64,000 bases of DNA from Hirudinaria manillensis. Lineage: Eukaryota > Annelida > Clitellata > Hirudinida > Hirudinidae. The notes below the pieces were generated by a model that had not been told where the DNA came from, did no database searches, and saw only the letters and a list, made by a program, of their open reading frames with translations. Of the stretch, positions 1 through 64,000 are shown in pieces. The position numbers and the translations under genes were made by a program. Every line of letters starts with the position of its first letter. Positions within the stretch are counted from its first letter, which is position 1. Where the stretch lies: NCBI GenBank assembly GCA_034509925.1, contig CM067526.1, forward strand, positions 10,459,629-10,523,628. The letters are read 5' to 3'.

Positions 1-3000
1 TGAACCTGGAAACATCTATTGGTTCATCTTCCGTTGCTTATGAAACGACGATCAACACTGATCAACCGTCTGAAAGCACTAGTCACTCATTTGAAACCAG
101 CGCTGCGTCAAGCGACCCACCAATCGAGTCGAGTTCAGTCTTATCAACTCTGGACGCAGCCTCGACTACTTCTTTGGGCACGGAACTCACGTCAGGGAGT
201 TCATTGGGTCAGTCGACAATTATGAACCTGGAAACATCTATTGGTTCATCTTCCGTTGCTTATGAAACGACGATCAACACTGATCAACCGTCTGAAAGCA
301 CTAGTCACTCATTTGAAACCAGCGCTGCGTCAAGCGACCCACCAATCGAGTCGAGTTCAGTCTTATCAACTCTGGACGCAGCCTCGACTACTTCTTTGGG
401 CACGGAACTCACGTCAGGGAGTTCATTGGGTCAGTCGACAATTATGAACCTGGAAACATCTATTGGTTCATCTTCCGTTGCTTATGAAACGACGATCAAC
501 ACTGATCAACCGTCTGAAAGCACTAGTCACTCATTTGAAACCAGCGCTGCGTCAAGCGACCCACCAATCGAGTCGAGTTCAGTCTTATCAACTCTGGACG
601 CAGTTTCGACCACTTCTTTGGGCTCTGAACTCACGTCAGGGAGTTCATTGGGTCAGTCGACGATTATGAACCTGGAAACATCAATTGGTTCCTCTTCCGT
701 TGCTTATGAAACGACGATCAACACTGATCAACCGTCTGAAAGCACTAGTCACTCATTTGAAACCAGCGCTGCGTCAAGCGACCCACCAATCGAGTCGAGT
801 TCAGTCTTATCAACTCTGGACGCAGCTTCTACTACTTCTTTGGGCACGGAACTCACGTCAGGGAGTTCATTGGGTCAGTCGACAATTATGAACCTGGAAA
901 CATCTATTGGTTCATCTTCCGTTGCTTATGAAACGACGATCAACACTGATCAACCGTCTGAAAGCACTAGTCACTCATTTGAAACCAGCGCTGCGTCAAG
1001 CGACCCACCAATCGAGTCGAGTTCAGTCTTATCAACTCTGGACGCAGCCTCGACTACTTCTTTGGGCTCTGAACTCACGTCAGGGAGTTCATTGGGTCAG
1101 TCGACAATTATGAACCTGGAAACATCTATTGGTTCATCTTCCGTTGCTTATGAAACGACGATCAACACTGATCAACCGTCTGAAAGCACTAGTCACTCAT
1201 TTGAAACCAGCGCTGCGTCAAGCGACCCACCAATCGAGTCGAGTTCAGTCTTATCAACTCTGGACGCAGTTTCGACCACTTCTTTGGGCTCTGAACTCAC
1301 GTCAGGGAGTTCATTGGGTCAGTCGACGATTATGAACCTGGAAACATCAATTGGTTCCTCTTCCGTTGCTTATGAAACGACGATCAACACTGATCAACCG
1401 TCTGAAAGCACTAGTCACTCATTTGAAACCAGCGCTGCGTCAAGCGACCCACCAATCGAGTCGAGTTCAGTCTTATCAACTCTGAACGCAGCTTCTACTA
1501 CTTCTTTGGGCACGGAACTCACGTCAGGGAGTTCATTGGGTCAGTCGACAATTATGAACCTGGAAACATCTATTGGTTCATCTTCCGTTGCTTATGAAAC
1601 GACGATCAACACTGATCAACCGTCTGAAAGCACTAGTCACTCATTTGAAACCAGCGCTGCGTCAAGCGACCCACCAATCGAGTCGAGTTCAGTCTTATCA
1701 ACTCTGGACGCGGCTTCTACTACTTCTTTGGGCACGGAACTCACGTCAGGGAGTTCATTGGGTCAGTCGACGATTATGAACCTGGAAACATCTATTGGTT
1801 CATCTTCCGTTGCTTATGAAACGACGATCAACACTGATCAACCGTCTGAAAGCACTAGTCACTCATTTGAAACCAGCGCTGCGTCAAGCGACCCACCAAT
1901 CGAGTCGAGTTCAGTCTTATCAACTCTGGACGCAGTTTCGACTACTTCTTTGGGCTCTGAACTCACGTCAGGGAGTTCATTGGGTCAGTCGACGATTATG
2001 AACCTGGAAACATCAATTGGTTCATCTTCCGTTGCTTATGAAACGACGATCAACACTGATCAACCGTCTGAAAGCACTAGTCACTCATTTGAAACCAGCG
2101 GTGCGTCAAGCGACCCACCAATCGAGTCGAGTTCAGTCTTATCAACTCTGGACGCAGCCTCGACTACTTCTTTGGGCTCTGAACTCACGTCAGGGAGTTC
2201 ATTGGGTCAGTCGACAATTATGAACCTGGAAACATCTATTGGTTCATCTTCCGTTGCTTATGAAACGACGATCAACACTGATCAACCGTCTGAAAGCACT
2301 AGTCACTCATTTGAAACCAGCGCTGCGTCAAGCGACCCACCAATCGAGTCGAGTTCAGTCTTATCAACTCTGGACGCGGCTTCTACTACTTCTTTGGGCA
2401 CGGAACTCACGTCAGGGAGTTCATTGGGTCAGTCGACAATTATGAACCTGGAAACATCTATTGGTTCATCTTCCGTTGCTTATGAAACGACGATCAACAC
2501 TGATCAACCGTCTGAAAGCACTAGTCACTCATTTGAAACCAGCGCTGCGTCAAGCGACCCACCAATCGAGTCGAGTTCAGTCTTATCAACTCTGGACGCA
2601 GCTTCTACTACTTCTTTGGGCACGGAACTCACGTCAGGGAGTTCATTGGGTCAGTCGACAATTATGAACCTGGAAACATCTATTGGTTCATCTTCCGTTG
2701 CTTATGAAACGACGATCAACACTGATCAACCGTCTGAAAGCACTAGTCACTCATTTGAAACCAGCGCTGCGTCAAGCGACCCACCAATCGAGTCGAGTTC
2801 AGTCTTATCAACTCTGGACGCAGCTTCTACTACTTCTTTGGGCACGGAACTCACGTCAGGGAGTTCATTGGGTCAGTCGACAATTATGAACCTGGAAACA
2901 TCTATTGGTTCATCTTCCGTTGCTTATGAAACGACGATCAACACTGATCAACCGTCTGAAAGCACTAGTCACTCATTTGAAACCAGCGCTGCGTCAAGCG

Positions 3001-6000
3001 ACCCACCAATCGAGTCGAGTTCAGTCTTATCAACTCTGGACGCAGCTTCGACTACTTCTTTGGGCACGGAACTCACGTCAGGGAGTTCATTGGGTCAGTC
3101 GACAATTATGAACCTGGAAACATCTATTGGTTCATCTTCCGTTGCTTATGAAACGACGATCAACACTGATCAACCGTCTGAAAGCACTAGTCACTCATTT
3201 GAAACCAGCGCTGCGTCAAGCGACCCACCAATCGAGTCGAGTTCAGTCTTATCAACTCTGGACGCGGCTTCTACTACTTCTTTGGGCACGGAACTCACGT
3301 CAGGGAGTTCATTGGGTCAGTCGACAATTATGAACCTGGAAACATCTATTGGTTCATCTTCCGTTGCTTATGAAACGACGATCAACACTGATCAACCGTC
3401 TGAAAGCACTAGTCACTCATTTGAAACCAGCGCTGCGTCAAGCGACCCACCAATCGAGTCGAGTTCAGTCTTATCAACTCTGGACGCAGCTTCTACTACT
3501 TCTTTGGGCACGGAACTCACGTCAGGGAGTTCATTGGGTCAGTCGACAATTATGAACCTGGAAACATCTATTGGTTCATCTTCCGTTGCTTATGAAACGA
3601 CGATCAACACTGATCAACCGTCTGAAAGCACTAGTCACTCATTTGAAACCAGCGCTGCGTCAAGCGACCCACCAATCGAGTCGAGTTCAGTCTTATCAAC
3701 TCTGGACGCGGCTTCTACTACTTCTTTGGGCACGGAACTCACGTCAGGGAGTTCATTGGGTCAGTCGACAATTATGAACCTGGAAACATCTATTGGTTCA
3801 TCTTCCGTTGCTTATGAAACGACGATCAACACTGATCAACCGTCTGAAAGCACTAGTCACTCATTTGAAACCAGCGCTGCGTCAAGCGAACCACCAATCG
3901 AGTCGAGTTCAGTCTTATCAACTCTGGACGCGGCTTCTACTACTTCTTTGGGCACGGAACTCACGTCAGGGAGTTCATTGGGTCAGTCGACAATTATGAA
4001 CCTGGAAACATCTATTGGTTCATCTTCCGTTGCTTATGAAACGACGATCAACACTGATCAACCGTCTGAAAGCACTAGTCACTCATTTGAAACCAGCGCT
4101 GCGTCAAGCGACCCACCAATCGAGTCGAGTTCAGTCTTATCAACTCTGGACGCAGCTTCGACTACTTCTTTGGGCTCTGAACTCACGTCAGGGAGTTCAT
4201 TGGGTCAGTCGACGATTATGAACCTGGAAACATCTATTGGTTCATCTTCCGTTGCTTATGAAACGACGATCAACACTGATCAACCGTCTGAAAGCACTAG
4301 TCACTCATTTGAAACCAGCGCTGCGTCAAGCGACCCACCAATCGAGTCGAGTTCAGTCTTATCAACTCTGGACGCAGCTTCTACTACTTCTTTGGGCACG
4401 GAACTCACGTCAGGGAGTTCATTGGGTCAGTCGACAATTATGAACCTGGAAACATCTATTGGTTCATCTTCCGTTGCTTATGAAACGACGATCAACACTG
4501 ATCAACCGTCTGAAAGCACTAGTCACTCATTTGAAACCAGCGCTGCGTCAAGCGAACCACCAATCGAGTCGAGTTCAGTCTTATCAACTCTGGACGCGGC
4601 TTCTACTACTTCTTTGGGCACGGAACTCACGTCAGGGAGTTCATTGGGTCAGTCGACAATTATGAACCTGGAAACATCTATTGGTTCATCTTCCGTTGCT
4701 TATGAAACGACGATCAACACTGATCAACCGTCTGAAAGCACTAGTCACTCATTTGAAACCAGCGCTGCGTCAAGCGACCCACCAATCGAGTCGAGTTCAG
4801 TCTTATCAACTCTGGACGCAGCTTCGACTACTTCTTTGGGCTCTGAACTCACGTCAGGGAGTTCATTGGGTCAGTCGACGATAATGAACCTGGAAACATC
4901 AATTGGTTCATCTTCCGTTGCTTATGAAACGACGATCAACACTGATCAACCGTCTGAAAGCACTAGTCACTCATTTGAAACCAGCGCTGCGTCAAGCGAC
5001 CCACCAATCGAGTCGAGTTCAGTCTTATCAACTCTGGACGCAGCTTCTACTACTTCTTTGGGGACGGAACTCACGTCAGGGAGTTCATTGGGTCAGTCGA
5101 CAATTATGAACCTGGAAACATCTATTGGTTCATCTTCCGTTGCTTATGAAACGACGATCAACACTGATCAACCGTCTGAAAGCACTAGTCACTCATTTGA
5201 AACCAGCTCTGCGTCAAGCGACCCACCAATCGAGTCGAGTTCAGTCTTATCAACTCTGGACGCAGCTTCGACTACTTCTTTGGGCACGGAACTCACGTCA
5301 GGGAGTTCATTGGGTCAGTCGACAATTATGAACCTGGAAACATCTATTGGTTCATCTTCCGTTGCTTATGAAACGACGATCAACACTGATCAACCGTCTG
5401 AAAGCACTAGTCACTCATTTGAAACCAGCGCTGCGTCAAGCGACCCACCAATCGAGTCGAGTTCAGTCTTATCAACTCTGGACGCAGCTTTCGACTACTT
5501 CTTTGGGCTCTGAACTCACGTCAGGGAGTTCATTGGGTCAGTCGACAATTATGAACCTGGAAACATCAATTGGTTCATCTTCCGTTGCTTATGAAACGAC
5601 GATCAACACTGATCAACCGTCTGAAAGCACTAGTCACTCATTTGAAACCAGCGCTGCGTCAAGCGACCCACCAATCGAGTCGAGTTCAGTCTTATCAACT
5701 CTGGACGCAGCTTCTACTACTTCTTTGGGCACGGAACTCACGTCAGGGAGTTCATTGGGTCAGTCGACGATTATGAACCTGGAAACATCAATTGGTTCAT
5801 CTTCCGTTGCTTATGAAACGACGATCAACACTGATCAACCGTCTGAAAGCACTAGTCACTCATTTGAAACCAGCGCTGCGTCAAGCGACCCACCAATCGA
5901 GTCGAGTTCAGTCTTATCAACTCTGGACGCAGCTTCTACTACTTCTTTGGGCACGGAACTCACGTCAGGGAGTTCATTGGGTCAGTCGACAATTATGAAC

Positions 6001-9000
6001 CTGGAAACATCTATTGGTTCATCTTCCGTTGCTTATGAAACGACGATCAACACTGATCAACCGTCTGAAAGCACTAGTCACTCATTTGAAACCAGCGCTG
6101 CGTCAAGCGACCCACCAATCGAGTCGAGTTCAGTCTTATCAACTCTGGACGCAGCTTCGACTACTTCTTTGGGCACGGAACTCACGTCAGGGAGTTCATT
6201 GGGTCAGTCGACAATTATGAACCTGGAAACATCTATTGGTTCATCTTCCGTTGCTTATGAAACGACGATCAACACTGATCAACCGTCTGAAAGCACTAGT
6301 CACTCATTTGAAACCAGCGCTGCGTCAAGCGAACCACCAATCGAGTCGAGTTCAGTCTTATCAACTCTGGACGCGGCTTCTACTACTTCTTTGGGCACGG
6401 AACTTACGTCAGGGAGTTCAATGGGTCAGTCGACAATTATGAACCTGGAAACATCTATTGGTTCATCTTCCGTTGCTTATGAAACGACGATCAACACTGA
6501 TCAACCGTCTGAAAGCACTAGTCACTCATTTGAAACCAGCGCTGCGTCAAGCGACCCACCAATCGAGTCGAGTTCAGTCTTATCAACTCTGGACGCAGCT
6601 TCGACTACTTCTTTGGGCTCTGAACTCACGTCAGGGAGTTCATTGGGTCAGTCGACGATTATGAACCTGGAAACATCAATTGGTTCATCTTCCGTTGCTT
6701 ATGAAACGACGATCAACACTGATCAACCGTCTGAAAGCACTAGTCACTCATTTGAAACCAGCGCTGCGTCAAGCGACCCACCAATCGAGTCGAGTTCAGT
6801 CTTATCAACTCTGGACGCAGCTTCTACTACTTCTTTGGGGACGGAACTCACGTCAGGGAGTTCATTGGGTCAGTCGACAATTATGAACCTGGAAACATCA
6901 ATTGGTTCATCTTCCGTTGCTTATGAAACGACGATCAACACTGATCAACCGTCTGAAAGCACTAGTCACTCATTTGAAACCAGCGCTGCGTCAAGCGACC
7001 CACCAATCGAGTCGAGTTCAGTCTTATCAACTCTGGACGCAGCTTCTACTACTTCTTTGGGCACGGAACTCACGTCAGGGAGTTCATTGGGTCAGTCGAC
7101 GATTATGAACCTGGAAACATCTATTGGTTCATCTTCCGTTGCTTATGAAACGACGATCAACACTGATCAACCGTCTGAAAGCACTAGTCACTCATTTGAA
7201 ACCAGCGCTGCGTCAAGCGACCCACCAATCGAGTCGAGTTCAGTCTTATCAACTCTGGACGCAGCTTCTACTACTTCTTTGGGCACGGAACTCACGTCAG
7301 GGAGTTCATTGGGTCAGTCGACAATTATGAACCTGGAAACATCTATTGGTTCATCTTCCGTTGCTTATGAAACGACGATCAACACTGATCAACCGTCTGA
7401 AAGCACTAGTCACTCATTTGAAACCAGCGCTGCGTCAAGCGACCCACCAATCGAGTCGAGTTCAGTCTTATCAACTCTGGACGCAGCTTCTACTACTTCT
7501 TTGGGCACGGAACTCACGTCAGGGAGTTCATTGGGTCAGTCGACGATTATGAACCTGGAAACATCTATTGGTTCATCTTCCGTTGCTTATGAAACGACGA
7601 TCAACACTGATCAACCGTCTGAAAGCACTAGTCACTCATTTGAAACCAGCGCTGCGTCAAGCGACCCACCAATCGAGTCGAGTTCAGTCTTATCAACTCT
7701 GGACGCAGCTTCTACTACTTCTTTGGGCACGGAACTCACGTCAGGGAGTTCATTGGGTCAGTCGACAATTATGAACCTGGAAACATCTATTGGTTCATCT
7801 TCCGTTGCTTATGAAACGACGATCAACACTGATCAACCGTCTGAAAGCACTAGTCACTCATTTGAAACCAGCGCTGCGTCAAGCGACCCACCAATCGAGT
7901 CGAGTTCAGTCTTATCAACTCTGGACGCAGCTTCGACTACTTCTTTGGGCTCTGAACTCACGTCAGGGAGTTCATTGGGTCAGTCGACGATTATGAACCT
8001 GGAAACATCTATTGGTTCATCTTCCGTTGCTTATGAAACGACGATCAACACTGATCAACCGTCTGAAAGCACTAGTCACTCATTTGAAACCAGCGCTGCG
8101 TCAAGCGACCCACCAATCGAGTCGAGTTCAGTCTTATCAACTCTGGACGCAGCTTCTACTACTTCTTTGGGCACGGAACTCACGTCAGGGAGTTCATTGG
8201 GTCAGTCGACGATTATGAACCTGGAAACATCTATTGGTTCATCTTCCGTTGCTTATGAAACGACGATCAACACTGATCAACCGTCTGAAAGCACTAGTCA
8301 CTCATTTGAAACCAGCGCTGCGTCAAGCGACCCACCAATCGAGTCGAGTTCAGTCTTATCAACTCTGGACGCAGCTTCTACTACTTCTTTGGGCACGGAA
8401 CTCACGTCAGGGAGTTCATTGGGTCAGTCGACAATTATGAACCTGGAAACATCTATTGGTTCATCTTCCGTTGCTTATGAAACGACGATCAACACTGATC
8501 AACCGTCTGAAAGCACTAGTCACTCATTTGAAACCAGCGCTGCGTCAAGCGACCCACCAATCGAGTCGAGTTCAGTCTTATCAACTCTGGACGCAGCTTC
8601 TACTACTTCTTTGGGCACGGAACTCACGTCAGGGAGTTCATTGGGTCAGTCGACAATTATGAACCTGGAAACATCTATTGGTTCATCTTCCGTTGCTTAT
8701 GAAACGACGATCAACACTGATCAACCGTCTGAAAGCACTAGTCACTCATTTGAAACCAGCGCTGCGTCAAGCGACCCACCAATCGAGTCGAGTTCAGTCT
8801 TATCAACTCTGGACGCAGCTTCTACTACTTCTTTGGGCACGGAACTCACGTCAGGGAGTTCATTGGGTCAGTCGACAATTATGAACCTGGAAACATCTAT
8901 TGGTTCATCTTCCGTTGCTTATGAAACGACGATCAACACTGATCAACCGTCTGAAAGCACTAGTCACTCATTTGAAACCAGCGCTGCGTCAAGCGACCCA

Positions 9001-12000
9001 CCAATCGAGTCGAGTTCAGTCTTATCAACTCTGGACGCAGCTTCGACTACTTCTTTGGGCTCTGAACTCACGTCAGGGAGTTCATTGGGTCAGTCGACGA
9101 TTATGAACCTGGAAACATCAATTGGTTCATCTTCCGTTGCTTATGAAACGACGATCAACACTGATCAACCGTCTGAAAGCACTAGTCACTCATTTGAAAC
9201 CAGCGCTGCGTCAAGCGACCCACCAATCGAGTCGAGTTCAGTCTTATCAACTCTGGACGCAGCTTCTACTACTTCTTTGGGGACGGAACTCACGTCAGGG
9301 AGTTCTTTGGGTCAGTCGACAATTATGAACCTGGAAACATCTATTGGTTCATCTTCCGTTGCTTATGAAACGACGATCAACACTGATCAACCGTCTGAAA
9401 GCACTAGTCACTCATTTGAAACCAGCGCTGCGTCAAGCGACCCACCAATCGAGTCGAGTTCAGTCTTATCAACTCTGGACGCAGTTTCGACTACTTCTTT
9501 GGGCTCTGAACTAACGTCAGGGAGTTCATTGGGTCAGTCGACGATTATGAACCTGGAAACATCAATTGGTTCATCTTCCGTTGCTTATGAAACGACGATC
9601 AACACTGATCAACCGTCTGAAAGCACTAGTCACTCATTTGAAACCAGCGCTGCGTCAAGCGACCCACCAATCGAGTCGAGTTCAGTCTTATCAACTCTGG
9701 ACGCAGCTTCTACTACTTCTTTGGGCACGGAACTCACGTCAGGGAGTTCATTGGGTCAGTCGACGATTATGAACCTGGAAACATCAATTGGTTCATCTTC
9801 CGTTGCTTATGAAACGACGATCAACACTGATCAACCGTCTGAAAGCACTAGTCACTCATTTGAAACCAGCGCTGCGTCAAGCGACCCACCAATCGAGTCG
9901 AGTTCAGTCTTATCAACTCTGGACGCAGCTTCTACTACTTCTTTGGGCACGGAACTCACGTCAGGGAGTTCATTGGGTCAGTCGACAATTATGAACCTGG
10001 AAACATCAATTGGTTCATCTTCCGTCGCTTATGAAACGACGATCAACACTGATCAACCGTCTGAAAGCACTAGTCACTCATTTGAAACCAGCGCTGCGTC
10101 AAGCGACCCACCAATCGAGTCGAGTTCAGTCTTATCAACTCTGGACGCAGCTTCTACTACTTCTTTGGGAACGGAACTCGCGTCAGGGATTTCATTGGGT
10201 CAGTCGACAATTATGAACCTGGAAACATCTATTGGTTCATCTTCCGTTGCTTATGAAACGACGATCAACACTGATCAACCGTCTGAAAGCACTAGTAACT
10301 CATTTGAAACCAGCGCTGCGTCAAGCGACCCACCAATCGAGTCGAGTTCAGTCTTATCAACTCTGGACGCAGCTTCTACTACTTCTTTGGGCACGGAACT
10401 CACGTCAGGGAGTTCATTGGGTCAGTCGACAATTATGAACCTGGAAACATCAATTGGTTCATCTTCCGTTGCTTATGAAACGACGATCAACACTGATCAA
10501 CCGTCTGAAAGCACTAGTCACTCATTTGAAACCAGCGCTGCGTCAAGCGACCCACCAATCGAGTCGAGTTCAGTCTTATCAACTCTGGACGCAGCTTCTA
10601 CTACTTCTTTGGGCACGGAACTCACGTCAGGGAGTTCATTGGGTCAGTCGACAATTATGAACCTGGAAACATCTATTGGTTCATCTTCCGTTGCTTATGA
10701 AACGACGATCAACACTGATCAACCGTCTGAAAGCACTAGTCACTCATTTGAAACCAGCGCTGCGTCAAGCGACCCACCAATCGAGTCGAGTTCAGTCTTA
10801 TCAACTCTGGACGCAGCCTCGTTTACTTCTTTGGGCACGGAACTCACGTCAGGAAGTTCATTGGGTCAGTCGAAAATTATGAACCTGGAAACATCTATTG
10901 GTTCATCTTCCGTTGCTTATGAAACGACGATCAACACTGATCAACCGTCTGAAAGCACTAGTCACTCATTTGAAACCAGCGCTGCGTCAAGCGACCCACC
11001 AATCGAGTCGAGTTCAGTCTTATCAACTCTGGACGCAGCTTCTACTACTTCTTTGGGCACGGAACTCACGTCAGGGAGTTCATTGGGTCAGTCGACAATT
11101 ATGAACCTGGAAACATCAATTGATTCATATTCCGTTGCTTATGAAACGACGATCAACACTGATCAACCGTCTGAAAGCACTAGTCACTCATTTGAAACCA
11201 GCGCTGCGTCAAGCGACCCACCAATCGAGTCGAGTTCAGTCTTATCAACTCTGGACGCAGCTTCGACTACTTGTTTGGGCTCTGAACTCACGTCAGGGAG
11301 TTCATTGGGTCAGTCGACGATTATGAACCTGGAAACATCAATTGGTTCATCTTCCGTTGCTTATGAAACGACGATCAACACTGATCAACCGTCTGAAAGC
11401 ACTAGTCACTCATTTGAAACCAGCGCTGCGTTAAGCGACCCACCAATCGAGTCGAGTTCAGTCTTATCAACTCTGGACGCAGCTTCTACTACTTCTTTGG
11501 GCACGGAACTCACGTCAGGGAGTTCATTGGGTCAGTCGACAATTATGAACCTGGAAACATCAATTGATTCATATTCCGTTGCTTATGAAACGACGATCAA
11601 CACTGATCAACCGTCTGAAAGCACTAGTCACTCATTTGAAACCAGCGCTGCGTCAAGCGACCCACCAATCGAGTCGAGTTCAGTCTTATCAACTCTGGAC
11701 GCAGCTTCGACTACTTGTTTGGGCTCTGAACTCACGTCAGGGAGTTCATTGGGTCAGTCGACGATTATGAACCTGGAAACATCAATTGGTTCATCTTCCG
11801 TTGCTTATGAAACGACGATCAACACTGATCAACCGTCTGAAAGCACTAGTCACTCATTTGAAACCAGCGCTGCGTTAAGCGACCCACCAATCGAGTCGAG
11901 TTCAGTCTTATCAACTCTGGACGCAGCTTCTACTACTTCTTTGGGCACGGAACTCACGTCAGGGAGTTCATTGGGTCAGTCGACAATTATGAACCTGGAA

Positions 12001-15000
12001 ACATCTATTGGTTCATCTTCCGTTGCTTATGAAACGACGATCAACACTGATCAACCGTCTGAAAGCACTAGTCACTCATTTGAAACCAGCGCTGCGTCAA
12101 GCGACCCACCAATCGAGTCGAGTTCAGTCTTATCAACTCTGGACGCAGCCTCGTTTACTTCTTTGGGCACGGAACTCACGTCAGGAAGTTCATTGGGTCA
12201 GTCGAAAATTATGAACCTGGAAACATCTATTGGTTCATCTTCCGTTGCTTATGAAACGACGATCAACACTGATCAACCGTCTGAAAGCACTAGTCACTCA
12301 TTTGAAACCAGCGCTGCGTCAAGCGACACACCAATCGAGTCGAGTTCAGTCTTATCAACTCTGGACGCAGCTTCTACTACTTCTTTGGGCACGGAACTCA
12401 CGTCAGGGAGTTCATTGGGTCAGTCGACAATTATGAACCTGGAAACATCAATTGATTCATATTCCGTTGCTTATGAAACGACGATCAACACTGATCAACC
12501 GTCTGAAAGCACTAGTCACTCATTTGAAACCAGCGCTGCGTCAAGCGACCCACCAATCGAGTCGAGTTCAGTCTTATCAACTCTGGACGCAGCTTCGACT
12601 ACTTCTTTGGGCTCTGAACTCACGTCAGGGAGTTCATTGGGTCAGTCGACGATTATGAACCTGGAAACATCAATTGGTTCATCTTCCGTTGCTTATGAAA
12701 CGACGATCAACACTGATCAACCGTCTGAAAGCACTAGTCACTCATTTGAAACCAGCGCTGCGTTAAGCGACCCACCAATCGAGTCGAGTTCAGTCTTATC
12801 AACTCTGGACGCAGCTTCTACTACTTCTTTGGGCACGGAACTCACGTCAGGGAGTTCATTGGGTCAGTCGACAATTATGAACCTGGAAACATCTATTGGT
12901 TCATCTTCCGTTGCTTATGAAACGACGATCAACACTGATCAACCGTCTGAAAGCACTAGTCACTCAGTTGAAACCAGCGCTGCGTCAAGCGACCCACCAA
13001 TCGAGTCGAGTTCAGTCTTATCAACTCTGGACGCAGCTTCTACTACTTCTTTGGGCACGGAACTCACGTCAGGGATTTCATTGGGTCAGTCGACGATTAT
13101 GAACCTGGAAACATCAATTGGTTCATCTTCCGTTGCTTATGAAACGACGATCAACACTGATCAACCGTCTGAAAGCACTAGTCACTCATTTGAAACCAGC
13201 GCTGCGTCAAGCGACCCACCAATCGAGTCGAGTTCAGTCTTATCAACTCTGGACGCAGCTTCTACTACTTCTTTGGGCACGGAACTCACGTCAGGGAGTT
13301 CATTGGGTCAGTCGACAATTATGAACCTGGAAACATCAATTGATTCATATTCCGTTGCTTATGAAACGACGATCAACACTGATCAACCGTCTGAAAGCAC
13401 TAGTCACTCATTTGAAACCAGCGCTGCGTCAAGCGACCCACCAATCGAGTCGAGTTCAGTCTTATCAACTCTGGACGCAGCTTCGACTACTTCTTTGGGC
13501 TCTGAACTCACGTCAGGGAGTTCATTGGGTCAGTCGACGATTATGAACCTGGAAACATCAATTGGTTCATCTTCCGTTGCTTATGAAACGACGATCAACA
13601 CTGATCAACCGTCTGAAAGCACTAGTCACTCATTTGAAACCAGCGCTGCGTCAAGCGACCCACCAATCGAGTCGAGTTCAGTCTTATCAACTCTGGACGC
13701 AGCTTCTACTACTTCTTTGGGCACGGAACTCACGTCAGGGAGTTCATTGGGTCAGTCGACAATTATGAACCAGGAAACATCTATTGGTTCATCTTCCGTT
13801 GCTTATGAAACGACGATCAACACTGATCAACCGTCTGAAAGCACTAGTCACTCATTTGAAACCAGCGCTGCGTCAAGCGACCCACCAATCGAGTCGAGTT
13901 CAGTCTTATCAACTCTGGACGCAGCTTCTACTACTTCTTTGGGCACGGAACTCACGTCAGGGAGTTCATTGGGTCAGTCGACAATTATGAACCTGGAAAC
14001 ATCAATTGATTCATATTCCGTTGCTTATGAAACGACGATCAACACTGATCAACCGTCTGAAAGCACTAGTCACTCATTTGAAACCAGCGCTGCGTCAAGC
14101 GACCCACCAATCGAGTCGAGTTCAGTCTTATCAACTCTGGACGCAGCTTCTACTACTTCTTTGGGCACGGAACTCACGTCAGGGAGTTCATTGGGTCAGT
14201 CGACGATTATGAACCTGGAAACATCAATTGGTTCATCTTCCGTTGCTTATGAAACGACGATCAACACTGATCAACCGTCTGAAAGCACTAGTCACTCATT
14301 TGAAACCAGCGCTGCGTCAAGCGACCCACCAATCGAGTCGAGTTCAGTCTTATCAACTCTGGACGCAGCTTCTACTACTTCTTTGGGCACGGAACTCACG
14401 TCAGGGAGTTCATTGGGTCAGTCGACAATTATGAACCTGGAAACATCAATTGATTCATATTCCGTTGCTTATGAAACGACGATCAACACTGATCAACCGT
14501 CTGAAAGCACTAGTCACTCATTTGAAACCAGCGCTGCGTTAAGCGACCCACCAATCGAGTCGAGTTCAGTCTTATCAACTCTGGACGCAGCTTCTACTAC
14601 TTCTTTGGGCACGGAACTCACGTCAGGGAGTTCATTGGGTCAGTCGACAATTATGAACCTGGAAACATCTATTGGTTCATCTTCCGTTGCTTATGAAACG
14701 ACGATCAACACTGATCAACCGTCTGAAAGCACTAGTCACTCAGTTGAAACCAGCGCTGCGTCAAGCGACCCACCAATCGAGTCGAGTTCAGTCTTATCAA
14801 CTCTGGACGCAGCTTCTACTACTTCTTTGGGCACGGAACTCACGTCAGGGAGTTCATTGGGTCAGTCGACGATTATGAACCTGGAAACATCAATTGGTTC
14901 ATCTTCCGTTGCTTATGAAACGACGATCAACACTGATCAACCGTCTGAAAGCACTAGTCACTCATTTGAAACCAGCGCTGCGTCAAGCGACCCACCAATC

Positions 15001-17142
15001 GAGTCGAGTTCAGTCTTATCAACTCTGGACGCAGCTTCTACTACTTCTTTGGGCACGGAACTCACGTCAGGGAGTTCATTGGGTCAGTCGACAATTATGA
15101 ACCTGGAAACATCAATTGATTCATATTCCGTTGCTTATGAAACGACGATCAACACTGATCAACCGTCTGAAAGCACTAGTCACTCATTTGAAACCAGCGC
15201 TGCGTCAAGCGACCCACCAATCGAGTCGAGTTCAGTCTTATCAACTCTGGACGCAGCTTCGACTACTTCTTTGGGCTCTGAACTCACGTCAGGGAGTTCA
15301 TTGGGTCAGTCGACGATTATGAACCTGGAAACATCAATTGGTTCATCTTCCGTTGCTTATGAAACGACGATCAACACTGATCAACCGTCTGAAAGCACTA
15401 GTCACTCATTTGAAACCAGCGCTGCGTCAAGCGACCCACCAATCGAGTCGAGTTCAGTCTTATCAACTCTGGACGCAGCTTCTACTACTTCTTTGGGCAC
15501 GGAACTCACGTCAGGGAGTTCATTGGGTCAGTCGACAATTATGAACCAGGAAACATCTATTGGTTCATCTTCCGTTGCTTATGAAACGACGATCAACACT
15601 GATCAACCGTCTGAAAGCACTAGTCACTCATTTGAAACCAGCGCTGCGTCAAGCGACCCACCAATCGAGTCGAGTTCAGTCTTATCAACTCTGGACGCAG
15701 CTTCTACTACTTCTTTGGGCACGGAACTCACGTCAGGGAGTTCATTGGGTCAGTCGACAATTATGAACCTGGAAACATCAATTGATTCATATTCCGTTGC
15801 TTATGAAACGACGATCAACACTGATCAACCGTCTGAAAGCACTAGTCACTCATTTGAAACCAGCGCTGCGTCAAGCGACCCACCAATCGAGTCGAGTTCA
15901 GTCTTATCAACTCTGGACGCAGCTTCGACTACTTCTTTGGGCTCTGAACTCACGTCAGGGAGTTCATTGGGTCAGTCGACAATTATGAACCTGGAAACAT
16001 CAATTGGTTCATCTTCCGTTGCTTATGAAACGACGATCAACACTGATCAACCGTCTGAAAGCACTAGTCACTCATTTGAAACCAGCGCTGCGTCAAGCGA
16101 CCCACCAATCGAGTCGAGTTCAGTCTTATCAACTCTGGACGCAGCTTCTACTACTTCTTTGGGCACGGAACTCACGTCAGGGAGTTCATTGGGTCAGTCG
16201 ACGATTATGAACCTGGAAACATCAATTGGTTCATCTTCCGTTGCTTATGAAACGACGATCAACACTGATCAACCGTCTGAAAGCACTAGTCACTCATTTG
16301 AAACCAGCGCTGCGTCAAGCGACCCACCAATCGAGTCGAGTTCAGTCTTATCAACTCTGGACGCAGCTTCTACTACTTCTTTGGGCACGGAACTCACGTC
16401 AGGGAGTTCATTGGGTCAGTCGACAATTATGAACCTGGAAACATCTATTGGTTCATCTTCCGTTGCTTATGAAACGACGATCAACACTGATCAACCGTCT
16501 GAAAGCACTAGTCACTCATTTGAAACCAGCGCTGCGTCAAGCGACCCACCAATCGAGTCGAGTTCAGTCTTATCAACTCTGGACGCAGCTTCTACTACTT
16601 CTTTGGGCACGGAACTCACGTCAGGGAGTTCATTGGGTCAGTCGACAATTATGAACCTGGAAACATCTATTGGTTCATCTTCCGTTGCTTATGAAACGAC
16701 GATCAACACTGATCAAACGTCTGAAAGCACTAGTCACTCATTTGAAACCAGCGCTGCGTCAAGCGACCCACCAATCGAGTCGAGTTCAGTCTTATCATCT
16801 CTGGACGCAGCTTCTACTACTTCTTTGGGAACGGAACTCGCGTCAGGGATTTCATTGGGTCAGTCGACAATTATGAACCTGGAAACATCTATTGGTTCAT
16901 CTTCCGTTGCTTATGAAACGACGATCAACACTGATCAACCGTCTGAAAGCACTAGTCACTCATTTGAAACCAGCGCTGCGTCAAGCGACCCACCAATCGA
17001 GTCGAGTTCAGTCTTATCAACTCTGGACGCAGCTTCTACTACTTCTTTGGGAACGGAACTCGCGTCAGGGAGTTCATTGGGTCAGTCGACAATTATGAAC
17101 CTGGAAACATCAATTGGTTCATCTTCCGTTGCTTATGAAACG
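1..17142 (+). repeat. 222-bp coding minisatellite, about 77 copies
   Basis: The same 222-bp unit repeats without any length change from 1 to 5490 and from 5492 to 17142, so 77 full units plus fragments are present. The only indel in 17.1 kb is one extra T in the run 5489-5491. Units differ by a handful of recurring substitutions, for example Gly-Thr-Glu or Gly-Ser-Glu, Asp-Ala-Ala or Asp-Ala-Val, and Gly-Ser-Ser or Asp-Ser-Tyr. These recur at 2-, 3-, 6- and 8-unit spacings, which points to repeated block duplication. Synonymous sites are as uniform as replacement sites, a sign of recent homogenisation. Confidence 0.97.
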
Positions 17143-17359
17143 TTCTTGGGAACATCAAATTCTTTTAGAACTGGATCAACTTTTGTTGCTCCTATGACGT
17201 CATCAATTCCCCCTTTAATTAATGGTCCTTGTTCTTCCTATTTACTTTCAACGTCTGATGACATGTATTCTTTTTCACCGTGTCCTTCCTCCATTTTGCT
17301 TTCGAAGAATCCTTTATCAAGTACTTCCTATCCCGTATCAAATTATGCTACTTTAAATG
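1..17359 (+). CDS. Mucin-like Ser/Thr-rich tandem-repeat exon (5' part of a giant membrane mucin; partial)
   Basis: The window opens inside the coding repeat, so the true start, signal peptide and first exons lie outside. Frame 3 is open from base 3 to 5490; a 1-bp insertion then moves the reading into frame 1, which stays open to 17359. The 74-residue unit has 21 Ser and 12 Thr (about 45%), Pro and acidic residues, and no Cys in most copies, as expected for an extended O-glycosylated mucin domain. After the last partial unit (ends 17142) about 70 non-repeated residues follow, still Ser-rich and including two Cys. I place the donor at 17359/17360 because codon phase 1 matches the acceptor at 17773; reading on instead gives a stop at 17413-17415. 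Over 5600 residues are visible. The glycoprotein role is inferred from composition; the repeat resembles no family I know. Confidence 0.75.
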
Positions 17360-17772
17360 GTGAGATTCAAATGCGATTGAACACTAAACTGTCACAAAGT
17401 TTGGCTAACACATGATCACAGCTTAAAATTAAGTTAGTCAATAAAATTTGCTTGATTTTTGCATTTCTTATTCATTCTATTGTTTTTTCCCTCATTATTA
17501 TTATTCGTTTTGAATTTTTATTTTCTAGAATTTAAACTTATTTTGTTGGTTGTAAAGTATTTTGTAAATGCATTAGCGACGTTAATTATCGTTAATTTAT
17601 TAGTTTATTGTATAATAACAGAATTGGTGTATGTTTGCGTTAGTGATTTAAGATTGGCATGGATAAGTTTTTTTTATATTACCTTTAAACATTTTTGCCT
17701 GCTATTTTCAATTATTCAATAAATACTTAGTTGCTATTTAAGTTATGTATTTACGATTATTTTCATGTATAG

Positions 17773-20700
17773 GTTGGGAAATGTCAAGCTTTGGTAGACC
17801 TATAAGTTCTCCAGGTGAGAACAACAATGACAACCTACAATCATTTGAGAGTACACTTTTCTCAAGCTCTTTGGACAAAACTACTCATATCGCTGACTTC
17901 CAAATTGAAACCTCAATCGAAGATTCCAAATTGTATCCTACATCCGATCATTCTCCAAGCCATTCATCTGATTCTATGACATTCCAAAAAAATAATACTG
18001 TGTTTGGATCTACACTGGAGGTATCTCATTACTGTATTTTATTTGTTGTTTGCATTACTTGAAAATGTAAAACTATTTCAAACTTTCCAAAATTCATTAG
18101 AGAATTAATTTTCTTTTTATCTTTATTTTAATTAATTTAATATATTTGAATGATATAATTTATACTCTAAGACTCTCATACTATATTATTAAAATATCAT
18201 CATATCAAAAATGCAGATTATATCAGATGCAGCAAGTCCTATCACTTCTTCATCCGTGTCCGTTCAAACTCCGTCCGAAGTCAATACATTGCCAGTCACA
18301 GGCATCGTGACAGAAACACAAATTTCAATAGGCCTTGGCTCACATGCAAATAAAGAAGCCAATAGTCCAGAAATAAAAACAGATTTTTCAACAATGTCAA
18401 CAGCATCAACTTCCTTTCTGGCAGCACTACTCAGTGAGACGGGGACTTTACTAAAGCATACTACTCAGGTCTCCAAATCTACAAAGTTGTCTAGCTCGAC
18501 GACCTCAATGCCAAAATCAAAATTCATTTCTTCAACAACCACCACAACAACAACCACAACAACAACCACCTCAACAACCACCTCAACAACCACCACTACA
18601 ACCACAACTACTCTAATTCCAAAAACCACTTATTCAATTTTTACAACGACTGCAAGTCCGATTCCTCCACCTGGAATTGATAACTCAGGGTCTCAGCCTC
18701 CGTCTAATCTTGGTGAATATTAAATTTATGAAACTAAATAATCATTCAACGATTATAAAATAAGTTTAATGTCATGTATAATAGATATCTTGTTAAAGGT
18801 GATTTCACTTTCCATAATATCAAATTCAAATCATACTCCCAAAGATGATCTATGTAAGAACGCCACCAGGGAATGTCCAGACAATGCATGGTGTCAAATA
18901 ATAGAAGGAGCTCCAACGTGCAGTTGTAAATCAGGTTTCATCAAGTTTGAGCAAATATGTCTAGGTACACGTTGTAGTTCAATTTCAATGCTCTTGTAAC
19001 TTAATTAACAAATCCCAATCATTTGACTTTAGATATTGATGAGTGCACCATTGGATCAGACAACTGCAATCCTTTGACATCCACTTGCATTAATACCATC
19101 GGTGGCTTTAACTGCACCTGCCTGCCTGGCTACATTTGGAATGGAGTTTATTGTACAGGTTTGCATCGGTTAATGTTGACTGTTTGATTTAACATTTTAA
19201 CATTTAATCTGATTTATAGAAATTAACGTACAATTTTCTATAAAAAAAATATTCACTTTCATTTAATAAGTTGTCTCACTAAATAAAAGTGTGGATGTTT
19301 TTATCCTAAACATTACTTCTGAAACGGAATCCTTGATAATCAATGTCAACGTTTGTCTTTATGTGCCTTTAAAATTTTCTAATGATCAACTTCTAGAAAC
19401 AAGATGATTATAATAAAGTAGACTAAAGAATTACCTATCGAATACAACGTCCTTTTACGATCGATACCAGAATTTTGTAATTCTTAATACACATGAATCT
19501 TCATAAGTCATAATATGGCAACTCATATTATGGATAACTCATATTATAACTCATAACACTGAAATTCATCTGAAAGATTTGGACGAATGTGATCCAAGCA
19601 GACCTCCAGTTTGTGATACAAAAACAGCTCCAGGAAAATGTATTAATGAAATTGGGTCCTACAGATGCTCATGTCCATCCAATTACCAACTTGCCAAGGA
19701 CAACAGGACATGCATCGGTTATTATCACTCGAGCATTTCACAAATACATGATCGGTTTTTTGTAAATTGAATTTTATGCTCTTTCAAAATTTTCCATTAA
19801 CTGGTAGATTTAAGTAATGCAACCATTTCAAGCGTTCATCAGTTTATAAAGAACTAAATATGTAAATTTTTGAAAATTTTTGTTTTGTTATACGTTGGCT
19901 CGAGACATTGCATTTCTGCCTATGGCAAAGTCGTCGTTGTGTGTTGCATACGCACCCCGATAGATGGGAGCGCTATACGAAAGGTAACATACAATAACTT
20001 AACCTTGCCAAATAAAAAAGCTTTCTGACAATATTCATATGGCAGTATATGATACGTTATGATACATTATACTATTAGAGCTGGATACAAATAAAAAGTT
20101 ATTATTCAATTACCAGACATTGATGAATGCATGATGAAAATTTCTGGTTGTTCTGAGTATTGCACCAATTTGGAGGGAAGTTTTGTTTGCAGCTGTCAGC
20201 CTGGGCTCAAACTCAACCAAGACATGAAGACATGTTCTGGTAAGCCATAAGGAATAATGCATAATTCAATTCATCATTCAATTCAACCAATTTAATTCTT
20301 CATTTTAGCCATTAGCCTATGTAAATCGAATCTCAATTGTCAATATCAATGTGCCCAAATAAATGGCATAGATACATGCCTCTGCGCTGTAGGCTACAAG
20401 ATGTCTTCTGGCACGTGCACGGGTCAGTTAACAAAAAGAACGAAAATTTGAATAAATTTTCTAGTATAATGTTTATGATCGGTAAATTACATTTATACAT
20501 GTAAAAGATATTGACGAATGCTCATCTGGGAAGAATCCTTGTGACGAAACTAGGGGAGAATGCACAAATACGCCCGGCTCTTTTTCATGCTCGTGTAAGG
20601 ATGGATATACTCTTGGCCCGAACAATACCTGCAATAGTGAGTTATTCGTTGACTTTTTGTTAAAAGTGAACATGTACTATTTTTCAAAAACGCCTGCCAC

Positions 20701-23294
20701 TCTCTTCTGCCAACTTTCCTAACGTGAAAATTAAAATCAGTATCTTTAAACATTCAAGATCGTGACGGCGGATGGTCCGCGTGGGGACTTTGGAGTTCCT
20801 GTGATAAATCTTGCCAGGAAGGTTTGAAAACAAGAAGAAGGAGTTGTGATAATCCAAGCTCTGATGGACTGGGGATGAAGTGTCAAGGAAACGAGTCAGA
20901 ATCTTCAATATGCAACTCTCAAGATTGTCCTTGTATGCCGCTTTAGATTTCTTCATGATCATCATTGAAAATATAGGATGAACTTAATAAGATCGTCCTG
21001 AACAATTATAAAATTCAAACTGAAGACATTAGACACTAATTTGATCCACAAGTAAGTAATGATTATTTTATCATTTCAAAATCGTTGCAGTGTCAGCAGA
21101 AGAGGTCAAATATGGAGTTCCTTTGTACGTTAAAGGGCTTGAGCTTTCCAAGGTGCTTTCAGTAAATTAGAGAGAATTTTTGGCTTTGAAGATATTCAGA
21201 ATATGTTTGTCTAAACAGTATTTGCAAGTTAATCCCGTGATGTTGGAAGTATTTGCAAGGGCATTAAACAGTTACTGCTTGGCCAACCAGATGAACTTGA
21301 GATCGTGCTGCGGACGACCTACTGATATCATGTACAATTTCAAATTTTTGTATTTTTTTATCTTTCAATTTATTTAATGTCACTCTGCGATATGAAGAGA
21401 AAATATTATTTAGCTTAATTCTGTTTCCAAATGCAATAAATGCCAATAGCTCGCTGAAATATAATTATTTTAAAATAAAATAGCGTGAAAATATCTTCCG
21501 TTAATGAGAATATAAGTGTCCATTGCAAATGCTGATAGAGAATTCATATTTCATTTTAGTCCTCTGGCTAATGATACGAGAACTCTTATTAAGTGGCAGA
21601 ACATTCTCGCGGGGAGTGGATTCCCTAAAAAAGTCTCAGAACTCCTGATAAAAACGCTTCTCATCATTAAATTTCCAAAAGACAATGAACTTTGTACTGG
21701 AACTTTTAGCAAAATGAGAAGGAGAAGAGCAGTGAGCTCCTCAGATCCTGCTCTCAGCCAACAAGTGGTTGATGCCAGCATGACAGATTCTTTGTAATGT
21801 TTTATTTATTTATTTTTTATTTGAATTTTAGAAGCTATTTTAATTAATTTAAAATTCTTTGGATAGTTTTTACATAATTATAGATTGATTTAAAATTTTC
21901 TTAAGATTTTATAATGCCCAAAATGCCCTCATGAAGACTGTGCTTCAAGCATTTAATCAATCAAAAGACATCGAAGTTTACCAAAATGAGGTTCGCTAAC
22001 TTGTAATAAATTTCCTATCTATTCCAAGATCTACATTCAAAAGCTAATTCGCAAGTTCAATCAAATATTTTAGAGAAAAACTACGGCGATACCCTGGTGG
22101 GCAATACTTCTGATCATTATCGCTATTATCCTCCTTATTATTCTCATAATTATCATAATTATTTGTTGCTGTAAATGCTGCAAAAAACAGAAAAGAAGGT
22201 GAGTAATATTTCAGATAATTCTAATCAATCTGAAAGTGCTATTTATTTTGTGAAGCCGCAATTTGGAATACTAATCTTTAAAAATACCACCTCTTCTTTA
22301 ACGCATTTAATCGACCCGAAAGACTACCACTGGAAGCTGTTAAATAAACATCACGAATTTTATTTTGAAATCTAGGGTTAATCCAGAAGATCCAGATTAT
22401 TCAAAGAATACAAAACATAACAGAGAAATGATGGCAATGCAAAAGAAGAGGGACAAAGAGCGAGAAAAGGAAGAAAAACGCAGACAGAAAGAACTCGAAA
22501 AACAAGAAAAAGAACGAGCAAAACGAGAAAAAGAAAATGAGAAGCAAAGACAGAAAGAACTTGAAGATCGTAAAAGGAAAGAAGTTGCTGAACAGCAAAA
22601 GTTGGAAGAAGAGCTTAAAACTCGCAAAACTGGAGGAACAGATCCGAAGGATAAATGGACGAACGAAAGTCCAAAGGGTGACAGAAAAAGAGGTCATTAT
22701 CAGTCGGAGCCGAGAGATCAAACATCTGCACATCGGAACAGACAACCTCCTAGTAGCAGTCACATGCAAAGATACGAAGATGAGAATGTGAACAACAGTG
22801 CATCAACGCACCTTCCTTCGGCTTCTTCTCACAAGGGAAAGAGAGTTTCTTTAAGCAGGGGATCGCTGAGCAGCATGTTCCCAGATGTTGACGACGATTC
22901 TCCAGCTTTGAACTCCATGCCCGGGTTAGTCATTAAAAAAAAGAAAGAAATGGACTGAAATAGGCTTCAAAAAAATTAATTGAGAAAATTGTAGAGTTCG
23001 CTTGGGTTTGACTTTGAAAAGAATTAGAGAAAATGTTTAAAATGATTTTTGGAAATGAAATTAATAATGTAATATAGAAATTCCTTCATGATCAATCTTC
23101 ATAAACTGCAAAGTAGCAAGAATATTAATATAAACTGACTAATCCACTGATAAATCTACATTCGTCAAGCTAAGTCAGTTTTTTTATAATGTATTAATAT
23201 CAAGTTTTTCTGCAGGAACAAATTCATTATCCCGACAAAAGTCAGGCCAATCGCAGTCAAACCCCCAAGATCGGAGCTCAATGACCCAAAATAG
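17773..23294 (+). CDS. EGF/TSP1-containing type I membrane part of the mucin-like protein
   Basis: Exons: 17773-18020, 18217-18712, 18845-18964, 19033-19158, 19577-19717, 20117-20239, 20309-20422, 20508-20636, 20759-20932, 21091-21152, 21219-21331, 21560-21793, 21906-21990, 22074-22198, 22376-22924, 23216-23294. All junction phases agree and join to the repeat exon. In order: Ser/Thr stalk; Thr tract; six EGF modules of six Cys each (those at 19033, 19577, 20117 and 20508 begin D-I/L-D-E-C, the calcium-binding type); one TSP1 module with WSAWGLW and six Cys; a membrane-proximal region containing KMRRRRAV, a possible furin site; a transmembrane helix beginning IPWWAILL and ending in a CCCKCC juxtamembrane cluster; a cytoplasmic tail rich in Lys, Glu and Arg, probably helical. 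EGF and TSP1 exons are symmetric phase 1-1, the usual shuffled type. Cell-surface adhesion or mucus is inferred; no orthologue recognised. If the donor at 22924 is not used, reading ends at 22958. Confidence 0.82.
18532..18612 (+). repeat. ACA/ACC triplet tract encoding poly-Thr
   Basis: An in-frame run of ACA and ACC codons with a few TCA codons encodes a nearly pure Thr stretch of about 27 residues with scattered Ser. It lies in the stalk between the 74-residue repeats and the first EGF module and would extend the O-glycosylated rod. Confidence 0.9.
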
Positions 23295-24243
23295 GTTTGG
23301 TGGAGTTTCACGGAACTATTTGAAAAGGAATATGCTTGAATTTCTTTTAGCGAGTGGTCTAGAACCAGATTTCACTACCAGGTACATCACCCGGTTTCAA
23401 ACCTTTTGATCACTTTTATTATAACTTGATGCACTTGAACGAAAAGAGAGGCCGCCCATTCTATTTTTCGACCATGATCTGTGATCAAAACCGCTCCTAT
23501 GATTTTAGTGGTCTATCAATAAATGAAGTCAATCAAAGAAAGTCTTTATCAAATTCAGGTGCTCTAACAATTGAGTGAATTTATTATGAAAGTATAGCTC
23601 AGTAAAAAAGAAATAACTTCATGAATTTCAGTAATTAGATTCTCCACCAACATATCTGAACAAGATATATGGTAAAACGATAAAATACTTTGAAGGTAAG
23701 TAGGTAAATTGTAAAATAAAATTGTTAAATGAGAAAAATGCATAGTTAGTATACTGCCAATGATCAAGTTAGAAATCTTAGAAATCTAACTGATATTACA
23801 ATAACTAGTTAAGTAAAGTAGACATTAAGCAAAATTCTCAATGATTGAAAGCACTGCTGAATACAGAACTCCATTAACTGAAAAGGAAATTGGAATGGAA
23901 CTGCACCAAAAAAAACAACTGCTGTGAACGTATGGTCCAAATTTTCAAAAGTGGAATGAAAACGGAGCATAAAAGGCAATTTTAAGGCACGACGGATAGA
24001 ACGAAGTAGCCAAAATCTGTATAAGGCAGGAAATTGGCTGAACGGCAAAATAATATGGACCCAAAAACAGACCTGAAAATGGTATGTGGAAATTTAGACG
24101 GGCCTTCCAAGGCATAAATACAATTGGCAAGAAAAAGTTCATAAAATAAATGTAGGATATTAATTGGAATAAAAGAATCAAAACAACAGTATTCAGTCCC
24201 CAAACCAAAGTTTAAAGGCCGCACTTTAATTCAATAATTGGGT
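23295..24243. other. Convergent intergenic interval, mucin gene / AASS
   Basis: No coding exon is supported. It holds the 3' untranslated region of the mucin-like gene up to the poly(A) signal at 23518 and AT-rich sequence up to AASS. Short minus-strand open frames around 23809-24224 lie beyond the AASS stop and have no family signature. Confidence 0.6.
23518..23523 (+). terminator. Poly(A) signal AATAAA, mucin-like gene
   Basis: Canonical AATAAA on the plus strand, about 220 bp after the predicted stop at 23294. Confidence 0.5.
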
Positions 24244-24249
24244 TTTATT
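24244..24249 (-). terminator. Poly(A) signal AATAAA, AASS gene
   Basis: AATAAA on the minus strand, about 20 bp past the AASS stop codon. It implies a very short 3' untranslated region. Confidence 0.5.
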
Positions 24250-24267
24250 TTTTTAAAAGTTATTTCG

Positions 24268-27200
24268 TCAATATCTTGCAGCTTCGGAAAAATTTTCCTT
24301 CTCTTTGATGATTGTTTTGAAGTCGCGAGAGGCAAGGCCTTCTGCTTCAAGTCTTTTCAGAATGGGACGGTAGATGTCTTGGGAAGTTGGAAGAACCATT
24401 CCCTTTTCCTGGATTTCTCCTGTTAAAATAAAGGAAATTATTATTTGATCACTCATTAATTAAAGCCATGGAATAATTTAGTCAAAAACTTTGGAGCACT
24501 TGATCAATAATGGCTGCACTATTCCTACAGATTGTAAAACTTATTCTCTTCAGTGCCCCATTAAAATCAGTGTCATAAAATTTGTTGCTCTATAAATAAG
24601 CAAGGAAGACGAGGGTTGCCATCCCAGTTTCATCCACAGCCCGTTCCTGAACCATCCCTAATAACAAAGTGATGCTTTTTTTGTGTGAAGAAAACAAGTG
24701 CAATTACCTTCAAGAACCATTTTAGCTGCAATGGCAGTTGGAAATCCAACAGTAGCAGCCATAGCAGAGTATTTTTGGGGATTTCCATATATAACAAAGT
24801 CTACATGCTCCATCTCTTCACTTTTGTCAGGCCAGACGACTCCGATATCATGTCTCATGATCAGCACGTCTTTCTCACCAGGTTCTGTTTAAAAAAAATC
24901 AAATCATTACCTCCCGACAAATCAGAATTATATTTGAAGATTCTGAAGAGAATTTAGAATTCCATTGAGAAATATAATAAAAAAAAACTTACCATAAGCC
25001 AATTTTTTCGACAAATAACTGGATAATGTATCGAGAGGCGTGTTTTCTTTATCAATGAATTCATCATTATCCAAAAGTCCAAGCCTGAAAGAGAAAGAAA
25101 ATTTAAAATCAGTGGTTTGGTGAAATAATGCTTGCAAATGAATCATACCCTTCAAGAATGGCACTAGTGGCTTCATCACCAGAATGCTCAGTCAAAAAGT
25201 CTACAAAGGAAGCTTTCAACATTGTTGGATTCTTTCCATGAAGCTGGCAGAGGAATTCTCTCTAAAATTTGAAGATTTAATAAAAATAATTCATCTGATA
25301 TAGTAAAGATATAGTAATATATAATATAGTTATTATAGTAAAGTATGTTAAGAGGTACAAAAATAAAAATTAATTAGGTACCCAAGTGATATCTCTAGCA
25401 GATTTATGAAGTATGGGACAAGGATTTGGATCAATTAGACCAAGTTTTTGAAGTATCACAGCTGCTCTAGCAAATCCCTTGTATCTGATAGTTCCTCTGA
25501 GCATGGTATGTACTTGTTTGATGTTATATTGGTCAATGTAAGTGAGTGAGTCTCTGTTTGGGAAGCCCTCAATGTTGAAGCCAGGCAAGAATTTCAATGG
25601 CCTCAAACCTTCTTTCATGAGTTTGCCACCTGCTTCTATTTCCACAATCTGAGTTGGAACATTTTTACATTAAGTTTGCTTCTCTTCACATTTTAACTTA
25701 GACTGTTTTAGGTGCAATTGTAAGTTATTTAATGATTGTTAACTTTGCTACAAAGTTACTCCATCTAGATGAAGAAAATTTCTTTTCTAACCTCTCCATT
25801 TTGGAGGTACTTGGCATTGCTGAGAGTATTCAAGAGCACCCCTCTTGGACTCCAGTTAAATTTATATCTCAAAGGATTATTAGAAAATTCAGGTGATGGG
25901 ATTCCACCACACCATGATACAAATGAAACCACCTGAAAGCACACAAGTAAAATATAAAATCAATTAGTCTTGTTGATGCACACATCTTTGATATCATAAT
26001 CATGCACTTACCTTTCCACCATGAGCTCTGACTTCATCAAAACATTGGACTGCCAGCATGTGGTCAATACCGGGATCCACTCCGACCTCATTCACAATGG
26101 TGATACCAGCCTCTACAGCCCTATTGAAACATTTATATTTAATTTTTATAAGATTAATTATGCATTAGCAAGTCCATCTCATTATTGGAATCAAAGGAAG
26201 TAGCATTAATGATCCCTAATGAGGTGAAATTAGAAAATTCTAAGAGTTCTAGGATTTCATAAAGGTAAACTAACGCATCATGAAGTTGGGCCATGGCTGG
26301 AGACTTATAGCTTGCTGTAATCATGTTCTTACCATGCTTGATGCACATTTTAGCAACATCTGGATGGTATTGGTATGGCAGCAGGCTAAAAGAAAAAAAT
26401 TTTTTTGTTTACAAACAGTAATATAAACTCGAGTTTGTGCCAATGAATACCTTATAACGAGATCATGTGACTTGATCAATTTTTCCACCTCATCTGGTCT
26501 CTCAGCAATGTCACAAAGAGCTGGTGCTGTCCTTGGATAATCTTGAACAAACTTGTCAATGGGACCCTTGATATTGGAGGCTGTTTATGGACATAAGACA
26601 ATTATTTGCAAATATTTTCCAGATCTAAATCTAATGCATCAAGGATCAGTCAATATTAGCACAATTTATGATAATTTAAAATAATTAGTATTCTGATTTT
26701 TATTAAATCTCAAGTTGTTGTTTTTAGCCTACTTACAGATTGTGACACTTATTTTTGGATCTCTTGTGAGATAGTCTACAACAGGCTCGGAGACATATCC
26801 AGCACCAAGAAGCAGAACCCTTTTGTCAATTTCTTTGTAGGCTGTAGTTGCAGCCATCTTCTTGCTAAGAAAATTTATGTAGCCCATGAAATGTTTAGCA
26901 ATGGTAAATTCCAACACATTCCAAAATATTAATGATAAAGACAATTTCACCTCTTCTGTTCTCTCAGATCTTTAATATACTCAAAGTTTGGAGTCAGAAA
27001 TCCATTTGATGTTATGACAGCCTGAAAAGAATCATTTATCAGATATTTTACCTCATCGCTTTAATCTGTAAGAATTTGTAACATTTTAGCTAACATTTTT
27101 GACAACATCACTGGCTTTGAACTCTTCAAAAGGTGTTTTAGCATCAGATTTGAGCTGGAATTAATGTATTTGTCAGTTATTGAGTCCAGAAGAAAATAAC

Positions 27201-29507
27201 AAACAAAAGAGATAATGCTTACAATTTCATGAATGTGAGGCATGAGGAGATCACCAAAGAACTCAGTGGATTCTCTGGGAAGCTGAGCAGGCATGTTGTC
27301 AATAGAGCAGACCAAGACCCCATCACCAGAAAAGCTAGAAAATATATTCTCTATTTTAAAATAACCTACTTAAGAATGTTAAAATAAAACTGAAAGTCAA
27401 ATGAAATAGTGGCCCAGATCTCAGACATTCAGAGTAACACTTCACATTTTTTCGTCATTGTAATGTGATTAAAGAATCTGTTCATTGACATACAAGTTTC
27501 ATTACCTTTCTTGTTCAATGTGCTGTTCAGCATCATAAAGTTCAAAGGGGTGATTGATGGTTGTGCATTCAGTCATGAATTGGATGGAACCTCCAGGATC
27601 TGCTGAAATATCGCAGATGGCAAGCAATCGATGAGGAAGATTAGGACATCCTGTACTCTTCTCGAGGTAAGGCGTGGGCTGGTGGCGGAGTAGGTTTTTG
27701 GCGTCGGGTATGGTGATGAGCCGAGGTGCACCCGGGGCATAGTATATGCCATTGACAATGACAGAGGCATAGGGTGCGATCTGATGAAATTCAATAAACT
27801 AATAGTTTTAACTAATAAGGTTTAATAAATACTTATCTTTACAAATTACCTTTTGGCTGAAAGTAGAGGCATATCTTTCTGGATATTGGATAAATTCATC
27901 TCTATCAAAACCTCCATCCAATTTTCTTACCAAATTATCTGACATGTCAACAACACAGGCATACACTTTGTTGAGTGCTGTAAAGAAGCAATTACATAAT
28001 CACTGTAAGAGTCATAATCACAACAATCAAGTCAGTCCAAAAATATATGTACTATCAAAGACAAATACATTTGATGCAACTTACATCCATGTTTGGCAAC
28101 TTTTGGCAAATGCTCAACACTGACATATTCATGTGGAAGATTTCTGAACATTTCTTGGGCTCCCTTTGAAAAGAATGTTGTAAAAGAGTTTGTAATTCAG
28201 CTAATTAGGAGAAATATTGACTATACTGGAAGTAACTGAATAAATTATAAGTAATTGTAAAAGAAAAATTTTTGGTTTAATTAATCTTGTCTCAATGGTT
28301 AAAATTAATGAACAATAGTGCAAACAGTTGTATTTGTATGGCCAGGTTCATACATCTTGATTTCAGTTGAAAATAACTACGCATTAAAAAAATATTCAAT
28401 TGATTAAAGGGCTATAAAAACATTTTGCTATCATCACAAAATTATGTCTTCACCTGTGACACATTGCCTGTCCCAGTAAAAACAAAAGTCAAGGGTCCGA
28501 TGGACTTGGGCATAAGACCGAGAGCAATTTCATATCCTGCATCACGGATTGCGGCCTGGGCAACATAGCTGTTCCTGTAGTTGTGAGGTGGACCAATGTG
28601 CTATGAATGCAAAAAAAACACACCAATATTAATTGATTGTTTGGTTAAATGAATGAATCTAAGAAACGAACCATGAAAGGAGTGTGGTGGCCAAGAGCCA
28701 GGAGCCTAAGTCCTAGCCCGTGAAGGATGTTTATCATTCCTGCTACTCCAGCATATTTTCCAAATGCAACCATTCTTCTTCCTTGACTATCCATCATTCT
28801 TTCATAATCAATGAGTCTGATATTCTTGCAAAAACAATTTTGGTTTTAAATATAAATAAATATAAGTCTGCTTTAGTCAGACTAAACTATGACCATTTCT
28901 AAAACTTATTTTTCAAGACAAATTCTTCAGAAAAAGGTAACTTTTTAAATGCAATGATGAGAAAAATACACACTTTGCTAAGAATATCATCAAGAAGGGG
29001 CATATTGGCTTCTTGGGCTTTGATGGTATGTGAGAAGAAGACATAAGTTTTATTTGGTATAAGAGTCTCAACTGGAACTGTTTTAACACCAATGATGACT
29101 GGAGCATCACTGATATCCTCTTGGATAACTGCACCCCTGTTTTCATATTCCTATGTTGGTACAGTTTAAATTATTAATTAACATGAGTTTTCAAATTTTT
29201 GTTTAACTTAATAAGTTCATATAAATGATGATATTGATAAGCAATGATTAAAAGCATGTTGTTATAACTAATAGATATACCAAGAAAAATTCACCTGCAA
29301 AGCAAAGGCTCTCCTGTTGGAAGGTTGAACGATGACTTTGACCCCTTCTTTAACCAGCTGGCTGACCTGGTTAGGGGAAAGTGGTGCTCTTCTTTCCCAA
29401 ACCGAATTATCTTCCCTTCTTATAGCCAAGACTTTAGGTTCGCCAGTGCTTTTCCATCTCACTCCAGACAAATACCGGATCCTGTTAGTCGCGATGCTCC
29501 TCAACAT
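24268..29507 (-). CDS. AASS: Alpha-aminoadipic semialdehyde synthase (lysine-ketoglutarate reductase / saccharopine dehydrogenase)
   Basis: Bifunctional mitochondrial enzyme of lysine breakdown: lysine plus 2-oxoglutarate to saccharopine, then to aminoadipic semialdehyde plus glutamate. Exons in transcript order: 29507-29295, 29150-28974, 28824-28672, 28600-28454, 28163-28085, 27977-27850, 27780-27506, 27334-27223, 27154-27095, 27021-26951, 26864-26737, 26580-26451, 26385-26275, 26120-26012, 25932-25792, 25648-25382, 25261-25149, 25084-24993, 24884-24708, 24419-24268. All phases join to 944 residues (human 926). The Arg-rich N-terminus ([13 protein letters not shown]) looks like a mitochondrial presequence. 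The N-terminal reductase half shows WERRAPL, GHHTPF and VFTGTGNVS; the C-terminal dehydrogenase half starts near residue 475 with the nucleotide-binding GAGYVSEP. I see no break. It is divergent from PACS, with about 4 kb between start codons. Confidence 0.96.
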
Positions 29508-32500
29508 ATCGAATGTTTCCTACGAGTGTTTCTTTGACTACAAAATATTAATAAAAACAGGTCAGCCTACGATTAAGGAAGTTGCAGGCAAATGTTCTGG
29601 CTAATACTTAAAAGGAAATTTCGATTTAGTGCAGCTAAAATTAAACGTGTTCACCGGTATCCTTGACATAAGGCTGTGATCCTATCGCGCGTTGTCTAAA
29701 AAGTTAGCATATGCGCAATTACTCTAATCTTTCTTCATGACAACCATGCATTACTATAGTAAGTCGTTCAACTTTTAGTAATATTTCTCCTACCAAAAAT
29801 GTGCCTGTCAAAGTTTTCAGTTTGTCTCTAAATCACCAAAAACAGCTTTGGAAATATCCAAACACGCCGCGCCACATCAACAACACACTCGTCCTATAAT
29901 ACCGGCGATTTATATAGCTTCGACCAATCAAATAGACAGCTAACAAGGTCCACTATGCTTATTGTTTGATACAAGCTATGACTTTGTAGCCAACTCCTTT
30001 GCAAAGAAATCTTGAAAATAAAGAGCTATTCAAGCAGTTTAGTTGTGTAACTGAATTTTGTGACACCCAATACAACCATGTAGTAGGAAAAATACAAATA
30101 TTAGCATTTAATCTCTTGCTTCAAAACAAAGTACATCAATTAAGACTTATTAACGCTGCTTAAATGGATTCTTAATTAGCTCTTAGAGGTGTTCAATTTT
30201 GGGTTCTAGTACGAAATGGTAAAACGTCTGTCTCACCTCCGTACAGGTAGATGATAGCAGGTAAAATCTTTTAAAGGACAATTGTCTGCAAGATTGATAT
30301 CTTAGCAATAAGAATGTAAGATATAAAATAAATCAAATTGGAATTTGGTGGTTCTTCAAACAACAATAATTTAATTTGCGATTGTAGTATTACATTGTAT
30401 ATTGTAGTATATGTAGCCTTCAGCTATCGTTTAATGAGACAAAGAAACAACCAGTAGCCAACGATACGCCTGAAGTAAAATATTTTGACAGTATCTGGGG
30501 CCAGACTAGTGATCTAGCGATCACAATCGGGAAGATTTTTCGTCAGAACGTAGGAGAGAATCGTATGTTAAATATTCAGTTAAGAGATTAAGTCTGACCC
30601 TACCCCTAAATGTGCTATGCACCTTGGGACATAGGCCTCCTGACCTTATACTAGCATTGCTAATATTAACGAAGACAAAGGAGATGCTTTGTGATGCAAT
30701 AAACCCAAAGTTCTATAAATACATTCCAACTGCGACTTGTTTGTTCACCTATTTAATGTCCCTTTCATAACCAGGACCCAACGATAAAGTAATAATAGCT
30801 GAGTTTCTAGGTCAGAGTGCAGCAATAACAGTTGGAGTAATAGAAATTGCACGATAATCTTGAAGTAAAATTTATATTTCCATGAGATGGAAGGCGTGAT
30901 CCTAAAAACAATTGTACAATTCATACAATTTGAAAACTTTATATGACAAAATATTTGCTTAATCTTGAAACGAAACGAAACAAAACAAAACTGAGACTAG
31001 TATTAGAAAACGAAGAAATGGCTGATGGTAAGTTTTGAACAATTTCTTCTATGTATATTACTCTACCTTTCTTACAGCACTACTCACAACATTCACTTGC
31101 TCACAAAATTTCAACACTTGTAAACAACTTTTGAAATGAATTGATGATAACAAACTATATTTCTATTTTTGACTTCTGCTGTCGCGACAGACACACCTAT
31201 CTTTGCATATGACCTTGAGCTTAAGTAGTGAAGTCCTCAAATAGCAACCTATTAATGAAGGATGTGCTTCTTTTTATTTTTAGTTTTGTATCCGTCATTT
31301 GAAGATTTCCTCAATTTTGTAAACAGTTTAATATGTTATAAAATTAATTCTAATCATTTTATAAAGTATATAAAATGTTTTAATTTATTCATGTGATATA
31401 TGTATTTTACATATTTTTATTTACGTGAATTAAAATGTCTAATTTATGTAAGTTATTTGAACAATACATTACTAATCAATTAATTCGTTCAAATTTTGAG
31501 ACAAGACGAATATCAGAAAAGGTGTCTGGTAATCTGTAAGCAATACTTCGATTTGAAAAGAAACATGTCTCGACTACAAGTAACCAGAACAAACCAATCA
31601 GAAAACGAATTAATAATCACAAGGCACGATTGCTTTTTGTAGTCTTGAGAATCTAAGAACATATCGGCGTCGCTGCCGACCGAAAGGGTGACGCTCAGGC
31701 GCGCCGCGACTGACGCTGTGCATCGTGTTCGGTTCCCGGCCTCCGTTGGCGGGAAACGGGGTGGTTTTTGCTTTGCCTCTCAGAACTCTACTGGTAGTAG
31801 GGCTAGGGTCCCTATGAGTAGGTCTGAATGTGGCCCGCCTTGTGGCTACATTTCGAAAGTATTTTGTTTTAAATTTAAGGCCCTCTCGAAATAAGCCTAG
31901 GGTTCGAGAAAGTACTGTTTTCGTAACTTTCTAAACGCACTTTTATTTAATTTTATTTTACTCTAGAAATAATTTTTACAATAATTATAAAAGATAATTG
32001 CGTATCCTATTATTCAGTAGGTTTTTTTTCACTTTCACGGAGTAATTATTTTATGAATATTAAATTGTCTTCTGATTGGGCGGATTACTTGTTGAGAAAT
32101 GCGAAATAATGTGATTTAGAGGCGCGCATTGCAGACCATTTATCGACCGGGGAGTAGAATTTTACGCAAAAGCCCAAGAAATAAATATGCTTTTGTATGT
32201 AAAATTTAAAAAATGCTAATTTTAAAGAGACAGGCCCATCACTATACCTTAATTGGTAACAAGGAGATGTGTCCCTGAAGAAGGTTTCCAAAAATTAATA
32301 AGAAAATTTTAAAACATCGAAAGCTCTACTCTTAAAAGATCAAAAAATGGCAAGAAATTCCAACGGTCTTTAAAAAAAAATAATTCGTGGGGTAACAAAT
32401 CGATAAAGAATATTCATCCGAAGATAAAACTTAATGTTGGGCTGAATCTGCTTTACGTTTTTTGATGGGTTAACCATGTTATTTTCCAACTGTTGAAATG

Positions 32501-33508
32501 GTTAAAGAATTCGACTTCTTTTGGATTTTCAGGATATTTCGTACGGATTTACATATTTAGATATAATATTAAGTGATTACAGATTTTAAGATTTTTATCA
32601 TATTCATAACAGGTATATTAAAAATATTTTTTTTTGGTGTTTGGAACTGATCCATTCAACATATTTGCTCAACTGATGACGATATCGACTCCGATAATTT
32701 CAGTTTCAAAATTAAAGTTATTGGTTTAAAATGCTTGAAAGCATGGAAAAAGTAGTGGATGCTTGAAATAATGAAGATAAGCAATATGTAATATTTTTTA
32801 AACCTAAATAATATTTTAAATCAGAATAGAAGTACTAACAGTTTTTGAAGGGTCTGATTTTTCTGCTGATCAACTGCGGGATTTTAGTAAATTTGAGTAT
32901 TCTGCTGTTAAAATCAGTTTTGACTTTCACTTTTGAATTTAATGCCTTGAATTTAATTTCTTCATAAATAGACTATGCCTTTACTGAGATTCTATTGACA
33001 CCAACCCTAAACTAAATTAAGGAAATAGGAATCGATATCAGTAAAATAATAATTTCGCGTTCGAGTAGCTAAAGACTTAATTCTTAATTTAATGTGAACT
33101 TCGCACTTAAATGTTTAAATCCACATAATGATTATACTAATAATATAACCTTTCCACCTGTTTAAACTCTAATCAATAAAGAGATTAGATTTTTGCTTTG
33201 ATGGTTCTTTTGTCCACAAGCTATTGGCGAGATACTTTCTTACTTGAATAGACCAATAGACATAATTTGCGGAAGGAATGATTAAAGCTGAATGCGTGAC
33301 GTTTTCATTAATTATGTGCGACTTAAAAGGGCTCCGGAGTTGAGTCGATAGATTTTGTTATTGTTAGTGGCGATGCCGCCATTTGTTGCCGCACGGTATC
33401 TGTGATGGGATTCCCTGGTTGTTTTTTTCGCTGAGTCGTGTTGTTGTCAATAACAGTCGATCATGTTTGTTACAATAATTTTTTTGTAAGTTGAAACGCA
33501 ACAACAAT
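29508..33508. other. Divergent intergenic interval, AASS / PACS
   Basis: About 4 kb of AT-rich DNA between two divergent start codons, presumably holding both promoters and 5' leaders. I find no exon with family similarity, no tRNA and no rRNA. The one compositional exception is a GC-rich segment at about 31665-31905, listed separately. Confidence 0.6.
31665..31905. other. GC-rich island of unknown nature
   Basis: This stretch is clearly richer in G, C and CpG than the surrounding AT-rich intergenic DNA. It contains a strong hairpin around 31734-31756 (TTCCCGGCC loop GGCGGGAA, one bulged G). The segment GTTCGGTTCC just before the hairpin is close to a pol III B box, but I see no convincing A box and no tRNA fold. 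A 68-codon plus-strand open frame (31688-31894) is probably chance. It could be a SINE-like repeat, a structured RNA or a promoter CpG island. Confidence 0.35.
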
Positions 33509-35104
33509 ATGAACTCTAATAAACCACTGCCGATGAGATTATTTTCGACTTGGGAGGTCGACAAAACAACACCTAGCTGTATTCCGAGGTAATCGTTGTT
33601 GGGGTTTCAAATGAATAGAGCCATTATTGTGTTGCATTACATGAAATCGTTTTTAGGCTTTGTTGTCTAACCCTGACAAGACTTGTCGTGGAGAAGGCAT
33701 TGGAAAGCGATGTACAAAATCAGGGCATTGTTGTGGCTCTCAAAATGCAGGTTAGACTTGACTTAGTAGGATGTGATGTTATTAAAGAAATAATATTTCT
33801 CAAGTGCATGGCCAACATCTGCTGATTGTATAATCAAGGCTCTTAGATTGCAAAAACTTGCAATGACTCAAGCAATAATTTTTATCTGATTATTTTTAAG
33901 GGTTTTATTTATAAATGTTTTTTTTGTATTATATTTGATCAGTCCAAATATGGGCAATTGTATGGATTTTGTGAGCATTATTCAGATACCTCCATAGGGC
34001 TGTTGGAGACTTGTATTTCATATTTATAATAAATCAATGTTCAGGAAGAATAATTTTAATAAGGCTGGTTGTTCTCCAGAATGTGATTACTATCTGAAAG
34101 CATCTAACTTATAGACTGTGCATATGCTCTTAAAGTTAAGCATTTCACAATGTTCTGTTTACATTATTCTATCAAATAAAATTCTTTTGAGCATTTTTTA
34201 TACTTTTTCAAACTTCCATAATACATATAATCTGATAAATTATTTTTAAGATCTTATTTATTTGAGTCACCAAAATAAAAGTTTTGTTTACATTTATATT
34301 CTAGCACAATCGTGAAGATTTCAAGTCACAGTTTAATCCTTTGATTACTCTTGTTTTATGCACATAATATCACCATCTATGAACGAATTCATCTTCAATT
34401 TGAATGTCTTAGAAACATTGAAAAGATTCAAACTTAGTTTCTGTCACAATTTATCTCATCAACCAAGCCAAGAAGTTATTTTTGGCAGACAATTTTTTTA
34501 AGAAGAGTTGAAACTAATAAATAACACATTGTGAGGCTGTTTATTTAAATGATTCTCAAGATGGATTTGTTTTTAAATCAACAGTTTAATAACTGCTTTT
34601 ACACGTTTGCTTGGCTCGCCTTATTTTAAATAATTTAGTTGTTCTGAGTGTATAATATCACCATCAAACATTGTTTTGAATTCCTGTCGATGCCTTTTTT
34701 ATGTTTTGATCATGAATATATTATTGGAAGTGTTTTGGCACGCATCAGTCGTCTATCTGCATTGCTAATTTGTGGATAAAGTGGATGATTTTATTCCATT
34801 AAGCACTTCCACTTCTGACCATTTCATTTGGATCTGCTTCTGTTTAGAAGCAGCCTTCAAACATCAGGCATTCTTTAGGAGCAGGTTAAATACTGCTATG
34901 AACATCCACAAAAGAATCTCTAGCCCTTGACAGATTAATATTTACTAATGATGTCTTCGTTAGGCCTGGGAGGTTATTTATGGTTGAACTTGCTCCAACA
35001 ATGTATTATTATTGTTATTATTATTATTGTTATTATTATTATTATTATCATTATTATTATTATTATCATTATTATTATTATTATTGCTGTTGTTATTATT
35101 ATTG

Positions 35105-35141
<37 letters not shown>

Positions 35142-38083
35142 CATTATTATTATTTCTTATTATTCTTGTTGTTGCTACTGTCCTTGATATAATAATGGTT
35201 ATTCTTCTAAACTTACAAATCATATTTACATTTGTGGTTAATTAAAAAAATGTGATGGAAAAATAATTTTTTTATTTTCCACCAAAAAGTCTTATTTCAC
35301 TCAAATATTTCGAAGAAACAAAGGAAATATTTGGTCTTGAATAACTTCCATAAAAACTATTAACTATTCTACATCTTTCGTCATCATCCACATCATCATC
35401 ATCATCATCGTCATCATCATCCACATCATCATCATCGTCATCATCCACATCATCATCATCGTCATCATCCACATCATCATCGTCATAATCCACATCATCA
35501 TCATCATCATCATCGTCATCATCCACATCATCATCATCGTCATCATCCACATCATCATCGTCATCATCATCCACATCATCATCGTCGTCATCATCATCTC
35601 CATTCATTTTATCGGAAGTGTTGGCTTCCTACCGAATATGATTAATGTTTTCATTGATTATTGAAAGATGAACCCGAGGAAGTAGAATAATTGGTGACAT
35701 CTCCCTAAACCTAGAGACACCTGTTGCATAAAGTCAACATCTAATTGCTAATAATAATTGAGTCCCGTCCATTACCAAATGCACTTAACAGTGTACGACA
35801 CCTACACCGGGTCTTCTAATTGAGTCTGATAACGTAATGCATTCAACGTAGTAAATGATACGACGACATCATCATTTCTGGAGTTGATGGTAACTCTGAT
35901 GGTGAATTTCATTGTTGTTTCAGAGTACAAAGAGGACACTTCGTTCCAATGAGATATCCCTTCCATCCAGCGGACTTCTGGACACTGAACTGGATCTTTC
36001 TTTTTCTTTGCAGGTGTTTACTGTGGTGTTGATTGAACGTTTTCACTGGCATTGCCAAAAAAAAACGTTATGGTAATTGGTTCTAACTAACATCATGCTT
36101 GATTTCAATGCTTGATTTCAATGCTCAGTATCCACATTTCCTGAAGAGAGACTGCAATCATCTACAAATTCTTCTTCAACGTCGCAAGAAGTACAAGAAC
36201 AGGACAATGCTGGGCTACAAGGTTTTTTGAGAGCTGTACTTGTTGAACTCTCACTTCATCAGCTTATATCCATGCTAATGTACATTGATTCTCTCTATTG
36301 AGGTTCCCATTAGGAGCTGAATGCAGAATGCGCTGATGCACTTTCCACGAATTATTTTCCATGAGAATTTTTAAGAAATAAATAAAATTTCATAATTTAT
36401 CATTCATCATTTTCCTTCATTTTTCTTCATTAACTACATTGGCATTTAAATTGAAAGCTTTTACTTGAAAGTACTTGTAAATGATAATAAGTTTATTTCA
36501 GAAGTTCTTTTTAATGATCTTTCTTTTGGCGTCTAAGGTTGTCTGACTCTATCAATCATCAGTTTGTCAGATATGCCTGAGAAAATGCCTGAATTTGTTT
36601 TCTTAATTAATTTCCTATGAATATTTCTTTAAATAAGACTTTCAACTCTGTCGAGTCGAACACGTGATCCAACCCACGTGATCAATCTCAATCGTCGTCG
36701 TCGTCGTTGCAGACGCTGGCAGCGGGCCAGGTCAACATGAGTCACGTGCTCCAGCACTCGTGCGACACCGAACTCCACCTCTTCCAGGAGGACAAGGATC
36801 GGACGAAACCCGTCGCCATGGTGATGGTCATGTCGCTGTCCAGTCAGCCCGTGGATCATCTGGACAGGAGGCAGAACATTGCAGCGGACGTAGGTTGGTC
36901 CATCCGTCTGAACATCTCAGAACATTTCTTGCTTTTTGATGATTTGCCAATGTATTGATCATAATAATAATTATAGTTTTAATAATATTTTGCTAATGCA
37001 CTAACTGAAATAGTGAATCGATTTATATAGATTTGTTTATTACTCACTGACTGGAGGCCATAAATAGAGTGGTTATAAAGTGAGCCAAGGTTTTTACAAG
37101 TCAATAATTTCCCTCCCTCTCGCTCCAGTCGGTCGATGAGATGAGCAACGGCGAAATACGTGTATGAGAAACTTTATTGACTGAGTAAGTTGTGGGTTCA
37201 TGTCCAAAAATTATTTGAGAGTGGGTTGCTTGGGTCGTCAAAGTAATGTTTTGCTTTCTCGTGTCCTCTTTTCTGACCAGTTGAAGTGATTGTATTCTCG
37301 TCGATTGCTACCGAATGAGTTTGTGACGTTGTGTGTGAGTGTGTGTGTGTGTGCATCTTGACATGGTTATTGTGTGTATAACGATACACAATATTATTGT
37401 TGTGCAATGTTGTCATTGTGCAGCTTATCATGCCTTGGTTCCGAGCGGTGGTATTTGAAAAGTGTGATCTCGAGTGTTGTTGATGATGCCTCGAGTGCCG
37501 TTGGACAACAACACTTCTCGGATCTTCTCGGAACTTCTCGGATCCTCTGATGTCGACCGCCTTTGATTACGAGTGGCCTTTTCTCATTAATTTTATAAAT
37601 GCTAAAAAAAAAAAAAGAAAAGACATTTCAATTATCGCGAAGTGGACTTGATAAGTCCTGGAGCCAAATGACCAACATTTGAGGCTGAATTTGCTGAACG
37701 TACTCAAAGATAATGAAATATGTTTTTAATAAGTTTGTAAAGATATAAACTTTCGCAAGTTAATACTGTCTAAGATTAGTCGAGGTGATGGTAATGAAGA
37801 TTTATTGCACGTAGATCGGTAATTTCCGTGTTGAAATTAAAATATTCTGTTCTATTTATGAACATTGGTAATTCTTGATATTCTTTCTTAATGATGAGGT
37901 GAATCACATATAAAAACTCTTAGACATACTTCCGCTATTCTGGCGTTGAAAGCAGCAGACACAGTTTGAGGATGGTATTTAAAAATCTACAATCACGATT
38001 CAAGATGCCTAATTTGGTTGCAAATTAACAGATAACACGGATGAGGAAGTCGGATGGAATGGTTGAAATAACAACAATATTAT

Positions 38084-38160
<77 letters not shown>

Positions 38161-39416
38161 CAATATAATAAGACAAACAACGAAACCTTTCTGAAATGGA
38201 TTTGTTAGCAACGATCAGGCTTTGTATGTTAGCACGGCAGGCATTGGACTTGGTGATTTCATTCGCTCTCAATCAGTGTTATTGACCGCTTCGTGGATCG
38301 TCGTCCTCGACGTCGTCGTCTTCGTCATCTCAGACATGGAATCAACTGCTGCTTCCTGGTCTTCATCATCATCATCATCGCTTTTCTCGACATGACATCA
38401 GCTATTGCATTATTCATCATGCTCTTGACATCAGCATGTTAGCTTCGACCATCATCATCATCGTTTTCTTCGTCGTCGTCGTCATCATCACCATCACCTC
38501 CATCATCATCATCATCATCATCATCAGTGCATTCGCGATGGAAAAGATTCTCCATTTGATAGAAACAACACTGCAGTCTTATTACGGATGACTGAACATA
38601 ACGTAAGATGTTTCCAACGTTTTTTCTTTTAGAAAATGTTCTCATACGTCAGGCAGGAAATGCCGCGATGATGAAGAAGACGATGATGATTGATTGATGA
38701 TAAAGATGATGATGATGATGTTGGTGGTAATGGTGAGGATGATGACGACGGTGATGGTGACGACGATGATGATAATAATGATTCCAATTATTGTGTGGAT
38801 GGAGAATTGATTGGTTAGGAGGTATTAATTTACATAGTTTAACAAAGTTAGAAACAAAAAGAAACCAAAACACCGGCAACGACATCGTCATCATCTTCAT
38901 CATCATCATTGTTGTTGTTGTCGGTAACCTCATTAAGTCGGGTCGGATCTTCAAGCATTTGCAAATTAAGATGTAAAACTGTAAATTGGAGCCTTAATGG
39001 TCCGACGCTTTTTTTGCATTTTGTTTACTTTCTGTTGTTTTGAACTGTGCTAATTATAATAAATCGTTGCCATTATTTGCACGGATTATTATGATTATAA
39101 TATAATTATTATGATTATAATAAGGTTGCCAGCCAACCAAGGCTTAACCAAGTGAGTCACATGGGTTTTTTGAGCCATGCCAAAATGAGTCAGTTAAAGA
39201 TAAATTAATAAATTATGAATAAATTATTAATAAATTATGAATAAATTTAGAGCCTGCGAAAGTTCCTTTGGAATTTTAGGCTCGTTGGTCTTCTATAAAA
39301 CGCTTCCGTTTATGCATTCTTGAGGAAGACCTGGAATTTAAAGGTTCATGGAACGGATGAATTGTTGGATAAATGAATGAACAAATTATAAATGAAAGAC
39401 AGGGTATTATTGAAAG

Positions 39417-39464
<48 letters not shown>

Positions 39465-41015
39465 AGTGATTGATTGATTGATTGAAAGTGATTGATTGAT
39501 TGATTGATTGATTGAAAGTGAGTGATTGATTGAAAGTATGGAGGGATGGATGAGGCGGTGTCAACTGCCCTCTTACATGAATAGATAATGGAATCATTGA
39601 ATGACTTCCAATCAGCTGATCCTCTTTGTGTTTCTCCTTTTGTGAACACAAGTTGCTATTTTGTTGCAAGTTTTTGGTTTTTTTTTATTGTTGATATCAT
39701 CATCATCAATGTTGCTGGAGTAATGATGATGATGATGCTGATAACGACAACCATAACGATCGTGACCGTTATTATAAAAATGATAATATAATAATTTATT
39801 AATAAATATTATTAATAACTTTTGAAAGATCGATCTCCAGGGGAGATATCAGATGATGACGAATTGCACGAAGAAGGAGAATATTCGTCCAACGATGACA
39901 CTAGCGATGTCGACATGATGGCAGGTGATGATGATGATGACGATGATGATGGTGGTGGTGGTGGTGGTGGTGATGATGACGATGGTGATGATGGCGGTAA
40001 TGATGATGACGATGGTGATGATGGTGATGATTGAAACCTGTTTGATCATTGATGACCATAATGATGATGATGACGACAACAGGCGATGAAGAAGTCAACG
40101 TGATGATGAGAAAAACCAGAAAGGGTAGGAGCAGGTTCATGTCCAGGGTTGGTGTTTGCAATTCCTTTGAACATCTGCTTTGAATGTTACCATGAATATT
40201 TGAACGTTTGACTGTTTTAATGATTGCTGGATGAATATTTCATTAGTTCAACGATTACGGAGGGAATATTTTATTGTTTTTTTTTGTTTTTACGAATATT
40301 GGGGTGAATATTGAGATGCATACTTTGGCAAATGTTTGTCTGAATATTTTGTATAAATATTTGTATAAATATTTGCATACTCCTTTCCTTCATTGTTTAA
40401 ATAAACAGCTTTGTTTTCCCCCGTCTCTTGGAGTTTTTTATTAGCATTTTTTTATATCTCTCATAGCTGGCGTCTAATGTTGTCATGGTGAATGTGCCTC
40501 CGTCTGTATTGTTGACTATCGGCGGATTAAAATCCGTTCCTTCTGACTGAAAGTCGTTGACATTTTCAGAAGTTCTGATTTCGAAATTCATCTGCTTTTT
40601 GTCATTTAAGATGTTTTATTTTGTTTTCTTTTTTCTTTCCCAGCAAAAGAATTTTAAAGAAAAGTTTGTTGCTCTGTTGAAGCGATTCAAAGTTACCGAG
40701 GAGGTCAGTGAGCATTGATCATTATCTCTCATCATTGTAATCATCGTTGACATCATCATCATCGTCATCGTCGTCATCGTCAACATCGTTGTCATTGCTG
40801 TTGTCAGTGAAGATTTCATGGATCTAATTCCTTAATAGATCGTTGATTAATGACTCTCAGTAGCAACTAATTTGAAAGCCAGAAACTTAATTAAGTCTGT
40901 AGACGTTTCTTAAATGTGGAATGGATTAGCAAATGTTTTCCAAACAGTAATTCTCCGATCTTCCTGTTCAGCTTATGGAATCTAGTCCAATAGTACTAAT
41001 AATGATAATATTATT

Positions 41016-41049
<34 letters not shown>

Positions 41050-44000
41050 ATTATTATTATTATCGGATACATTGTAATTGATTTTATATTATTACTGTAC
41101 TAGAAAGTATTAGTAACAATATTTTTATTAATACTATTTATATTAATCATTATGGTTTTCCATCTAATATTATTGCATAATATTGTAATAACCCGGGGTC
41201 CTCAAACTAATTATAGAAGGTCAGGTTTATTGAAAGTTGTCAGATGGCTTGGAAGATGTAAAATGCTTAATTGATTAAGTCTTGAAATCTGCTGTTTCTA
41301 TTACTCTCGCTCTAATTTCCGAGATAAATCCATTTGTCAAGGTACATAACCAAAGAGTCTGAATAGCACCAATTAATTAATTCTCAAATTATATTGCCAC
41401 TAAGTTTAATTAATTATTAAATTAATTAATCGGAAATATAATTTTAATTATTCTTCAATTTATTGGATCTAGGGATCCAACACTGCCCCCTCCTTAAATC
41501 TGTTCGTCCCGAACAGACATCTATTCCCATTTTCATTTTTACTCTAGGAATAGGATCTGATCTTCCAACAATCTCATGGCTGCAAATCCCAGATCCATTT
41601 GCTTTGCCATCTTCTGGGATTTCTGTTTCCCCCCTTTTACTTCTGCGTCCCGCAAGTTTCAGTCGCGGAACATCGCCATTTCTATGCTCAACCTCCTGCT
41701 CCACCATGTCGCCAGATCTCAGACTCTCTACAGGATCACCTGCTCCATTTTCCTTGCTAGGCACTCTCCCGAAATCCCGAGCACTCCCTTCTGTTATTTC
41801 TAATGGAGCCGAAACATCCGCTGGTAAATCCATGGGCTGTTCTGTAGACTCTACTTGTTCCACCATCAACTTCGTGTGCTTCACTGGTAACTCAATGTCC
41901 TTTATCGTTAACTCCTCGGGCGGTACTAATAACTTCGCAGACTCTGTCGGGAAATCCATTGGCTGTTCTGTAGACTCTGCTTGTTCCACCATCAAATCCG
42001 TGCGCTCCACCGGCAACTCCACGTGACTCATCAGCAACTCCTCCGGCTGCACCAACAACTCCACATGATCCACTGGCAAACCCACGGGCTCCTCCGAAAG
42101 TTCCACTTGCTCCACTAAAACCTCCGTGAGCTCTCTGGGCCCTGCTGACGACTCCACCTGATCTGGTAACTCTATGGGCTCCAACGTCGAGTTCTCTAAG
42201 TCTGCCATCACGCACAGAGTTTCTGGAGACACGCACGCACTGTGTTCGGATGTGTCTTCTAACGGCTCCATCCCAATGCTGCCAGAAAATGTACCTGGAA
42301 CAAGGCACATGATTTGTTCTTCGTTGGAAAGCTTTTTGCCGAGTTCCTCTCCTTGTTCCTCGCAAGATGGAAGCACCACTTTGCTCTCCTCAAAAGAACC
42401 AACAGGACCCTTCTCGGTAGAGTTTTCACCTGAAACCAGTGAGACATCCTGACACGGAACCGCTGTGTTTTTCAAATCGCCCCTAATACTCCTCCTACAC
42501 TCCTCTAACTTTCTCAGAAACTTACTATATCCGGACTCGAATTCGTATTCCTCCGGGTCATGGCCATTCTCTGTCAGCCATGCCCCAAGTCACTCCCGTA
42601 TCTCAGCTTTCGTGCCTTTGCAGTCCAGGCCCCGATCTCTCAATTCTTGTCTCAATCGAGGCACGTACAATTCATCCAAGTACTTCGGCATCCTTCACTT
42701 TTCAACTAAACAAGCTTCTACCTTAGTTACTTTTGGACACCCTTTAACTCTAAATCCCACTCCTGACACCAATGTAATAACCCGGGGTCCTCAAACTAAT
42801 TATAGAAGGTCAGGTTTCTTGAAAGTTGTCAGATGGCTTGGAAGATGTAAAATGCTTAATTGATTAAGTCTTGAAATCTGCTGTTTCTATTACTCTCGCT
42901 CTAATTTCCGAGATAAATCCATTTGTCAAGGTACATAACCAAAGAGCACCAATAACCTGAATAGCACCAATTAATTAATTCTCAAATTATATTGCCACTA
43001 AATTTAATTAATTATTAAATTAATTAATCGGAAATATAATTTTAATTATTCTTCAATTTATTGGATCTAGGGATCCAACAATATCATACATAATGTAGTC
43101 TGAGAGTTTCTTTAATCTCAAGCTGCATGTTTACATTGATGGAGTAACATTACTTCTGCAATGCGATACCATCTACAGCATTGTGCTTGCATTGAGTTGC
43201 ATTGCTTAATATTATGCAATAAAATACCAAATAGGCTGGACATGCATGACTTCTGATGTTAAACGTTCGTTCGGTTAGGCTTTGGAGTCGGCTGTCCAGG
43301 ATTTGGGAGGAGACAGGGAATCAGGAGTTAATTTCACAGCAGACGACTTGTTCGAAGATGTTGACAATCTCACTGACAGCGATCCTGACATTGACACTCT
43401 CAGCATCAAGTCAACACCTAAGCCTAAGTTGAGGTGATGCCATGTTTTTATCCAGTCAGTTGTGTTTCTGTTTGTATACCATGTTCATTGTCATCAACTG
43501 CCATCATCATCGTCATCGTCAACATCGTTGTCATTGCTATTGTGAAGAGTGAAGACTTGGTGGATCTAATTCCTTAATAGGGTCTTAATTAATGACTCTC
43601 TGTAGCAACTAATTTGAAAGCCATCGTCGTCGTCGTCGTCATCTTCACTAACTCATGCTTGAGACTCGTAAATGATGAACACCAAGGTTTGCAGTTTGTT
43701 TATTGTTGCTAATTAACCTCCTTACAGGCCATTCTTTTCTGGAAAATGTGGAAGCAACATTTGTTTGGATGCGACCAAGTCCAGCAATCAAGTATTGATT
43801 GCTTTTATCTTTGGATCTCCTGTCATTTTAAAAACAAAAAGCAAAACTTTGGTCGTTCTTTGTGGATGCATTTGAAAGTTTTTAATTTATTTTCCTCACT
43901 TGGTTCTTGAATATTCAAACTATTAGAAGTTTTTGTTTATAATTTTTGGCGACTGAAGATCTTTTTTAAGTGCTGGAATTAATTAAAAAAATTATGTGAA

Positions 44001-44635
44001 CAATTTTTTTGAGAAAGTAGTCGTTGCTACACAACGTTGCATTGTTGTTTTAAATCTAAAAGGATGAAAAGAATATGGAGGACCAGTCATCAGCCAGGAA
44101 GGCAGAAACTGATGCCAACCAAGTTTGTTAACTTTCTGCGCCAGTCCTGGTTGCTGGTGTTGTTTTGCTAAAGTTACTTGGCCACGTGCATGCAACTAGT
44201 TCTGCTTTCGAGTCTAACATTGTTTTTGTTGACCTAGTCTGCCTTGTTTTCGATTAACATTTACTTTTCATTCTTTTCCGTTCTCGTTCACTGCTCGTTC
44301 AGTCGTTTCCTTCCAATCGAGCAGAACTTATCCGGAATGCAAAACGGAAGTCCCGTGGTCCCTTCGAAATCGAAACCATTCCTGGCTTTTCCCCTCAAGG
44401 CTTCCCCCATTTTTAAAGGTCCCCGCAGAAATCGCAGCAGTTCCTATGCCGGAAAATTCCTTCCGATGCCGACAGAAGCCCAGCGCAGGTGTAGCGTGAG
44501 CACTTATGAGACTGCTGTGAGTCATGCACTCTTGTGTTTGTTTTCATTTCTTTGTTTGTCTTCATTTTTGTTATTGTTGCTGTTGTTGTTGTTGCCACTG
44601 CTATTTGAATCCCTAACAGCACTTACGGTTTATTG

Positions 44636-44672
<37 letters not shown>

Positions 44673-47600
44673 AACGTCTTTTAGTTGTTCAAACTCTGAC
44701 ATGTTCTGCTTGCATGAACAATTTGTTGTGTTATGTTCACATGTCCAATAATCACTTGAAACTATTTGTTGCTAAAATAATAGAATGAAGACTAGAATTT
44801 TAATTTAGTCAAGTCTGCATTTACTAAACTCGTGTTTAATTAAGTTGTGATGTTAGCTGCTTAATTTTATTTTTAATATTATTTTATTTAAACTATTTAT
44901 TAGACTTAAGATGCGTGAAATGGCTTTGTATTGTACATATATGTACGTTCATGTGCACTACAGCCAAGAAGGGTCTTTGTGGATCAGATGGCAGCCATCT
45001 TGTCGTCGGATTACAACTCACCTGAAGTGGTAATCATGATTAACAGCCAGGAGTGGCACGGACAGGTGAGAGAATTTAAGACTTCAAGAGCAGGTGAATT
45101 GCACACGTACAAGCAATTATATAGGCAGGAGCTGTTGCGGGCATGCCTGGCACTACAATTCCCATCGCAAGGAATTCAGAAATAGTGATGAACAACATAT
45201 ACTCGATCATAGATGTAAACTTCCCTGGAAGGTCTCAGCTGTTATTTAATAATTCCAGCTACTGGCACAAGCCCTCCAGAGCACGAAGCACCGAGCCATT
45301 TGCACCTGTTCTCCGTCGGAAGTCAGGAGCGTAATTTCTGCCATCATCAGCAGGATTCAGAAGCTGTGGTAATGAATTTTCATGTGTTTGCAATGAAATC
45401 ACATTATTACTGCGACGATGGATTAATAATGCTCGATTGCTCCTTTGAGGGGGCATTTATTTTGATTTTGTGAATGAATATTGATGGATAAATAAATAAA
45501 TAAATCATCTTTTTGAGATCTCATGTCTCTCTGTAAGGAAGCGTGTTTGTTTTCTGCTGGACATTTGTTCTAACAATCCTATCCGTGATGTCTTTGTGAG
45601 CACAAGTGTCGTCATGGAAAGAATGGATTCTTATTTTAGCATGAGATTGTTGAGATGGAAGGATTTTAATTACTTTGAATTGTGATCATTTCTTAATGCA
45701 CTTACAGCTTAGCAGTGACTAGTATAAGTCATAATGGATGCAATGCATGGTGATAAAGAAGGGGCTGATACAAAATAACTTTAGAATAAAATAACTTATA
45801 AACTCTTTAGCATCTGGTTTTATCTCACATGTTGTGATCGAATTTATACTTAAATTCACTTATTTGTCAATATTTATTTCGAATTAAAAGTAAAGTTGTT
45901 TTAAATTATTGTTTTGTTTTTTTTTTGCATGGATATAACTGAGAAAGTCCTCTAACTCTCAAAATCATGTCAATATGATTTGAATTTTAACAAAATTTTG
46001 TTTTATTTATTTTTTGCCATATTTTGTGTCCTTTATTTCAATGATGTTCAAATGCAGCAATAAGAATCAGCAACAAGAACTGCCAGTTAAGATTGCCATA
46101 ATTGGAGGTGACAGCTACATAAGTTCCGTGCTGAGACCTTACGTCGAAATGTTCTCCAGCAAGGGTTCTGACTTTGTCAACTTTGTTCGCTTCTACATCG
46201 TCCCATTGGGTAGGTTGACAGACCATCTTTTAAATCATTAATGTTATTAATATTAATATCAATTATTTTTATTATTATGTCTCCATTATGGTTAATTAAA
46301 AACGTTTTAGATTTAAATTCTTTGTCAGAAGAAAAGGAAATAAATTGCCTTCTTCTTAGCATTTCAAAGGCAGTTATTCAGGCTTCAAGTTACAGATTTG
46401 AAAACAGTTTCAATTTCTTAGATGTTGACCAATCTTAAAACCAAAAGATTCTTTTGACAGCACTTTATCGTGTTGTTCTGATATTTTTGTTCTGTTCACA
46501 TATCTTTTGTTAATGATATCATGGAGATGAATATATTTTTAGAATCATGACAAACGAGCATTCCTTGCATGTAATTTATGACATGGATTTTCAAAGCCAT
46601 TTTTAGATATTTGTTTAATTGGTCCTGATGATGATGATTGTGGTTGTTTATTAGGCTATCACAAACATAAATCATTTTTTTTGGTACAGGTATGAGCATC
46701 ATTGGTAGGAATCTGTCAAACATGGATGCCAAATACAACACTCTTTTCAATGATTTGGCTTGGAGGGACAATGTGTTTGAGAGATATGATTTCAACAATT
46801 GCTTCAACCAATCCATGGGTTTGTATTCTGTTTATATTCTGTTATATATTTAAATTATTTTGACTTATAAATATGTTTTTATCTTTGGAATATTCTGGAA
46901 TAAACGGTCTATCGAGAATAATGAATTGCTATTTTAAATTTATCAGTGCTAAAAGTGAATTGAAAATGAAATTGTGCACAGATATTGGTGAAGTTGCATT
47001 GAGAGTGGTGAAATATCTGAACAATGCACACCACGTTGTACAGCTTCCTCTTTCAGAAGCTATCCTGACCAATAAGGACAAAGGGTAAGCACCAATCTTA
47101 ACTGGAATGTCTACATTTCTCCTAATTGTTATGGAATTCTTTCTTCAGGATTGATGACAGTTCCCATCTAATTGTGCCCTTCCTTGGGGTTAATATTGCT
47201 TTATTTTTTTTGTTTTTTTTTTAATTAATTGATGATTGTTGAAAAATGTTTGCTGTAAAATTTGAACAACATTTCAGGAGGTCAGACTTGGATTCATGGA
47301 TTTCCCATCAGCAAATTTGTACTCTTCAGCTTTAGGTTAAATCATATTCTTAATTCAAACTTTTATATTTCTCTGGAAGGAATAGCTACAGATTATTAAT
47401 ATTAATATATTATTATATAACATTATTAATATTAATATATTATTACATATTATATAACATTATTAATATTAATATATTATTGTATATATATATGTATAAA
47501 ATGTATGTTATTTGTATAAAATTACAGTAACATGCATGTAATACACTAAACAAATAATAAAGAATTTTCTTAAATAATATACTTTAAGATTAGTTGCCAA

Positions 47601-49132
47601 AACATTGCTTTGCAATACTTTATGCAAATATTTGACTTAAACACGACCTAAGTGTGGGCTTTGGGCAAAAAATGGAATTTTTGAAATCCCAGATTATGAT
47701 GAGTCCACAAACATCAGCACGAGTCTGTCCAATAGTCCGCCTCAATCTAGTCACATGATCAGTCACATGTTGGCAGGGGATAAGAACAAAGATGCTTCAA
47801 CTCCATCGAGGTGAAAAACATTGCATAAATTATAATTAATGTCAGATAATTTTAAGCTTTTAAATGAATATTTGAATGCACTCTATCTGCTATTTTTTGT
47901 CTTAATATCATCCTAAGTGTCTCAGAGCAACTTTGTGGAACTTTTTGTTTGCCATCGCATGCATCCTCTGCTTGTTATTTTTTCTTCTTCAACATTGTTG
48001 GTCATATTAGCAGCCCTTTTAGGGGTCCTCTGATTGGCTGGGAAAATAAATAAAATAAAATGTAACAAAATAAGCAGAGCATTAATTAAAAATTCTACAT
48101 TTACATCTCCTCACTTACTAATAAATAATCAATAATGTTCAATTTATTGCCATTAATGCTGACAGAATCATCATTTTCAGCACCCATGCAGTCACAGAGT
48201 ATCTTTCCACTCCAACATCTTCAACCAATCTCGATTCCTTCGACTTGCAAGTCGATTATTGGCTCGTCGTCAACTCGACCTCCTCCGCTTCGAAACCTGA
48301 CGAACAGAAATCAGATTCGGGGGGTTTAAAGCTGTTGGGCAAGAAGGACCTCAAGTGTTCCCTGAAGACCCTGTTCAGATCCGTGCAGGTGTTCCGCAAC
48401 TCCGGTCTGCACCTCTCGGGGGACGGTTTGTCCGGCAGCCAGTCGGGAAGCCTCTCCATGGTCGTGGTGACGCGGGAGAAGAAGCAGAAAAGTATTGTTT
48501 TGCTTCAAATTTGAACTTTCAAATTAGAACATCGATGGTCCACCATGATTTATGCAATTAAGTTAATTCTTTGCGGAGTGTTTAAAACTAGGTCAGCTGA
48601 CACAGTTGACAAATCAATTGACTCAGAATGAGTTTTTCATTAACTGGATGATAAAACCAGCTTTGATTGTTGTTATCAAACATGGCGTTCACTTGTGATA
48701 AGCCCACCATTTTTTCTTGTTTGCTTGTTTGTTTGCTTCCAGTCATGCGTATCGGGAAGAGATCAAAGGATGCGGAAGGCAGCAAGAGTCAGCAGATCGA
48801 TGGCATCAGTCGATTGATTTGCACTTCGAGGTCACAGAATCATCCATTAAATGGTTGGCAATAAAATAATATTAAAAGTGATTGCTTGGCCAATTTCTGT
48901 TGGTTAATTCTAAAGCTATTATACTTGGCTTTCATCGATTTGCTACCACTTACCATTGGTGACAATTTTGTCTTAAAAAACCGATTTCTGATTCTCAGTG
49001 ACAATCGACGGAGTGGATTGGACTGGCATCAAGTTCTTTCAAGTTTCGAGTCAATGGCAAACGCACGTCAAGAGTTTCCCAGTCCTTCTCTTTGGAGATC
49101 TCACAACAACATCGACCACCAGCGTCCCCTGA
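33509..49132 (+). CDS. PACS: PACS-family (phosphofurin acidic cluster) sorting protein
   Basis: Cytosolic adaptor family that binds acidic-cluster motifs and sorts membrane cargo between trans-Golgi network, endosomes and other organelles. Exons: 33509-33588, 33657-33750, 35924-36013, 36129-36221, 36713-36893, 39829-39924, 40083-40147, 40644-40703, 43279-43433, 43728-43791, 44063-44122, 44325-44516, 44964-45065, 45259-45368, 46058-46209, 46690-46818, 46982-47084, 47149-47188, 47278-47335, 47693-47810, 48181-48491, 48743-48853, 48999-49132. All phases join to 865 residues (human PACS1 963, PACS2 889). The N-terminal cargo-binding region has ATWEVD-like FSTWEVD, LRSNEI and KNRTMLGYK; an acidic stretch follows ([19 protein letters not shown]), then [10 protein letters not shown], a variable linker, and the conserved C-terminal half with EWHGQ, VDYWL, FRSVQV and IDGVDW. 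Exon 12 (44325) is the least certain: its acceptor was chosen by frame only. Single gene, so PACS1 versus PACS2 is not decided. Confidence 0.94.
35003..35164. repeat. (ATT)n microsatellite, PACS intron 2
   Basis: About 160 bp of nearly pure ATT/GTT/ATC triplets. Open frames of poly-Ile, poly-Tyr or poly-Asn across it are artefacts. Confidence 0.95.
35379..35599. repeat. (ATC)n-derived minisatellite, PACS intron 2
   Basis: Runs of ATC triplets are punctuated by GTC and CAC at fairly regular spacing, giving a degenerate unit of about 24 bp. On the minus strand it reads as poly-Asp broken by Val in frame over 220 bp, but it lies inside an intron of the plus-strand gene and has no supporting signal of its own. 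Confidence 0.9.
38076..38156. repeat. (AAT)n microsatellite, PACS intron 5
   Basis: About 80 bp of perfect ATA/AAT triplet repeat inside intron 5. Confidence 0.95.
38450..38790. repeat. Interspersed ATC/GAT triplet tracts, PACS intron 5
   Basis: Several blocks of ATC and then GAT triplets, including a pure (ATC)n near 38500-38526 and GAT-rich sequence near 38700-38775. They flank ordinary intron sequence. Confidence 0.75.
39416..39533. repeat. (GATT)n tetranucleotide tract, PACS intron 5
   Basis: About 120 bp of GATT repeats, broken four times by the short spacer GAAAGT. The spacers recur at uneven intervals, so this is a compound microsatellite. Confidence 0.93.
39925..40033 (+). repeat. 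GAT/GGT triplet tract at the start of PACS intron 6
   Basis: The tract begins directly at the 5' splice site of exon 6. The exon frame stays open through it for about 35 codons of Asp and Gly, then meets TGA at 40032-40034. Use of the donor at 39925 is supported by the phase match to exon 7. Confidence 0.85.
40751..40880 (+). repeat. Duplicated intronic segment, copy A (PACS intron 8)
   Basis: About 120-130 bp, sharing blocks such as CATCGTTGTCATTGCT, GGATCTAATTCCTTAATAG and TAGCAACTAATTTGAAAGCC with copy B at 43502-43622. Each copy lies downstream of a PACS exon. Confidence 0.85.
41184..41482 (-). repeat. 3' LTR of the element (299 bp)
   Basis: Left repeat. It differs from the right LTR by a 9-bp deletion near GAGTCTGAATAG and about two to three substitutions, so the insertion is recent. 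An AATAAA lies close to its transcript-sense start. Confidence 0.93.
41444..42691 (-). pseudogene. Gag-like ORF of the LTR element, interrupted by an in-frame TGA
   Basis: The frame begins with an ATG at 42691-42689. Its first 33 codons resemble a SAP (DNA-binding) motif, with [15 protein letters not shown] visible. An in-frame TGA sits at 42592-42590; the frame then continues open, with the next ATG at 42475, to a stop at 41444-41446, which lies inside the 3' LTR. The downstream 343 residues are Glu- and Val-rich and carry two imperfect copies of a block of about 45 residues around [16 protein letters not shown]-like N-termini occur in some animal LTR-element proteins. The protein may be dead, or translation may start downstream of the TGA. 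Confidence 0.7.
41483..41495 (-). promoter_or_regulatory. Polypurine tract of the element
   Basis: AAGGAGGGGGCAG in transcript sense ends exactly at the TG of the 3' LTR, the normal place for plus-strand priming. Confidence 0.8.
42754..42771 (-). promoter_or_regulatory. Primer binding site for tRNA-Leu
   Basis: Plus-strand ATCCCACTCCTGACACCA equals the 3' end of a eukaryotic tRNA-Leu (CAG type) acceptor arm with CCA added, so the element's sense strand is complementary to it over about 17-18 bases. It starts 1 base inside the LTR boundary. Confidence 0.88.
42773..43080 (-). repeat. 5' LTR of the element (308 bp)
   Basis: Right repeat, 9 bp longer than the left copy through the extra segment at GAGCACCAATAACCTGAA. 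It ends ATTACA in transcript sense, directly before the primer site. Confidence 0.93.
43502..43622 (+). repeat. Duplicated intronic segment, copy B (PACS intron 9)
   Basis: Partner of 40751-40880, same orientation, diverged by substitutions and small indels. The pair brackets exon 9 and the LTR element. Confidence 0.85.
44633..44671. repeat. (ATT)n microsatellite, PACS intron 12
   Basis: About 38 bp of ATT triplets after exon 12. Confidence 0.9.
47393..47500. repeat. AT-rich tandem repeat, PACS intron 19
   Basis: Three tandem copies of an ATTATTAATATTAATATATT-type unit of about 40 bp, followed by (TA)n. Strongly palindromic and AT-only. Confidence 0.85.
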
Positions 49133-50377
49133 GTTACGAACTTCTCTTAAAAAACTATTTTTTGCAATTTTTTAAAATTTCTATTTCAGTATTACTTGGT
49201 TTTTAGTCTTTCTATTTCTGTTATCAACAGGATTCTACAATTGAAATTTATCCTCTTGATTGTCCAACAAATTTTCCATCTGTTTGAATTTTACCTCAAA
49301 GATACATTCTTCTACCATGTTCATTCTTGTTTTTGTAATCATCATCATCATCATCATCATTATTATTTTAGAAGCTATTCTCGTCAGTTAGTAATGTGAT
49401 TAAGGTAATGACAAATCAGATTTGAGGCTACTAGGGCCGCTTATAGGTTTTGCACATGAGGTAATGAGAGCCATCAATTCTATTTTGATTGCGACCGAGA
49501 ATCAGAACCTTTTAAAAACGTCTCCTTCTGTCAGAGGAGAGCCTTCATAGTGGAGTCTGCTTGATTGCAAGTCGTGTCGAACAACGACATCGTGTAATTT
49601 GTAGTTTATTTTGTTGCATCTTGTCGTACATTGCGTGAGTCATCACTGGAGTCGTCCGACGTTTTGCTTGGCCGAGCTCCCGCACGGCACGTCTCGAGTT
49701 CGATCCACTTTCGTGGTGATGTTTCGTCCATTCTTAGAGATAAATTTTGTCATTCACGTCTTTCATTTTTGTATCCACATCATGTCTTCACGTGGCATTC
49801 AACTCTTATCTTGGACCTTAAGCTTCTTCATCTGGCAATTCTACATCTCATTCGCCCCATGGCGAGTTGTGATACGTTGACACAAGCTTATGGGCTCTCA
49901 CCATCCACTTTGAAATTTCAATAAAAGCTCACACATATCCTTCCAATGCTGCATTGGCATGTTTTCAATCAGTCAATCGCTTTTAATTAATTATCCTTTG
50001 AAATCTTTTGAATTTTTTGTTAGCCTTCTGTTGGAGATGTAAATTTTCAATGTTGATTTGCTAAATGCCTGGGATGTCTGCTTGCTATGCTGTAATTTGT
50101 AATGTTAGAAACTACTAGTGTAATGAGTTTTGTCTTTCTGTAAACTAAGTTGTCTCGACAGTGAACTTCAAATTGCACGTGGTTTCGTGTACAAGACTAT
50201 GAATTTTAAGTGTTGCTGGAAAGTTACATAAAGACAGTGCTTGATGTTGTTACACAGGATAAATTGCATTTGTCAATCTGATCTTGCACACATGAATCCA
50301 AGACATTACGAGGTTTTTATAATTATTTTAGAACCATTAATCAACAATTAATGTTTAATTTATCCACAATCCCACGT
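49133..50377. other. Convergent intergenic interval, PACS / ESD
   Basis: Holds the PACS 3' untranslated region, probably up to the poly(A) signal at 49920, then AT-rich sequence to the ESD stop. Open frames at 49196-49924 show no family similarity. Confidence 0.6.
49920..49925 (+). terminator. Poly(A) signal AATAAA, PACS
   Basis: Canonical plus-strand signal about 790 bp after the PACS stop codon. Confidence 0.5.
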
Positions 50378-52205
50378 TCAGGCCTTTAAATATTTGGCAT
50401 GATGTGCCACGTGGTCACCAATAAAAGTTGAGACAAAGTAATAGCTGTGATCATAACCCTGAATCAAAAAGGAAAAAATCAATAATTACTTCAATAAGTG
50501 TTGTGCATTACGTAATAATCATAACAATAACCTCTTGCATTCTCAGCATGACAGGGACTTTGGCCTCAGCACAGGCATTCACAAAGTTCTCTGGAAGTAG
50601 TTGCCCTGACTTCAAGAACTCATCTTCTTTCCCCTGTAAACAAGCAGTGTCTTTACATAAAATCAGTTCTACCAATGGGGACAGACCCATTCTGAACTAG
50701 TGATTTGTGAGAAATTGATGATTAATAATAATTATCATCGAGATTACAACTGATTTTAATAGATTAAAACATATTTTATAATTTTTGTGATTCATGAGAA
50801 ATGCACCTGATCAATTAGAATATCTGCCAATGGACCTGAATAAGATTTGGTGAGAATACATGAGTCATAAGCCTGCAAACAAAATTTTTTTTAAACACTC
50901 ATATTATGTTTAAAATTAATATGTGGTTGAAATTCATTTAAAATGTCTCATGGAAATCAAGAGATGTGGGCAACTAAAGATTTTCCCAAGATCAAATTTA
51001 GTTAAGAAATAAGATTAAAAGAAGAATTACCATAATTTTACTGATGCAATAACTGAATCATTAGAGACAGCAAGTAATATTACCTCCCAGGCCTTTTCAT
51101 CATCACCAAGGTATCCAGAAAAAGCAAACTGTCCGAGAGAACACTTCATAGGATTGCTTATTGGTGCAAATGCAGACACACTTCTATACTTTCCTGGGTT
51201 TTTCAAGTAACAGATAAGTGCACCATGTCCTCCCATGCTGCATCAGAGATAAATTGCTTTGAAAATGATGCAATAATTGACTAGATATAATTTACAAAAT
51301 TCTATTAAACCTGTGTCCCATGATTGACTGTCTATTAGTATCAACAGGGAAATTCTTCTCCACAACAGCTACCAACTAGCAATAAACATTTGTAATGTTG
51401 CATTACATATCAAGAATGAAATTACAAGATGTCAAATAGATAAAAAGTAATGAATATCAAAAAAAACCTCTGAAGTGACATATGAATACATTCTGTAGTT
51501 TTCCTTCCATTTGTTCTGAGTTGCATTGAGATAAAATCCGGCTCCAGCTCCAAAATCCCACTTCTCACTTTCACCCTCAATGTTACAGCCTCCTAATTTC
51601 AATTGGAAAACATTTTAAGATTTGTAAGAAGGGCTTTACTCCAATATCAGCAGGTATTAATGGAGAAATATTTAATATTTAATTTGCAAATCTGCTATCT
51701 CATAAAATTGTGGCAATTTACTCGGACTGGTATCAGGCCCAACAATTATAATTCCATGCTCAGCAGCATACTTCTGTATTCCAGACTTCTGAATGAAGTT
51801 TTGTTCTGTACATGTCAGACCTAAGTGCCAAAATATTTTAAGATATTATTAAAAGACGTGTCATTCCAACACAATAAATATCTCTTTCAACATTCTGGAG
51901 ATTATGGAACATAATTGCACCAATGACATAGAAAGCTTAGCAGTAAAGCCAAACCTGAAAGCCAATAGATTACCGGTAGTTTAACATCTCCTGCTGAATC
52001 AGCTTGAGGTGGCAAATAAACTGCAAATGTCATTTTGCATTTTGCTTCGGCACTAGAAAATTACGTAATATAAAAGTTATCATGAACCAATATATATGTG
52101 AATATGCAAAATAAAAACTTTAAAAAACCTTTGATGAGAATAAACGAACTGAAACCCCCCATGGCATTTGTTCTTAGAAACCTCCGTGACAACTAAATTG
52201 GCCAT
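50378..52205 (-). CDS. ESD: S-formylglutathione hydrolase (esterase D)
   Basis: Cytosolic serine hydrolase that splits S-formylglutathione to formate and glutathione, the last step of glutathione-dependent formaldehyde detoxification. Exons in transcript order: 52205-52129, 52052-51955, 51820-51722, 51592-51468, 51375-51311, 51237-51084, 50872-50807, 50633-50532, 50458-50378; all phases join to 288 residues (human 282). Family landmarks: [41 protein letters not shown], and C-terminal GYDHSYYF. By alignment with the human enzyme the triad is Ser155 (in GHSMGG), Asp232 and His266. The intron between exons 5 and 6 splits the catalytic Ser codon. The start at 52205 gives the family N-terminus; the frame is open upstream. 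Divergent from the FBXO4-like gene. Confidence 0.97.
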
Positions 52206-53701
52206 GGCCGTAAGTTTCGAAATGCTCTGACCTCGCGACCAGGGCATATGGCCGTTTAACTTGTAATAAAAATATATATACAAAATGCATAACAGTTAAA
52301 TTGACATAAATAAAATCAAAACTACATGTTCTCCAGATCAATTTATTCACCAATTCCACCGATATTCACGTTCAGATTTTAACTAGTTAAATTAGTTGAA
52401 ATTGATATTTTTTAAATTGCGATAAAGGTTTTAAATGTAAAGGGTTTATTGTCCCAAAATGTTAGTTAACATTGATCGAGGGGAGTCACCTTATGAAAAA
52501 AAAAGACATGAGCAGTGTTTTTTTTTCAACAAAGCGGTGCCTCTATAGAAATGTACAATTAAAGTTTATTACATGTAAAATTTAGAGTTTAAAGTATTTT
52601 CAAAGAAATAGAAAGTCAACAGAAATTTTGACAAGTTATAAGGGCTCGTCTATAAAGTAGGTTGTGCCATCTCTCGAACTTTCGATGACCACAGTGGTAA
52701 CTTCTTTGCCATAGATATCTCAGCGCCACCTGGACTAAGACTATGGACATCCTCTTTCTGTTATTCTTTATGTCAGGGATTCGCGCAATGTCCCCGAAAC
52801 TCTCCTGTATCATCCGATCCGGCTGTAGAACATCTATATACCACAGGCTTCACTGGTGATTCCACGGGCTCCGCAGCTCTTGACCGACTGCAATTTCAAT
52901 TATTGACCGGGATCTCCTTTAATATCAGCACCCTCATCTCCTTTATCAATGTTTTTGACCCAGTTACTCTGTCTTCGTTTCGAGAGCGATCCCGACGGCT
53001 AACTTTTCGGAAGCAACAAATACCCGAAATATTCCAAATATTTAGTCAAGAGTGTCTTCTCTTCGTCAGCGGCCGTATCTGGTAGAGGTCTACGATTTTT
53101 CAGCCTATCACCACCGGCATCCGCACTCTTGGCTCCTATTCAATTTTAGCATAATTTGCCAATTCTAGATTATTTTTGTCACTATGTTCCCTAGTTCTTG
53201 ATTGCTAAACAAAAATCTTAATTTTTAATTGTGTAACGTCACACTTAGGTTTATCTCTCCTTTCCCCATGTCACAAGCTGTCAATTTTTACTTAGATACT
53301 CTCTCCTCGAGCGTGACGCAGCCTTTTGGGTTGTGACAGTGTGACACGGAAAAGGGAACGAGAGTAAAGATGGTCTAAAATAGTGTGACATAATTTATGA
53401 ACGGCCCGCATAAATAAGGAGATTTTCAATGACATCAAATAAATGGTTAATATTCACAAAGTTATTATTCATACGAATGTTTAGAAATGAGGTTACACGG
53501 TGTTCAGAGTTGCGTCGCGCTTCTGTTTGTCCGATGAGTGGTGATAGTACTGCTTGAGTCAAGTTTCGTTGTTAATATCTCTTGGGAATCGTTGTTAGCA
53601 GGTTCATTGAGACTAAGTCAAAAAAGAATGCCTAGAGTTTCTTTATTAAAATTATGTTAACTTTATTACAGTTCGAGTCTCGGATATCATAACTTATTAA
53701 C
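52206..53701. other. Divergent intergenic interval, ESD / FBXO4-like
   Basis: About 1.5 kb with both promoters. The part 52620-53340 is less AT-rich than its surroundings and carries scattered minus-strand open frames with stops, which could be an eroded mobile element. No terminal repeats or recognisable domain were found. Confidence 0.45.
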
Positions 53702-55185
53702 ATGAGTCTAACTCTTGAAGATTTTGATGTCAAGTGTACTTTCTCCGACTTGCCGGTTCAAAATATTATAATTCATTATGGCTTCTGAATAACATTCCTA
53801 ATAAGACGTTTCTGTCTTACAGGAACCTATACAACTGTTTATATTTAACCTCTTGGATTGTGTAACTTTATTAAAGGCAGCGCAAGTTTGTCAAACCTGG
53901 AGCAGACTGTGTACAGATAACTTATTGTGGAAACATAAACTCGAAAATGATATGATGAAATGGAATGTTATTGGTCATACATTTAACCCATATTCCTTAA
54001 GACAAATTTCTGATCCTGATTACAAACAAATGTTAGTAAATAATCTGCAATACTTTTACTAATAATATGTGGTTCGGATCTTTTTGTAGACCTACCAATA
54101 TCACATCTTTGTGATAGCATTGATTGTGAAATTTCTATCATAAACAAATAGCAAGCATTGGAAATGATGACATATTTATTCACCAGCAAATTAGTTTAAA
54201 AAAATCAAGTGCTTAATCAAGGATACTAACATCATTAAAGCCATTTAATTACAGTTATATGTCTTGCTCACCTCTTATGAGGAAGAATAAAATCACTTTC
54301 TTGAGCAAAATTTCAAAAGTGTTTCAATATGTGGTCAACCGAAAAGTTCCTAAACTTGCAATGTTTGGCCCAGGATTAGAAACTGGAGGTACTCGACTAG
54401 TGATCAACCTTTTACAGGACTACACTAATACCTTCAAGTTCATTTCACTGTTTCCTGGAAGATTTGAAGGTGCATCTCCTACCATGGAGAATTATTTCAA
54501 CTTTTAACATCATCATTTACATTTCTTAAAGCTATATTTTTTATTCAGGTATTGGCAGTGGAATAACACTGAACTTGAGCAGTCACTCTCTAGAATTCAA
54601 CCTCATAACTCTCTACACAGCCACACAGAATGAAAGAGAGAGTAGGTCAGCTGAAAAAAGAGCATTGCATAGCAGACTGTTTGTCCAAGAAAACTCAGGC
54701 CAGAATCAGTCTAAGTTGCAAAGGGCAATCAAGGATCTCTGCAGGACACTTGATGGCCTCATATATGTTGTGCATGCCTCATGCTCCCAGGATGAATGTT
54801 GAGTCCATTTTGATTGGACTAAATTTCTGATATTGATTTCTTTGACACACATTGCTATTTGCAGTAGTTTTAGGTCTCCCTGAACTGCTTGCCCTCTCCA
54901 ATGAAGTCCTTATCCCTCCCCATGTGCCACTGTTGGTTCTCTCTTGTGCAACAGCTCAGGACATCTCTCCTAGGTCTAGTGTTGAATTGGCAAAGGACCT
55001 ACAGCTCTTAAAACTCAATAGGCCTTGGCAGGTGAATGTCAAATAATAAACAAGATTAGTTATCAAGTCAGCTATCATAAGAGCATCGTATTTATGTTTG
55101 ACAGGTTCACAACTGCAGAGTTGATGGAATGTTAGGTATGGAGGATGCATTTAAATGGATAATCGAGACCAGCAAGAATTATTGA
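53702..55185 (+). CDS. FBXO4: F-box only protein 4-like (F-box plus GTPase-like domain)
   Basis: Substrate-receptor family for SCF ubiquitin ligases; in mammals FBXO4 targets include TRF1 and, as reported, cyclin D1. Exons: 53702-53755, 53823-54031, 54255-54469, 54549-54797, 54865-55031, 55105-55185. Phases join to 324 residues (human 387). The F-box spans about residues 16-62, with LLKAAQVCQTWSRL and LLWKHKL. The C-terminal atypical small-GTPase-like domain matches FBXO4: KLAMFGPGLE, GIGSGI, TQNERE, LDGLIYVV, PLLVLSC and NRPWQVH. The N-terminal region before the F-box is shorter than in vertebrates, so an upstream coding exon cannot be excluded. The gene ends 290 bp from the convergent gene's stop codon. 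Confidence 0.93.
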
Positions 55186-55282
55186 CGTGTAACTTATTAG
55201 TTAACTGATCGCCAAAACTTTTGTTTTGAATATTTAGTGGGCAGACCCCATGATCGTTGAATATATCATATTATGAACACAA

Positions 55283-55288
55283 AATAAA
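55283..55288 (+). terminator. Poly(A) signal AATAAA, FBXO4-like gene
   Basis: Canonical plus-strand signal about 100 bp after the stop codon. Confidence 0.55.
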
Positions 55289-55475
55289 ACTTTACAAAGC
55301 AGATTATTTTGTATTGGTAAGATTGAAAACATTAGATATTATTAAATATTATGACTTTAAAATATTAATATTCCGACTAAACTCTATTTGCTAGACAACT
55401 CGAATTTCAGAAGCAAAATGGCCCTGATTGAGGCATTAATCAGCTAAGATGTTATAACTAAAAAATAGTGAAAAA

Positions 55476-56149
55476 TTATTTATTATTGTACAATCCTGCA
55501 CACACCACTCCTGCAGACATCCCAAAAAGCCCTCCAAAAATTGGGCACATCTTAAATATGAGAGGGAAGCCAACTCCTCCTGCTAAGAATCCGGCAAAGA
55601 AGGCTCTGTCAACTCTGACTTGGTTTTTGTTATGTCTGAGCCTAAAGCAGCGATCGTAGAAGGCAATCTGATCTGCATTCACAGATTTCATTCTTCCGTA
55701 GGTCATTGCTGGACCGAGGAAGAGGCCTATGACAACTCCATACTTCCCAAATCTAAAATATATAGATAAGTACTCTTTAAAGTCAGTTGTGGTGGGAGCA
55801 TTGTGATAATCACAAATGTAAGTAAGTGAATGTGCCTCGCAGAATTTAAAGGTTGGTTGGAAGTACATCAAGAGACGTTAAGATGTACTCTGCTATTGCG
55901 TCCTTTTGCGCATAGTGGTTAAAACCGTTACCTCGTGGACGACTTCACTATGCCCTTAAAATTTCTCGAGTCTTTCTTGGCGAGTCCAACCAATGGCCCG
56001 AGCACCAAGGTGCCTAGCGTACCTAGAGCCTGCACACACTTCAACGTCACATGAAGATTTAGCTCTAATACGGGATAAGGTATAATTTTTAACTCTTCTT
56101 CATTAACGGAAAGTCCTGCCACATTCCTTAACCATATCGCACTCATCAT
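55476..56149 (-). CDS. Small multi-pass membrane protein of unknown function
   Basis: Exons 56149-55932 and 55752-55476 join in phase 2 to 164 residues. I do not recognise the family. Visible: a 40-residue N-terminal segment, then hydrophobic Gly-rich stretches at about residues 41-57, 77-92, and 124-161, the last long enough for two passes. The loop between has FYDRCFRLRHNKNQVRVDR, a conserved-looking basic block. Gly-rich helices of this kind occur in small mitochondrial inner-membrane proteins, but this is only a guess. There are two adjacent ATGs (56149 and 56146); I used the first. A minus-strand AATAAA (55484-55479) overlaps the last codons, so the 3' untranslated region may be very short. 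Confidence 0.75.
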
Positions 56150-57837
56150 AGACGAATTTAGAAGCAACGAGACAACTCCGCCCCAAATTATTTACCAGTG
56201 CTCACCTATTTATGATGCGCTTCACCGTTTTCAACAGGTTATTTAGTTAAACAATCGGCCGTTTACATCCATTTCCTCAATTATTACAAAGCTTCAAAGT
56301 ACCAGTTATTTTATCATTTATTATGTCCCGTACAAAAAAACGTTCGCTAGCAAGTTTCCATACTTAGCCGCACTCCCGCGTCATCACCTTTACGCACCCC
56401 AAATCTGATCAAATGGCTAAAGTGCAACACTCCAGCAGTGAAAGCAACCTTTCTTGAAAAAGCATTCCTTTGCAGCTCTAGTAAACTATCCCAAGTGAGA
56501 TTCCACTGCCTCAAATATGCATCTTTAAGCAAAACAAAACAATGCAAATGCAAAAATATATTGTCTTACAACCAAAATATCGAAAAGATACAAAATCCAA
56601 CTGAAGTAACCAAAATAAACCCCTCGATGGCAATTAACTAAGTTGCCATCCATTGGGTTTAGAACCATCACACTAAATGCAGCCTAGTAACTTAAGAAGC
56701 AGCAACAGCAAAAATGAACTTCAACTGGCATGATCGTTTGAAATCATGGAGAGGGATATGTTCAACAAAACTAATATTCTGATAAGCTATTACACAAGCC
56801 GGTATTCTTCATAAAATATGAGATAAGGTGATTAAGAAAATAGCAAAATGGAAAAGATGATTATTGAAAAAAGACCAACAAATCAATAAACAATTTATTA
56901 CCCTCCATGAATTTCTATTACTGCAAACAGAGGAATGGTTGTGTCAATCTAACAAAACATCTCAAATACAAAGACTTGCATGAAAATATAGCATCATAGA
57001 TGACAGTTCTTAGCAAAGTGAAGAGGCAGAGATTTAGTTTGCCCATGGAAGCACACCTCCATCAGGCAGAATCAGAATGATTCCATCGTCATAAGAGTGA
57101 CATTGTCATTCAAAAACACCAAATGAATCTCAGCTTCTTGAATGCAGGCAGCTACCACGAGGAGTCACAAAATGATGAGCAATAGTCTCGAGACTAATGA
57201 TATTAATTGGGCATACTGGGTCACATAGATTATGTTTAGGTTGCAAATGATTTTAAATGATTCAAGAGCCAACTGAGCCTATTTCATCTAAATCAAATTC
57301 CTATTTCACGAATCAACTGAACTGAAAAGATTATTCATGATTCATAGGTCTCAAACTGAACCCACCAAATAATTTATAGGTCAGTGTCACATCAATGATA
57401 GGTAACACACTAGTATTGGATGTCTAATGATTATCAAACATTAGGTCCACACAAAAGAACAGTCACGCATTTCTTTCCAATCAGATCGTCATCCATTGAG
57501 CTCATGCATAGTAGGACTGATAGTGGGCATACCAAACCTCACCTGAATGCTTGAGAGACCTGTATTTGATGAAATATAATTTCTTTGTGAACCATATAAA
57601 ATCATTTCTATAGATCAACAAAATTGACAAAATCCCTTTGAGTCACAAACGTCAAGGGCAAGTATTTAAGTCAAGATTTTGTAAAACATGATTCATTTGC
57701 ACCAGAGGACTAGATAAACAATGGACCCACATAAGTTCTTGACATCCTATGCATATGTATGAGGCACCCAAAAGATTGGCCAAATGTAAATACAAAATCA
57801 ATTAAAGTTTGCTTCAAGCCACAAAAAATCATTTTAA
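56150..57837. other. Intergenic interval, membrane protein / desaturase
   Basis: No exon supported. A minus-strand AATAAA at 56899-56894 could end a long desaturase 3' untranslated region of about 940 nt. The rest is AT-rich without repeats that stand out. Confidence 0.55.
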
Positions 57838-60800
57838 TTACTTCCAGCTAAAAAAAATCTCATATATAAATAAAAACCATTCAATATTTTCATACTTGAC
57901 AATATCCATGAAAGCCTCAGACAGAGTCTTGCACTTGTAAGGAATGCCATGCTTCTTGCACAAGGACTTAACGTAGGGAGCAATCTTATACAAGTTATGA
58001 CGTGGCATGGTAGGGAAGCAGCTGTATAAGCAATCGATTTAATAAAGTTAACACAATTAGTTTAAATGTTTATTCATAATTATTATTATATGTGTGGTGA
58101 TTTCTTTTCAATACCAACATCCTACCAGCAGTAATCAAGGTCAAGTAAAATAAAAATTAAATATAATTCATGAAATATGAGTCATTAGAAATGATTTCAT
58201 TACAAAAACCAACAGAAATTTAAATCTTTGCTCCAACAGAATTGCAAAACATAAAAACGTTCAAGGATTTAAACAATTGTACCGGTTAAAAAATTACATA
58301 ACCGCCACACAAAATACTAAATATCATTTGAGACTCACTGATGCTCTATCTGGAAGTTGAGATGGCCAGTGAACCAATCATTGAAAAGTGATTTTTCAAC
58401 ATCACATGTCGCATACAACTACAGAAGGAAACACTCAATTAATTAATTAAAGTTTTTAAAAAATTAATTTTGAGATCAAAGACTTCAGTTTCTTAAAGTC
58501 CTCTGAATATCTTTAATGAGGAACCTAGCCAATATGAAAGAAAGTCCCAGATGAAAGAAAATGCTTTTTTGAGAAGAAAAATAAAAATAAAGGATTTTAA
58601 AATGAAAGTTTGAAAAGTATTTATGTTTTTATTTTTTGTCTAAGATCAAGGACTTTAACTTCTCCACCTCTCCTTTGCCACTTTGACATGACAAGTCAAA
58701 GTGGCATAGATCTAAAGGCTGTCATAGATCTAAAGTTCTATGTTTAAGTAGTTGTAAGAGGGACCACCATACAGAAAAACAGCAATCATTCAAAGTAAAG
58801 TCTTGCATTTTTGTATTTATCATGTTAATGTGCTGTCCTAACCTGAAGTGCCAACCAGGGCCTCTCCTTGTCATCCTCAATATCCATGGGAATGTGGTTA
58901 GACTGACTCACCCATACAAACCAGTGACTTTCCAGACACCTTGGATTAAAAAACAAATATATTTCTTAAATTAATGTGAATTACATCTGTATAATGTAAT
59001 AATTTCTCCCGTATGTCAACAGGTTTGCAATAAAATCATATTCCACATATCCGGTCACAAAAGCAGAATATTTTAGTGTTCACTAATAATAGTGTTCTTG
59101 TCAGGCCATAACAACATCATAACACTCTTATTTTAAATAACTTGATGGCTGATCTTAGATTTTTAAAACTTTCTCCAAGTTTGGCACTTGCATTGAGCTT
59201 TAGATAAAATTCAGGATGCTACTTATGGATTTAAAGTATTCTTGACCATCAAAAAGATGCATAAATAAACATTTCAAAGCTTGCATTGTTTCATAAAAGG
59301 GCTAATTCTTTAACCAAAATAACATATTTTTTCAGCTTGACTGTTCAAACGAGGGTGGTACCTTAAATTAAAAACTTCATTTACCTGATCATGAAGTAAT
59401 ATCCTATGGTGCCCCAAAATCCAAAAAAAGGGGTATATAATGCCAAGAGTTTGATGTAGAACAATGTCATGAAAAACACATCCTGGAATCGATAGGATAT
59501 ATTTTATAACATCAATAAACCCTGACAATTATCCATCAAGACATCAATTATTACCTGCCAATTCTTCCTCGAAATAGGATGTTTGAAGATCATAATTTGA
59601 AAGAAAACAGGGAATAGTAGTGGTGGTCCAACTGTTAATGAAAGTTTTTTGTTTGTAATTCATACATAAACACTAATTACATTAAAAAAAAATACATAAA
59701 GACAAACAAGTCTCTTATATTATAAATTAAATACCCAAATACATTTAAATTTAATATATTAAATTAAATAAATTAAATACCCAAATACAATCATTAAATT
59801 CCATTATTAAGCACTCGAGGGAACTCAGTTATTTTTAAAATAATCTTGATAAATGAGCAGCCCAGCAAAGGACCTCCAAACAATTCCTCAAGATTATCTC
59901 TCTTTTCAACAGGATCCCACTTTCTGACTTTTCTGTTTAACATGTTGACAAAAAAAAACAATTTGAATTTGTCTAACTTATAAAAAAGTATCTGTGCTGC
60001 CAATTGTATGGCATGGACATCTTCTTTTCTCTGGCAACCTGAAGAAACAAAAACAATTAACTGATGATAAAACAGTAAGTAAATTTATTATTAATTTAAG
60101 TCCAATGTCCTATCCTAACAATTTCCTCCTTGAAAATATGCAAGGCATTTCATCTGAATTTCACAACTCTAAAACCCCCTTTGGCATCCATAATAACCCA
60201 TAAGATGCACAATGTTGTGGTATGGCAGATTATCATATCATTAAAAACAACGACACCTACATGAAGTTTGCTCCCTTCAGCTATTTTGAAATCCATTACC
60301 CCATCTCACTTTGGTACTTTAACCTCAATGTGTATTAACTCAATTAGCAGGTTTGAATGATTTGCCAGGCTCATGTTTTCAGTTTTGTTTGTTAGCTCTC
60401 ATTATCATTTTACATGGTCTGCTGACAATAAGAAAACTTTACGGCCCACTACTCTGCTTTGTCACCAGATAAATAAATAAAATAAAATTGATAAGTAAAT
60501 CCTGATAATAATTAAATAATATATTGATGTGAAACCTTCTATTTTATTGCTTGTAGCATTGGACTAATCCCATGTGGGTGCAAACGAATAAAACTCTGAA
60601 CCGAATTGGAGACACCAAATGACTAATAAAAGCCAAGGCCAACCAAATAATCGAATAAAATCCCAAGCATCACACAGACACAACAACATGCATTCAAATT
60701 AAAGTCACCTTATGTCTGTTCATTCATTCATTCCTCCATTCAGGTTCTCATGGCAACGCAAAATGTCGAGTGTTAGTACGTGTCCTCAAACATGTCCACA

Positions 60801-63567
60801 CAACACCAAAGTTTGTTGAAGTACTAGAAATACAAACAGTCCGAAGGTATGTGCACTCACTCTTTTAGGAATTTCCTCTCCTAGAACAAACACTGCATCC
60901 AATCTAACATCTGGATCCTTGTTAATCTGAAAGCAATCCACAGCAAAGAGTTTATAAACGGATCCTATCGTCCAACGCGATCATTCATAAGCGTGAGAGT
61001 ACAAACCACGTTTGGTTTTGAATGATGCTGATTGTGAAGATGTTGCCACCACGAGGTAGATGCTCCCTGTAGAATAGGAAATATCATCAGTTTGCTTCTT
61101 TAACACACAACTGATAACTATTTTCAAGGAATTTAAGCTCATATCACGAGCAAAAAAGATCAAATAATAATTAATGAATTCAGAAAACTAAGAAAGTTGT
61201 TTCGATGGAAATTGAATGTCAAACTGCAGAAAAATAATTATGTTCAGAAATATTTTTATCTTACTTTGATAATGTTCATGACAAAAGTATGGAATAATTA
61301 TGTTCAGAAATATTTTTATCTTACTTTGATAATGTTCATGACAAAAGTATGGAATAATTATGTTCAGAAATATTTTTATCTTACTTTGATAATGTTCATG
61401 ACAAAAGTATGGAATAATTATGTTCAGAAATATTTTTATCTTACTTTGATAATGTTCATGACAAAAGTATGGAATAATTATGTTCAGAAATATTTTTATC
61501 TTACTTTGATAATGTTCATGACAAAAGTATGGAATAATTATGTTCAGAAATATTTTTATCTTACTTTGATAATGTTCATGACAAAAGTATGGAATAATTA
61601 TGTTCAGAAATATTTTTATCTTACTTTGATAATGTTCATGACAAAAGTATGGAATAATTATGTTCAGAAATATTTTTATCTTACTTTGATAATGTTCATG
61701 ACAAAAGTATGGAATAATTATGTTCAGAAATATTTTTATCTTACTTTGATAATGTTCATGACAAAAGTATGGAATAATTATGTTCAGAAATATTTTTATC
61801 TTACTTTGATAATGTTCATGACAAAAGTATGGAATAATTATGTTCAGAAATATTTTTATCTTACTTTGATAATGTTCATGACAAAAGTATGGAATAATTA
61901 TGTTCAGAAATATTTTTATCTTACTTTGATAATGTTCATGACAAAAGTATGGAATAATTATGTTCAGAAATATTTTTATCTTACTTTGATAATGTTCATG
62001 ACAAAAGTATGGAATAATTATGTTCAGAAATATTTTTATCTTACTTTGATAATGTTCATGACAAAAGTATGGAATATCTTGTTCAGTTTAGAACTTTTAA
62101 ACACTGACAGATGACCAAAATCGTGCTGACTCCAACCAGCTTCAGCCTAACCATGCAATCAGTTAAATAATTAATAATTAATTAAGTCAAATGATTATTT
62201 GGCAGTTATATTGATCGAACGACGTAAATATTCACGACGGAAGACAAATTAAACATTCATGACGACACTGCAATGAAAGTATAATCGCTGCAGTTCAACC
62301 TGCATGTCACAACAAGTACTCCTCGAATGAGCATGACTCAGCAATTAATATACAATTAACATAAAAACAATTATGCAGAACAAATTTTAACAATACATGT
62401 GGAATATTATCAACAAACAAGTCCAATCAGCAGCCTACCTGAACAATGGTGTAAAAGAGAACAGATAAGCAAGTAGGAATCCAGCCAGTTCCATAATAAT
62501 AGAGCACTAAGTAGGCCAGGACTTCAAAAAAGATGAGGTGTCCAATGATGAAAGTGTAAAAACACTTGCTCGGAATGAATAAACCCTGATTATCATAAAA
62601 ATGATAAACTTTATTTCAAACTTGAGTTCAGTTTGTCATCTTGCCAACAACAGTTGTTGCTTTGTTGTGTGAATGTCGCCATCAAAATTATAATCATTAT
62701 AAATTGATTTCAACCAATTAATCTGCTTTGCCTCAGTCTCAACAATATTTTCCAAACACGCAAACCATTTTATCAGCCGTTTTCCTGAGTTCTTCAAAAT
62801 CTTTTTTTATATCCTCATCTTTGATTTTCTCTGGAGGACTTGGTCCAACTGCACCCATATAGAGAGGTGCCATATACTTTGAAACCTTCAGTTTGTCCTT
62901 ATGAAACTCTCTGAAAGCTTCCTAATTAAAATGAGGCAATGTTTGTGTTATACATAAAATGCTGACAGACATAGTTAATGCAAAAAATGATGAAAAAAAT
63001 TACGTGAGTAGTTTCCTAGTGACTTATTGATTAAATGTATACATGTGGACATGACATGAGATCAAATAAATTTGTTCAACATCACAATATTGAGGTTAAC
63101 ATAATAATATATCCATTCTTAAAACATTCACAAATTCTAATTTGAAGTTAGAACAATGTAATTTAATGAAATTAGAAAAGTATAATTTTCTCTATAGTGA
63201 AAGTGATACATAGAATTTATTAAGCAATTTCAGTTCTTTAAGAAACTAGATTAATTAATTTTTTTTATCAAACTACATACAAACTACAACATTTGAAATA
63301 ATTTAAGTTTAAACCATGGGTCCAAACTTTCCTATCTTTCTCATCTCTCATCAAACTGTCAAAAACACCATATTGAAATTTGATCACACTCACAGTTGCA
63401 TCTTGTCCAGCATAATGGCCCATGATAGCAGACCCACCAGGATGCTTTTTACTCCAATTTGTCACATTGTAGACTTGATTTTCAATGACAACCCATCTGT
63501 CTGTCCTTGTATTGTGCTTTTTAACTTCCTCCCATGTAATTTCTTGAGCGTTTTCCTCCTTGCACAT
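57838..63567 (-). CDS. Cytochrome-b5 front-end fatty acid desaturase (FADS1/2-like)
   Basis: ER-membrane enzyme that adds a double bond between an existing one and the carboxyl end of a long-chain acyl group. Exons in transcript order: 63567-63394, 62921-62766, 62585-62439, 62146-62045, 61066-61007, 60926-60861, 60038-59978, 59631-59555, 59482-59385, 58939-58843, 58418-58339, 58021-57838; phases join to 433 residues (human FADS2 444). The N-terminal cytochrome b5 domain has heme-ligand motif HPGG (42-45) and HYAG (51-54). Three His boxes are complete: HDFGH (167-171), HNQHH (204-208) and QIEHH (369-373, split by the last intron). Hydrophobic segments lie between. Regioselectivity (delta-5, -6 or other) cannot be read. 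The last 18 residues after DIVK do not match the family; a donor-like GTATGA is present there, so the C-terminus is less certain. Exon 4 ends inside a 60-bp tandem repeat. Confidence 0.95.
61233..62076. repeat. 60-bp minisatellite of about 14 perfect copies spanning an exon-intron junction
   Basis: A 60-bp unit is repeated about 14.07 times with no difference that I can see. In desaturase sense each unit contains the last 27 or more nucleotides of exon 4 (HTFVMNIIK) followed by the donor GTAAGA. The first copy (62045-62076) is the genuine exon end; the other 13 lie in intron 4. The GT of each donor is at 62044-62043, 61984-61983 and so on to 61264-61263. Each donor is followed at once by an in-frame TAA. 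Confidence 0.97.
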
Positions 63568-64000
63568 TTTGTTGTTTCAGAGTATACTCTGCTGATGATA
63601 AAAAAAGAGGTAAATTTCTTGTATTTTTAAAACTCGAACATAACATTAAAACCTCGATCGAAAAAGTATCAACTACGGACATCGATCAATATTAAGCATC
63701 AATTATTCAGACACAACTTTCGATTCAGCTTAGCAACTGTTTTAATGTTATTATTTTAATTCGGCTCGACACATTACATCGAAATCCATATTCTAAATCG
63801 TTAATCACTTTAAAGATTCTCAGGCGATAAACGCCTTTATCTTTTAAGGTCAGCATAAAACCGAACCTTATCACGAAACGTGTGGCAGATTTAATGCAAT
63901 CGTTCACAAATTTAACCACCTAATCCTAAAAGGCAAAAACCAACTCCTAAATCCTACATCGACTAAGGATCGATCAGCAGATACCCGCAAATGTTGCAGA
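63568..64000. other. 5' flank of the desaturase gene
   Basis: Presumed promoter and leader of the minus-strand desaturase. No TATA-like or other element can be assigned with confidence, and no exon is supported to the window end. Confidence 0.45.

Follow-up and report, generated by a model that had tools for sequence, protein, structure and literature searches.

Fourteen identical tandem 5' splice sites in a desaturase gene of Hirudinaria manillensis: a probable, mostly tolerated exon-intron boundary 'mirage'

Tandem repeats that run across exon-intron boundaries were described in amphioxus as 'mirages', with the repeats of Adh3 as the earlier case, and the passages that report them record both length instability and somatic instability (PMC3087553). 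On the evidence given there, the Adh3 data and RT-PCR of globin transcripts suggest that such repeats do not interfere with regular splicing; a further account, which states that no aberrant mRNAs arise from the Adh and TnC mirages, extends this to PGBD5 by inference (PMC3902484). In the open literature that was searched, the term was encountered only for the amphioxus cases, apart from two unrelated uses of the word, and the array described below would extend mirages beyond what is, in that literature, their sole carrier.

In the human CBS gene, a 31-bp VNTR, c.1444_1467+7(16_21), is listed with 16-21 copies (PMC2630376), and lies, as a polymorphic element, at the boundary of exon 13 and intron 13 (PMC5188458, PMC1395315). 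By its name, the unit comprises 24 exon and 7 intron bases and so includes the donor, as does the unit described here; the review passage concerned terms the VNTR sequence non-coding (PMC5188458). A second CBS variant, 844ins68, likewise duplicates a splice boundary in tandem and is reported with normal CBS mRNA, but it has two copies only and lies at the intron 7/exon 8 junction (PMC2630376); that position, and a title in the reference list of the same source, make it a 3' splice site, where the passage itself says 'donor'. The MIR137 VNTR was considered as a further donor-bearing repeat and set aside, as the alternative donors that its source describes lie in pre-miR sequence, outside the VNTR.

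The array was found in a window of 64,000 nucleotides of the Hirudinaria manillensis assembly (GCA_034509925.1, contig CM067526.1, positions 10,459,629 to 10,523,628). Its features, in window coordinates, are these (a slash marks the exon-intron junction):

57502..63567, minus strand: front-end fatty acid desaturase gene, 13 coding exons, 433 aa (gene model and domains)
62045..62146, minus strand: exon 4, 102 nt, with HDFGH (gene model)
61233..62076, minus strand: 60-bp minisatellite, 14.07 perfect copies, the unit being 32 nt of exon 4 end and 28 nt of intron 4 start
62043..62044, minus strand: donor 1 (GT), AAA/GTAAGA, genuine end of exon 4 as judged from the gene model and the codon boundary of the C6 paralogue
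61263..61984, minus strand: donors 2-14, at 60-nt spacing, first intron bases 61984 to 61264
61067..62044, minus strand: intron 4, 978 nt from donor 1 and 198 nt from donor 14
61007..61066, minus strand: exon 5, 20 protein letters (gene model)
61224..61226, minus strand: acceptor candidate TTTTTCTGCAG, directly 3' of the array and outside the gene model (upstream pyrimidines)

An earlier note on this DNA had placed here a perfect 60-bp repeat with 14 identical 5' splice sites 60 nt apart, and both statements hold to the base, in the TRF output (100% matches, score 1688) and in a direct count of the units: the array spans 844 bp (14.07 x 60 bp, as assembled) with no mismatch, AAA/GTAAGA is present in all 14 units, and AAAGTAAGA occurs once per copy (14/14, minus strand), the first intron base falling at 62044 in copy 1, at 61984 in the next and at 61264 in the last. 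An 844-bp array without a mismatch is not a product of chance; in eight sampled 10-kb stretches, there were no arrays with a period of at least 8 and at least 10 copies. Searched against the whole 148-Mb assembly, the 60-bp unit gave 14 matches, every one inside the array, and by that search the locus is present in a single copy. The identity between copies can be read as very recent expansion or, equally, as an older array that has been homogenised. The repeat had also been said to contain no acceptor AG, which was borne out: YAG is absent from the array, and AG occurs in the unit solely as AAG. A search of the window against Rfam gave no match. Birth of the array between short direct repeats (TATT at both edges, CTGAACA outside) was tried as an explanation and rejected, with 950 of 5000 shuffled flanks scoring as well.

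Like the amphioxus mirages (Adh3, BflGb6, BflGb9, TnC and PGBD5), this array consists of tandem, minisatellite-like repeats whose unit spans the exon-intron boundary, and splice signals are found in 14 of its 14 copies; the same donor recurs in every copy, whereas in the accounts cited many, not all, of the amphioxus repeats carry splice signals. The BflGb6 mirage is described there with 6 and 3 copies of 81-100% identity at a 3' splice site, in contrast to 14 perfect copies at a donor, and mirage splicing is reported to be regular. The CBS VNTR differs in that its 31-bp units carry substitutions between copies, as against identical copies of 60 bp, and in that polymorphism and reduced activity have been reported for it, as against a single assembly for the desaturase array.

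The 13-exon model yields an uninterrupted protein of 433 aa, in which an N-terminal cytochrome b5 domain (Pfam Cyt-b5, 87.1 bits) and a desaturase domain (FA_desaturase, 120.5 bits) were both found; a search of PDB sequences with this protein matched 51 sequences, in the N-terminal b5 part only. By its domain order the gene is taken to be a 'front-end' desaturase, and the HDFGH of exon 4 to be the first His box of that family. A second cytochrome b5/desaturase-like gene, on contig C6, matches residues 2-237 and 313-415 of the window protein, with nothing matched between them at 1e-3, and it aligns to residues 161-193 and 194-237 of that protein in two pieces that break at the codon boundary 193/194. 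The C6 intron at that boundary is about 1.07 kb long, and the repeat finder picked up nothing in it beyond short AAT- and AAC-type repeats towards its far end.

It had been claimed that copy 1 forms the normal end of exon 4, and this stands, in that the frame closes exactly with exon 5 and the C6 paralogue has its intron at the same codon; together with a usable U1 pairing, these observations identify donor 1 as the true end of exon 4. The pairing in question, that of the exon 4 donor among the gene's 12 donors, amounts to -4.5 kcal/mol and is the fifth weakest of them (range -2.4 to -10.7); because it lies within the gene's own range, the exon 4 donor is not a dead site. Of 42 U1 genes found, two were read, both with the usual 5' end. 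The proposal that later donors lead to an immediate stop was likewise upheld: use of any of donors 2-14 adds 60 to 780 nt beginning GTAAGATAA, which reads K-V-R-stop and ends translation at the third added codon. The earlier note is accurate in what it observed and correct on the coding consequences, but it goes too far on novelty, since the claim that such a reiterated donor was undescribed is wrong in view of the published accounts of amphioxus mirages (PMC3087553, PMC3902484) and of the human CBS VNTR (PMC2630376, PMC5188458).

We consider the array to be, probably, a boundary-spanning mirage that is mostly tolerated, with exon definition choosing donor 1. A 60-bp segment across the exon 4/intron 4 junction would have been duplicated in tandem and then expanded, with its first copy serving as the working exon end; the 102-nt exon 4 would be defined as a unit between its acceptor and donor 1, and the other 13 donors would be removed along with intron 4. 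Donors 2-14 would be unproductive because each adds GTAAGATAA and its early stop, and the array would be mostly tolerated rather than selected. RNA structure hiding the later donors was examined as an additional element and rejected, as the array RNA is not unusually structured, with a z of 0.67 and 151 of 200 shuffled sequences folding as well or better.

Choice among identical 5' splice sites has usually been studied in artificial minigenes, and the desaturase array offers a natural case. When two identical strong donors competed in human minigenes whose flanking introns were 365 nt long, splicing went exclusively to the upstream one; when both donors were weakened, minigenes with the larger exon skipped it, while those with the smaller exon still preferred the upstream donor (PMC9225289). 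Those constructs share with the desaturase gene identical donors facing one acceptor, but have two artificial donors as opposed to fourteen natural ones, and because the desaturase donor is not strong, the exon skipping that they display counts against the reading in which donor 1 is used. For human events of near equal strength, the same source associates short introns with the downstream donor and long introns with the upstream one, and in human DOK7, with 11 nt between the donors, a preference is described for the intron-proximal one (PMC5585400). Since intron 4 is 978 nt long from donor 1 and 198 nt from donor 14, donor 1 is the choice of exon definition and donor 14 that of intron definition; use of donor 14 would produce an exon of 882 nt. 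Intron 3 of the same gene measures 292 nt. Among the YAG sites of intron 4, the one with the most pyrimidines upstream is the modelled acceptor at 61067 (11/15), and the candidate at 61224 comes second (10/15); splicing of the latter to exon 4 would give a stop after 11 codons. The short intron left by donor 14, the preference described for DOK7, the modest strength of the donor and the presence of an acceptor candidate just past the array all tell against a tolerated mirage. We infer that splicing uses donor 1 and that the array is tolerated; some leakage to donor 14 is possible.

The genome was searched for three GTAAGT or three GTAAGA motifs spaced 31-60 nt apart, and at least 25 distinct other places stood among the matches listed (11 and 14), of which 11 had their flanks read; the 14 left unread include a GTAA microsatellite at C1:8159558. 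Four of the 11 arrays (C2:5527217; C3:11899018; C3:12377546, the LLGL-like one; and C4:12336976) begin where a homology-supported coding exon on their own strand ends, in genes for a phosphoglycerate mutase (PGAM), a dynein heavy chain, an LLGL-like protein and a protein with TSP1-type repeats. Six flanks (C1:6029494, C5:10143167, C7:195270, C2:8244979, C4:11428142 and C10:5715373) revealed no exon by eye within the few hundred to 1500 nt read upstream. At the remaining place, C1:1483634, in a RhoGEF-domain gene (48.1 bits), the array adjoins a donor and the motif match is antisense. The exon there ends GAG/GTTGGT, with a 20-bp array immediately behind it; read on the sense strand, the repeat is ACTTACCTG (8 copies) or ACTTACCTC (5 copies). 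Both resemble the U1 5' end, and such repeats could pair in cis with donors. Five genes of one genome thus carry tandem donor arrays, the desaturase with 14 perfectly identical sites, and in having several cases within one genome the sister arrays and the amphioxus mirages are alike.

The PGAM exon (...ALNIPTG) has a PDB match at 7.1e-27 and scores 18.7 bits against Pfam His_Phos_1, below the cut-off of 21.7. The dynein exon has as its top PDB chain 9fqr_I3 (2.7e-11; 4730 aa, listed as CFAP57), followed by dynein axonemal heavy chain 5 at 3.3e-9. The LLGL-like exon matches LLGL1 at 6.9e-10, in an alignment that stops three residues short of the exon end, and no Pfam family exceeded its cut-off for it; we presume a likeness of this gene to tomosyn. 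The TSP1-repeat gene scores 24.9 bits with Pfam TSP_1 (cut-off 21.6). In comparisons made with no control run, the bases before the donor are alike between unit and exon end at 10/13 positions in dynein and 10/14 in the LLGL-like gene, while in PGAM (2/16) and TSP1 (2/13) the unit starts at the donor. The searched GTAAGT of the dynein array sits in the intron part of its unit; the repeated donor of that array is AAG/GTAGCA, after a first AAG/GTGGGA.

An in-frame stop follows right after the first donor in all five genes, ending 8 nt (TSP1), 9 nt (desaturase), 12 nt (LLGL-like), 20 nt (dynein) and 23 nt (PGAM) beyond it, so that only the first donor yields protein; since in-frame stops are expected in AT-rich introns, these early stops are no sign of design. 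Copies differ from each other in all four sister arrays, and U1 pairing is stronger at the first donor than at later ones in PGAM (-8.2 vs -5.1), in dynein (-8.8 vs -6.2) and slightly in TSP1 (-5.5 vs -5.1), so that the sister arrays lend weaker support and those three are no clean tests of donor choice. First and later donors of the LLGL-like array tie at -8.0 each, and the clean tests are the desaturase and LLGL-like arrays; these natural arrays bear on the trade-off between exon and intron definition with intron length. The PGAM exon was found at one genomic place at E <= 0.001, with a 50-aa query that could miss a diverged copy, and for this reason its first donor presumably works in vivo.

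No enrichment of minisatellites at donors is claimed, since GTAAGT is common (about 26,000 genome-wide, extrapolated from 14 in 80 kb), many of its occurrences may be true donors, and the search itself selects them. The triple motifs were not in excess of a backwards control (60 and 44 in the control vs 43 and 20); the backwards control of another run, with 11,970 and 12,805 matches that are presumably microsatellites, was unusable as a yardstick. A GTGAGT pattern was discarded as an array probe, as its matches were nearly all GTGA microsatellite.

Against the tolerated mirage, it is possible, though on balance unlikely, that some transcripts use later donors, chiefly donor 14, and pass to NMD, so that array length would set desaturase output. 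By analogy, such copy-number tuning would already have a published counterpart in the CBS VNTR, for which a review reports that additional repeats lower CBS activity (PMC5188458; table entry PMC1395315), and an 882-nt exon with a 198-nt intron falls in the size range where intron definition is described as competing (PMC9225289); the amphioxus mirages, as reported without disturbance of splicing (PMC3087553, PMC3902484), speak against it. Rather improbable is a two-state switch, in which exon definition would lead to donor 1 and intron definition to donor 14, with the twelve between hardly used and copy number setting the balance; if it were true, the desaturase, the LLGL-like gene with its tied donors, and PGAM, dynein and TSP1 with their stronger first donors would make up a natural series from which to learn how donors are chosen.

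That the intron-proximal donor dominates, leaving the gene largely non-productive and its function to the C6 paralogue, would agree with the classical rule, credited in PMC9225289 to Reed and Maniatis, that proximity decides between competing donors, and with the existence of that second gene; it is quite improbable, given that 13 of 13 exons are intact in the window gene, which argues for continued use, and that PGAM, of similar layout, stands at one place only, although in PGAM the later donors are weaker than the first. An assembly artefact, with a much smaller real copy number or with copies unlike one another, is very improbable: identity is perfect across 844 bp and the large array at window positions 1-17142 shifts its reading frame near 5.4 kb, maybe through an assembly error in the repeat, but the eight sampled contigs of 8.3-14.3 Mb suggest long reads, the flanks of the desaturase array are unique gene sequence, and the four sister arrays vary from copy to copy, so that the assembly has not simply repeated one unit.

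Several further observations were made in the window and the assembly. The array at window positions 1-17142 consists of a 222-bp unit (77.2 copies, 98% matches) and encodes a Ser/Thr-rich repeat in long open frames; the open frame passes from one ORF (3-5510) to another (5332-17412), so that near 5.4 kb either the frame changes or the assembly is in error. The COX1-bearing mitochondrial contig C23 translates sensibly, as judged by eye at conserved sites, with table 13, the code of ascidian mitochondria, in which AGA and AGG are glycine. At C9:3026446-3027786, on a large contig, a COX1 match was found whose score and nine TGA codons equal those of C23, and which is either a copy lately transferred to the nucleus or mitochondrial sequence drawn in during assembly. 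At C8:561564-573288, U1 snRNA genes stand in a row at a spacing of about 600 bp, many of them with identical scores.
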